A stretch of 43,265 nucleotides of DNA from Halarchaeum rubridurum (lineage in GTDB: Archaea > Halobacteriota > Halobacteria > Halobacteriales > Halobacteriaceae): positions 606,919 to 650,183 of the forward strand of contig NZ_BMOO01000001.1 of assembly GCF_014647115.1 (NCBI RefSeq). The letters run 5' to 3'. Numbering within the stretch: position 1 is the stretch's first letter; each line of letters opens with the position of its first letter. The notes under the pieces were generated by a model that was not told the DNA's origin, made no database searches, and worked only from the letters and a program-made list of their open reading frames with translations. The position numbers and the translations under genes were made by a program. Shown here one piece after another: positions 1 through 43,265 of this stretch.

Positions 1-501
1 GTGCTCGCGCACATGGGGCTCCCGGTGCCCGCCGAGGCGGCCCGCGTCCCCGACGTGGAGGAACTCCACTACCACGCGAAGAGTCAGGGGACGCTCGATG
101 CGGGTGCGTTCGAGTCGACGCTCCGGGATTTCGCGGCGCTCACGCGGGGCGCGGACGCGAAGTGCGTGCTCGTCGACGAGTTGGAGTCGATCACCGAACC
201 GGGGGCGTCCGCGAAGATCGTCGCCGGCATCCTCGAAGCGCTCCACGGCGCGGGCGCGACCGGCGTCTTCGTCTCTCACCTCGCGGGCGAGGTCCGCGAC
301 GCCGCGGACTACGACGTCGACGTGGACGGCATCCGCGCGGTCGGCTTGGAGGACGGCGAACTCGTCGTCGAGCGCTCCCCCGAGAAGGACCTGCTCGCAC
401 GCTCGACGCCCGAGCTCATCGTGGAGAAGCTCGCCGGCGAGGCGGACGACGCGGCGTTCTACGAGGACCTCTTGGAGAAGTTCGACGCGGACGCCGCGTG
501 A
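1..501 (+). CDS. MutS-family DNA mismatch repair-like ATPase, C-terminal part (5' truncated by window edge)
   Basis: The reading frame is open from base 1, so the true start lies outside the window; the GTG at base 1 is probably an internal valine. The visible 166 residues are the end of a MutS-type ABC ATPase. The segment beginning LAHMGLPVPAEAARV matches the helix after the MutS Walker A region. LVDELESITEPGASAK carries the Walker B Asp-Glu pair followed by a divergent form of the MutS signature, and VFVSHLAGEV corresponds to the switch that is usually a Thr-His or Ser-His. The divergence suggests a MutS5/MutS2-like haloarchaeal paralogue rather than canonical MutS1. The role, mismatch or recombination-intermediate binding, is inferred from the family. 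Ends in TGA; 134 bases separate it from the next gene. Confidence 0.8.
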   Translation: MLAHMGLPVPAEAARVPDVEELHYHAKSQGTLDAGAFESTLRDFAALTRGADAKCVLVDELESITEPGASAKIVAGILEALHGAGATGVFVSHLAGEVRDAADYDVDVDGIRAVGLEDGELVVERSPEKDLLARSTPELIVEKLAGEADDAAFYEDLLEKFDADAA

Positions 502-603
502 CGGAGCGGCGGCGGAGAGGGTGGGAGCCGGGCGAAGGGAGAGACGGCGGAGCGGCGAAGCGCGACGGAGCGGCGCGGGTCGAGGCGTCGACCGCCCGCG
601 AAG

Positions 604-610
604 GCTTATG
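604..610 (+). promoter_or_regulatory. TATA-like element of the Orc1/Cdc6 gene
   Basis: GCTTATG is centred about 28 bases before the ATG at 636, the spacing expected for a leaderless haloarchaeal transcript. It supports the choice of start. Confidence 0.55.
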
Positions 611-635
611 TGGCGCGCGGACCCACGTCACGGCG

Positions 636-1757
636 ATGGCCGACGACTCGGACGGGATGCTGTCGTGGGACGAGTCGGTGTTCCGCGACGAGCACGTCTT
701 CGAGATCGACTACGTGCCCGAGGCGTTCCGTCACCGCGAGTCGCAACTCCAGACCCTCCAGTACGCCCTCCGGCCCGCCGTCCGGGGGAACCGGCCGCTG
801 AACGCCATCGTCCGCGGGCCGCCGGGGACCGGCAAGACGACGGCGATTCAGAAGCTCTTCGGCGAACTCGGCGGCCAACCCGGCGTCCGCCCCGTCCGCG
901 TCAACTGTCAGGTGGACGGGACGCGCTACGGCGTCTTCTCGCGGGTGTTCCAGTCGATCTTCGACTACGAACCGCCCTCCTCCGGGGTGTCGTTCAAGAA
1001 GCTCTTCGGACAGGTCGCGGACCGCCTCGTCGACGAGGAGGAGGTGCTCGTCGTCGCGCTCGACGACGTCAACTACCTCTTCTACGAGAACGAGGCGAGC
1101 GACACGCTCTACTCGCTGTTGCGCGCCCACGAGACGCACCCGGGCGCGAAGGTCGGCGTCGTCCTCGTCTCCTCCGACACCGACCTCGACGTCGTCGAGG
1201 CTCTCGACGGGCGCGTCCAGTCCGTCTTCCGCCCGGAGGAGGCCTACTTCCCCGTCTACGACCGCGAGGAGGTCGCGGACATCCTCGGCGAGCGCGTCCG
1301 CGTCGGTTTCCGCGACGGCGCGCTCCCGATGAGCGTGCTCGACCGGGTGGCCGAGCAGACGGCGGAGGCGGGCGACCTCCGCGTCGGCATCGACATGCTC
1401 CGGCGCGCCGGCCTCCACGCCGAGTCGCGGGCCTCCGAGACCGTCGAAGTCGAGGACGTCGAGGCGGTGAGCGAGCGCGCGCGGAATCACCGACTCACCC
1501 GTGACATCGAGGCGCTGAGCGACGTGGAGCGCGCCCTCCTCGAAACCGTCGCGGAACACGACGGCGGGCGGGCGGGCGACGTCTACGACGCGTTCGCCGA
1601 GCGGACGGACCTCGGCTACACGCGCTACACCGAGCTCGTGAACAAGCTCGACCGCCTCGACCTCATCGACGCGCGCTACGAGAGCCTGGAGGGCCGCGGG
1701 CGCTCGCGGACGCTGACGCTCGCGCACGACGCCGAGGCGGTCGAGCGCCGGTTGTAG
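636..1757 (+). CDS. cdc6: Orc1/Cdc6-family replication initiator ATPase
   Basis: A 373-residue AAA+ protein of the archaeal Orc1/Cdc6 family, which binds origin repeats and loads the replicative helicase. Walker A is GPPGTGKT (residues 61-68). Walker B is VVALDD (139-144), with Asp-Asp instead of the usual Asp-Glu, as in some haloarchaeal Orc paralogues. A lid region and a C-terminal winged-helix domain follow from about residue 285. The frame is open much further upstream, but the ATG at 636 is preferred: it begins the conserved MADDSDGML N-terminus and has a TATA-like box 28 bases upstream. Haloarchaea carry many Orc paralogues. No obvious origin repeats flank this one, so it may not mark an active origin. 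Confidence 0.92.
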   Translation: MADDSDGMLSWDESVFRDEHVFEIDYVPEAFRHRESQLQTLQYALRPAVRGNRPLNAIVRGPPGTGKTTAIQKLFGELGGQPGVRPVRVNCQVDGTRYGVFSRVFQSIFDYEPPSSGVSFKKLFGQVADRLVDEEEVLVVALDDVNYLFYENEASDTLYSLLRAHETHPGAKVGVVLVSSDTDLDVVEALDGRVQSVFRPEEAYFPVYDREEVADILGERVRVGFRDGALPMSVLDRVAEQTAEAGDLRVGIDMLRRAGLHAESRASETVEVEDVEAVSERARNHRLTRDIEALSDVERALLETVAEHDGGRAGDVYDAFAERTDLGYTRYTELVNKLDRLDLIDARYESLEGRGRSRTLTLAHDAEAVERRL

Positions 1758-1778
1758 TGGCGTAGGCGGCTTCGGACG

Positions 1779-1786
1779 GTTTTTGG
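1779..1786 (+). promoter_or_regulatory. TATA-like element of rpiA
   Basis: GTTTTTGG is centred about 27 bases before the ATG at 1810, inside the short gap after the Orc gene. It favours the ATG over the GTG at 1801. Confidence 0.5.
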
Positions 1787-1809
1787 GGGCTCGGTCGTAG
1801 GTGGCGGGT

Positions 1810-2511
1810 ATGAAGCGCACCGGCGGGGGCGAGACGGCGAAACGACACGCTGGCGAGCGGGCCGCGGAGGCGGTGGACGACGGTGACGTCGTCGGCCTCG
1901 GCACCGGGAGCACGGCGGCGCACGCGATCCGCGCGCTCGGGCGGCGCGTCGACGCCGGCCTCGACGTGACGGGCGTGGCGACGAGCTTCCAGTCGCGCGA
2001 ACTCGCCCGCGAGGTCGGCGTCCCCGTGACGACGCTGGACGACGTCGGGGGCGTCGACGTCGCCATCGACGGCGCGGACCAGTTCGACCGCGAGACCGGC
2101 GCGCTGATAAAGGGCGGCGGGGCGGCGCACGCCCGCGAGAAGGTCGTCGACGCCTCCGCGGACCGGTTCCTCGTCGTCGCGGACCCGACGAAGGCGGCGC
2201 GGGGGCTGGACGCGTCCGTCCCGGTCGAGGTGCTCCCGTCGGCCCGCCGGCCCGTCGAGGCCGCGCTGGACGACCTCGGTGGCGAGCCGACGCTCCGCGC
2301 CGCCGCGCGCAAGGACGGTCCGGTGGTGACGGACAACGGGAACCTCGTGCTCGACTGCGCGTTCGGCGCGCTCGCCAACCCGGACGCGCTCGCGGTCGAC
2401 CTCTCGGGCGTCCCGGGCGTCGTCGCGCACGGGCTGTTCGTCGGCCTCGCCGACGCGGTGCTGGTCGGGACGGAGGACGGCGTCGAGCGGTACGACTACG
2501 CGGCGAAATAA
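1810..2511 (+). CDS. rpiA: Ribose-5-phosphate isomerase A
   Basis: RpiA interconverts ribose 5-phosphate and ribulose 5-phosphate (EC 5.3.1.6) in cytosolic pentose metabolism. The 233-residue product has the family hallmarks in order: phosphate-binding GLGTGST (29-35), catalytic DGAD (87-90, followed by Gln rather than the common Glu), KGGG (101-104) with the following REK holding the proposed catalytic Glu110, and VTDNGNLVLD near the C-terminus. Length is normal for RpiA. The ATG at 1810 is chosen over the in-frame GTG at 1801 because of TATA spacing. It stands alone, with a convergent small gene downstream. Confidence 0.96.
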   Translation: MKRTGGGETAKRHAGERAAEAVDDGDVVGLGTGSTAAHAIRALGRRVDAGLDVTGVATSFQSRELAREVGVPVTTLDDVGGVDVAIDGADQFDRETGALIKGGGAAHAREKVVDASADRFLVVADPTKAARGLDASVPVEVLPSARRPVEAALDDLGGEPTLRAAARKDGPVVTDNGNLVLDCAFGALANPDALAVDLSGVPGVVAHGLFVGLADAVLVGTEDGVERYDYAAK

Positions 2512-2535
2512 AACGGAGAAACGGGGAGGTCTCGT

Positions 2536-2703
2536 TTACAGGTCGCGCGGCTGAACGGTCTTGCGACCGTTCTCCTCGGCGCGGCGGGCGGCGTCGTCGA
2601 GGAGGTCCTCGACCTTCTCGTCGAGCGCATCGTAGAAGTCGGACGCGACGTTCTTCTCCTCGAGCGCTTCCTTCACGGCGGCCTTAACGATGAGGTCTGC
2701 CAT
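2536..2703 (-). CDS. 55-aa histone-fold protein lacking helix alpha-3 (DUF1931-like)
   Basis: A 55-residue protein. Helix 1 (about LIVKAAVKEALEEKN), a short loop and a long helix 2 (FYDALDEKVEDLLDDAARRA) are followed by GRKTVQPRDL and the stop. Arg47, Thr49 and Asp54 form the RxTxxxxD motif that ends loop 2 of histones. The third histone helix is absent because the protein stops immediately after it. I recall haloarchaeal proteins of this kind being annotated DUF1931 and discussed as alpha-3-truncated histones. Function is unknown; DNA binding is a guess. The ATG start is supported by TTATTAA 28 bases upstream. Its 3' end faces rpiA. Confidence 0.88.
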   Translation of the reverse strand: MADLIVKAAVKEALEEKNVASDFYDALDEKVEDLLDDAARRAEENGRKTVQPRDL

Positions 2704-2727
2704 ACGGCGTTTGCTTTACTTGCCTCG

Positions 2728-2734
2728 TTAATAA
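2728..2734 (-). promoter_or_regulatory. TATA box of the small histone-like gene
   Basis: TTATTAA on the minus strand is centred 28 bases before the ATG at 2703. It is one of the most AT-rich elements in this GC-rich window, suggesting strong expression. Confidence 0.6.
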
Positions 2735-2821
2735 GGCTTCCCATAAACTGACGTGAGAGGGCCTTCTGTCGGGGGATCGGGAAGCGAAACCCACCTGTAT
2801 TTGGGGGGCGACGGGTCGTTT

Positions 2822-3589
2822 ATGCGTGACGTGCTCGAACGGCTCGCGGCCGGCGAGCTGTCGGTCGCGGCGGCCGAGGCCGAGCTCGCGGGGTACGCGA
2901 CGACGGACGCCGGGCGGTTCGACGCCGCCCGCGAGACGCGTCGCGGCGTCCCAGAGGCGGTCCTCGCGGAGGGGAAGACCCCCGCGGAGGTCGGCGCGCT
3001 CGCCGCGACGGCGGTCGAGACGGCCGGCCGCGCGCTCGTCACCCGCGCCGACGGCGAGCGGCGGGCCGCGGTCCGCGCAGCGATGGCCGAAGAACACCCC
3101 GACGCCGACGTGAGAGTCGACGAGCGTGCGCGGGTCGTCGTCGCCCACGCGCCCGCGTTCGAGCCGCCCGCGTTGGACGCCACCGTCGGCCTCGTCTCGG
3201 GCGGCACGAGCGACGCCGCGGCGCTCGGCGAGGCCGACGCCGTGGCGACCGAGATGGGAGCCCGAACCGAGCGCGTCGAGGACGTCGGCGTCGCCAGCAT
3301 CGCGCGCCTCCTCGATCGCGTCGACGGCCTCCGGGCGTGTGACGTCGTCGTCGTCGCCGCCGGGCGCGAGGGGGCGCTCCCGACCGTCGTCGCCGGCCTG
3401 CTCGACGCGCCCGTGATCGGCCTCCCCGTCTCCACGGGGTACGGCCACGGCGGGCGCGGCGAGGCCGCGATGCTCGGGATGCTCCAGTCGTGTACCGTCC
3501 TCTCGGCCGTGAACGTCGACGCGGGGTTCGTCGCGGGCGCGCAGGCCGGCCTGATAGCGCGCCGGATCGCGGCCGCCCGCGAGGGGTGA
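2822..3589 (+). CDS. larB: LarB-type pyridinium carboxylase (AIR carboxylase-like)
   Basis: LarB carboxylates nicotinic acid adenine dinucleotide in synthesis of the nickel-pincer cofactor of lactate racemase. The C-terminal half has a PurE-like fold. The 255-residue product shows the typical helical N-terminus ([14 protein letters not shown]) and, from about residue 120, the PurE-like core with [29 protein letters not shown], and the glycine-rich [18 protein letters not shown]. The start at 2822 fits family length; the frame continues 23 codons upstream without homology. larA, larC and larE are not in this window, so its role here is inferred from family only. It overlaps or abuts the following GIY-YIG gene. 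Confidence 0.9.
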
Positions 3590-3591
3590 GC

Positions 3592-3828
3592 GTGCACCAC
3601 GTCTACGTCCTCGAATGCGCCGACGGGACGTTCTACACGGGATACACGACGGACATCGAGCGCCGCGTGCGCGAACACGACGCCGGCGAGGGCGCGAAGT
3701 ACACGCGCGGGCGGACGCCGGTCGAGCTCAGATACACCGAGACGTACGAGTCGAAGAGCGCGGCGATGAGCCGCGAGTACGAGATCAAACAGCTCTCGCG
3801 GGCGCAAAAAGAGCGCCTGATCGAGTAG
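3592..3828 (+). CDS. GIY-YIG domain small protein (UPF0213/UvrC-N-like)
   Basis: A 78-residue single-domain GIY-YIG protein. The motif halves are [16 protein letters not shown] (Tyr and Tyr-Thr-Gly-Tyr) and the Arg in IERRVREH, with a downstream Glu in [15 protein letters not shown]. Such free-standing domains are structurally related to the UvrC nuclease domain, but their substrates are mostly unknown. The GTG at 3592 is preferred because a GAGGGG stretch lies 5 bases upstream; the in-frame GTG at 3586 would give a 4-base overlap with larB. Either way it is probably translated from the larB message. Confidence 0.85.
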
Positions 3829-3869
3829 GCCGGACGGTGGGGTGGGGTCGCGGTGCGGTCTCGCGGCGT

Positions 3870-4904
3870 CTATTCGGGCTTCAGCCCGCCGTCCTGCACG
3901 CGCATGATCGCTTCCCCGTCCGCGAGGTTGGGGGCGTCGACGAGCCGGACGATCCGCTTGTCGCCCTTCGACTTGCGGAGGTAGATGCGGAACGTCGAGG
4001 TGTGCCCGAGGATGTTCCCGCCGATGGGTTTCGTCGGGTCGCCGAAGAACGAGTCGGGGTTCGACTGGACCTGGTTCGTGATGACGACCGCGGTGTTGTG
4101 GAGGTCGCCGATGCGCAGCAGGTCGTGGAGGTGTTTGTTGAGCTTCTGCTGGCGGTCGGCGAGTTCGCCCCGGCCGACGTACTCCGCGCGGAAGTGCGCG
4201 GTGAGGGAGTCGACGCAGAGCAGTCGGACCGGCCAGTCGGTGTCCTCGTTCTCCTGGGCGACCTCCTTGGCCTTCTCGGCGAGGAGTATCTGGTGGTTCG
4301 AGTTGAACGCCTTGGCGACGTGAATCTTGTCGAGGACGCGCTGGACGAGTTCGTCGAGGTCCGCCTCGTCGGTCGGGTCGCCCTCCTCGATTCCGTGGAG
4401 CTCCATGGTGTCCGCGAGGACCTCCTCGTCGAGGCCCCGAACCATGTCGTCGATGCGCTCGGGGCGGAAGGTGTCCTCGGAGTCGACGAAGACGGCCGAA
4501 CCCTCCAGACCGCCGTGCTCCTTCGGGAGCTGGACGGTGACGGAGAGCTGGTGGGTCACCTGGGACTTGCCGGCCCCGAACTCGCCGTACACCTCGGTGA
4601 TGGACTGCGTCTCGACGCCGCCCCCGAGGAGCTCGTCGACCTCCGGGACGCCCCAGGTGAGCTTGCCGATCTGCTCGCGGCGTTCGAGGACGGACGTGCC
4701 GCTCTCGAAGCCGCCGATGTCGGCCTGCTCGCGGGCGCTCTGGATGATGTCGCTGGCGCTGGATTCGCCGACGTCGCCGGTGTTGGAGAGCTCGCCGGGG
4801 CTGGCGACGGCGATGCTCTGGAAGGAGTCGTAGCCGGCGTCGCGGAGCTTCTCGGCGGTCGCGGGGCCGACGCCGGAGAGCTCCTCAAGGTCTACATCGG
4901 GCAT
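3870..4904 (-). CDS. radA: DNA repair and recombination protein RadA
   Basis: RadA is the archaeal RecA/Rad51 strand-exchange protein for homologous recombination. The 344-residue product begins with a helix-hairpin-helix domain ([17 protein letters not shown], residues 4-20). It has Walker A GEFGAGKS (107-114), Walker B RLLCVDSL and the DNA-binding loop region around [19 protein letters not shown]. No intein interrupts it. The frame is open upstream, but [13 protein letters not shown] is the conserved N-terminus. GGAGGA lies 5 bases before this ATG and a TTTATC element about 28 bases upstream. Confidence 0.97.
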
Positions 4905-4908
4905 GTAC

Positions 4909-4936
4909 TCCTCCGTTGTGCGCCCGTGGGGATAAA
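4909..4936 (-). promoter_or_regulatory. radA promoter with Shine-Dalgarno sequence
   Basis: On the minus strand TTTATC (4931-4936) is followed by GGAGGA (4909-4914) five bases before the ATG. The TATA spacing would predict a near-leaderless transcript. The Shine-Dalgarno sequence would be used only if transcription starts further upstream, so the two signals partly compete. Confidence 0.5.
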
Positions 4937-5042
4937 CCCTCGTACACAGGAGGGTGAAAGTGAAACTGCGGGGCGTGACGCGGTCGCTCGGTGGGGTGAG
5001 GCGCACGTTCAAGGCCGAAGAGTAAGTCCGCGTTCGCTCCCG

Positions 5043-5639
5043 TTACTCCCAGGGGTGTCCCCCGGGGGCGTCCGGCCAGAGGGGGTACCAGTAGGCGGTG
5101 TCGGGTTCGACGTCGAGTTCGCCGTCGAGGACCGACTGGAGGGTGACTTCGGTGCTCGAATCGCGCTCGTGGTCGCCGGCGGGCGCGAAGGGGTAGAAGG
5201 TGCCGCGCTTGAACGAGTAGACCCAGTAGACGGGACGGCCGCCGTCGAGCGGGTCGAACGGGAAGACCGCGGCGAGGAGCCGGTCGCCGTAGCCCCGCTC
5301 GGCGAGCGTGTCCGCGGCGACGTAGAGTTCGGTCGTGAGGTCGGTGATGTCGTCGCGTTCCACGACCGCCCACGTGTAGCCGTGGTCGTCCGTCCGAATC
5401 TCGCGGAATCCCCCGCTTTCCAGGACGTCCTCGACGTCCCGCAGGGTGCTGCGGAAGTCCGTCGAGTCCATCGCGGAGAGACAGAGCCCGGCGCGCTCGC
5501 CGGGCGCGTAGTCGAGGTCGGCCTCCATCGTCACGGACGCCGCGTTCAGCTGGAAGAAGTCCTCGGGGTCCGCGGGTCGCGTCGCGTCCGCCTCGGCGCT
5601 GAGGCCGAGGACGTCACGAACGGTGTCGAGGAGGCCCAT
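5043..5639 (-). CDS. pspAB: PspA-associated protein PspAB
   Basis: A 198-residue soluble protein starting MGLLDTVRDVLGLSAEADATR and continuing into the ADPEDFFQLNAASVTMEADL region typical of PspAB. This family is found with PspA/HtpX membrane-stress genes in archaea and actinobacteria. The assignment rests on the conserved N-terminal half and on its position directly after htpX: the htpX stop TAG is immediately followed by this ATG with no spacer, so translation is probably coupled. Its biochemical role is not established; involvement in the envelope-stress response is inferred from the neighbour. No pspA gene is in the window. Confidence 0.82.
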   Translation of the reverse strand: MGLLDTVRDVLGLSAEADATRPADPEDFFQLNAASVTMEADLDYAPGERAGLCLSAMDSTDFRSTLRDVEDVLESGGFREIRTDDHGYTWAVVERDDITDLTTELYVAADTLAERGYGDRLLAAVFPFDPLDGGRPVYWVYSFKRGTFYPFAPAGDHERDSSTEVTLQSVLDGELDVEPDTAYWYPLWPDAPGGHPWE

Positions 5640-6527
5640 CTACGCGCTCGACCTGGTCTCCATCTCGCGTTCGAGCGCGCGGAGGCGTTCGACGCGTTTC
5701 TCCGTCGGCGGGTGCGTGCTGAACAGCCGGGTGAGCGTCCCGCCCGAGAGCGGGATGATGAAGAACGCGTTCATCTCGGCCTGCTCGCGCATGTCCTCCG
5801 TCGGCACGCGCTCCATCCGGCCGTCGATCTTGAGGAGCGCGGAGGCGAGCGCCGCGGGGTTACCGCAGATGAGCGCGCCGCCGCGGTCCGCGGCGTACTC
5901 GCGGTAGCGGCTGAGCGCGCGGATGAGCAGGTAGGAGACGACCCAGACGACGAGCGAGACGACGATGGCGACCCAGACGGGCGCTGCGTTCCGGTCGCGG
6001 CTGTTGCCCCCGAAGAGCCACCCCCAGCGGACGATGACGAACGCGATGGTCGAGAGGAACGACGCGACCGTCATCACCGCCATGTCGCGGTGTTTCACGT
6101 GCGCGAGCTCGTGCGCGAGCACGCCCGCGAGCTCCTCGTCGTTCAGCGTGTCGAGCAGGCCGGTCGTGACGCAGACCGCGGCGTGGTTCTTCGAGCGCCC
6201 CGTGGCGAAGGCGTTCGGGACGCGCGAGTCGACGACGGCGACGGTCGGCTTCGGGAGGTCCGCGCCCTGCGCGAGTCGCCCCACCGTCCCGTGCAAGTGT
6301 GGGTACTCGTCCTCCGAGACCTCGCGCGCGCCCATGCTCCAGAGGGTGAGGCGGTCGCTGAAGAGGTACTGGACGAGCGAGAACCCCCCGATGAAGAGCG
6401 CCATCAGGAGGAGGCCGCCGCCCAGGTACGCGACGAGCGCCCCCGCGAAGACGAGGTAGAGGACGAACAGGAGGACCATCGTCAGGACCATCCGGGCCCG
6501 CAGGCCCCAGTCCGTGTTCCACTCCAT
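5640..6527 (-). CDS. htpX: HtpX-like membrane zinc metalloprotease (M48)
   Basis: HtpX is an inner-membrane M48 protease that degrades misfolded membrane proteins. The 295-residue product has two N-terminal membrane segments (about residues 12-34 and 38-56), then the protease domain with AHELAHVKH, in which His139, Glu140 and His143 form the HExxH zinc site. Two further hydrophobic segments lie at about 150-200. The Glu ligand lies in YREYAADRGGA. Length fits the family. A CTTTTAG element is centred 28 bases before the ATG. It is the promoter-proximal gene of an operon with pspAB. Confidence 0.95.
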   Translation of the reverse strand: MEWNTDWGLRARMVLTMVLLFVLYLVFAGALVAYLGGGLLLMALFIGGFSLVQYLFSDRLTLWSMGAREVSEDEYPHLHGTVGRLAQGADLPKPTVAVVDSRVPNAFATGRSKNHAAVCVTTGLLDTLNDEELAGVLAHELAHVKHRDMAVMTVASFLSTIAFVIVRWGWLFGGNSRDRNAAPVWVAIVVSLVVWVVSYLLIRALSRYREYAADRGGALICGNPAALASALLKIDGRMERVPTEDMREQAEMNAFFIIPLSGGTLTRLFSTHPPTEKRVERLRALEREMETRSSA

Positions 6528-6551
6528 GTACGCGACCTTGGCGGTGTGAGA

Positions 6552-6558
6552 CTAAAAG
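6552..6558 (-). promoter_or_regulatory. TATA-like element of the htpX-pspAB operon
   Basis: CTTTTAG on the minus strand is centred 28 bases before the htpX ATG. Confidence 0.5.
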
Positions 6559-6657
6559 CCGTCCCCACGGCGGGCCGGTGGCGGTGGGACACACCACAAC
6601 GGTGCACGGGGAATCGACACACCCCCGAGTGACCGACGCACACACCCGAAGGACCGG

Positions 6658-6664
6658 GTTTAAC
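6658..6664 (+). promoter_or_regulatory. TATA-like element of the nmd3 operon
   Basis: GTTTAAC is centred 28 bases before the ATG at 6689, indicating a leaderless transcript. Confidence 0.55.
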
Positions 6665-6688
6665 CGTTCTCGCGCCCATTCACTCTGT

Positions 6689-7783
6689 ATGAGCGAGGCC
6701 GCTTTCTGCCCGCGCTGTGGCGATTCCGTCCCGGAGGGGGCGACGGGACACACTCGCCGCGAGCGGGCGCTCTGTAACGACTGCTACTTCGAGGACTTCG
6801 AGCTCGTGGACGCGCCCGAGCGCGTGGAGGTGACGGTCTGCGCGCACTGCGGGGCCGTCGAGCGCGGGAACCGCTGGGAGGACGTCGGCGCGCGCGACTA
6901 CACGGACGTCGCCATCGAGTCGGTGTCGGAGGCGCTCGGCGTCCACGTCGACGCCGAGGACGTCTCGTGGGGCGTCGACCCCGAGCAGGTGGACGAGACG
7001 ACGATCCGGATGCACTGTCAGTTCTCCGGGGTCGTTCGAGGCGAACCGCTCGTTGAGGAGTTCACCGTCCCCGTGAAAATCGCCAAGCAGACCTGTCAGC
7101 GCTGCGGGCGGATCGCGGGCGACTACTACGCGAGCGTCGTGCAGGTGCGCGCCGTCGGGGACCGAACGCCGACGAGCGAGGAGACGGAGCGCGCCCGCGA
7201 GATCGCAGAGGAGATAACGGAGTCGATGGAGGCGACGGGCGACCGGAACGCGTTCGTCACCGAGGTCACGGAGAAGCCCGAGGGCCTCGACCTCAAGCTC
7301 TCCGACACGAAGATCGGGAAGAACGTCGCGCGCAAGCTCACCGAGGAGCTCGGCGGGGCGTACGACTCCTCGGAGACGCTGGTGACGGAGGACGAGGACG
7401 GCAACGAGGTGTACCGGGTGACGTTCGCCATCCGGCTCCCGGAGTTCGTCCCGGGCGACGTGATCGACCTCGCGGACGACGACGAGGGGCCGGTGCTCGT
7501 GCGCTCCGTGCAGGGGAACCTGAAGGGCGTGCGCCTGACGACGGGCGAGCCGTTCGAGGCGACCCACGAGGTCGGGGACGCCCCCGACGCCCGGAAGCTC
7601 GGAACGCGTGCGGACGGCGAGGAGACGACGCTCGTCGCCGTCGAGGACGAGAACGCCGTGCAGGTGCTCGACCCCGAGACGTACGCGTCGGTGACGGTCG
7701 CGCGCCCCGACTACCTCGACACCGACGAGACAGAGGTGCCGGTGTTGAAGTCTCGCGCGGGCATCCACGTCCTCCCGTCGTGA
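6689..7783 (+). CDS. nmd3: Archaeal NMD3-family ribosome-biogenesis protein
   Basis: A 364-residue homologue of eukaryotic NMD3, the adaptor for 60S subunit export. Archaea have no nucleus, so a late large-subunit assembly role is assumed. The N-terminal zinc-binding region has Cys pairs at 7/10 (FCPRCG), 29/32 (LCNDC), 51/54 (VCAHCG) and a later TCQRCG. The rest is the NMD3 core with a C-terminal OB-like beta region (PGDVIDLADDDEGPVLVRS). The start at 6689 is set by the conserved MSEAAFCPRCG N-terminus and the TATA spacing. Its stop overlaps the next gene by 4 bases (GTGA), so the tRNA-modification gene is co-translated with it. Confidence 0.9.
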   Translation: MSEAAFCPRCGDSVPEGATGHTRRERALCNDCYFEDFELVDAPERVEVTVCAHCGAVERGNRWEDVGARDYTDVAIESVSEALGVHVDAEDVSWGVDPEQVDETTIRMHCQFSGVVRGEPLVEEFTVPVKIAKQTCQRCGRIAGDYYASVVQVRAVGDRTPTSEETERAREIAEEITESMEATGDRNAFVTEVTEKPEGLDLKLSDTKIGKNVARKLTEELGGAYDSSETLVTEDEDGNEVYRVTFAIRLPEFVPGDVIDLADDDEGPVLVRSVQGNLKGVRLTTGEPFEATHEVGDAPDARKLGTRADGEETTLVAVEDENAVQVLDPETYASVTVARPDYLDTDETEVPVLKSRAGIHVLPS

Positions 7784-8958
7784 ACGCGCTCGCCGTCGTC
7801 GTCCCGAAGGCGGAGGCCGAGGCGAAGCTCGACGGCCTCGAAGCCGAGGGCGTCTACGACGACGCCCGGAAGGTGCGCGAGCACGACGCGGAGCGCGTCG
7901 AGTTACCGGTGCTCGCCGAGCCGCGCGCGACGACGTTCGACGCGCTGGTCGAGCAGGACGACCCCGAGGTGCGGACGGCCGGCCTCGACGACCACCTCCG
8001 CGAGCGTGGGTGGGACGAGGCGGCGATCGCGGCCGCGCCGTCCTCGTGGGCGGTCGTCGGCGACGTCGTCCTGGTCGCGTTCCCGGACGGCTACGACGCC
8101 GAGGAGCGGGCGGCGGTCGGCGAGGCCCTCCTCGACCTCCACGGCGAGGCGGGGACGGTGCTCGCGCGCGAGGGCGTCCACGGCGAGGCGCGCGAACCCG
8201 CGGTGTCGGTCGTCGCGGGGAGCGGCGACACGGAGACCATCCACACCGAGCACGGCACGAAGTACGCCCTCGACCTCGCCGAGGTCATGTTCGCGCCGGG
8301 GAACCAGGCCGAGCGCGCGCGGATGGGCGAGGTCGTGCGCGAGCACGAACGCGTCCTCGACATGTTCGCGGGCGTCGGCTACTTCGCGCTCCCGATGGCG
8401 CGCGCCGGCGCGCACGTCGTCGCCGTCGAGCGGAACCCGACGGCCTTCCGCTACCTCGCGGAGAACGCCCAGTTGAACGGCGTCGCGGAGCGCGTGGAGT
8501 GCGTGCTCGGCGACTGCCGCGACTACGAGGCGACGGAGGCGTTCGACCGCGTCGTGATGGGGTACTACGACAGCCTCGGCGGCTACGGCGCGAGCGAGGG
8601 CGACGCGGCGAAGGACACGGACGGGGACGAGGGGGGCGAGCGCGAGGCGCGCGGAGACGACGCAGGCGAGCGCGAGACGCGTGGAGACGACGCAGGCGAT
8701 GGCGGAGACGAGAGGGACGGAACCGGACCACGGAGCGACTACCTCGCGGCGGCGCTCGACGCCCTCGGCGGGTCGGGGACGCTCCACGTCCACACGACGT
8801 GTCCCGAGGACCGGTTCCCCGAGCGGTCGACGGAGCGCGTCCGCGCGGTCTGCGAGGCGCGCGACGTCACCGTGACGGACGTGGAAGCGCGCGTCGTGAA
8901 GTCGCACAGCGAGGGCGTCGTCCACGGCGTCCTCGACATCGTGGTCGGCGATGGGTGA
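7780..8958 (+). CDS. taw2: Trm5/TYW2-family tRNA modification enzyme, probably Taw2
   Basis: A 392-residue class I SAM-dependent enzyme acting on position 37 of tRNA-Phe (wyosine pathway) or as the m1G37 methyltransferase. The family segment HGTKYALDLAEVMFAPGNQ (159-177) precedes SAM motif I VLDMFAGVGYF (192-202). At the position where Trm5 carries an Asn-Pro-Pro-type motif it has VMGYYDS, which I associate with TYW2/Taw2 aminocarboxypropyl transferases, so Taw2 is favoured. Residues about 267-319 are an acidic low-complexity insertion encoded partly by a 30-bp tandem duplication. GTG start; 4-base overlap with nmd3. Confidence 0.82.
   Translation: MNALAVVVPKAEAEAKLDGLEAEGVYDDARKVREHDAERVELPVLAEPRATTFDALVEQDDPEVRTAGLDDHLRERGWDEAAIAAAPSSWAVVGDVVLVAFPDGYDAEERAAVGEALLDLHGEAGTVLAREGVHGEAREPAVSVVAGSGDTETIHTEHGTKYALDLAEVMFAPGNQAERARMGEVVREHERVLDMFAGVGYFALPMARAGAHVVAVERNPTAFRYLAENAQLNGVAERVECVLGDCRDYEATEAFDRVVMGYYDSLGGYGASEGDAAKDTDGDEGGEREARGDDAGERETRGDDAGDGGDERDGTGPRSDYLAAALDALGGSGTLHVHTTCPEDRFPERSTERVRAVCEARDVTVTDVEARVVKSHSEGVVHGVLDIVVGDG
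8638..8697 (+). repeat. 30-bp tandem duplication inside taw2
   Basis: Two adjacent 30-base units (8638-8667 and 8668-8697) differ at two positions. They encode EREARGDDAG and ERETRGDDAG in the acidic insertion of the tRNA enzyme. Both keep the frame, so this is an in-frame expansion of a linker. Confidence 0.9.
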
Positions 8959-9037
8959 GGGCGAGCGCCACGTCTGGCTCGCGCTCCTGCTCGCGCTGCT
9001 CGTCGTCGGCGCGGCGGTCGTCTGGGCGCTCGGATAG
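8951..9037 (+). CDS. Putative 28-aa single-span membrane peptide
   Basis: An ATG inside the last codons of the upstream tRNA-enzyme gene (8-base overlap) opens a 28-codon frame. It encodes a short charged head (MGEGERHVW) followed by a continuous hydrophobic helix of Leu, Ala and Val ending AVVWALG. This is the architecture of small single-pass membrane peptides. The evidence is the overlap-coupled start and the clean hydrophobic segment. High GC makes chance hydrophobic frames possible, so confidence is moderate. Function unknown. Confidence 0.45.
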   Translation: MGEGERHVWLALLLALLVVGAAVVWALG

Positions 9038-9045
9038 GCCCCGCC

Positions 9046-9053
9046 GTTTTTAC
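9046..9053 (+). promoter_or_regulatory. TATA box of the 27-aa membrane peptide
   Basis: GTTTTTAC is centred about 27 bases before the ATG at 9077. A good promoter directly before so short a frame supports it as a real gene. Confidence 0.55.
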
Positions 9054-9076
9054 GCGTCGAGGTCCGTAGCGTCGGT

Positions 9077-9160
9077 ATGGAGCGCCAGCAAGTCATCGCG
9101 CTGTTCCTCGCCGCCCTGATGCTGTTCTCGACCGTCGCGTACGTCCTCTCCGCGGTCTGA
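9077..9160 (+). CDS. 27-aa single-span membrane peptide
   Basis: A 27-residue product with a polar head (MERQQ) and one hydrophobic helix (VIALFLAALMLFSTVAYVLS). It has its own TATA-like element at leaderless spacing. I recall similar very small proteins of the MERK-VIAL-FL type in other haloarchaea, which raises confidence. Topology is probably N-in with a single span. The function is unknown. It ends 10 bases before the 3' end of the convergent helicase gene. Confidence 0.65.
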   Translation: MERQQVIALFLAALMLFSTVAYVLSAV

Positions 9161-9170
9161 GCGAGGTGGA

Positions 9171-11021
9171 CTAGTCGACGTCCCAGACGTCCGCCATCGG
9201 ACTCCGGCGCTCGGCGTCGCCGGCGTCGTCGCCGCTCGCGCCGCCGGCCGCGGAGTCGGGCGACGTTCGCCCCCCGCGACCGCCTCCGTTACTGCCACCC
9301 CCGGAGCGTCCGCCACGGCCACCCGACCCGCCGCCGTTTCGGGTGGACGACCCCGTCTTCGAGGGGGTCGGGGTGCCGGGGGAGACGTTCGCGGTGGCGG
9401 CGTCCGCGTCGAGGTCGGGGAGGGCGGGCGTCGTCATGCGCTCGACCTGCTCGCAAAACCACGGCGGCATGTCGTGGCGTGCGCGCTCGAAGACGTCGAG
9501 GACGGAGTCGTCGGCGACGTAGGTCGCGCCGTGGTCGTCGGGCGCGCGGACGACGCGCCCCGCGGCCTGGATGACGGTGCGGAGCGCGCTCCGGTAGTAC
9601 CACGCCCACTGGCCGTCGGCGAGGCGGCGCGCGACACGCGAGTCGTTCGTGTTGAGGAAGGGCGCTTTGCACAGGAGTTGCCAGCGCGCGAGGTCCCCCT
9701 CCAGGTCGAGGGCCTCCTCCATCTTCACGGAGAGAAAGGCCTCGGGTTCGTCGGACGCTTTCCACGCCTCCAGGTCGGCGTCGCGGGTGTCGCTCCCGTG
9801 TGCGCGGACCCGGTCGGCGACGCCGAGCGCGTCGAGTTCCTCGACGAGCGCCTCCTGGATCGCGTAGGAGTGGCAGTGGACGATGCCCTTCTCGTCGGGG
9901 TGGGCGACCATGATTCGCGCGAGGGTGCGCGCGACTTTCGGGAGGGTGTCGTCGCGCTCCTCGTAGGTCATCTTCCCCCGCGTCACGTCGTAGAGCGGGC
10001 GGTTCTCGACGGGGAAGGTGTGCTCGACGTCCACGAGCGCGACGTTCGCGGGGTCGAGGCCGACGGCGCGACAGAAGGCGTCCTTGTCGAGGATGGTCGC
10101 GGAGAGGAGCGCGAAGCGGTTCGCGCGGTCCCAGACGGTGTGTTTGAGGTAGCGCGCGGGGTTCATCGGCTTCGCGGTGATGCGCTTATCACTCCCCTGG
10201 TCGACGACCCACGTCGTCGCGGATTCGGGGTCGCGGTAGTCCTCCGCGAACCACGAGGCCTCGCTGATGAGTTCCTGGAGGCGGTCGCGCTCGGCGGCCT
10301 CCTCGGCGTCGAGTTCGTCCGCGCCGAGCAGTTCGTCCTTCCGGGACTCGCAGACCGAGACGAGGCGGTCGGTGAAGCGCGCGGCCGCCTCCGCGCCGTC
10401 GACGTCGGGGACGCGGAGGTCGTCCCAGACGGGGACGGTCCGGGGGCCGAGTTCGACCGTCGCGTACATCTCCGCCCACTCGGCCAGACCGTGGGCCTCG
10501 TCGATGACGCAGACGTCGCGTTTGCGGAACACCTCGCTGCCCGCGGTGCGCATGAAGTACGCGAGCGTCATCGCGGCGTGCGAGCGCGCGGAGGCGATGG
10601 CGCGTGCGGAGAAGTACGGACAGCGGTGTTTGACCGCGCAGTCGTAGCCGCGTTCGCGGGCGCAGGGCGCGCGGTCGACGGGCGTGTGCTCCTCGTCGGG
10701 GAGGATGCAGGTGTAGTTGTTCTTCCCGCGGATTATCTTGAGGTCGTCGAGCAGGTCGTCGGCGGCGACGTCGTCGAGTTGCGAGACCTGCGGCGTCGTG
10801 TAGTACGCGCCCGTCGCCTGGTGGGGGTCGGCTTCGTCGACCGCGCGCGCACAGCCCATGATGGCGCGGGCGATGAGCGACTTCCCCGAGCCGGTCGGCG
10901 CGCGCACGAGGACGACGTCGTTGCCGGCCGCGAAGGCGTCGCGGACGTCGGCGAGCGCGTGTTCCTGCGCGCCCCGGTAGGCGGGCGCGGGGAACTCGTC
11001 GTGGATGCGCGCCGGATTCAC
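9171..11021 (-). CDS. XPD/Rad3-like Fe-S DNA helicase
   Basis: A 616-residue superfamily 2 helicase. Walker A is PTGSGKS (42-48) and the DEAH box is at 174-177. Cys105, Cys120, Cys128 and Cys134 lie between them, the spacing of the XPD/DinG 4Fe-4S domain. The C-terminal helicase half contains QAAGRVVRAPDD (motif VI). After about residue 545 comes a Gly/Ser/Arg-rich linker of roughly 60 residues, ending in the short tail SPMADVWDVD. The start is GTG, supported by the conserved PAPAYRGAQE N-terminus and a CTTAAC element about 29 bases upstream. It probably unwinds DNA in repair or replication restart; the exact role is inferred. Confidence 0.92.
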   Translation of the reverse strand: MNPARIHDEFPAPAYRGAQEHALADVRDAFAAGNDVVLVRAPTGSGKSLIARAIMGCARAVDEADPHQATGAYYTTPQVSQLDDVAADDLLDDLKIIRGKNNYTCILPDEEHTPVDRAPCARERGYDCAVKHRCPYFSARAIASARSHAAMTLAYFMRTAGSEVFRKRDVCVIDEAHGLAEWAEMYATVELGPRTVPVWDDLRVPDVDGAEAAARFTDRLVSVCESRKDELLGADELDAEEAAERDRLQELISEASWFAEDYRDPESATTWVVDQGSDKRITAKPMNPARYLKHTVWDRANRFALLSATILDKDAFCRAVGLDPANVALVDVEHTFPVENRPLYDVTRGKMTYEERDDTLPKVARTLARIMVAHPDEKGIVHCHSYAIQEALVEELDALGVADRVRAHGSDTRDADLEAWKASDEPEAFLSVKMEEALDLEGDLARWQLLCKAPFLNTNDSRVARRLADGQWAWYYRSALRTVIQAAGRVVRAPDDHGATYVADDSVLDVFERARHDMPPWFCEQVERMTTPALPDLDADAATANVSPGTPTPSKTGSSTRNGGGSGGRGGRSGGGSNGGGRGGRTSPDSAAGGASGDDAGDAERRSPMADVWDVD

Positions 11022-11047
11022 TGCCTGTTCGTGACGCCGCCGCGCGC

Positions 11048-11053
11048 CTTAAC
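11048..11053 (-). promoter_or_regulatory. TATA-like element of the XPD-like helicase
   Basis: GTTAAG on the minus strand is centred about 29 bases before the GTG start at 11021. It supports that non-ATG start. Confidence 0.45.
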
Positions 11054-11097
11054 CCCCGCGCTCGGCGAGGCGGGGGTGGACGCGCTCGCGGCGGACG

Positions 11098-11313
11098 TCA
11101 CTCCTCGGTGAGCGCCTCGACGTCCGCGCGCGCCGGGTCCTCGGGGAGGGCCTCGATGCAGTCGTAGCAGAGGAAGAACTCGCTCCCGTCGTCGAGTTCG
11201 AGCGTCAACCCACCGGGACCGGCCTTCTCCAGCGAACCGAAGTCCCAGAAGTCCCCGACGCCGCCGGGCACCTCGACACGCGCCCCGCAGGCGTCGCAGC
11301 GTCGCTTGCTCAT
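11098..11313 (-). CDS. Small zinc-ribbon protein, haloarchaeal conserved type
   Basis: A 71-residue protein with two Cys pairs, RCDACG (Cys6, Cys9) near the N-terminus and LCYDC about 40 residues later. This is a probable four-Cys zinc ribbon. The middle (GGLTLELDDGSEFFLCYDCIEALP) is an acidic beta-rich segment. I recall similar proteins across haloarchaea, annotated only as a DUF. No function can be assigned; protein or nucleic-acid contact is possible. It lies divergent from the YkgJ-like gene and downstream of no other minus-strand gene. Confidence 0.75.
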   Translation of the reverse strand: MSKRRCDACGARVEVPGGVGDFWDFGSLEKAGPGGLTLELDDGSEFFLCYDCIEALPEDPARADVEALTEE

Positions 11314-11387
11314 ACGGCCCGTGGGGACGCCGGGCCCTTCGCCCTGTCGGGGAAGCTTTTCGGTTCCGTGGCACTACCTCGCACGGT

Positions 11388-12269
11388 ATGGAGGTGAACT
11401 GCGAGGGGTGCGCGGGATGCTGTCTCGACTGGCGGCCGCTCGTCGACGCCCCCGCCGACCACGAGCGCCGCGGCGCGCGCCCGCCGCTGGACGACACGTA
11501 CAACCTCGTCCCGCTGACCCGGTCGGACGTCCGCGCGTTCGTCGACGCGGGCTACGGGGACGCGCTGACGCCGCGGCTCTGGACGCCCGCCGCGGGCGAC
11601 GATTCGGTCACCGTGGACGACACGGCGCTCGCCGCAATCGGCGACCGGCCGGTGTTCTTCGTCGGCCTGCGCAAGCTTCCGAAGCCCGTCGCGCCGTTCG
11701 ACGGCGACGCGCGGTGGCTGCCCGCCTGTGCGTTCCTCGACCCCGAGAGCCTGCAGTGTCGGATTCACGACTCGGAGTGCTACCCGGAGGAGTGTGAGGA
11801 CTACCCGGGGCACAACCTCGCGCTGGACGCGGAGACGGAGTGCGAGCGCGTCGAGGACGCCTTCGGCGGGGAGCGGCTCGTCGACGACGGCGCGCCCGAC
11901 GACGCGGGCGTCCTGCTCGGCCCGCAGGCCCTCGGCGAGAAGGTGTTCTGCTACCCGGACGCGGGCGAGCTCGACGGCGTGGTCGAGCGGCTGCGCGCGG
12001 GCGAGCTGACGGACGCGGACCGCGCGCGCTTCGTCGGCGTCGCGGCGGCGAGCGCGCCCGGAACGGCCGCGGTGGAGCCGGCGAAGCGCGAGACCGACGA
12101 GGAGCGCGCCGCGGCGGCGGACTCGTGGGTCGGCCGGGCGGCCGCGGAGTGGGAGGCCCGTGCGGGAGCGACGGGGGCGCGCTGTGAGGGCGACGTCGGC
12201 CCGTCGCTCGCCGCGGACGTCGAGGAGGCGCGCGGCGCGCCCCCGACCCCGGGGTGGGACGACGTTTAA
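11388..12269 (+). CDS. YkgJ-family Cys-cluster (Zn/Fe-chelating) protein
   Basis: A 293-residue protein beginning MEVNCEGCAGCCLDW, with Cys5, Cys8, Cys11 and Cys12 forming the CxxCxxCC signature of the YkgJ/UPF0153 family. A second Cys group, CAFLDPESLQCRIHDSEC, sits about 120 residues later. Members are thought to chelate zinc or iron and their reaction is unknown. The C-terminal 80 residues are Ala/acid-rich and less conserved. CTTTTC lies about 29 bases before the ATG. The stop codon overlaps the TTTAAG promoter element of the next gene. Confidence 0.85.
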   Translation: MEVNCEGCAGCCLDWRPLVDAPADHERRGARPPLDDTYNLVPLTRSDVRAFVDAGYGDALTPRLWTPAAGDDSVTVDDTALAAIGDRPVFFVGLRKLPKPVAPFDGDARWLPACAFLDPESLQCRIHDSECYPEECEDYPGHNLALDAETECERVEDAFGGERLVDDGAPDDAGVLLGPQALGEKVFCYPDAGELDGVVERLRAGELTDADRARFVGVAAASAPGTAAVEPAKRETDEERAAAADSWVGRAAAEWEARAGATGARCEGDVGPSLAADVEEARGAPPTPGWDDV

Positions 12270-12270
12270 G
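12264..12270 (+). promoter_or_regulatory. TATA box of the SDR gene, overlapping the preceding stop codon
   Basis: GTTTAAG is centred about 27 bases before the ATG at 12294 and contains the TAA stop of the YkgJ-like gene. One sequence thus serves as both stop codon and promoter. Confidence 0.6.
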
Positions 12271-12293
12271 CGGGTGACGCGCGAGGGGACGGT

Positions 12294-13244
12294 ATGCGCG
12301 TACTCGTGACCGGTGCGACCGGCTTCGTCGGCGGCCACCTCGTCCCGGCGCTCGTCGAGGCGGGCCACGACGTCCGCGCCCTCGTGCGCGACCCGGCGCG
12401 GTACGACCCGCCCGCGGGCGTGGACGTCGCGGTCGGCGACCTGCTCGACCGAACGACGCTCGACGACGCCCTCGCGGAGTGCGACGCCGCCTACTACCTC
12501 GTCCACTCGATGGGGGCGGGCGACGCGTTCGCGGAGCGCGACCGGACGGCCGCGCGGAACTTCGCGGCCGCCGCCGACGCCGCCGGGGTCTCGCGCGTCG
12601 TCTACCTCGGGGGCCTCGGCGCGGACGGCGACGACCTGAGCGCGCACCTGCGCTCGCGGCGCGAGGTGGAGGGTGTCCTCCGCGACGCCGACGCCGACCT
12701 CACGGTGTTGCGCGCCGCAATCGTCGTCGGGGCGGGCTCGACGGGGTTCGACGTCGTCCGCCAGTTGGCGAAGCGCCTGCCGGTGATGGTGACGCCGAAG
12801 TGGGTGCGGACGCCCTGTCAGCCGGTCGCGGTCGCGGACGTCGTCGCGTACCTCGTCGGCGTCCTCGACGCGCCCGCGACCGCGGGCGAGACCTACGAGA
12901 TCGGCGGCCCGGAGGTGCTCACGTACGAGGCGATGCTCGAACGCACCGCGGCGCTGATGGGCCGCCGCCTCCGCGTGATTCCGGTGCCGATACTCTCGCC
13001 GACGCTCTCGGCGTACTGGATCGACCTCGTGACGGACGCACCGAAGTCGGTCGTCCGGCCGCTCGTCCGCGGGCTGAAGAACCCGGTCGTCGCGGACGAC
13101 ACGGCCATCCGCGAACACGTCCCGGTTCTGCTGACGCCGTTCGACGAGGCGGTGCGCGACGCCCTGCTCGCGGCCGGGGAGACGCCCGCGACGCACGGTG
13201 GGCGGGCGGGAGAGGAGAGCGGGGACGAGCGCCGCGATGCGTGA
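12294..13244 (+). CDS. NAD(P)H-binding atypical short-chain dehydrogenase (NDUFA9-like)
   Basis: A 316-residue Rossmann-fold protein. GATGFVGG (7-14) is the dinucleotide-binding loop of atypical/extended SDRs, followed by AYYLVHSMGAG and VVYLGGLG strands. The active-site Tyr-x-x-x-Lys of classical SDRs is not evident, so it may bind rather than reduce. Related proteins are called NDUFA9-like or NmrA-like. The last 20 residues are polar and hydrophilic. The ATG sits at leaderless distance from TTTAAG. It overlaps the following membrane-protein gene by 8 bases, indicating an operon. Confidence 0.88.
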   Translation: MRVLVTGATGFVGGHLVPALVEAGHDVRALVRDPARYDPPAGVDVAVGDLLDRTTLDDALAECDAAYYLVHSMGAGDAFAERDRTAARNFAAAADAAGVSRVVYLGGLGADGDDLSAHLRSRREVEGVLRDADADLTVLRAAIVVGAGSTGFDVVRQLAKRLPVMVTPKWVRTPCQPVAVADVVAYLVGVLDAPATAGETYEIGGPEVLTYEAMLERTAALMGRRLRVIPVPILSPTLSAYWIDLVTDAPKSVVRPLVRGLKNPVVADDTAIREHVPVLLTPFDEAVRDALLAAGETPATHGGRAGEESGDERRDA

Positions 13245-13920
13245 GGTCGACTACGGCCGGGCGTGGACGTACGAGAGCATCGTCGGCGCGGTCCCGGGCG
13301 TCGACGTGCCGGACGGCGTCGCGCTCGCCGCCCAGTTCGCGCTCTTCGAGGGCGCGGTGCTCGCGCTCGCGGCCGCAGGCGGCCTGTGGGGGGCGGTACC
13401 GGCGGCGACGGCCGCGGTGGTCGTCGCGACGGCGGGGAGCGCGCTCATGCTCGACCTCGGCCGTCGCCTCCGACGGGCCGACCTCCCCGACGCCTACACG
13501 CACGTCGTCTTCGGGTCGAGCGTCGAGACCGTGCTGGGCGTGGTCGCGTACGTCGCTCTGCTCACGTACCTGTTCGTCGTCGACCCGCGCGACGGCACGA
13601 CGCTCGTCGCGACCCTGCTCGGGACGCCGCCGTCCGCGCCCGCGGCGTTCCTCGCCCTCCTCGTCTGCTGGGACGTCTGCTACCGAATCGGCGTCGGCTG
13701 GTGGGCGGCCGTGACGGCGCTCTGGCGGGCGCTGGCCTTCGACCTCGACGAGGAGGCGCGGGGGACGGTGGCGGCCGCCGACCGGCGGACGGCGGCGTTC
13801 GGCCTCCTCCAGCTTCTCCTCGTCCCGTTCGTGGCGAGCGCGCCGCTGTTGGTGCTCGCGGTCGTCGGCCACGTGGTGGCGGTGCTCGTCGTGCTCGGAC
13901 TCGCGTCGGTGATGCGGTGA
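13237..13920 (+). CDS. Polytopic membrane protein, haloarchaeal conserved
   Basis: A 227-residue protein with about six membrane spans: near residues 30-50, 55-75, 90-115, 125-150, 155-170 and 185-225. The soluble head begins MREVDYGRAWTYESI. The ATG at 13237 overlaps the end of the SDR gene by 8 bases and is preferred to an upstream GTG giving 13 more residues without hydrophobic or conserved features. No catalytic motif is seen. Co-translation with the SDR suggests a shared membrane-associated role, but that is inference. Confidence 0.75.
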   Translation: MREVDYGRAWTYESIVGAVPGVDVPDGVALAAQFALFEGAVLALAAAGGLWGAVPAATAAVVVATAGSALMLDLGRRLRRADLPDAYTHVVFGSSVETVLGVVAYVALLTYLFVVDPRDGTTLVATLLGTPPSAPAAFLALLVCWDVCYRIGVGWWAAVTALWRALAFDLDEEARGTVAAADRRTAAFGLLQLLLVPFVASAPLLVLAVVGHVVAVLVVLGLASVMR

Positions 13921-13935
13921 GGAAGAAAAGAGGGG

Positions 13936-14109
13936 TCAGTTCTCTTTCATCCGCTTGAACTGGTCGAGCAACGCCTCGGCGGAGTCGCCCGCGTCGTACG
14001 TGACCGAGCCGTGGTAGTCGGTCCGGTCGTCGTCCTCGCTGAGGTCGACGTCGGCGTTCTTGCGTTCGCGGCGCTCGTGTTCGTCTTCGTCGTATGATCC
14101 GATGGACAT
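13936..14109 (-). CDS. Small acidic haloarchaeal protein (DUF5786 type)
   Basis: A 57-residue hydrophilic protein starting MSIGSYDEDEHERRE and ending GDSAEALLDQFKRMKEN. I recognise this pattern as the haloarchaeal DUF5786 family; no function is known. Upstream in-frame ATGs at 14124 and further would add residues. The TATA-like CTTTAGG at 14140-14146 puts transcription start near 14116, which leaves the ATG at 14109 as the first in the message and the conserved N-terminus. It is convergent with the membrane-protein gene. Confidence 0.82.
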   Translation of the reverse strand: MSIGSYDEDEHERRERKNADVDLSEDDDRTDYHGSVTYDAGDSAEALLDQFKRMKEN

Positions 14110-14139
14110 GGTACCGATACCCATGCTTACCCTACCCAC

Positions 14140-14146
14140 CCTAAAG
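14140..14146 (-). promoter_or_regulatory. TATA-like element deciding the DUF5786 start
   Basis: CTTTAGG on the minus strand places the transcription start near 14116. This excludes the in-frame ATG at 14124 and supports the one at 14109. Confidence 0.45.
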
Positions 14147-14184
14147 AGGGTATCGGAGGGCGGCAAAAATCTCGGGGGTCGGTC

Positions 14185-14469
14185 TCAGAACGAGACGGGT
14201 TCGGGGCCGTCGACGCCCATCGGGGTCGGGTCGCGGTCGGAGTAGCCGACGCGGCCGACCGCGTCCTGCCCGACCGCGCCGTACACCGCGTGGACCGCGG
14301 CCGTGGCGTCGGCGAACTCGTCGTCGCCCGTTCGTTCGAGGACGTCGCCGAGGCGTTCCTCGCCCGTCGGGTGTTCGATGCGCACCTCCCCGTACGCCGC
14401 GCACAGGTCGTCGGTGGTCGCCGGATAGGTCGCGTCTTCGAGCAGGTCGGTCGCCGTTCGGAGCGTCAT
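14185..14469 (-). CDS. Small haloarchaeal protein (DUF5789 type)
   Basis: A 94-residue protein beginning MTLRTATDLLEDATYP, with a central GEERLGDVLERTGDDEFAD segment and the ending GYSDRDPTPMGVDGPEPVSF. These features match what I recall of the haloarchaeal DUF5789 family. It resembles small all-helical proteins with no enzymatic motif. Eight further codons lie upstream in frame, but the conserved N-terminus starts at 14469. It is transcribed in the same direction as the DUF5786 gene with a 75-base gap. Function unknown. Confidence 0.8.
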   Translation of the reverse strand: MTLRTATDLLEDATYPATTDDLCAAYGEVRIEHPTGEERLGDVLERTGDDEFADATAAVHAVYGAVGQDAVGRVGYSDRDPTPMGVDGPEPVSF

Positions 14470-14585
14470 TACAGCTCTATCTATCGGGGACAATCATTAT
14501 GAATGTGGTGGGGCAGTAGTTACCATGGACCATACACTACGGGTTTCAGGGTACGTTTCTTGCCGCGCTCGCCCGTAGGGCCGGT

Positions 14586-15455
14586 GTGCCCCACGCCGAC
14601 CTCCACGTCCACACGACGGCCTCCGACGGGTCGATGGCGCTCGACGACGTGCCCGCCGCCGCGAAGCGTGCCGGCGTCGATGCCGTCGCCATCACCGACC
14701 ACGACATCGTTCATCCCGACCTCGACGCCCCGCTCACCGAGCGCGACGGCGTCGAGATCGTCCGCGGAATCGAGCTACGCGTCGAGACGCCGACCCAGCG
14801 CGTCGACCTCCTCGGCTACGGCGTCCGCGGGAGCAAAGAGCGAGCGCGGGCGGGCTCGACCGGACACGACGCGTCCGGCGACGACCGCGGGACGACGCTC
14901 CGCGACGAACTCGACCGCCTCGGACGCGACCGGATCGAGCGCGGCCGGCGCATCGTCGAGAACGTCGAGGCGGAACTGGGAATCGACCTCGGCCTCGACG
15001 TCGGGGCGGGCTTCGGCCGACCGCACGTCGCGCGCGCCGTCGTCGCGCACCCCGACACCGCCTACGACGAGATCGGCGCGGTGTTCGCCGACCTCATCGG
15101 CGAGGACGCGCCGTGCTACGTCGCCCGCGACGTCCCCACCTTCGAGCGCGGCCGCGCCCTCCTCGCCGACGCCTGCGGGGCTGTCGGCCTCGCGCACCCG
15201 CTACGCTACCCCGACCCGGACGCCGCGCTCGCGCTGTGCGCGGACCTGGACGCCGTCGAGCGCCACTACCCCTACGACCGGCCCGTCGGCCGCGACGTCG
15301 ACGACGGCGACGACGGCCACGCACGCGTCCGACACGCCGTCGAGGAACACGACCTGCTCGCGCTCGGCGGGAGCGACGCGCACGACGACACGCTCGGCGT
15401 CGCCGGCGTCGACAGCGGCGAATACCGCCGTCTCCGCCGCCGTATCCGGGGGTGA
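14586..15455 (+). CDS. PHP-domain phosphoesterase
   Basis: A 289-residue PHP protein. The N-terminal metal site is HVH at 7-9, TDHD at 37-40 and GIEL with Glu63, and a late GSDAH completes the metal-binding set. PHP enzymes of this size are often 3',5'-nucleoside bisphosphate phosphatases or RNase AM-like 5'-3' exonucleases; which one is unclear. Residues 83-105 form a polar insertion. The GTG start is chosen because it opens directly into ADLHVHTTASDGS and has CGTTTCT about 29 bases upstream. Confidence 0.85.
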   Translation: MPHADLHVHTTASDGSMALDDVPAAAKRAGVDAVAITDHDIVHPDLDAPLTERDGVEIVRGIELRVETPTQRVDLLGYGVRGSKERARAGSTGHDASGDDRGTTLRDELDRLGRDRIERGRRIVENVEAELGIDLGLDVGAGFGRPHVARAVVAHPDTAYDEIGAVFADLIGEDAPCYVARDVPTFERGRALLADACGAVGLAHPLRYPDPDAALALCADLDAVERHYPYDRPVGRDVDDGDDGHARVRHAVEEHDLLALGGSDAHDDTLGVAGVDSGEYRRLRRRIRG

Positions 15456-15466
15456 GGCGGCCACGG

Positions 15467-15474
15467 GCTTAAGG
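15467..15474 (+). promoter_or_regulatory. TATA box of the small zinc-finger gene
   Basis: GCTTAAGG is centred about 27 bases before the ATG at 15498. Confidence 0.55.
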
Positions 15475-15497
15475 TGCTACGGCACCCACGTTCGGGT

Positions 15498-15659
15498 ATG
15501 CGCTGTCACTACTGTGACCGGAGCGCCGACGTCTCCGTCGACAAGTCCGGCGTGCGCGTCGGGCTCTGCGAGGAGCACTTCCAGGAGCGCCTGGACGAAC
15601 TCGCGGACTCGGAGGCGCTCTCACGGCTCCGCGAACAGCTCGACATCGACCGGGCCTGA
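15498..15659 (+). CDS. 53-aa zinc-finger-like protein (DUF6757 type)
   Basis: A 53-residue protein, MRCHYCDRSADVS at the N-terminus (Cys3, Cys6) and LCEEHFQERLDEL later, giving a CxxC plus Cys-x-x-His set that could hold one zinc ion. The C-terminal half is a charged helix. It resembles a haloarchaeal family that I recall as DUF6757. The leaderless TATA spacing supports expression. No function is known. About 240 bases of intergenic DNA follow before the convergent ferredoxin gene. Confidence 0.78.
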   Translation: MRCHYCDRSADVSVDKSGVRVGLCEEHFQERLDELADSEALSRLREQLDIDRA

Positions 15660-15899
15660 ACGCCCGTCCGTCGCACCCCGCGAACGACGAGGGCGGGGTC
15701 CGTCTCTCTTTAAGAGGTTCTCGCTACAAGCAGTAGATACGACACGGACGCCCGGCGTTCTCGGGTATCCACGACACGCCGCGGAGCGACCGCGCCGTCG
15801 CTCGGCGCTATTCGTCGCGTTCGCTCGTTCCGAGCCTTTAGGCTCGTGTGCTCGCGGGTCGTTCCTCCCCGCTCGCTCGTCCCGCGCGTTCACCTCCGT
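15660..15899. other. Intergenic region with two stem-loops and a promoter-like palindrome
   Basis: This 240-base gap lies between two convergent genes. It holds CTCTT-T-AAGAG (15706-15716) containing a TTTAAG element, a stem GAGCGAC/GTCGCTC (15784-15803, 6-base loop), and a stem GAGCC/GGCTC (15832-15845, 4-base loop). It may contain terminators or a small RNA; no convincing protein frame is present. Confidence 0.4.
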
Positions 15900-16250
<351 letters not shown>

Positions 16251-16286
16251 GGCCGGGACCGCGCGACGCGAGCGCCGGGCCGGCAG

Positions 16287-16292
16287 TTTTGA
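16287..16292 (+). promoter_or_regulatory. TATA-like element of the cupin-DCC operon
   Basis: TTTTGA is centred about 28 bases before the cupin ATG at 16318. Confidence 0.45.
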
Positions 16293-16317
16293 GGCGTCGG
16301 CGACCCACGGGCCGAAC

Positions 16318-16785
16318 ATGCACACCGTCTCGCTCGCCGACCAGCACAGTCGGATGGGCCCGGCCTCGACGATTTACGCGCTCACGGACGCCCTCGGGGC
16401 CTCCGACCTCGCGCTCAACTACTACGAACTCGCCCCCGGCGAGTCGACCGCGTACGGCTACCACAGCCACGCGAAGCAGGAGGAGGTCTTCTACGTCCAG
16501 TCGGGCGAGCTCACCTTCCGCACTGCGGACGGCGACGTCACCGTCGCGGCGGGCGAGCTCGTCCGCTTCGGACCCGGGGAGTTCCAGCGCTCGCGGAACA
16601 CGGGCGACGACACCGCCGTCGTCCTCGCCATGGGCGCGCCGCAGGACGCCGGTGAGACCGTCACGCGCCGCGAGTGCGAGGAGTGCGGCGGCGAGACCAC
16701 ACAGAGCATCGAACTCGCCGAGGACGGCGACGCGGTCCTCGTCCGCTGCGACGAGTGCGGGGAGACCACGGGGCGGTACGAATGA
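16318..16785 (+). CDS. Cupin with C-terminal zinc ribbon
   Basis: A 155-residue protein. The cupin barrel spans about residues 30-110, with motif 1 around HSHAKQEEVFYVQSGE (His49, His51, Glu55 as likely metal ligands) and motif 2 around FGPGEFQRSRN, which lacks the usual second histidine. A C-terminal four-Cys ribbon follows: CEEC at 120/123 and CDEC at 144/147. The substrate is unknown. The stop overlaps the start of the DCC-family gene by 4 bases (ATGA), so the two are translated together. Confidence 0.85.
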   Translation: MHTVSLADQHSRMGPASTIYALTDALGASDLALNYYELAPGESTAYGYHSHAKQEEVFYVQSGELTFRTADGDVTVAAGELVRFGPGEFQRSRNTGDDTAVVLAMGAPQDAGETVTRRECEECGGETTQSIELAEDGDAVLVRCDECGETTGRYE

Positions 16786-17246
16786 CTCGTGCCGATGACG
16801 AATCGGCACGGAACGAGCGAACGCGGGAGGAAAAGCGAGAGCCACGCGCCGACGGTGGCGAGACAGAGCACCCGCCGAGAATCGTCTACGACGACGACTG
16901 TGGCTTCTGCACGTGGTGCGTCGAGCGCGCGCTCGACCGCGGTGACTTCGAGCCCGTGGGGTTCTCGGAGCTCTCGCCCGACCAGCGCGCGCGCCTCCCC
17001 GAGGACTACGAGACGTCGGCCCACCTCCTCACGGACGACGCCGTCTACTCCGCGGGCGAGGCCGTCGAGCAGACCGTCGTCCGCCTCTACCCCGAGCTGG
17101 AGCCGCTCGTCGACGCGCTCCGCGCGTTCGAGCCCTACCGCGAGCTCCGCGAGGGACTCTATCGGTGGGGCGCGGACCGGCGGAGCTGGTGGGGGAAAAT
17201 CGTGCGGGCCTGTCCGCCGGCGCGTCAGCCCGCGGACCGGGAGTAG
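16782..17246 (+). CDS. DCC-family thiol-disulfide oxidoreductase-like protein (DUF393)
   Basis: A 154-residue protein. After about 32 disordered, charged residues comes the DUF393 signature IVYDDDCGFCTWCVERAL, with the CGFC dithiol at 40-43 and another Cys at 46. DCC proteins are thioredoxin-fold-like and are proposed to be thiol oxidoreductases, though substrates are undefined. It begins by ATGA overlap with the upstream cupin, linking the two functionally. The frame is open upstream inside the cupin gene, but only the overlap start is plausible. Confidence 0.82.
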   Translation: MTRADDESARNERTREEKREPRADGGETEHPPRIVYDDDCGFCTWCVERALDRGDFEPVGFSELSPDQRARLPEDYETSAHLLTDDAVYSAGEAVEQTVVRLYPELEPLVDALRAFEPYRELREGLYRWGADRRSWWGKIVRACPPARQPADRE

Positions 17247-17251
17247 CGCGT

Positions 17252-17953
17252 TCAGTCCGCGGCGGCGGGCGCGTCGCGCGCGGCGAGCTCGCAGAAGTTG
17301 TCGAAGAGCCGCTTGGCCTCGCAGGCCGCCCGGTACTGCTCGGCGTCGATACCGTCGAGCACCGCGGCTTTCCGGTCGTCGGCGAGGTCGTCCTTGCGCT
17401 CGGTGACGTCCCTGGCCGTTCGGGTGTCGTACTCGGGGTGGAACTGGACGCCGTAGGCGGTCCCGCGGCGGAAGGCGTGGACGCCGTACTCGTTCTCCGC
17501 GAGCAGCTCCGCGCCCGGCGGGAGACCGGTGACGGCGTCGGAGTGCGTCGTGAACACCGTGAACTCGGTGTCGATGCCCTCGAAGAGCGGGTCGCCCCCG
17601 TCGTGGGCGACGGTCCGATAGCCGATCTCGTACTCGCCCATGTCCTCGACGGTGCCGCCGAGCGCCTCGGCGACGAGCTGGTGGCCGAAACAGACGCCCA
17701 GAACGGGGAGCCCGCGCTCGTCGGCACCCGCGACCCACTCGCGGGCGGGCGCGATCCACTCCTGCTCGTCCTCCCAGTACACCGAGGAGCGCGAGCCCGT
17801 GACGATTGCGGCGTCGAAGTCGTACGAGTCCGGGAGCTCGCCGCCGGCGGCGTGGAACTCGACGAGGTCGGCATCGACCTCCCGCCGGAAGTTCCGCGCG
17901 GTGTCCGCCGGGTCGTGGGCGGCGTTGAGGAGCGCGACACGGAGCGACTGCAT
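17252..17953 (-). CDS. Class I glutamine amidotransferase-like protein
   Basis: A 233-residue class I GATase. The nucleophile is Cys88 in GVCFGHQ, and His172 and Glu174 in GVQFHPEYD complete the triad. The oxyanion region is VTGSRSSVYW. It is free-standing, with no synthase domain, like the GMP-synthase-like amidotransferases of unknown acceptor or gamma-glutamyl hydrolases. CTTTTC on the minus strand is about 27 bases before the ATG. It converges with the DCC gene and lies downstream of alaS, separated by about 95 bases. Confidence 0.88.
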   Translation of the reverse strand: MQSLRVALLNAAHDPADTARNFRREVDADLVEFHAAGGELPDSYDFDAAIVTGSRSSVYWEDEQEWIAPAREWVAGADERGLPVLGVCFGHQLVAEALGGTVEDMGEYEIGYRTVAHDGGDPLFEGIDTEFTVFTTHSDAVTGLPPGAELLAENEYGVHAFRRGTAYGVQFHPEYDTRTARDVTERKDDLADDRKAAVLDGIDAEQYRAACEAKRLFDNFCELAARDAPAAAD

Positions 17954-17977
17954 AGTGGTGTGAAGCGTTCCCAGACC

Positions 17978-17983
17978 GAAAAG
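17978..17983 (-). promoter_or_regulatory. TATA-like element of the amidotransferase gene
   Basis: CTTTTC on the minus strand is centred about 27 bases before the ATG at 17953. Confidence 0.45.
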
Positions 17984-18047
17984 GGTTGTCGCTCGGCCGG
18001 GTTTCGCCGCGACCGCGGACGGCCTCGGGTCGGCCGGAAGTACCGCC

Positions 18048-20840
18048 TCAGGCCTCGGCGGACTCGCGCAGGAGGTCGGGCGCGGCGTCGAGGGCGTCGT
18101 CGACCTTCTCGCTCTCCGGTCCGCCGCCCTGCGCGAAGTCCGCGGGGCCGCCGCCGCCGCCGCCCACGAGGGCCGCGAGCTCGCCGACGACCTGGCCGGC
18201 GTTCACCGGCGCGCCGTCCGGGACGCCGACGACGAACTGCGCGCCGTCCGCACCGCTTCCAACGACCGCTATCTTGCCGTCCTCGACGAGCGCGTTCGCC
18301 GTCGCTCGCAGTTCGTCCATGTCCGCATCGACACGCTGGACCACGGCCGTCCACTCGCCGACCTCGACCTCCTCGCCGCCACCACCGCCGGACGCGCGGG
18401 CCTCGGCGAGTTGCTCTTTGAGCGCCTCGATGCGCTTGCCCCGCTCCTTCCACTCCGTGAAGAAGCGCTCGGCCGTCTCGGGCACCTCGGGCGGCGCGAC
18501 GTCGAAGGTCGCCGCCGTCTCGCGGAGGTAATCCTCCTGCGCCTGGTCGTGTTCGAGCGCGGCGACCCCCGCCGCGAACGTGATGCGCTCGACGCCGTCC
18601 TGGATGCGTTCCGTGTTCAGAATCCGAATCGAGCCGATGTCGCCCGTGCGCTTCACGTGCGTCCCCGCACAGGCCTGGACGTCCTCCGCGACGTGAATCA
18701 GCCGGATGTTCTCGCCCGGCGGAATCCCGCCCTGGTAGAGGTCGAAGCCGTGCTCCGATTCGGCCTCGTGGCGGTGGGGCCACTCCTGCTCGACGACCGT
18801 GTTGTCCGTCACGATCTCGTTCGCCACGCGCTCGATGGCCTTCACCTCGTCGCGCGAGATGCGGTCGTAGTGACTCACGTCGATCCGCGAGGAGTCCGTC
18901 CCCTTCTGCGCGCCCGCCTGCCGGACGTGCGAGCCGAGCACCTCGCGGGCCGCGTGCCCGACCACGTGCGTCGCCGTGTGGTGTTGCATCAGCCGCCGCC
19001 GCCGGCTCATGTCGATCTGGCCCCGGACGAACTCGCCCTTCCCCGGGTCCTCGTCCGTCCGGTGGAGGACGACGTCGTCGCGCATCTGGACGTCCCGCAC
19101 CTGCACGGTCTTGTCGTCCGTCGAGAGCGTCCCGTGGTCCGCCGGCTGCCCGCCGCCCTCCGGGTAGAACATCGTCTGATCGAGGACGACGTCGTACGCC
19201 GGGCCGCCGTCCTCGCCCTCGCCGTCGCGCTCGAAGACGTCGAGCACCACGGCCTCGAACTCCGCTCTGTACTGGTCGTCGTAGTAGAGCTCCTCCGTGT
19301 CCGGGAGGTCGCCGAGCCGGTCGTCCGTCTCCTCGGTCTCCTCGAAGGCCTCGCCCGAGTCGTGCCGGGAGGCGACGAGCGAGTAGAAGTCGTCGGGCTC
19401 GTCGACGCGCGCGCCGACGTCCTCCGCGATCTCCGTCACCATGTCCGGCTGGAGGCCGTGGCTGTCGTAGAACTCCACGAGCTGGCTCGCCGGGATCGGC
19501 TCGCCGCGCTCCGCGTACTCCTCCGCGAGCTGCTCGACCTTCCGGGAGCCCCGCTCCAGGGTCTCCTCGTACTTGCGGACCTCCGAGCGGACGATGTCGC
19601 GTATCGTCTCGCGGTTCTCGTAGTCGAGGCGCTCGGCCTGCCGGTCCACGAGGTCGTCGAGGTCGACGTCCGCGTCGAGGCCGTCGATCAGGCGCGCCGT
19701 GCGGCGCAGCACCATCCGCGCGAGATAGCCCGTCCCGACGTTCGACGGGACGATGCCGTCCCCGAACATGTACGCCAGGGTCCGGACGTGGTCCGCGATG
19801 GCGTAGATATCCTCGAGGGGGCGCATCAGCTCGTGGAGGCGCTCGGTCTCGACGCCGAGTTTGTCCGCGATGTTGTCGCGCGCCGCGTCCATGTCCTCCA
19901 CCTCGTCGATGTCGAGGTGGCCCGCGAGCTTCGCGGCGCGGTGGATGAGCTCCTCCTCCTCCTCGGTGTGGTGGATGCCCGCCGCGTCCTTCAGGTACGC
20001 GATGGCGTCCGGGTAGACCGCCTCGTAGACCGTCGGCGTCCCCTGGGAGACCCACGTCCACCGTTCGAGGCCGTACCCCGTGTCCACGATGTACGTGTCC
20101 ATCGGCGAGTACGTGTTCCCGTCCTTCATCTCGTACTCCCCGTCGGGGTCCTGTTCCATCGACATGAAGACGAGCGTCCCGAGCTCCGCGCCCTTGTAGA
20201 TGACCTCGAAGGCCGGGCCGGCGTTCCCGCCGCCCACCCACGGGTCCTCGATGTACGTTATCTCCTCGGGGTCCGCACCCATGTCGACGAAGAACTCGTC
20301 GCAGTACGCCACCGTCTCCTCCTTCCAGTAGACCTCGCCCTCGTAGGCATACTCCTCCTCGGCGTCCTCGCGGGCGTTGAACGCCGTGTGCGACATCATC
20401 TCGAACGCCATCGTGTGCCGACCCGTCTTCCCCACGTTGTCGATGTCCTGCATCCGGATGCAGGGCTGGCTAATCGCCAGGGGGTTCGCGGGCGGCGGCG
20501 TCTCGCCCGACGTGACGAGCGGCTGGAAGTCGTAGATGGACGCCTGCGTCAGGAGGACGTCGTCGCGCCAGCGGTTCGCCGCCACCGGGTACGGGTCGAT
20601 CCGCTCGTGGTCGTGGTCCTCGAAGAAGGAGAGGAAGCGCTCGCGCATCTCGCCCAGGTCGTACGCCTCGTCGAAGCCCGGGTCGTCGATGAACCCGTAC
20701 TCCTCACAGGGCGGCTCCCCGCACGTCTCCCGGTCCGCGTCGCGGGTCCAGAAGTGCGCCCCGCACTCCGTACACTGCCCGCGACGGAACCCCTCCTCCT
20801 CGAAATAGTCGAGGCGGTACTCCGCTTCGAGGTCGCTCAT
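18048..20840 (-). CDS. alaS: Alanine--tRNA ligase (archaeal type)
   Basis: A 930-residue archaeal AlaRS that charges tRNA-Ala. The archaeal N-terminal extension contains a Cys cluster ([19 protein letters not shown]). The class II aminoacylation core follows, with [20 protein letters not shown] and IQ-type motif 2 near [16 protein letters not shown]. The editing domain has HHTATH and CAGTH, the four zinc/editing ligands. The C-terminal Gly-rich dimerisation part has [15 protein letters not shown]. Length is normal and no break is visible. GTTTTG is centred 28 bases before the ATG. Confidence 0.97.
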
Positions 20841-20865
20841 TGCGTCCTTCTGGCCGACCGAGCGG

Positions 20866-20872
20866 CAAAACG
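20866..20872 (-). promoter_or_regulatory. TATA-like element of alaS
   Basis: GTTTTGC on the minus strand is centred about 28 bases before the alaS ATG at 20840. Confidence 0.5.
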
Positions 20873-20887
20873 CTTCCGCACTAAGCC

Positions 20888-20933
20888 CTCCTCGCTGCGC
20901 TCGCCCGTAGCTCCTCGCTGCGCTCGCCCGTAG
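20888..20933. repeat. Perfect 23-bp tandem repeat between alaS and the GST gene
   Basis: Two identical adjacent 23-base units occupy 20888-20910 and 20911-20933. Each has the core CTCGCTGCGCTCGCCCGTAG. They sit just upstream of the alaS promoter in a 238-base divergent intergenic region that is otherwise without recognisable features apart from the two promoters. Confidence 0.9.
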
Positions 20934-21047
20934 TATTCCACCGGGCCCGCCGGTCCCGTCCGGGCGGCGTCGCCGCCCGAGCGGGGCGTGAGGAGCGGAC
21001 CGCTACCGCCGACGGCCACTCGTCGCGCATCCCTCCGAGGCCCCCGT

Positions 21048-21054
21048 GCTTTTG
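21048..21054 (+). promoter_or_regulatory. TATA-like element of the GST-family gene
   Basis: GCTTTTG is centred about 27 bases before the ATG at 21079. Confidence 0.5.
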
Positions 21055-21078
21055 CGCCATGCGCTCCTCTCCCCGTGT

Positions 21079-22092
21079 ATGGCTCGAATGGTGGACGGGG
21101 AGTGGCGCTACGACGTCGAGCAGATACAGAGCGACGAGTCGGGGGAGTTCGAGCGCGACACGACGTCCTTTCGCGACTGGATAGCGGGCACGCGACGCGG
21201 TCCCGACGACGTCGTCGCGGACGGGCCCGACCCGGAGGCGGGACGCTACCACCTCTACGTCTCCTACGCCTGCCCGTGGGCGCACCGGACACTCTTCACG
21301 CGCGCCGTGAAGGGGCTTGAGGACGCGATTACGGTGGACGTCGTCGACCCCGTCCGGAAGAACGAGGGGTGGGAGTTCGCCCCCGAGAAGCCGGGGTGCA
21401 CCACCGAACGCCAGTACGGCTACGACTACCTCCGGGAAATCTACGCCGAGGCGGACGAGGACTACACGGGCCGCGTCACGGTGCCCGTCCTCTGGGACAC
21501 GGAGGAGGAGACCATCGTGAACAACGAGTCCGAGGAGATAATGCGGATGCTCGACACCGGCTTCGATAAGTACGCACAGAACGATCTCACCCTCTACCCC
21601 GAGGGCTACCGCGAGGAGATCGACGACGTCATCGACTCGATCTACCCCGTCATCAACAACGGCGTCTACCGCGCGGGCTTCGCGGAGTCCCAGAAGGCCT
21701 ACGACGACGCCGTCGCGGACCTCTTCGACGCGCTCGACGAGTGGGACGGGCGCCTCGCCGACCAGCGCTACGCCGCCGGCGACCGCCTCACGCTCGCCGA
21801 CGTGGCGATGTTCACGACGCTCTATCGCTTCGACGAGGTCTACCACACGCACTTCAAGTGCAACGAGAAGCAGATCGCGGAGTACGAGCACCTCTGGGGG
21901 TACCTCCGCGAGCTCTGCCAGCTCCCCGGCGTCGAGGCGACGCTCCACATGGACCACGTGAAGAACCACTACTACCGGAGCCACCCGGACGTCAACCCCT
22001 CGAACCTCGTGCCGGTCGGCCCCGACCCGGACTTCTTCGCACCGCACGGCCGCGACGACCTGCCCGGCGGGCCGCCCGCCGACCTCGCGTAG
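21079..22092 (+). CDS. Glutathione S-transferase family protein (glutathionyl-hydroquinone reductase-like)
   Basis: A 337-residue Xi-class (ECM4/YqjG-like) GST. The thioredoxin domain has the catalytic motif CPWAHR with Cys65. VNNESEEIMRML is the cis-region contacting the thiol, and RLTLADVAMFTTLYRFDEVYHTHFKC belongs to the helical domain. Xi-class enzymes reduce glutathionyl-quinones. Most haloarchaea use gamma-glutamylcysteine rather than glutathione, so the physiological thiol may differ (inference). The start at 21079 is set by TATA spacing and the conserved MVDGEW. Confidence 0.9.
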   Translation: MARMVDGEWRYDVEQIQSDESGEFERDTTSFRDWIAGTRRGPDDVVADGPDPEAGRYHLYVSYACPWAHRTLFTRAVKGLEDAITVDVVDPVRKNEGWEFAPEKPGCTTERQYGYDYLREIYAEADEDYTGRVTVPVLWDTEEETIVNNESEEIMRMLDTGFDKYAQNDLTLYPEGYREEIDDVIDSIYPVINNGVYRAGFAESQKAYDDAVADLFDALDEWDGRLADQRYAAGDRLTLADVAMFTTLYRFDEVYHTHFKCNEKQIAEYEHLWGYLRELCQLPGVEATLHMDHVKNHYYRSHPDVNPSNLVPVGPDPDFFAPHGRDDLPGGPPADLA

Positions 22093-22170
22093 AACCGGGC
22101 GCTCAGCGTTCTCGCCGCGCGCCGCGCGCCGCGCGCCTCACGGGTCGCTCGTAGTTCCGGGAGAACCGCG

Positions 22171-23136
22171 CTACTCCTCGGCCTCCAACGCCACCGACGC
22201 CAGCAACGCCTCCAACTGCACCTGTTCGTTGGCACCCTCGGCGATACGGTAGTCGGCCTCGCCGATGCGGTCCATGAGGCGGACGGCCTGCTTTTCGGCG
22301 AGGTCGAACTCCCAGACGGAACGGTGCAGTTGGTCGATGATGTCGCCGCCGGCGAGGCCGCGCTCGGTGAGGAGGTCGTCGAGGGTCGCGCGGGCGGCGA
22401 CGAAGTCGCCGTCGATGGCCTCGGTGACCATCTCCTCGATCTCCTCGGGGCGGGCGGTGCTCGTGATGGCGTACACCGTCTCCTCCGTGACGGCCTCGCC
22501 GGTCGCGGCGGCGGCCTGGAGGGCGTTGATGGCGCGGCGCATGTCGCCGTCCGCGGCGTAGACGAGCGCGTCGACGCCGTCCTCGGTGTAGTCGACGCCC
22601 TCGACCTCGGCGACGTGGCGGACGCGCTCGGCGACGGCCTCGTCCTTGAGGCCCGCGAAGCGGAAGACCGCACAGCGGGACTGGATGGGGTCGATGATCT
22701 GCGAGGAGTAGTTACAGGAGAGGACGAACCGGACGTTGTTGGAGAACTGCTCCATCGTCCGGCGCAGGGCGCTCTGGGCGTCGCTGGTGAGCGCGTCGGC
22801 CTCGTCGAGGAAGATGACGCGGTAGTCGTAGCCGCCGAAGGAGGCGCGCGCGAAGTTCTTGATGCGGTCGCGCACGACGTCGATTCCGCGCTCGTCGGAG
22901 GCGTTCAGTTCGAGGAAGTTCTCCTGCCAGTCGTCGCCGTAGAGTTCGCGCGCGATGGCGGTCGCCGCGGTCGTCTTGCCCGTCCCCGCCGGGCCCGCGA
23001 AGAGGAGGTTCGGGAGGTCGTCCTCGTCGACGTAGCTCCGCAACCGCGAGACGACGTCCTCGTGGCCGACGATGTCGTCGAGCGTCTCCGGCCGGTACTT
23101 CTCGACCCAGATGTCCTGTCGTCCCGCGTCTGCCAT
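22171..23136 (-). CDS. rfcS: Replication factor C small subunit
   Basis: The clamp-loader small subunit, which with RFC-L loads PCNA. The 321-residue AAA+ protein has the RFC box [15 protein letters not shown] (10-24), Walker A GPAGTGKT (48-55), Walker B FLDEADAL (Asp111, Glu112) and the SRC arginine-finger motif at 153-155. No intein is present, although these are common in RFC genes of other archaea. CTTATG lies about 27 bases before the ATG. It diverges from samp2 with 153 bases between. Confidence 0.97.
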
Positions 23137-23160
23137 GTCGATGCGAAGACGCCGGCGTCC

Positions 23161-23166
23161 CATAAG
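23161..23166 (-). promoter_or_regulatory. TATA-like element of rfcS
   Basis: CTTATG on the minus strand is centred about 27 bases before the ATG at 23136. It supports that start over one nine codons upstream. Confidence 0.55.
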
Positions 23167-23289
23167 CGCCGCGAAGCGCCGAACGACGGGCGTCGGCGGC
23201 CGTCACCGGAGGACGGCGCGGGGGCGAAGCGCACGCGGTCCCGTCCGCCGCGGCGACACGCTGATACGCGCCGGCGTCCACGCACAGAT

Positions 23290-23487
23290 ATGCACGTCAC
23301 CGTCGAGGTCGTCGGGGAGGACGTCCACGAGTTCGACGTCGAGGGGGCGTCCTACGCGGACCTCTTGGAGCGCGTGGACCTCAGCCCCCACGAGGTGTCG
23401 GTGATGGTCGATGGCCGCCCGGTCCCCGAGGACCAACCCGTGGAGAGCGAGCACGTGACCGTCCTCCGACTCGTCCAGGGTGGCTGA
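23290..23487 (+). CDS. samp2: SAMP2 ubiquitin-like modifier / sulfur carrier
   Basis: A 65-residue beta-grasp protein ending in Gly-Gly. The conserved SPHEVSVMVDGRPVPEDQPV and terminal LRLVQGG match Haloferax SAMP2. SAMP2 is adenylated by the E1-like UbaA and then either forms isopeptide bonds with lysines or acts as a sulfur donor for tRNA thiolation. The last codons GGT-GGC-TGA contain the GTG start of the GNAT gene, giving an 8-base overlap. UbaA and the desampylase are not in the window. Confidence 0.93.
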   Translation: MHVTVEVVGEDVHEFDVEGASYADLLERVDLSPHEVSVMVDGRPVPEDQPVESEHVTVLRLVQGG

Positions 23488-23968
23488 GCGCGACGTGACG
23501 GTCCGCCCGGCGCGGCCCGACGAGCGCGTCGCCGTCCGGCGCGTGCTCGACGCCGCGGTGCTCGCCGTCGACGACGAACTGCTCGCCCGGGCGCTCGACG
23601 ACGAGGGAGCGCTCGTGGCCGTGAGCGAGGGGCGAGTCGTCGGCGCGCTCGTCGCCGACACCGCGGGCGCGCGGGACGGGACGGAACGCGACGGCGAGGC
23701 GGGCGAGGAGGAGGCGAGCGACGACGCGACGAACGACGACGGCGAGGAGTCCCGCGAGCGATCTGGTGCACACGTCGACGCTATCGCCGTCACGCGCCGT
23801 CGGCGGGCGCGGGGCGTCGGCACCGCACTCGTCACGGCGGCGGCCGAGCGCTGGCGGCCGCTGAGCGCCGACTTCGACGCCGACGTCCGGCCGTTCTACG
23901 AGAAACTGGGGTTCGAGATAGGGGCGCTGGACGGGGACGAAGAACGCCATCGAGGGCGGCTACACTAG
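23480..23968 (+). CDS. GNAT-family N-acetyltransferase
   Basis: A 162-residue acetyltransferase. The acetyl-CoA pyrophosphate loop is RRRARGVGTAL (107-117), and FYEKLGFE near the C-terminus is the typical GNAT motif B region. An acidic, low-complexity insertion of about 35 residues (62-97) splits strands beta-3 and beta-4. The GTG start lies inside the Gly-Gly codons of samp2, so translation is coupled to the modifier. The substrate is unknown. Its 3' end overlaps the convergent phosphomutase gene by 9 bases. Confidence 0.85.
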   Translation: MAERDVTVRPARPDERVAVRRVLDAAVLAVDDELLARALDDEGALVAVSEGRVVGALVADTAGARDGTERDGEAGEEEASDDATNDDGEESRERSGAHVDAIAVTRRRRARGVGTALVTAAAERWRPLSADFDADVRPFYEKLGFEIGALDGDEERHRGRLH

Positions 23969-25339
23969 GGGTTCGACGAGGTCGCGGCCGGCGTCGAGGA
24001 GTTCGCGGACGCGCTCGTCGCTGTCGGCTTCGGCGTAGACGCGCATCTTGGGTTCGGTTCCGGAGGGGCGAACGAGGAGCCACGAGTCGTCCGCGAGGCG
24101 GACCTTGAAGCCGTCCGCGTCGTTCACGCCGGCGACGTTGACGCCCGCGACCGTCTCGGGGAGCGCGTCGGCGAGCTCGCGCACGACGGCGGCCTTCCGG
24201 TCGTCCGGGCAGTCCACGGAGACCTTCGACTGGACGACGTCGCCGTGTTCGGCCGCGAGACGCGCGGCGCGCTCGTCGTAGGACTCCGCGGCGGCCGCGG
24301 CGGCGGCGACGAGCGCCATGAGAACGCCGTCCTTCTCGCGGACGTGGCCGCGGACGCTGAAGCCGCCGGACTCCTCACCGCCCATCAGGGCGTCGCGCTC
24401 TTTCATCTCCTCCGCGATCCACTTGAAGCCGACCGCGGTCTCGTAGACGTCCTCGCCGTGCGCCTCGGCGACGCGGTCGACGAGCGAGCTCGTGGAGACG
24501 GTGCGGACGGCGGGCCCCGAACGGGTTTCGAGGAGGTAGTCGTACGTCGCCGCGAAGAAGCGGTTCTCGTCGAGGAAGCCGCGCTCGGGCGTGACGACGG
24601 CGATGCGGTCGGCGTCGCCGTCGTTGGCGATGCCGAGGTCCGCGTCGTGCTCCTGGACGGCGAGCGCGAGCCCCTGGAGGTTCGCGTCGTCGGGGTCGGG
24701 GGGCGTGCCGCCGAACTCGGCGTCGCGCTCACAGCGGAGGCGCTCGACGTCCGCGCCCGCGGCCTCGAGGAGGCGGTCGGTGACGCCGCGCCCGCTCCCG
24801 TGCATCGCGTCGTAGACGACCGAGAGGCCGTCGAGGTCCGCATCGACGAGGTCCCGGCAGTGCTCGGCGTGCGGCGTCACGAGGTCGACCTCGGCGACGT
24901 CGCCGCGCTCGGCGTCCGGGTCGGCCACCGGGGGCCGGAGGTGGGCCTCGATGGCCTCCGTGACGTGCGGGAGGGCGGGCGCGCCGTCCGCGGGAATGAA
25001 CTTCACGCCGTTGTACTCCGGAGGGTTGTGCGACGCGGTCACGACGAGCGCGCCCGCGAGGTCGCGTTCGACGATGGCGTGCGCGACGAGCGGCGTCGGG
25101 CAGTCGCGCTCGGGGAGTACGACGTCGTGGCCGTTGGCCGCGAGGACGTCCGCGATCTCCTCGGCGAAGTCGCGGGAGGTGGGGCGGGCGTCGTAGCCGA
25201 CGGCGACCGTCTCGCCCGCGCGCTCGACGTCCGCGAGGTGGTCGGCGGTCGCCTGCGCGACCGCGCGGACCCGCGGCGTCGTGAACACGTCGAGCGTCGC
25301 GCGCCAGCCGTCCGTGCCGAACGCGATGGCGTCGTCCAT
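23960..25339 (-). CDS. Phosphohexomutase (phosphoglucomutase/phosphomannomutase family)
   Basis: A 459-residue alpha-D-phosphohexomutase acting on sugar 1-/6-phosphates (glucose, mannose or glucosamine forms cannot be told apart here). Domain 1 has the phosphoserine loop TASHNPPEYNG (Ser102), domain 2 the metal loop NDGDADR, domain 3 the sugar-specificity loop GGEESGGF, and domain 4 the phosphate loop RPSGTEPKMR. GEESGG is common to PMM/PGM and archaeal GlmM-like enzymes. The ATG at 25339 begins the conserved MDDAIAFGTDGWR. It is tail-to-tail with the GNAT gene. Confidence 0.93.
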   Translation of the reverse strand: MDDAIAFGTDGWRATLDVFTTPRVRAVAQATADHLADVERAGETVAVGYDARPTSRDFAEEIADVLAANGHDVVLPERDCPTPLVAHAIVERDLAGALVVTASHNPPEYNGVKFIPADGAPALPHVTEAIEAHLRPPVADPDAERGDVAEVDLVTPHAEHCRDLVDADLDGLSVVYDAMHGSGRGVTDRLLEAAGADVERLRCERDAEFGGTPPDPDDANLQGLALAVQEHDADLGIANDGDADRIAVVTPERGFLDENRFFAATYDYLLETRSGPAVRTVSTSSLVDRVAEAHGEDVYETAVGFKWIAEEMKERDALMGGEESGGFSVRGHVREKDGVLMALVAAAAAAAESYDERAARLAAEHGDVVQSKVSVDCPDDRKAAVVRELADALPETVAGVNVAGVNDADGFKVRLADDSWLLVRPSGTEPKMRVYAEADSDERVRELLDAGRDLVEPLV

Positions 25340-25390
25340 GGCTCGCACTCCCACCGCCGGCGGCAAAACGACTGTGGTCGGAGAGGGGGC

Positions 25391-25816
25391 CTACTCGTCG
25401 TCCTCGGTGGACGTCGCTTCGAGTTCCTTCTCGCCGCGATAGATGTCCGCGCCGTCCTGGACGACCTTCTCCGCGAGCACGGCGCACTTGATGCGCATCG
25501 GCGTCACCTCGACGCCGAGGAGGTCGAGCACGTCGTCGCGGTCGAGGTCGTCGATCTCGTCGAGCGTCATCCCGGGGAGCTCCTGGGAGAGCAGGCTCGC
25601 CGAGGCCTGACTGATCGCGCAGCCGTCGCCGTGGAACGCGACGTTCTCGACCGTCTCGCCGTCGTCGGCGAGCTCGACGTCGAACTCCAGTTCGTCGCCA
25701 CAGGAGGGGTTGAACCCCTCGTGGCTGAACGTCGGGTCGTCGAGTTCCCCGTGGTTCCGGGGGTTCCGGTAGTGGTCGAGAATCTGCTGTCGGTACATAT
25801 CCGAACCCATGCTCAT
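25391..25816 (-). CDS. sufU: SufU-type Fe-S cluster assembly protein
   Basis: A 141-residue IscU-fold protein of the SufU class. It has three conserved cysteines, Cys39 (NPSCGDE, with Asp41), Cys66 (GDGCAISQAS) and Cys111 (RIKCAVLAEK). In Gram-positive bacteria SufU is the zinc-dependent sulfur acceptor of SufS, and the same role is likely here because sufS lies about 1 kb away on the same strand. GTTTTTCC at 25843-25850 suits the start at 25816; an ATG at 25810 is an alternative. The acidic C-terminal tail is typical of haloarchaea. Confidence 0.92.
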   Translation of the reverse strand: MSMGSDMYRQQILDHYRNPRNHGELDDPTFSHEGFNPSCGDELEFDVELADDGETVENVAFHGDGCAISQASASLLSQELPGMTLDEIDDLDRDDVLDLLGVEVTPMRIKCAVLAEKVVQDGADIYRGEKELEATSTEDDE

Positions 25817-25976
25817 GATGCTCCCGTATACGGACGTACGGCGGAAAAACGTTCCGTCGCCGGCGCTCTCGGGCGTTCCGACGGCGCAGAACGGCGGGGG
25901 CGGGTGGACGCGGAGCGGCGGGGACGGGAGGCGAGCGCGTCACGGCCGTCGGCGTCGCGCGCCGACGACCATCGCG

Positions 25977-25982
25977 CTTTAC
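25977..25982 (+). promoter_or_regulatory. TATA-like element of the four-span membrane protein
   Basis: CTTTAC is centred about 28 bases before the ATG at 26008. Confidence 0.5.
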
Positions 25983-26007
25983 CCCGCGGGGCACGCAGGA
26001 GTCGCCC

Positions 26008-26520
26008 ATGGGCTATCGGGACCGACTCGCGCGGACGCTCCTCGACGAGTCGTGGGCGTACGGCTACACGCTCACGATCTGGGGTGCGGGTGCGTTCCTC
26101 ATCGCCGAGTTCGGCGTCCCGACGCACCTCGACGTCCTCGGCTACATCACGGGCTCGCTCGTCGGTTTCGCCGCGCTCACGTGGTACGGCTTCGGCGGCC
26201 TCCTCGTGCGCGTCGAGCGCGACAGCCGCGACGTCCGCTCGGCCGTCGAGATGGTACACCTCTTCGCCACCTTCTGCAACCTGCTCGGCGCGCTCGCCAC
26301 CATCAAACTCGCGGACGCGCTTCACGCGCCCGAGCCCGTCGTCTTCGGCGTCGTCGGCTTCGGGGCGACCGTCGGCTACAGCCTCCTGTTGGTGGTCGAG
26401 GAGTGCGTCGGCGAACACTGTCTCGACGGGGACCCGACGCGCTCGGGGACGAGCGGGAGCGGGGGCGCGGGCGCGGGCGCGAGCGATGGCGACAGCGATA
26501 GTGACGGCGAAAAGAGCTGA
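26008..26520 (+). CDS. Four-span membrane protein of unknown function
   Basis: A 170-residue protein with four hydrophobic segments, near residues 18-38, 43-66, 82-104 and 110-131. A short positively and negatively charged loop (RVERDSRDVRS) lies between spans 2 and 3. The C-terminal 35 residues are a Gly/Ser/Asp-rich tail, probably disordered. I recognise no family. It sits between sufU and a glycine-zipper membrane protein, but on the opposite strand, so no operon link is implied. Its stop abuts the stop of that convergent gene. Confidence 0.75.
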   Translation: MGYRDRLARTLLDESWAYGYTLTIWGAGAFLIAEFGVPTHLDVLGYITGSLVGFAALTWYGFGGLLVRVERDSRDVRSAVEMVHLFATFCNLLGALATIKLADALHAPEPVVFGVVGFGATVGYSLLLVVEECVGEHCLDGDPTRSGTSGSGGAGAGASDGDSDSDGEKS

Positions 26521-26730
26521 CTACTCCTCCGCGGCGCGGTCCGTGAGCTTCTCGTAGGCGCTCTTCGCGCCGGCGCTCGTCTCGCCGAGGAAGGCACCCG
26601 CGAGCGCGCCGATGGCACCGCCCGTGCTCGCCGCGTTCCGACTGACCAGACCGCCGATACCGGCACCGAGCGCCGCCCCGATAGCCGCGTACTTGGCGCG
26701 GTTGACGGCGCGCGTAATCTTGTCCTTCAC
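26521..26730 (-). CDS. Glycine-zipper small membrane protein
   Basis: A 69-residue product starting at GTG (MKDKITRAVNRAKYAAIG). Two Ala/Gly-rich segments follow (AAIGAALGAGIGGLVS and GGAIGALAGAFLG), a glycine-zipper pattern seen in small membrane proteins. An ATG at 26757 would add nine residues, but it lies inside the TTTATG element at 26755-26760. That element is centred about 27 bases before the GTG at 26730, so the GTG is the likely leaderless start. Function unknown. Confidence 0.7.
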   Translation of the reverse strand: MKDKITRAVNRAKYAAIGAALGAGIGGLVSRNAASTGGAIGALAGAFLGETSAGAKSAYEKLTDRAAEE

Positions 26731-26754
26731 GTCACGACGTAATCCGCGCGGAGG

Positions 26755-26760
26755 CATAAA
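26755..26760 (-). promoter_or_regulatory. TATA box overlapping a false ATG start
   Basis: TTTATG on the minus strand is centred about 27 bases before the GTG at 26730. It contains the upstream in-frame ATG at 26757, which would therefore not be transcribed. Confidence 0.55.
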
Positions 26761-26802
26761 GGTCGGGGTCGCGCGGGGTCGACGGAGCGGCCCACGGCCG
26801 GC

Positions 26803-28050
26803 TCAGTGGAAGATATCGATGGCCCCCTCGACGCCCTCGATTAGCGTATCGACCTCCTCGCGGGTGTTGTAGAGGTAGAAGGAGGCGCGGATGCTCGCGG
26901 GGACGCCGAGGGTGTCGTGGAGCGGCTGGGTGCAGTGGTCGCCGGCGCGGACGGCGACGCCGTAGTCGTTGAGGATGCTGGAGAGGTCGTGGGCGTGGAT
27001 GCCCTCGACGTTGAACGCGACGAGGCCGCCGCGTTCGTCCTTCGGCGGGCCGTAAATCTCGACGCCGTCGAGTTTCGAGAGTTCGTCGTAGGCGTACGCG
27101 GTGACGTACTCCTCGTGGGCGTTGATGCGCTCCAGACCGACGTCGTCGACGTAGTCGGCGGCCTCGGCGAACGCGATGCCCTCGGAGATGCTCGGGGTGC
27201 CCGCCTCGAACTTCCACGGGAGGTCGTTCCACGTCGCGTCGTCGTAGGTGACCTTCTTGATCATCTCGCCCCCGTAGAGGTAGGGGTCCATCGCTTCGAG
27301 GAGGTGTCGCTTGCCGTAGAGCGCGCCGATGCCCGTCGGGCCCGCCATCTTGTGCCCGCTGAAGGCGTAGAAGTCCGCGTCGATGGCCTCGACGTCGACC
27401 GGGCGGTTCGGGACGGCCTGTGCGCCGTCGACGAAGATGAGCGCGTCCTGCTCGTGGGCCATGTCGGCGAGTTCGCTCACGGGGTTGACCGTCCCGAGGA
27501 CGTTCGAGGCGTGAACGACGGAGACCATCGCGGTGTCGTCGTCGATGAGGTCGCCCGCGGCGTTCATGTCGAGCGTACCGTCCTCGGTGATGGGGACGTA
27601 CTCGACCGTCGCGCCCGTCTTCTTCGCTATCTGCTGCCAGGTGACGAGCGAGGCGTGGTGCTCCATCTCGGTGAGGACGACCGTGTCGCCCTCGCCGAGT
27701 TCGTTCAGCCCCCACGCGTAGGCGACGAGGTTGAACGCCTCCGTCGTGTTCTTCGTGAAGACTATCTCCTCGCGTTCGCCCGACGCGCCGACGAACTCGG
27801 CGATCCGGTCGTGGGCCTCCTCGTAGGCGATGGAGGCCTCCTGGCTCAGCTGGTGGATGCCCCGGTGAACGTTCGAGTTGTACTCGTAGTAGTACTCCGT
27901 GATGGCGTCGACGACCCGGGTCGGCGTCTGGGTCGTCGCGGCGTTGTCGAAGTAGACGAGCGGCACGCCGTCGGCGACCTCGCGCTCCAGGATCGGGAAG
28001 TCCGCGCGGAGCGCCTCGACGTCGAGCGGGCTCTGTTCCTGCGTCCCCAT
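26803..28050 (-). CDS. sufS: SufS-type cysteine desulfurase
   Basis: A 415-residue PLP enzyme (group II desulfurase) that removes sulfur from cysteine for Fe-S assembly (EC 2.8.1.7). The N-terminus has the SufS signature YFDNAATTQTP. His130-His131 lie in EMEHHAS, the PLP-binding Lys234 in SGHKMAGPTG, and the persulfide-forming Cys373 in RAGDHCTQPLH. Length is normal. The partner SufU lies downstream on the same strand, separated by two small membrane-protein genes. The promoter is not obvious. A 206-base gap before the DUF424 gene shows no further features. Confidence 0.95.
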   Translation of the reverse strand: MGTQEQSPLDVEALRADFPILEREVADGVPLVYFDNAATTQTPTRVVDAITEYYYEYNSNVHRGIHQLSQEASIAYEEAHDRIAEFVGASGEREEIVFTKNTTEAFNLVAYAWGLNELGEGDTVVLTEMEHHASLVTWQQIAKKTGATVEYVPITEDGTLDMNAAGDLIDDDTAMVSVVHASNVLGTVNPVSELADMAHEQDALIFVDGAQAVPNRPVDVEAIDADFYAFSGHKMAGPTGIGALYGKRHLLEAMDPYLYGGEMIKKVTYDDATWNDLPWKFEAGTPSISEGIAFAEAADYVDDVGLERINAHEEYVTAYAYDELSKLDGVEIYGPPKDERGGLVAFNVEGIHAHDLSSILNDYGVAVRAGDHCTQPLHDTLGVPASIRASFYLYNTREEVDTLIEGVEGAIDIFH

Positions 28051-28256
28051 ATTGGGTGTGCGTAGCGCGTGAGAACGTTTGGTAGCTTCGGAAGCGCGAG
28101 CGGTTGCCGTCGTCGACGACGAGGCGGACGGGGGGACGCGGTCGGTGGGGTGAGAACGCGATGTCGGTGCGTCCCGTGGTGGACGCGACGTCGACGGCGT
28201 CGCGGGAGGGTGAGGGCGGTGGGCGCGTCGGGCGGTGAGCGCGTCGCCCCGCGGGC

Positions 28257-28559
28257 CTACATCCGGAGGTACTGAGCGTGCGGGACGCCGCCGAGGTCGA
28301 CGACGGTGGCCTCGTCGACGTAGCCGGCGTCGACCGCGGTCGTGACGGCGACGTCGCCGACGAGGTTCGCGACGCTCGCGCGCCCGAGGCTCTCCGCGAG
28401 CGCGTCCGCGTCCGTCTCGCTGTCGGCGTCGCCGTAGAAGGACGGCTCGACGGTGACGGAGACGGTGCCGTTGTCGTACGTCTCGCCGACGATGTCGGCG
28501 TCGGCGGCGGCGACGAGGAGCCCGCGGTCGGTGCGGCGCTCGGTCACGCGGACGCTCAT
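28257..28559 (-). CDS. DUF424 family protein
   Basis: A 100-residue archaeal protein of the DUF424 family: an N-terminal MSVRVTERRTDRGLLVAAAD strand region, a central SFYGD segment, and an ending VVDLGGVPHAQYLRM. DUF424 members are small, conserved in archaea and of unknown function; a link to translation has been suggested by genome context. The ATG overlaps the TGA of the TPR gene by 4 bases, so it is translated from that message. Many more codons are open upstream in the same frame but lie within the TPR gene. Confidence 0.88.
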   Translation of the reverse strand: MSVRVTERRTDRGLLVAAADADIVGETYDNGTVSVTVEPSFYGDADSETDADALAESLGRASVANLVGDVAVTTAVDAGYVDEATVVDLGGVPHAQYLRM

Positions 28560-29314
28560 TCGCGCTGGCGCTCCCCGTCCACGAGGCGCTCCTCCTGACG
28601 CTCGCGTATCTCCTCCGCGTGCTCGACGACGTCCGTGGCCTCCTCCTCGCGCCCGAGCTCGTCGAGAGCGCGCGCCTTCTCCTCGTAGACGTCCGCCTGC
28701 TTGAACCCGAGGCGAATCGCGTTGTCGAGGGCGTCGAGCGCCTGCTCGTGGCGGCCCTGCTCGTTCTCCATGAAGCCGAGGTTGTACCAGCCGTGCGGGA
28801 GGCGCTTGTCCTTGCGGACGGCGTCCTCCGCGTGCTGATAGGCCTCCTCGGTCTTCCCGTACTCCCAGAGGGCGTACGCGAGGTTCGTCTGCGCCTCGGC
28901 GGCGAACGGGCCGTCGTCGTCGACGTGGAGCGCCTCCTGGTGGGCGCTCGCGGCCGCGTCCCACTCCTCGAGTTCGGCGTGCGCGACGCCCTTGTTCACG
29001 CGGGCCTCCTGCTCGTCCGTCTCGTCGTCGGCGAAGCGGGCGGCGCGCTCGAAGGCGTCGACGGCCTCCTCGAAGCGGTTGATGCCCATGTAGCTCAGCC
29101 CGACGTCGATGAGCGCGTCGGCGTCGACGCGGTCCGCGGCGATGTTCGCGTCGTCGAGCAGGTCGACGAGGACGCGGTCGTCGACGGGGTCGACTTCGGT
29201 CGGGTCGACGTCGAGTTCGGGCGGGTCGAGGTCGAACCCCTCGTAGGGGTCCTCGAAGCCCTGCCCCTCGGAGAAGCGGTGGTCCGCGCCCTCGCGTGGC
29301 TCGCGGTCGGTCAT
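28556..29314 (-). CDS. TPR-repeat protein
   Basis: A 252-residue protein with an acidic N-terminal tail of about 60 residues, then four to five tetratricopeptide repeats (for example ALIDVGLSYMGINRFEEAVD, VNKGVAHAELEEWDAAAS and GWYNLGFMENEQGRHEQAL). TPRs form a superhelical scaffold for protein partners. It is the first gene of a two-gene operon with DUF424 (ATGA overlap). Its promoter, CTTAAC at 29338-29343, is shared with divergent thpR. Confidence 0.9.
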   Translation of the reverse strand: MTDREPREGADHRFSEGQGFEDPYEGFDLDPPELDVDPTEVDPVDDRVLVDLLDDANIAADRVDADALIDVGLSYMGINRFEEAVDAFERAARFADDETDEQEARVNKGVAHAELEEWDAAASAHQEALHVDDDGPFAAEAQTNLAYALWEYGKTEEAYQHAEDAVRKDKRLPHGWYNLGFMENEQGRHEQALDALDNAIRLGFKQADVYEEKARALDELGREEEATDVVEHAEEIRERQEERLVDGERQRE

Positions 29315-29337
29315 GGACTCGTTTGGCGGCCCGCGGG

Positions 29338-29343
29338 GTTAAG
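29338..29343. promoter_or_regulatory. Shared bidirectional TATA element
   Basis: The sequence GGTTAAGG (29337-29344) has a palindromic TTAA core. It is centred 27 bases from the TPR-gene ATG (29314, minus strand) and 27 bases from the thpR ATG (29368, plus strand). The intergenic region is only 53 bases. Confidence 0.6.
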
Positions 29344-29367
29344 GGCTACGCCGTCCGTTCTCAGAGC

Positions 29368-29928
29368 ATGCGGCTGTTCGTCAGCGTCGACCTCCCCGAG
29401 TCGCTCGTCGAGTCAGTGCGGGCGCTCCAGGCCGAGTTCGCGGACGCGGACGGCCTCGACTTCGTCGACCCGGCGCAGGCCCACGTCACGCTGAAGTTCC
29501 TCGGGGAGGTCGAGGAGTCGGCGTACGCGGAGACGGCGGGAGCGGTCGAGCGCGCCGTCGAGCGCTCGCGGGTCGGGCCGTTCGACGCGGCGTTCGGCGG
29601 GCTCGGCGTCTTCCCGAGCCTCGACTACGTCAGCGTGCTGTGGCTCGGTATTGGTTCGGGAGCGGTCGAGCTCGCGGCGCTCCACGAGGCCGTCGAACGC
29701 GAGTGCGTGGCCGCGGGCTTCGACCCCGCGGGGAACGAGTTCACGCCGCACGTCACGCTCGCGCGGATGAAACACGGCGGCGGGAAGGAACTGGTGCAGC
29801 GTCTCGTCCGGGAGCGCGACCCCGACGTCGGGACGGCGCGCGTCACCGACGTGCGGTTGACGGAGAGTACGCTGACGCACGAGGGACCCGAGTACGAGAC
29901 GCGCGAGCGCTTCGCGCTCGGGAAGTGA
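29368..29928 (+). CDS. thpR: RNA 2',3'-cyclic phosphodiesterase (2'-5' RNA ligase family)
   Basis: A 186-residue two-histidine phosphoesterase. The paired HxTx motifs are HVTL at 39-42 and HVTL at 128-131. ThpR hydrolyses 2',3'-cyclic phosphate ends to 2'-phosphates and can ligate tRNA halves in vitro. Haloarchaea process intron-containing tRNAs through cyclic-phosphate ends, so RNA repair is a reasonable role. Length matches the family, and the start is the conserved MRLFVSVDLP. It has the divergent TATA element 27 bases upstream. Confidence 0.94.
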   Translation: MRLFVSVDLPESLVESVRALQAEFADADGLDFVDPAQAHVTLKFLGEVEESAYAETAGAVERAVERSRVGPFDAAFGGLGVFPSLDYVSVLWLGIGSGAVELAALHEAVERECVAAGFDPAGNEFTPHVTLARMKHGGGKELVQRLVRERDPDVGTARVTDVRLTESTLTHEGPEYETRERFALGK

Positions 29929-29943
29929 GGGTGCGGAGGTGGG

Positions 29944-30381
29944 TTACTCGTCGTCCTCGATTTCGCCGAGGTTCCCCTCGCGCCAGTGCTCGAGGGTCTC
30001 CTCCAAGGCGGCGGCGCAGGACTCGACGTCCGTCATCGTCAGGCCGTCGGTCGTGAGGAACACGCCCTCGCGGTCGGTGGTGACGCGGAGGAGGTAGCCG
30101 TTGCTGAACGCGCGGATCGTGTAGTCGTACTCGCCGAGTTCGCTCCCCTCGTAGGCGTCCTGGGTGAGCTGGAAGGACTGCCACTCCGCGCCGATGAACG
30201 CGGAGAGGTCGGCGTCGCGTTCGAGGTCCGAGCGGAGGTAGACCTGCTCGTAGTCGGTGTGCGTGAAGTACGTCACGGAGCGGAGGCTGTCGCCGAGCGC
30301 GGTGCGGGCGATGATGCGCAGGCGTTCGCGGGCCTCGTCGGAAAGCAGGTCGTGCTCCAGTTCGGCGTCTTCGTTGGCCAT
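29944..30381 (-). CDS. Conserved haloarchaeal protein of unknown function
   Basis: A 145-residue acidic soluble protein. Features visible are VTYFTHTDYEQVYLRSDL, then YDYTIRAFSNGYLLRVTTDREGVFLTTDG, which reads like an alternating alpha/beta domain of the roadblock/profilin kind. I recall similar haloarchaeal DUF proteins but cannot name the family with certainty. It has GTTAAGGG centred 27 bases before the ATG. It converges with thpR and diverges from the rpl39e operon. Confidence 0.75.
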   Translation of the reverse strand: MANEDAELEHDLLSDEARERLRIIARTALGDSLRSVTYFTHTDYEQVYLRSDLERDADLSAFIGAEWQSFQLTQDAYEGSELGEYDYTIRAFSNGYLLRVTTDREGVFLTTDGLTMTDVESCAAALEETLEHWREGNLGEIEDDE

Positions 30382-30403
30382 AGTGGGGGTGTCCGCGCAC
30401 AGG

Positions 30404-30411
30404 CCCTTAAC
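30404..30411 (-). promoter_or_regulatory. TATA box of the 145-aa unknown gene
   Basis: GTTAAGGG on the minus strand is centred about 27 bases before the ATG at 30381. Confidence 0.5.
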
Positions 30412-30450
30412 TGGTCGGGCGGCGGCGCGTAGCGGATCGAGAAGAACAAC

Positions 30451-30458
30451 GTTTTAAG
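30451..30458 (+). promoter_or_regulatory. Promoter of the rpl39e-rpl31e-tif6 operon
   Basis: GTTTTAAG is centred about 30 bases before the rpl39e ATG. It is preceded by an A-rich stretch (GAGAAGAACAAC), the usual position of a BRE. Confidence 0.6.
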
Positions 30459-30484
30459 TTCGGCGGCGAAACGTTCGTACCACT

Positions 30485-30637
30485 ATGGGCAAGAAGTCCA
30501 AGGCCAAGAAAAAGCGGCTGGCGAAGCTGGAGCGCCAGAACAGCCGCGTCCCGGCGTGGGTCATGATGAAGACGGACCGCGACGTGCAGCGAAACCCCAA
30601 GCGCCGCCACTGGCGGCGTAGCGACACGGACGAATAA
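30485..30637 (+). CDS. rpl39e: 50S ribosomal protein L39e
   Basis: The 50-residue, strongly basic L39e ([18 protein letters not shown] and an Arg-rich end [15 protein letters not shown]), a component of the exit tunnel of archaeal and eukaryotic ribosomes. Its basicity contrasts with the acidic neighbours, as expected for an rRNA-buried protein. It opens the operon. Its TAA overlaps the rpl31e ATG by one base (TAATG), giving tight translational coupling. Confidence 0.97.
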
Positions 30638-30918
30638 TGAGCGCCAGCGACTTCGAGGAGCGCATCGTCACCGTCCCGCTGCGCGACCTGCAGGCCGTCG
30701 CCAAGCACAAGCGAGCCGGGAAGGCCGCGACGCTCGTCCGCGAGCACCTCGCCAAGCACTTCGCCGTCGAGACCGAGGAGGTCCGCCTCGACCCCTCCAT
30801 CAACGAGTCCATCTGGTCCCGCTCGAACAAGAACCCGCCGCGGAAGCTTCGCGTGCGTGCCGCCCGCTTCGAGGAGGAGGGCGAGACGGTCGTCGAGGCC
30901 GAGCACGCAGACGAGTAA
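30637..30918 (+). CDS. rpl31e: 50S ribosomal protein L31e
   Basis: A 93-residue L31e protein near the tunnel exit of the large subunit. Typical segments are [36 protein letters not shown] and the [19 protein letters not shown] tail. The start overlaps the rpl39e stop by one base. The next gene begins 7 bases after its stop. Confidence 0.97.
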
Positions 30919-30925
30919 CTCCACC

Positions 30926-31588
30926 TTGCTCCGCGCTTCGTTCTCCGGGTCACCGTACGTCGGCGTGTTCGCCCGCGCGACCGACGGTTGCGTCCTCGTC
31001 CGGCCGGACCTCGACGACGACCTCGTCGAGTCGGTCGCGGACGAACTCGAAGTGCCCGCCGTCCCCACCCGGGTCGGCGGGTCGAGCACCGTCGGATCGC
31101 TCGCCACCGGCAACGCCTCGGGGGTCCTCGTCAGCGGTCGCGTCCGCGACCGGGAGCGCGAGCACATCGCCGAGGCGACCGACCTCCCCGTCGGGGCGCT
31201 CCCCGGCCGGGTCAACGCCGCCGGCAACGTCGTCCTCGCAAACGACCAGGGGGCGTACGTCCACCCGGACCTCGACCGCGAGGCCGTCCAGGTCGTGCGT
31301 GACACCCTCGACGTGCCCGTGACGCGCGGGCGCATCGCGGACGTCGAGACCGTCGGGACGGCCGCCGTGGCGACGAACGACGGCGTCCTCTGTCACCCGA
31401 AGACGACGGACGACGAACTGGACCGGCTGGAGGACGTCCTCGGCGTCCCCGCCGACATCGGCACCATCAACTACGGCGCGCCGCTCGTCGGCTCCGGCCT
31501 CGTCGCCAACTCGCACGGCTACGTGGTCGGCGAGGACACGACCGGCCCCGAACTCGGCCGGATCGAGGACGCCCTCGGCTATATCTGA
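30926..31588 (+). CDS. tif6: Translation initiation factor aIF6
   Basis: A 220-residue anti-association factor that binds the 50S subunit and blocks premature joining. The pseudo-fivefold repeats are visible as recurring glycine-containing segments ([57 protein letters not shown]). The only start codon between the rpl31e stop and the conserved [14 protein letters not shown] is TTG at 30926, a rare start. It must be read by coupling from rpl31e, since no Shine-Dalgarno sequence is evident. Confidence 0.94.
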
Positions 31589-31629
31589 GACTTCTCTCGC
31601 GCCGCCACGCCCCGCTCACCGGTCGCCGG

Positions 31630-31643
31630 GACGCCGGGGCGTC
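31630..31643 (+). other. Small GC-rich palindrome after tif6
   Basis: GACGCC and GGCGTC form a 6-base stem with a two-base centre. They lie between the tif6 stop and a CTAAGATAC promoter-like sequence (31656-31664) before pfdA. It could end the upstream operon. Confidence 0.3.
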
Positions 31644-31691
31644 GGGCGCGACATCCTAAGATACTTCCCGCTCGCGGCCCCCCATCCACGC

Positions 31692-32159
31692 ATGAGTCTC
31701 GGAGGCGGCGGTGGCGGTCGACAGCAGCTACAGGAACTCTCCCAGCAGATTCAGGCCCTCGAAGAGGAGCAGGCCGAACTCGAAGACGAAGTCGAGAGCC
31801 TGCAGGAGGAGAAGCGCGAGGCCGACGAGGCCATCGAGGCCCTGAACACCATCGAGACGGGCTCGACGGTGCAGGTGCCGGTCGGCGGCGGCGCGTACGT
31901 CCGCGCGGAAGTCGAGGACATCGACGAGGTCATCGTCGACCTCGGGGCCGACTACTCGGCCGAGCGCACCCGGGAGGGTGCCATCGAGAGCCTGGAGACG
32001 AAAAAGGAGACGCTCGACGAGCGCATCGAGGACGTCCGCGAGGAGATCGCGGAGGTCGAAGAGGAGAGCGCGCAGCTCGAACAGCAGGCCCAGCAGGCCC
32101 AACAGCAGATGATGCAACAGCAGATGCAGCAGGCCCAGGGGCAGGGCGACGACGAGTAA
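31692..32159 (+). CDS. pfdA: Prefoldin subunit alpha
   Basis: A 155-residue chaperone subunit. Two long coiled coils (about residues 10-50 and 95-140) flank a central beta-hairpin region containing STVQVPVGGGAYVRAEV. This is the prefoldin alpha plan, in which six coiled-coil arms deliver unfolded proteins to the thermosome. The start MSLGGGGGGRQQL includes a short Gly tract and the C-terminus is Gln/Met-rich. ftsY starts 6 bases after its stop, so the pair is an operon. Confidence 0.95.
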   Translation: MSLGGGGGGRQQLQELSQQIQALEEEQAELEDEVESLQEEKREADEAIEALNTIETGSTVQVPVGGGAYVRAEVEDIDEVIVDLGADYSAERTREGAIESLETKKETLDERIEDVREEIAEVEEESAQLEQQAQQAQQQMMQQQMQQAQGQGDDE

Positions 32160-32165
32160 CCCCCC

Positions 32166-33602
32166 ATGTTCGACGGGCTGAAGGAGAAGCTCGGTCGGTT
32201 CCGCAAGGACGCCGAGGAGGTCGCGGAGGAGAACGCCGAGGCGGTCGAGGCCGACGAGGAGACGGCCGAGGCGGAGCCGAGCGAAGAAGCAGAAACGGAG
32301 ACGCAGGCGGCGGACGCCGCGGCGCGAGAGGCGTCCGAGACGACGGCGACCACGTCCACATCCACGTCCGCGGCGGCGGAAGCGGACGCGAGCGCGGACA
32401 CGTCGGCGGAGCCGTCTGCCGACGAGCGTGCGCCATCGAGCGACGCCGCGGACGCGGGCGGAGAAGCGGCGTCCGGAACGGAACCCGACACCGAAGCGAG
32501 CGCGGCGTCGGCGTCCGCCACCGAAGCCGCACCCGAAACGACGGCGTCGGTCGCGGCGGCCGACGAAGACGCGACCGCGGCGGTTTCTGAGGAGAGCGAG
32601 CGTGAGAGCGAGAGCGTCGCCGAAACGGAACCCAACAACGAGGCCGAGGCGGCGTCCGAAACGGAACCCGACAGCGAGGGCAAGTCCGAGAGCGAGGAGT
32701 CGTCGTCCTCCGGCTTCGGTTTCGCCAAGAAGGCCAAGTCCGCGGTTCGCGGGCGGGTCGTCATCGAGGAGGAGGACCTCGAGGACCCGCTCTGGGAGTT
32801 GGAGATGGCGCTCCTGGAGAGCGACGTCGAGATGAGCGTCGCGGAGGCCATCCTCGACCAGATTCGGACGGAGCTCGTCGGTCAGGAGCGGAAGTTCACG
32901 GAGTCGACGGGCGACCTCGTGGACGAGGCGCTGCGCGACGCGCTCCTCTCCGTCATCGGCGTCGGGCAGTTCGACTTCGACGAGCGCGTCGCCGAGGCGG
33001 ACAAGCCCCTCGTCATCGTCTTCACCGGCATCAACGGCGTCGGGAAGACGACGAGCATCGCGAAGCTCTCGAACTACCTCGACGAGCGCGGGTTCTCCTC
33101 GGTCATCGCCAACGGCGACACCTACCGTGCGGGCGCGAACGAGCAGGTGCGCGAGCACGCCGAGAACCTCGACACGAAGCTCATCGCGCACGAGCAGGGC
33201 GGCGACCCCGCCGCCGTCATCTACGACGCCGTCGAGTACGCCGAGGCGAACGACGTCGACGTCGTCCTCGGCGATACCGCGGGCCGGCTCCACACCTCCG
33301 ACGACCTGATGGAGCAGCTGGCGAAGATCGACCGCGTCGTCGACCCCGACATGACGCTCTTCGTCGACGAGGCCGTCGCCGGGCAGGACGCGGTCAACCG
33401 CGCGCGGGAGTTCGACGACGCCGCGGAGATCGACGGCGCGATACTGACGAAGGCGGACGCGGACTCGCAGGGCGGCGCCGCCATCTCCGTCGCGTACGTC
33501 ACCGGGAAACCCATCCTCTTCCTCGGGACCGGACAGGGGTACGACGACCTCCAGCGCTTCGACCCCGAGGGGCTCGTGGACGACCTCCTCGGATTGGAGT
33601 AA
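32166..33602 (+). CDS. ftsY: Signal recognition particle receptor FtsY
   Basis: A 478-residue SRP-GTPase that docks SRP-ribosome complexes at the membrane. The first 180 residues are an acidic Ala/Glu/Ser/Thr-rich disordered domain after the short amphipathic start MFDGLKEKLGRF. The N domain (about 195-270) and G domain follow, with P-loop GINGVGKT (288-295), DTAGR and TKADADSQGG. The N-terminal tail is long even for haloarchaea. srp54, which often follows ftsY in archaea, is not found next to it here. Two 45-bp repeats follow at once. Confidence 0.96.
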   Translation: MFDGLKEKLGRFRKDAEEVAEENAEAVEADEETAEAEPSEEAETETQAADAAAREASETTATTSTSTSAAAEADASADTSAEPSADERAPSSDAADAGGEAASGTEPDTEASAASASATEAAPETTASVAAADEDATAAVSEESERESESVAETEPNNEAEAASETEPDSEGKSESEESSSSGFGFAKKAKSAVRGRVVIEEEDLEDPLWELEMALLESDVEMSVAEAILDQIRTELVGQERKFTESTGDLVDEALRDALLSVIGVGQFDFDERVAEADKPLVIVFTGINGVGKTTSIAKLSNYLDERGFSSVIANGDTYRAGANEQVREHAENLDTKLIAHEQGGDPAAVIYDAVEYAEANDVDVVLGDTAGRLHTSDDLMEQLAKIDRVVDPDMTLFVDEAVAGQDAVNRAREFDDAAEIDGAILTKADADSQGGAAISVAYVTGKPILFLGTGQGYDDLQRFDPEGLVDDLLGLE

Positions 33603-33712
33603 ACGCGGTTTTCGAGCGGTAGCGAGGAGCCGCGAAGTACCGAACGGGGAGCGATGCGACCCGTGAGAAACGCGGTTTTCGAGCGGTAGCGAGGAGCCGC
33701 GAGGTACCGAAC
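33601..33712. repeat. 45-bp direct repeat pair after ftsY
   Basis: Copy 1 (33601-33645) and copy 2 (33668-33712) begin AAACGCGGTTTTCGAGCGG and match at 44 of 45 positions with a 67-base period. Copy 1 starts within the ftsY stop codon. A shorter related piece (ATAAACGCGG) occurs near 33731. The sequence includes a GGTTTT run and a short GCGG/CCGC inverted pair. The whole 255-base gap to the next gene has no convincing reading frame. Confidence 0.9.
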
Positions 33713-33857
33713 GCCGACGGAGGAGGCGTGAGGATAAACGCGGACCCTTCGGTTTCGCGGAAGAGAACGGGACGCGTCCCGTGTGGCGCGCTTTTGCAGT
33801 ATCTGTCGAAAAGGCCCTCAAGGGCGATTCGACCGTCGGCTTCGGCGCGTCGAGCCG

Positions 33858-34307
33858 TCAGACCGTCTCCTCGGGCGCGCTCGCGGCGAGGAGGACGAGG
33901 TCGCGCCGGCCGCGGCGGTCGTAGGCGCGGACGTCCTCGGCGGACCACGGCGGGACGGCGACGAACAGGCGCGCCGCCAGGTCGTCGGTGAGGGAGGGGT
34001 CGGGGTCGCCACGCGGGTGGGAGAGGAACCGCCCGCGGGTGCGTCCCGAGGGCGTGGCGAGGTCGACGCCGAAGACGGCGGCGATGGAGCCCCCGGCGTC
34101 CGGGAGGTAGAACTCGGCGAACACGGGCGTGTCGGCGGGGACGTCGGCGAGCCGCGTGCCCGGACCGTCGTCGGCGTTGAGGTCGCCGGCGGGTCGCGTC
34201 GTGAGCGCGACCGAGAGCCGCTCGGGCTCGGCGTCGGCCGCGAGGTCGCAGAGCGCCGCGACGAGCGGGCGCGTCGCGTACACCGGCTCGGCGTCGGCGT
34301 CCGGCAC
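33858..34307 (-). CDS. Conserved haloarchaeal protein of unknown function
   Basis: A 149-residue acidic protein. It begins at GTG ([19 protein letters not shown]) and has [21 protein letters not shown] and [21 protein letters not shown] segments. It appears to be a compact alpha/beta domain and is reminiscent of other haloarchaeal hypothetical proteins. No motif suggests an activity. Its start lies one base after the stop of the upstream 86-residue gene, so the pair is a two-gene operon. Confidence 0.75.
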
Positions 34308-34308
34308 G

Positions 34309-34569
34309 TCAGACGTGGTCGTCGGGGGCGTTCGACTCGCGGACGCGCTCGACCTCGCGGCGGTATCGCTCGGCGGCGTCGGCGTCCTCGACGGGCGCGA
34401 GTTTCGCGGGGTCGACGTCGCGGGCGGCGGTCGGGTCGGGGGCGTTCAGCGACTGCTGTTTCTCGAAGCGCGCCTCGCCGTCGGGGGTCGCGTAGCGGAC
34501 CGTGAGCATCCCCTTGTCGGTGTACTCGCGGCCGACGAACCAGACGCGGACGCTGTCGTCGTCGCTCAT
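34309..34569 (-). CDS. Small conserved haloarchaeal protein of unknown function
   Basis: An 86-residue protein. The first half ([31 protein letters not shown]) reads as a three-stranded beta region and the second half as a charged helix ([14 protein letters not shown]). I recall similar short proteins in haloarchaea but no function. It heads the operon with the 149-residue gene. The distance to the divergent uvrC promoter is about 110 bases. Confidence 0.75.
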
Positions 34570-34678
34570 ACGTCGCCCGTGGGGCCGCGGGCGTTTGGCT
34601 CTGTGGGTCGGCGTCGACGAGGGCGGGCGAGGAGGGGAGACGAGAGAGGAGACGAAAATCGAGTGCGGCGAGCGCGAC

Positions 34679-34686
34679 GTTCAAAC
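34679..34686 (+). promoter_or_regulatory. TATA-like element of uvrC
   Basis: GTTCAAAC is centred about 28 bases before the ATG at 34711 and about 25 before the one at 34708, which favours 34711. Confidence 0.4.
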
Positions 34687-34710
34687 GGCCGCGTCGACTA
34701 CGCGTGGATG

Positions 34711-36450
34711 ATGGACGACGAGGCGGTGCGCGAGGCCGCACGCTCCCTGCCGGCGGAGCCCGGCGTCTACCAGTTCCAGCGCGACGACGGGACGACGCTC
34801 TACGTCGGGAAGGCCGTCGACCTCCGTGCGCGGGTGCGCTCGTACGCCGACCCTCGCTCCGCACGAATCGCGCGGATGGTCGAGCGCGCCGAGACGCTCG
34901 ACTTCGCGGTGACGGACACGGAGACCCAGGCCCTCCTCCTGGAGGCGAACCTGATCAAGCGCCACCAGCCGAAGTACAACGTCCGGCTGAAGGACGACAA
35001 GTCCTACCCGCTCGTCCAACTCACCGCGCACGCCTACCCGCGGATCGAGGTGACGCGCGACCCCGACGAGGGCGCGACGGCGTACGGCCCCTACACGGAC
35101 CACGGGCGCGTCGAGACGGTCGTGAAGGCGATACGGGAGACGTACGGCCTGCGGGGCTGTTCGGACCACAAGTTCGAGGGGCGCGAGCGGCCGTGTCTCG
35201 ACCACGACATCGGGCTCTGTACCGCGCCCTGCACGGGCGAAATCGACCGCGAGGCGTACGCGGAGGACGTCGCGGCCGCGAAGCGCTTCTTCGAGGGCGA
35301 GACGGGCGCGCTCGCGGACCCCATCGAGCGCGAGATGGAGCGGGCGGCCCGGGAGCAGGAGTTCGAGCGCGCCGCGAACCTCCGCGACCGACTCGACGCG
35401 GTGCGGGCGTTCCACGGCGGGGGCGGGGAGGCCGTCGCGTCGCGGGGCGGCGAGCGCCACGTCGACGTCCTCGGGGTCGCCGTCGAGGGCGACACGGCGA
35501 CGGTCGCGCGCCTCCACAGCGAGGGCGGCCAGCTCGTCGACCGGGACCAGCACACGCTCACCGCGCCCGAGGGCGAAGAGCGCGTCGCGGACGTCCTCGC
35601 GGCGTTCGTCCCGCAGTATTACGCCGAGCGCGCGCTCCCGGACGCGCTCTTGCTCCCCGAGGACCCCGGCGACGACGACCTGCGGGCGTGGCTCGACGCC
35701 GAGGGCGTCGCCGTCCGCGTCCCCGGGGCGGGCCGCGAGGCGAAGCTCGTCGACCTCGCGCTGAAGAACGCCCACCGGCGCGCGGGCGGCCGGGACGAGC
35801 TCTCGGCGCTGCGCGACGCGCTCGGTCTCGACCGACGGCCGGCGCGTATCGAGGGCGTCGACGTCAGCCACGCGCAGGGGAAGGCGGTCGTCGGGAGCGA
35901 CGTGACGTTCGTCGAGGGGAGCGCCGAGACGGGTGACTACCGCCGGAAGAAGCTCGAAGAGGAGAACGACGACTACGCGAACATGTACCGGCTCGTCACG
36001 TGGCGCGCTCGGCGCGCCGTCGCGGGCCGCGACGACCGCCCGGACCCCGACCTCCTGCTGGTCGACGGCGGCCGTGGGCAGTTGGACGCGGCGCTCGACG
36101 CGCTCGACGACGCCGGGTGGGAGATACCTGCGGTGGCGCTCGCCAAGCGCGAGGAGGTCGTCATCACGCCCGAGGGGACGCACGACTGGGACACGGACGC
36201 CCCTCAGTTGCACGTCCTCCAACGGGTCCGCGACGAGGCCCACCGCTTCGCCGTCCAGTACCACCAGAGCCTGCGCGACAGCGTCGACACCGCACTCGAC
36301 GACGTCGACGGCGTCGGTCCCGAGACGAGAACGCGCCTCCTCCGGCGTTTCGGGAGCGTCGAGGGGATTCGCGCGGCGAGCGGCGCGGAGTTGCGGGACG
36401 TCGAAGGTGTCGGACCCGCGCTCGCCGAACGCCTCGACCGCCGGCTCTGA
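34711..36450 (+). CDS. uvrC: Excinuclease ABC subunit C
   Basis: UvrC makes both incisions in nucleotide excision repair after UvrA/UvrB recognition. The 579-residue product has, in order, the N-terminal GIY-YIG nuclease (PGVYQF...[16 protein letters not shown]), a Cys motif region ([31 protein letters not shown], about 150-180), a UVR domain ([19 protein letters not shown]), an RNase H-like nuclease ([15 protein letters not shown]...[14 protein letters not shown]) and a C-terminal HhH pair ([23 protein letters not shown]). An ATG at 34708 is an alternative. Confidence 0.97.
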
Positions 36451-36476
36451 GCGGCGCACCCGATAGCGGGGCAACG

Positions 36477-36484
36477 GCTAAGGC
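36477..36484 (+). promoter_or_regulatory. TATA-like element of the SPFH gene
   Basis: GGCTAAGG is centred 27 bases before the ATG at 36507. Confidence 0.45.
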
Positions 36485-36506
36485 CGCGCAGGGGGATGGT
36501 TCGCGT

Positions 36507-37607
36507 ATGTCCGGGGCCGGTGACGAGTCGATGCGGCGTTTCTTCCGCGCGCTCGGTCGCGCGAGCGCCCGCGTGCGACGGTGGCACCTCGGCGTCGGGA
36601 CCCTCGCGCTGAGCGCGCTCCTCGTCGCCGCCAGCGTCGGGACGGGTGCCGTCCTCCTCGTTCTCGCTCTGAGCGCGCTCGTCGTCCTCGCCGTCGAGAG
36701 CATCGAACTCGTGCAGGCCTACGAGCGTCGGCCGTACACCGTCTTCGGGGCGTACGAGGGGATTCTCGGCCCCGGGATCAACCTCGTCGTCCCGTTCGTG
36801 ACCGAGACGTACGTCTTCGACACGCGCACGCAGACCGTCGAGGTGCCGACCCAGGAGGCCATCACGCGCGACAACTCGCCGGTGCGCGCGAGCGCCGTCG
36901 TCTACCTCAGCGTCGTCGACGCCGAGAAGGCCTTCCTCGAAATCGACGGCTATCGTGACGCCGTCGCCTACCTCGCGCAGACGTCGCTGCGCGCCACCAT
37001 CGGCGACATGGAGCTCGACGCGACGCTCAGCGAGCGGGCGGCGATGAACGAGCGGATTCACGAGCAACTCGACGAGACGGTCGCGGCGTGGGGCGTCGCC
37101 GTCGAGGCCGTCGAGGTGAAACGCGTCATGCCGAGCGAGGGCGTTGTGAGCGCGATGGAGCGCCAGACCGCCGCCGAACGCCACCGGCGCGCCGCGATCC
37201 TCGAAGCCCGGGGGGCGCGCGGCGCGGCGGTCGAGCGCGCCCTCGGCGAGCGGACGGCCGCGGTGTTGCGCGCGGAGGGGGCGAAGCGCGCGAGCATCCT
37301 CGAAGCCCAGGGGGACGCCGCCGCGACCGTCCTCCGTGCCCGCGCCGCCGAAGCGATGGGCGAGCGCGCGCTCATCGACCGGGGGTTCGACGCGCTCGAA
37401 CGCGTCGGGGCGGGCGCGGCGACGACGTACGTCGTGCCGCAGGAACTCACGAGCCTCGTCGGGCGCTACGGCCGGCACGCGGGCGGCACGGGCGGGAAGC
37501 GTGGCGGGGGGCTCGACGCGAACCCCGTCGACCTCGTCGAGCTCGACTTGGCGGACGTAATCGAGACGCCCGCTGACGCGGAGGCGGTCGAAATAGAGGT
37601 CGAGTAA
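36507..37607 (+). CDS. SPFH/band 7 (stomatin-like) membrane protein
   Basis: A 366-residue prohibitin/stomatin homologue. A basic head is followed by a hydrophobic hairpin (about residues 28-65). The SPFH domain comes next (ERRPYTVFGAYEGILGPGINLVVPFV and LRATIGDMELDATLSER), and then an Ala/Arg/Glu-rich coiled coil (about 225-290). Such proteins organise membrane patches and modulate proteases; usual NfeD or HtpX-type partners are not adjacent here. It sits between uvrC and convergent uvrB. Confidence 0.9.
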   Translation: MSGAGDESMRRFFRALGRASARVRRWHLGVGTLALSALLVAASVGTGAVLLVLALSALVVLAVESIELVQAYERRPYTVFGAYEGILGPGINLVVPFVTETYVFDTRTQTVEVPTQEAITRDNSPVRASAVVYLSVVDAEKAFLEIDGYRDAVAYLAQTSLRATIGDMELDATLSERAAMNERIHEQLDETVAAWGVAVEAVEVKRVMPSEGVVSAMERQTAAERHRRAAILEARGARGAAVERALGERTAAVLRAEGAKRASILEAQGDAAATVLRARAAEAMGERALIDRGFDALERVGAGAATTYVVPQELTSLVGRYGRHAGGTGGKRGGGLDANPVDLVELDLADVIETPADAEAVEIEVE

Positions 37608-37614
37608 GTCCCGA

Positions 37615-39678
37615 CTACCAGTCCGCGTCCGGTTCGGGGGCGATCCCGTCGTCCGCGTCGTCCCCCGCTAAATCGTGTTCCTCGCGGAGGGTGGCGATGC
37701 GGTCGCGGATGTCGGCCGCGAGTTCGAACTCCAGGTTCGACGCCGCCTCCTCCATGCGCGTTTCGAGTTCCGCGACGCGGTCGGCCGCGGCCTCGGCGTC
37801 CGCGGGGGTCTTCCCGCCAGTCGCCTCGCTCACGTCGGTCTTGGCACCGGGGAGGTTCGCCTCCGAAACCTCCTTCTCGATGGTCGTCGGCGTCGTGCCG
37901 TGCTCCTCGTTGAACGACTGCTGTATCTCGCGGCGGCGTTCCGTCTCGGAGATCGCCGCAGCCATCGCGTCCGTCGTCTCGTCCGCGTAGAGCACCGCCT
38001 TTCCGTTGACGTTGCGCGCCGCGCGCCCCATCGTCTGGATGAGGCTCGTCCGCGAGCGGAGGAACCCCTGCTGGTCGGCGTCGAGGACCGCCACCAGGGA
38101 GACCTCGGGGATGTCGAGGCCCTCCCGGAGGAGGTTGATACCCACCAAGACGTCGAACTCGCCGAGGCGGAGCCCCCGGACGAGTTCGTGGCGCTCCAAG
38201 GTGTCCGTCTCGTCGTGCATGTACTCGACGGCGACACCCGCCTCCTCCAGGTACTCCGTGAGGTCCTCGGCCATCCGCTTCGTCAGCGTCGTCACGAGCG
38301 TCCGCTCGTCGCGCTCGGTGCGCTCCTGGATACGCGCGAGGAGGTCGTCGATCTGGCCGTCCGCGGGCGAGACCTCCACCGCGGGGTCGACGAGGTGCGT
38401 CGGGCGGACGACCTGTTCGACGACCCGCCCCGAGTGCTCGCGCTCGTAGTCGTCCGGCGTCGCCGAGACGTAGAGCGTCCGGTCCGTCTTCTCCTCGAAC
38501 TCCTCGAAGCTCAGCGGGCGGTTCGCGTACGCCGTCGGGAGCCGGAAGCCGTTGTCGACGAGGCTCTCCTTGCGCGCCTTGTCGCCGGCGAGTTGGCCCT
38601 TTATCTGCGGGACGGTGCGGTGGGACTCGTCGATGACCGTGAGGAAGTCGTCCGGGAAGTAGTCGAGGAGCGTGTAGGGGGCGTCCCCCATCTCCCGGTC
38701 GGAGAAGTAGAGCGTGTAGTTCTCGATGCCCGAACAGTAGCCGGCCTCCTGGAGCATCTCCAGGTCGAACGTCGTGCGTTCCTCGATGCGCTGGGCGGCG
38801 AGGAGGTCGCCCTCGCGCTCGAACTGCGCGACGCGCTCCTCCATGTCCGCCTCTATCTCCGCCATCGCGTCCTCCAGGCGCTGTTCGGGGATGGAGTAGT
38901 GCTCTGCCGGGTGGAAGAGCACCGCCGGTTCCTCCGAGACGACTTCGCCCTCGAGGGGGTCGAGTTTCGTCAGCCGGTCGACCTCGTCACCCCAGAACTC
39001 CACGCGGACCGCGTAGCGGCCGTACATCGGGTACACCTCGACCGTGTCGCCCCGAACGCGGAAGGTGCCCTGCGTGAAGTCCACGTCGTTGCGCTCGTAG
39101 TTCAGGTCGACGAGCCGCGCGAGCAGTTCGTCGCGGTCGAGGGTCTCGCCGCGCTCCACGGAGAGCGACATGTCGACGTAGTTCGACGGGTCGCCGAGGC
39201 CGTAGATCGCCGAGACGGAGGCGACGACGATCACGTCGTCGCGGGTGAGAAGCGAGCGCGTCGCCGAGTGGCGCAGGCGGTCGATCTCCTCGTTCACCGA
39301 GGCGTCCTTGTCGATGTACGTGTCGGTCTGCTCGACGTACGCCTCGGGCTGGTAGTAGTCGTAGTAGGAGACGAAGTACTCGACGGCGTTGTCCGGGAAG
39401 AGGTTCTTCAGCTCCTCGTAGAGCTGCGCCGCGAGCGTCTTGTTGTGCGCGATGACGAGCGTCGGCTCTTGGACCTCCTCGATGGTCCACGAGACCGTGT
39501 TCGTCTTCCCCGAGCCCGTCACGCCGAGGAGCGTCTGGGCGTCCATCCCCGACTCGAAGCCCGACGCGAGCGCCTCGATGGCGTCCGGTTGGTCCCCCGC
39601 CGGGTCGAACGGCGCGTCGACGCGGAACTCGTGTTCGGCGTCCGGGCGATCCGGTTGCAGCGGGCCGGCGTCACTCAT
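37615..39678 (-). CDS. uvrB: Excinuclease ABC subunit B
   Basis: A 687-residue damage-verification helicase-like protein of the UvrABC system. Walker A is GVTGSGKT (52-59). The beta-hairpin lies near [18 protein letters not shown], the helicase domain contains [15 protein letters not shown] and QTMGRAARN, and the C-terminal UVR motif ([24 protein letters not shown]) binds UvrC. All parts are in the expected order. An ACTTACGT element lies 28 bases before the ATG. uvrC is 1.2 kb away on the other strand; uvrA is not in the window. Confidence 0.97.
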
Positions 39679-39702
39679 TGGGCGTGTTTGGCGACGCGAC
39701 TA

Positions 39703-39708
39703 CGTAAG
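39703..39708 (-). promoter_or_regulatory. TATA-like element of uvrB
   Basis: CTTACG on the minus strand is centred about 28 bases before the ATG at 39678. Confidence 0.4.
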
Positions 39709-39733
39709 TGGCGTGCCGGGACCGCGTCGAAAC

Positions 39734-39739
39734 GTTTAG
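39734..39739 (+). promoter_or_regulatory. TATA box of the 91-aa helical protein
   Basis: GTTTAG is centred about 27 bases before the ATG at 39764. Confidence 0.55.
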
Positions 39740-39763
39740 GCGGCCGTTCGATAAGGTTCGAAC

Positions 39764-40039
39764 ATGGTCATCGACGAGCTCCGAGACGCGAGCGACACGC
39801 TCGACAGCGCCGCAGCGGACTGCGACGACGACGATCTGCGCGACCGACTGGCCACGCAGGCCGACGCCCTCGCCTCGCTCGCGGAGCGAGAGCGCGGCCC
39901 CGACCACGGACGCCTCGCGCGACACACGCACGCGCTCCAGGACATCGCGTCCGACACGGACGACGACGACATCGCCGCGGCCGTCGACGACGCCCTCGCG
40001 TCCATCCGGGCGTACCGCGAGACCGTCAGCGGCGTCTGA
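39764..40039 (+). CDS. Small helical haloarchaeal protein (DUF7553-like)
   Basis: A 91-residue acidic all-helical protein (MVIDELRDASDTLDSAAADC...). The conserved RGPDHGRLARHTHALQDI centre and YRETVSG end match what I recall as a haloarchaeal DUF family, probably DUF7553. No catalytic residues are evident. It lies 59 bases before the LOV-protein gene on the same strand, so co-transcription with the light-sensor pair is possible. Confidence 0.78.
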   Translation: MVIDELRDASDTLDSAAADCDDDDLRDRLATQADALASLAERERGPDHGRLARHTHALQDIASDTDDDDIAAAVDDALASIRAYRETVSGV

Positions 40040-40098
40040 CGCACGCGGACACGCGGGGAGGGCACAGAGGGAAGTATCGGGGGGGCAAAAGTACGCGC

Positions 40099-41514
40099 AT
40101 GGACGACCGGGAGGGGGGAGTCTTCCACGAACCCGACGCCGCGGAGCGACTGGTGCTCCTCATGTCTCCCGGGCGGGACCGCGAATTACTCGCCGAGTGG
40201 TTCGAGAGCGCCACCGACTACGCCGTCGAACCCGTGAGCGACGCGAACGACCTCCCCCCCGAGTACGACGTCTGCCTCCTCGACGACCGGACGTTCGGCG
40301 CGTATCGGGGGGCCATCGTCGAACACGCGTGCGAGGCGGACCCCGTCTACCTCCCACACCTCCTGCTGACGACCCGCGACGACGAGGGAGTGTGGAACGC
40401 CGACGGCGTCGACGACGTCGTCTCCCTCCCCGTCGGACGCGACGAGCTCCATCGACGCGTCGAGAACCACCTCCGCACGCGCCGCGCCTCGCTCCGCCTC
40501 GCCGAACGCGAACAACGCCTCCGGCTCTTCCGCCGCGCCATCGAGGCCGCCGCCCAAGGCATCACGATTGCGGACGCGAACGCGGACGACGCACCCGTCA
40601 TCTACGCGAACGACGCGTTCAGCCGTATCACGGGCTACGACACCGACGAAGTGGTCGGACGGAACTGCCGCTTCCTCCAGGGCCGGAACACCGACGAAGC
40701 GACCGTCGAGACGCTCCGCGACGCCATCGAACGCGGCGACCCCGTCTCCGTCGAGATACTCAACTACCGCAAGGACGGGACACCGTTCTGGAACCACCTC
40801 GACATCGTCCCCATCCACGACGACGCCGGCCGCATCACCCACTACCTCGGCTTCCAGCAGGACGTCACCCAGCGCAAGCGCCACGAGCTCCGCCTCTCCG
40901 TCCTCAACCGCGTCCTCCGGCACAACTTCCGGAACAAGATGACGGTGATACGCGGATACGCGGAGCGAATCGAGACCGGCGAAGCCACGCGCGAGGACGC
41001 AGAGCGCATCCGCCGCGCCGCCGACGAACTCCTCCAGATCGGCACCCAGATGTACGAGTTCGACACGCTCGTCTCCGACGAGAAGGCCGAAGGCGAATCG
41101 TTCGACCTCGTCGAAGTCGCCGAGAGCGAGGTCGAGACCCTCCGAGAGCACGCAGTACGCGCGGACGTCGTCACCGACCTCCCCGAACGCGCGCCCGTCG
41201 CCGGACACCCCTCCCTACGCGCCGCCCTCCGCGGGTTCTTCTCCCTCTTCGAGGACACCGCCGAAGTCGACCTCGACGTGACGGTCCGCGAACGCGACGG
41301 GGACGTCCGTCTCACCGTGACCGACCGCGGTACCACCCTGAGCCGACACGGCATCGAAATCGTCGCCCACGACGCCGAGACGCCGCTCGACCACCTCGAC
41401 CGGCTCGAACTCTGGTTGCTCCGGTGGGCCGTCGAGCAGTCCAGCGGCGAGTTCGACGTCGAGACCGCCGACGAACACCCGTCCGTCACGCTCCACTTGA
41501 ACGTCGCCGAGTGA
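40099..41514 (+). CDS. LOV-domain sensor histidine-kinase-like protein with degenerate ATPase domain
   Basis: A 471-residue soluble protein. Residues 16-125 resemble a receiver domain (VCLLDDRTF) without the full acidic pocket or the conserved lysine. Residues 143-260 form a PAS domain with the LOV flavin signature GRNCRFLQG (Cys190 is the adduct position) and matching Asn222, Asn232 and Gln253. A HisKA-like helix follows with the haloarchaeal H-box RVLRHNFRNKM (His275). The C-terminal 100 residues align with a HATPase domain but lack the N-box Glu/Asn and most glycines. It lies 57 bases before the KaiC-like gene. The photosensory role is inferred from the motif. Confidence 0.85.
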   Translation: MDDREGGVFHEPDAAERLVLLMSPGRDRELLAEWFESATDYAVEPVSDANDLPPEYDVCLLDDRTFGAYRGAIVEHACEADPVYLPHLLLTTRDDEGVWNADGVDDVVSLPVGRDELHRRVENHLRTRRASLRLAEREQRLRLFRRAIEAAAQGITIADANADDAPVIYANDAFSRITGYDTDEVVGRNCRFLQGRNTDEATVETLRDAIERGDPVSVEILNYRKDGTPFWNHLDIVPIHDDAGRITHYLGFQQDVTQRKRHELRLSVLNRVLRHNFRNKMTVIRGYAERIETGEATREDAERIRRAADELLQIGTQMYEFDTLVSDEKAEGESFDLVEVAESEVETLREHAVRADVVTDLPERAPVAGHPSLRAALRGFFSLFEDTAEVDLDVTVRERDGDVRLTVTDRGTTLSRHGIEIVAHDAETPLDHLDRLELWLLRWAVEQSSGEFDVETADEHPSVTLHLNVAE

Positions 41515-41548
41515 CCACGACCGAGACGGGGGAAGAGCTATTCCGACC

Positions 41549-41566
41549 GTCCCCGCATACAGGGAC
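41549..41566 (+). promoter_or_regulatory. Inverted repeat just before the KaiC-like start
   Basis: GTCCC (41549-41553) and GGGAC (41562-41566) flank an 8-base centre and end 5 bases before the ATG at 41572. They could form an RNA hairpin near the start or a protein site. A GCTATTCC sequence 31 bases upstream might be a TATA element. Confidence 0.3.
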
Positions 41567-41571
41567 GTCCA

Positions 41572-43023
41572 ATGACCGACGACAGTGACGACCGCACGAG
41601 CACCGGCGTGGCCGGCCTCGACGAGGTTCTCGGCGGGGGCCTCATTCCCGGACGAAGCTACATGCTCCGCGGCCGACCCGGCACGGGGAAATCGCTCCTC
41701 GCGCTCGCCTACCTCATCGACGGCGTCGAGCGGGGTGAAGACTGCCTCTTCGTCGCGCTCGAAGAGACCGAAGCCGACATCCGACGCAACGCCGCCGCGG
41801 TCGGCCTCGACATCGACGGCATCGCGGTCCTCGACCTCACCCCCGACTCCAGCGCGTTCACCGACGACGAGACGTACGCCGTCTTCGACCCCGGAACGGT
41901 CGAAGAACGCTCACTCACCGACGCCATCACCGAACGCGTCCGCGAACTCGAACCCACTCGGGTCGTCATCGACCCGATGACGCAACTACGATACCTCGCA
42001 CCCGACGAGTACCAACTCCGAAAGCAAATCCTCGCGCTCACCAGCTTCCTCGAACAGGTTGGCGCGACCCTCGTCTTCACCACACAAGCCACCAGCACCC
42101 ACAGCGACGAGGACTTTCAGTTCATGGCCGACGGCGTCATCGAACTCGGCGACACCGGGTCCGGACGAACCGTCTCCGTCCCCAAGTTCCGCGGCTCCGG
42201 CACCCGCAGCGGCACGCACACGCTCCGCATCCGCGACAGCGGCCTCAGCGTCTACCCCGAACTCGAACCGAGCCACCACCACCGGCCGTTCGCGTCCGAA
42301 TCCATCCCCTCCGGAATCCCCGAGTTCGACGAGCAACTCCACGGCGGAATCGAGCGCGGCACCGTCAGCATCATCTCCGGCCCGACCGGCGTCGGAAAGA
42401 CCACCACCGGCGCGCAGTTCATGAAGGAGGCCGCCGGCCGCGGCGAACGCTCCGCCATCTACCTCTTCGAGGAGGACGAACGCACCTTCCTCGAACGCTG
42501 CACCGCCGTCAACATCCCCGTCGACCGGATGGTCGAACGCGAAACCCTCTCCATCGAGGAAATCGAAGCCCTCGAATACACACCACAGGAGTTCGCCAAC
42601 ACCGTCCGCACCGACGTCGAGGAGTCGGACACACAGCTCGTGATGATCGACGGCATCAACGGCTACGAGCTCTCCATCCGTGGCGACGAACACACCTTCC
42701 GCTCCGAACTCCACCGACTCTGTCGCTACCTCAAGAACATGGGCGTCACCGTCGTCCTCATCGAGGAAGTCGCCACCGTCACCGGCGACTTCCAAGCCAC
42801 CGAAGGCGAGATTAGCTACCTCGCCGACAACATCGTCTTCCTCCGCTACATCGAGATGGACGGCGAGCTCCGGAAAGTCGTCGGCGTTCTCAAGAAACGC
42901 ACCAGCGACTTCCAGCGCAGCCTCCGCGAGTTCGAGATTACCCAGCACGGAATCAAGATCGGCGACCCACTCACCGGACTCCGCGGCATCCTTCGGGGCA
43001 CACCCGAACAACCCGGCGAGTGA
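41572..43023 (+). CDS. Double-domain KaiC-family ATPase
   Basis: A 483-residue RecA-superfamily protein with two KaiC domains. CI has STGVAGLDEVLGGGLIPGRSY, Walker A GRPGTGKS (34-41) and catalytic Glu64-Glu65. CII has SGIPEFDEQLHGGIERGT, Walker A GPTGVGKT (270-277) and Glu300-Glu301. The segment TEGEISY (410-416) aligns with the cyanobacterial phosphorylation region, keeping Thr and Ser but with Tyr at the second major site. No KaiA or KaiB is present. Haloarchaeal KaiC homologues are usually treated as signalling ATPases. The upstream LOV protein suggests a light-linked input. GAA codons are more frequent than in most neighbours. Confidence 0.92.
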   Translation: MTDDSDDRTSTGVAGLDEVLGGGLIPGRSYMLRGRPGTGKSLLALAYLIDGVERGEDCLFVALEETEADIRRNAAAVGLDIDGIAVLDLTPDSSAFTDDETYAVFDPGTVEERSLTDAITERVRELEPTRVVIDPMTQLRYLAPDEYQLRKQILALTSFLEQVGATLVFTTQATSTHSDEDFQFMADGVIELGDTGSGRTVSVPKFRGSGTRSGTHTLRIRDSGLSVYPELEPSHHHRPFASESIPSGIPEFDEQLHGGIERGTVSIISGPTGVGKTTTGAQFMKEAAGRGERSAIYLFEEDERTFLERCTAVNIPVDRMVERETLSIEEIEALEYTPQEFANTVRTDVEESDTQLVMIDGINGYELSIRGDEHTFRSELHRLCRYLKNMGVTVVLIEEVATVTGDFQATEGEISYLADNIVFLRYIEMDGELRKVVGVLKKRTSDFQRSLREFEITQHGIKIGDPLTGLRGILRGTPEQPGE

Positions 43024-43060
43024 CCGAGGTCGCTATCGCTACCGCGTCGAGGGTACAGAA

Positions 43061-43136
43061 AGCCAAGGGCCGGATTTGAACCGGCGGTGGGCGGCTCTGC
43101 AGGCCGCTGCGTTAGGCCGGACTCTGCCACCTTGGC
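43061..43136 (-). tRNA. tRNA-Cys (anticodon GCA)
   Basis: On the minus strand the acceptor stem is GCCAAGG/CCTTGGC. The anticodon arm is GCGGC-CTGCAGA-GCCGC, giving anticodon GCA. The T-arm is GCCGG-TTCAAAT-CCGGC, and the discriminator base is U, as in other tRNA-Cys. The 3' CCA is not encoded. No intron is present. A GTTTAAGCG element lies about 30 bases upstream of the 5' end. Confidence 0.95.
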
Positions 43137-43161
43137 GCGATTCGACGTAGCGGATTGGCGC

Positions 43162-43170
43162 GCTTAAACG
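43162..43170 (-). promoter_or_regulatory. TATA box of tRNA-Cys
   Basis: On the minus strand GTTTAAGCG is centred about 30 bases before the 5' end of the tRNA. Confidence 0.6.
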
Positions 43171-43195
43171 TAGCGATACCGCACGAAAACCGAGT

Positions 43196-43215
43196 GGAGA
43201 GCGCTGTCGCTCTCC
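43196..43215. terminator. Perfect 8-bp stem-loop near the window end
   Basis: GGAGAGCG and CGCTCTCC pair perfectly around CTGT. Read on the minus strand, the stem is followed by a TTTT run near 43187, as in a transcript terminator for a gene entering from the right edge. No gene is visible there. Confidence 0.35.
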
Positions 43216-43265
43216 GTCCGTACTACTGACTGACTGAATGAGTGGGAGAGCCGAACGTCGCTCTC

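Follow-up and report, generated by a model that had tools for sequence, protein, structure and literature searches.

A LOV-domain gene beside a double-domain KaiC gene in Halarchaeum rubridurum, a predicted light-sensing form of a widespread pREC-KaiC pair

The constant partner of double-domain KaiC in haloarchaea is a pseudo-receiver domain, designated pREC, while the sensor located behind pREC varies and the LOV domain is one of several. The window analysed here, a stretch of 43,265 nucleotides from Halarchaeum rubridurum, contains such a pair of genes (Table 1), with the LOV gene upstream and the KaiC gene downstream, opposite to the usual order. The two genes may belong to a widespread type of two-gene module, here with light as the input, in which pREC would dock on KaiC and signal by contact; a probability of roughly 50% is assigned to this reading. 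The initial annotation had proposed that the LOV protein passes a light state to KaiC. The recurrence of LOV adjacency, the complete flavin site and the lack of a KaiB match above the family cut-off support this interpretation in part, whereas the conserved link to KaiC turned out to be pREC and not LOV.

Table 1. Features of the two-gene locus, in positions of the window
Feature	Position	Strand	Evidence
pREC-LOV-HisKA-(degenerate HATPase) protein, 471 aa	40099..41514	+	ORF, ATG 40099 to TGA 41514
pREC, N-terminal pseudo-receiver domain, residues about 16-130	40144..40488	+	receiver fold, KaiC linkage
LOV domain, residues about 140-264	40516..40890	+	profile, predicted fold, residues
HisKA-like dimerisation helices, His275 kept	40891..41088	+	HisKA 24.7 bits, under the 26.9 cut-off
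Degenerate HATPase-like domain	41089..41511	+	HATPase_c 14.6 bits vs cut-off of 26.4; alignment
Intergenic gap, 57 bases	41515..41571	+	ORF coordinates
Double-domain KaiC, 483 aa	41572..43023	+	ORF, ATG 41572 to TGA 43023; family profiles

The ORF coordinates confirmed that the LOV gene lies 57 bases 5' of the gene for the double-domain KaiC, as annotated initially. Within this gap, AAGAGCTATTC and CATACAGGGACGT are common to the window and a sister genome, G002. The full LOV signature claimed before was also found at the positions given for it, namely Cys190 in GRNCRFLQ and the flavin contacts Asn222, Asn232 and Gln253, and the residue set is likewise complete in G002. Compared to solved LOV domains, the PAS domain gave a best profile match with an E value of 5.4e-38, and the predicted structure of residues 152-258 was superimposed on the LOV structure 6rhf_A with a Z score of 21.2 and an rmsd of 0.7 over 106 aligned residues. 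Judged from these characteristics, the protein is a predicted photoreceptor, which would bind flavin and undergo a photocycle. Redox sensing occurs among PAS flavoproteins, and the weaker family matches of the LOV protein include NifL. However, a function as flavin redox or oxygen sensor, with no role in light sensing, is very improbable for this domain, given that neither this protein nor its G002 counterpart lacks the adduct cysteine or any of the three flavin contacts, and that a photocycle was reported for an archaeal LOV domain in salt of up to 3 M (PMC12202551).

The KaiC protein contains two PF06745 stretches, and its residues 8-479 match the solved KaiC 8zn5_B with an E value of 3.3e-61. 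Both of its ATPase sites had been described as intact, and each domain indeed contains Walker A (GRPGTGKS at 34-41 and GPTGVGKT at 270-277), the Walker B Asp (134 and 360) and a Glu pair (64-65 and 300-301). KaiC is presumably a hexamer. Ser415-Tyr416 are located at the positions of Ser431-Thr432 of cyanobacterial KaiC, so that of the canonical clock phospho-sites the serine is kept and the threonine is replaced by tyrosine. The earlier claim of a KaiB-free system agrees with the search of 40 genomes, none of which contained a KaiB match above the PF07689 cut-off and which yielded three sub-threshold fragments; of the 14 control genomes, six match PF07689, one of them above the cut-off. On the basis of this search, KaiB was ruled out as a hidden third partner.

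For pREC, the predicted structure shows a receiver fold, which was aligned to the KdpE receiver 1zh2_A with a Z score of 16.2 and an rmsd of 1.8 over 110 residues. A profile match to the receiver-containing 3n53_A was obtained at an E value of 1.1e-6, and the matches listed in fold searches were mainly response-regulator receivers. In an alignment of 77 of the 89 pREC sequences (12 near-duplicates or second copies were omitted), the beta-5 Lys is present in 0 of 77 rows, the beta-3 Asp is kept in 72, and the acidic pair is unconserved. Thus, pREC is a pseudo-receiver, with the receiver fold and an incomplete residue set for phosphorylation. Pfam and NCBIfam scans gave no named family for the domain; the sole Pfam receiver match, found in a cyanobacterial partner, reached 19.2 bits vs a cut-off of 30.2, and the NCBIfam matches were weak ones to receiver proteins, for example, PleD with 16.7 bits vs 474. 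The proteobacterial N-terminal domain was considered as an identity of pREC and gave no significant match; two such domains from Bradyrhizobium and Roseomonas, used as stand-ins for Ramlibacter RtaNt, aligned with hhalign probabilities of 0.5 and 1.4.

The linkage of pREC to KaiC was followed through 97 genomes, with E cut-offs of 1e-40 and 1e-35 for the KaiC searches. A pREC match is located within 5 kb at 68 of the 71 double-KaiC places and is missing from this distance at three. Conversely, 78 of the 93 pREC matches, a number including three weak ones with an internal stop (in G073, G100 and G110), have a double KaiC at 5 kb or less, and 15 are far from any; the far loci L150-L153 were tabulated and entered in no count. 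Genomes that gave no seed sequence show the same linkage (51 of 52 KaiC places with pREC nearby). Among the matches listed for named genomes, pREC of at least 40 bits accompanies KaiC of at least 42% identity in 23 of 25 cases and KaiC below 42% identity in 0 of 9. With respect to KaiC, pREC is encoded downstream in 55 cases, divergently in 12 and upstream on the same strand in one. The outputs behind the constant pREC vary and include HK and BAT-HTH and, read by eye among the matches listed, GGDEF-EAL and GGDEF-HD-GYP.

The distances of KaiC and pREC are correlated over 78 loci (three loci without pREC were left out), with a Mantel r of 0.74 compared to a maximum of 0.11 over 2000 permutations. 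In genomes with two modules, the correlation of paralogue differences is positive in eight of eight (r 0.28-0.94), weak in G008 (0.28); the two-module genomes G004 and G070 were left out of this comparison, again for lack of pREC. The stop-to-stop ORFs of loci L069-L153 included no natural pREC-KaiC fusion. Adjacency and correlated distances are no proof of contact, since joint inheritance alone can give coevolution, and KaiC-partner modules also occur on plasmids. It is nevertheless unlikely that KaiC and its partner genes are merely co-inherited or co-regulated, by an operon, a shared promoter or joint transfer, and make no contact, because the linkage outlasts changes of gene order, sensor and output and is found in both Archaea and Bacteria.

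The adjacency of LOV and KaiC, the conservation of which had been left to be checked in the initial annotation, recurs elsewhere: a LOV partner is present at 22 of 81 haloarchaeal double-KaiC loci, of which 29 came from a search of relatives and 52 from a search of the class. In this count, L129 (NCRYLQ, a Tyr variant, with NYR, FWN and GFQ) was taken as LOV, L147 (NCRYLQ) and L111 (a frameshifted partner in which the motif was seen) were assigned by hand, and L122 (NPRMLQ, a Pro variant) was left out. The 97 genomes contain 148 LOV-motif matches, 20 of them no more than 5 kb from a double KaiC; 0.37 would be expected if they were placed uniformly, with the mean genome size taken approximately. 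On the KaiC tree, which is a quick tree with SH-aLRT support only, the LOV-partner state changes five times, at least four of these changes being forced, and 0 of 500 shuffles gave a value as low. One KaiC clade has a LOV partner in 12 of 12 members, one of them frameshifted. The 12-member divergent LOV clade carries DCRFLQ instead of NCRFLQ in 11 of 12 members, and in its member L109 the second Asn is replaced by Gln. The nearest KaiC outside the genus, in G048 with 69% identity, has a non-LOV partner located downstream. LOV as the defining KaiC partner was rejected, since non-LOV partners account for 56 of the 78 pREC-bearing loci. At L082 and L084, it is the second pREC gene that encodes the LOV domain.

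In the kinase half of the window's LOV protein, His275 represents the phospho-acceptor histidine, an invariant column in an alignment of 44 of the 90 pREC proteins. Compared to HisKA sensor histidine kinases, this histidine is present, and the ATP-binding N, G1 and G2 motifs are not: in the same alignment, the N-box Asn falls in a gap and Gly is replaced by Thr at 413 and by Glu at 437, with Asp409 and Gly411 retained. The HisKA and HATPase_c matches are both below their cut-offs (Table 1). The same loss is seen in the LOV partner of G002, for which no HATPase_c match was found at an E value of 0.1. In four LOV partners of other genomes, HATPase_c is matched at E values of 8.1e-16 to 2.8e-13, while for HisKA three of them score 21.1 to 22.5 bits and the fourth has no match listed. 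Because HisKA stays below the cut-off even in these LOV partners with a good HATPase domain, the HATPase loss alone is telling.

A pairwise Nei-Gojobori-type count for the single species pair with G002 gave dN/dS values of 0.23 for the degenerate HATPase region, 0.23 for the whole LOV gene and 0.11 for KaiC. In this genus, the ATP-binding motifs of the HATPase-like region are lost and purifying selection persists. A decaying pseudogene is not favoured, since the reading frame is intact and the region retains this low ratio. Since the kinase half in this genus, by its motifs, probably can no longer bind ATP, contact and not phosphorelay would be the most likely mode of signalling here; that the motifs are lost and the region is still selected likewise makes direct protein contact likelier. 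Four of four members examined from the 12-member divergent LOV clade have an apparently intact kinase, and a phosphorelay may therefore be the route there. By eye, the kinase motifs of the LOV partner of Halorubrum californiense (locus L158) are apparently intact as well.

In the proposed mechanism, the double KaiC would form the ATPase core of the module, and a dedicated partner carrying an exchangeable sensor would dock on it via the N-terminal pREC. Blue light would produce the flavin-Cys190 adduct in LOV, which would shift the long helix from pREC to LOV (residues 114-150) and the LOV exit helix (257-292). This shift would alter the pREC-KaiC contact and, in turn, change the ATPase or autokinase state of KaiC. 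The signal could also run in reverse, with KaiC serving as a timer or gauge of the ATP state and pREC reading it, as SasA does with cyanobacterial KaiC, with LOV adding light to a kinase output, and with the window's protein as a late kinase-dead scaffold or dominant-negative form. This alternative is possible, though doubtful: the kinase G1 motif was identified by pattern in 72 of the 90 pREC proteins of haloarchaeal loci, other pREC proteins end in different output domains, KaiC is the upstream gene at 55 of 71 double-KaiC places, and the bacterial pair was taken as a SasA-like KaiC-interacting output kinase in PMC3164672, but neither this genus nor its sister retains the kinase motifs, and the LOV side has no obvious enzymatic output. 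Contact signalling from LOV to KaiC is kept as the preferred reading. Its widest form, in which pREC is a dedicated KaiC adaptor in haloarchaea and several bacterial phyla and the LOV protein of this genus a kinase-dead photoreceptor with KaiC as its only effector, giving a KaiB-free, directly light-gated KaiC ATPase, is put forward tentatively.

These results bear on how archaeal KaiC receives environmental input. A near-constant partner domain combined with a light sensor in several lineages provides a testable route of light to KaiC. Should pREC act as an adaptor for KaiC in general, a single interaction would account for partners with unrelated sensors and outputs in Archaea and Bacteria. 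The lineage with the lost kinase, beside others with an apparently intact one, offers a natural comparison of contact signalling and phosphorelay.

The initial annotation knew of no described system with this pairing. A KaiC and a kinase with a receiver-like N-terminus were, however, published as a bacterial pair in 2011 (PMC3164672), and cirC beside fixL in 2014 (PMC3941300). The locus is therefore a light-sensing variant of an already known pairing, and the LOV form, with light sensing itself predicted, is what is new. The protein rrnAC0131 is presumably haloarchaeal. It was placed in a heterogeneous third group in an excerpt of PMC3164672. Archaeal KaiCs were reported to link input and output domains by Makarova et al. 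2017 (mBio), as cited in passages of PMC5847659 and PMC13286277, and the gene-context analysis of that study may already show part of the KaiC-pREC linkage. No LOV-KaiC pair in haloarchaea was found in the literature searched for KaiC and LOV domain, and the parts of PMC6848086 and PMC10359499 retrieved by it contain no such gene pair.

For Ramlibacter tataouinensis and relatives, the section on the KaiC/Nt_HK pair proposed an interaction via the N-terminal domain in 2011 and showed co-transcription of the Ramlibacter pair by RT-PCR (PMC3164672). As in the window, kaiB is absent and KaiC adjoins a kinase-type gene with a receiver-like N-terminus; the KaiC phospho-positions of this group are SY, TY or SF, and SY in the window KaiC. 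Unlike the window locus, the pair of that section is given no LOV partner. In Haloferax volcanii, CirC is the one double-domain KaiC of the species and adjoins a gene annotated fixL, and the four cir genes show light-dependent expression according to the title of the paper (PMC3941300). The cirC section leaves the sensor of the neighbour unanalysed, and the likeness to the window locus is one of gene adjacency. Archaeal LOV photochemistry was described for ALovD-1, and archaeal LOV proteins contain REC, PAS and GAF modules before LOV and mostly histidine kinases after it, as given in portions of PMC12202551, in the text of which no mention of KaiC was found.

Like the cyanobacterial KaiABC/SasA/CikA system, the locus combines a double-domain KaiC with a sensor-kinase partner. 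Cyanobacterial KaiABC works with the sensor-kinase partners SasA and CikA, and CikA contains a pseudo-receiver. In contrast to this system, KaiB is not found above the cut-off, Tyr is present at the Thr432 position, pREC is N-terminal, and the partner is a predicted photoreceptor. With Brucella LOV-HK and EL346, the protein shares a LOV fold with complete residues joined to a HisKA-type region. It differs from the bacterial LOV-HKs in its degenerate kinase, in the pREC preceding LOV and in the adjacent KaiC gene.

In Halarchaeum rubridurum, a gene for a 471-residue protein with a LOV domain lies 57 bases before the gene for a double KaiC, a homologue with two ATPase domains. The initial annotation had read this arrangement as a blue-light input to KaiC. 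Both frames and the spacing were confirmed, the flavin residues Cys190, Asn222, Asn232 and Gln253 were found as claimed, and the two ATPase sites described as intact each carry Walker A, Walker B and the Glu pair. KaiC residues 8-479 align with solved KaiC, and Ser415-Tyr416 take the positions of Ser431-Thr432 of cyanobacterial KaiC (numbering from passages of PMC11832031). Solved LOV domains match the PAS domain with a best E of 5.4e-38, and superposition of the predicted model of the protein (mean pLDDT 87.7, pTM 0.63) on LOV structures gives a Z of about 21. An archaeal LOV domain was functional at up to 3 M salt, according to passages of PMC12202551.

Features of the LOV-KaiC locus (window positions, plus strand; domains by residue or order in the LOV protein)
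Feature	Position	Basis
LOV protein reading frame	ATG 40099 to TGA 41514	ORF
Pseudo-receiver (pREC)	residues about 16-130	
LOV domain	residues about 140-264	
HisKA-like helices with His275	C-terminal to the LOV domain	
HATPase-like domain, degenerate	last domain	
Double KaiC reading frame	ATG 41572 to TGA 43023	ORF, two PF06745 stretches

Upstream of the LOV gene, a DUF7553 gene (39764-40039) is kept in place and sequence (90%) in the sister species (G002). The non-coding stretch 40037-40098 shares a block with that species (GAAGTATC, GGGGG, CAAAA), a possible promoter. A minus-strand tRNA-Cys (43061-43136) lies just past KaiC, followed by the contig end. Downstream of the second double KaiC of this genome (G000:C2:174795-176219, locus L086) come a pREC-PAS kinase, whose HATPase match is good, and, about 1.7 kb further on, a LOV-GAF-BAT-HTH_10 protein; thus both double KaiCs have a LOV gene at most 2.5 kb away. 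Bat proteins with divergent REC domains are described in passages of PMC5847659.

The constant partner of double KaiC in haloarchaea is the N-terminal pREC. In 40 related genomes, 29 double-KaiC places were identified in 25; a gene with a like N-terminal domain was present in the fetched stretch at 27 of the 29, by a profile of 18 domains drawn from these very loci. No such domain was found in the stretch fetched for L078, and only a weak match for L088. With a profile of 17 pREC domains from these loci and a KaiC query, 97 genomes of the class yielded 71 double-KaiC places in 62 genomes (the KaiC of G063, split in two pieces, counted once) and 93 pREC hits in 67 genomes. A pREC lies within 5 kb at 68 of the 71 places and within 500 bases at 67, and at 51 of 52 places in genomes without a seed sequence; of the 93 hits, 78 have a double KaiC no more than 5 kb away and the other 15 do not. 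The pREC gene is downstream on the same strand at 55 of the 71 places, upstream and divergent at 12 and missing at 3; the window is the single case upstream on the same strand. A receiver fold is predicted for pREC (model pLDDT 90.9; superposition on the KdpE receiver, Z 16.2), with the conserved Lys absent in 77 of 77 aligned rows and the Asp kept in 72. C-terminal to it, LOV, another PAS, GAF or no recognised sensor is followed by kinase or BAT-HTH regions. For 78 loci, KaiC and pREC distances were correlated (r 0.74; highest of 2000 permutations 0.11), and KaiC tracked pREC between paralogues in all 8 genomes with two complete modules (r 0.28 to 0.94). This speaks against random reassortment and is compatible with mere joint inheritance.

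The adjacency of LOV and KaiC genes, sought in other haloarchaeal genomes, recurs: a LOV-motif pREC protein is found at 22 of 81 loci, a non-LOV partner at 56 and no pREC at 3. The 97 genomes contain 148 LOV-motif hits, 20 of them no more than 5 kb from a double KaiC (0.37 expected); for two of the 20 (G000:C2, G004), the protein yielded no pREC. On a quick KaiC tree with SH-aLRT support only, the LOV state requires 5 changes, at least 4 of them forced by starred branches; shuffled states gave a mean of 19.5, and none of 500 was as low. One KaiC clade (n=12, support 100) has a LOV partner throughout, one frameshifted, in divergent order; DCRFLQ is present in 11 of the 12, and in L109 the second Asn is replaced by Gln. 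The closest LOV proteins outside the genus, among the 40 relatives, are partners from this clade (41% and 39%), whereas the closest KaiC outside the genus (G048, 69%) has a non-LOV partner. Because the two disagree, partners have been exchanged or lost, as judged from these sequences. At L149 (G063) an open LOV partner adjoins a double KaiC split over two frames, and at L111 (G087) the KaiC is open and its LOV partner carries a frameshift, reflecting either sequencing error or decay.

The kinase G1 motif was identified by pattern in 72 of 90 pREC proteins. For the window protein, HATPase_c scores 14.6 bits (cut-off 26.4); the N-box Asn position is a gap, and Thr occupies 413 and Glu 437, with Asp409 and Gly411 retained. 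The LOV protein of the sister species (80% identical) gave no HATPase_c match at E 0.1, and four LOV partners of other genomes gave 8.1e-16 to 2.8e-13. HisKA (24.7 bits) is below cut-off and uninformative, since the other LOV partners score below it too. Between the two species, dN/dS is 0.23 for the HATPase-like region, 0.23 for the whole LOV gene and 0.11 for KaiC, by which the region is not decaying. The degenerate motifs together with this ratio therefore indicate that kinase activity was probably lost and the protein still constrained. The favoured reading is that pREC would dock on KaiC with LOV as a putative light switch for this contact, the signal being relayed via two long helices (114-150 and 257-292) in the predicted model; signalling by contact would fit the lost kinase motifs. 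The main rival is the reverse direction, in which KaiC is read by the kinase, and it applies especially to lineages with an apparently intact kinase.

Beyond these genomes, a named-genome scan gave at least 34 loci. Among the matches listed, pREC (at least 40 bits) was identified in 23 of 25 loci with KaiC identity of at least 42%, the exceptions being Haladaptatus L155, with one weak receiver-like ORF, and Nitrococcus L171, where the contig ends soon past KaiC; it was found in 0 of 9 below 42%, where in Roseomonas L176 and Bradyrhizobium L181 KaiC precedes an ORF with a different receiver-like start. Bacterial records make up 11 of the 23 among the matches listed (Anaerolineae, four cyanobacteria, Aliifodinibius, Terriglobia, Halanaerobium, Halothiobacillus, Gemmatimonadetes, Armatimonadetes), with contamination possible because 8 are MAGs. 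As read by eye, pREC proteins beside double KaiC terminate in GGDEF-EAL in Halothiobacillus (L175) and GGDEF-HD-GYP in Halanaerobium (L170), which suggests that KaiC may be tied there to cyclic-di-GMP. At least 6 of the 34 named loci have a LOV-bearing pREC partner, including Halorubrum salinum, H. californiense, H. rubrum and Salinigranum salinum, among the matches listed. In five plasmid records, pREC genes adjoin KaiC in four but not in that of Ensifer; the annotation is generic ('ATPase domain-containing protein', 'sensor histidine kinase'), and several haloarchaeal double KaiCs are annotated as gvpD or gas vesicle protein. HalX-domain genes lie directly 5' of double KaiC on plasmids of Haloarcula sp. 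SYNS111 (L191, 2984-3595) and Halorussus halophilus (L192, 3348-3950). Plasmids of Sinorhizobium, Rhizobium, Ensifer and Sphingobium carry more distant KaiC relatives (about 37% identity) among the matches listed.

A KaiC hub was proposed by Makarova et al. 2017, as cited in passages of PMC5847659, and cirC, the sole double KaiC of H. volcanii, adjoins fixL (PMC3941300, in part). For bacteria without kaiB, passages of PMC3164672 describe a histidine kinase gene that systematically comes after the KaiC gene, the N-terminal domain of the kinase being conserved and receiver-like; in Ramlibacter, co-transcription was demonstrated and KaiC binding by this domain was proposed. The initial remark that no described system with the pairing was known holds for LOV with KaiC, a pair not found in the literature searched, partly as passages, but not for KaiC with a receiver-like kinase, which is published. 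As in the Ramlibacter type described there, KaiC in the window adjoins a kinase-type gene with a receiver-like N-terminal domain. The LOV-KaiC pair is thus no new category; it is a well-supported candidate light-input form of the known KaiC/kinase pairing, in which light input to a KaiC module is directly testable.
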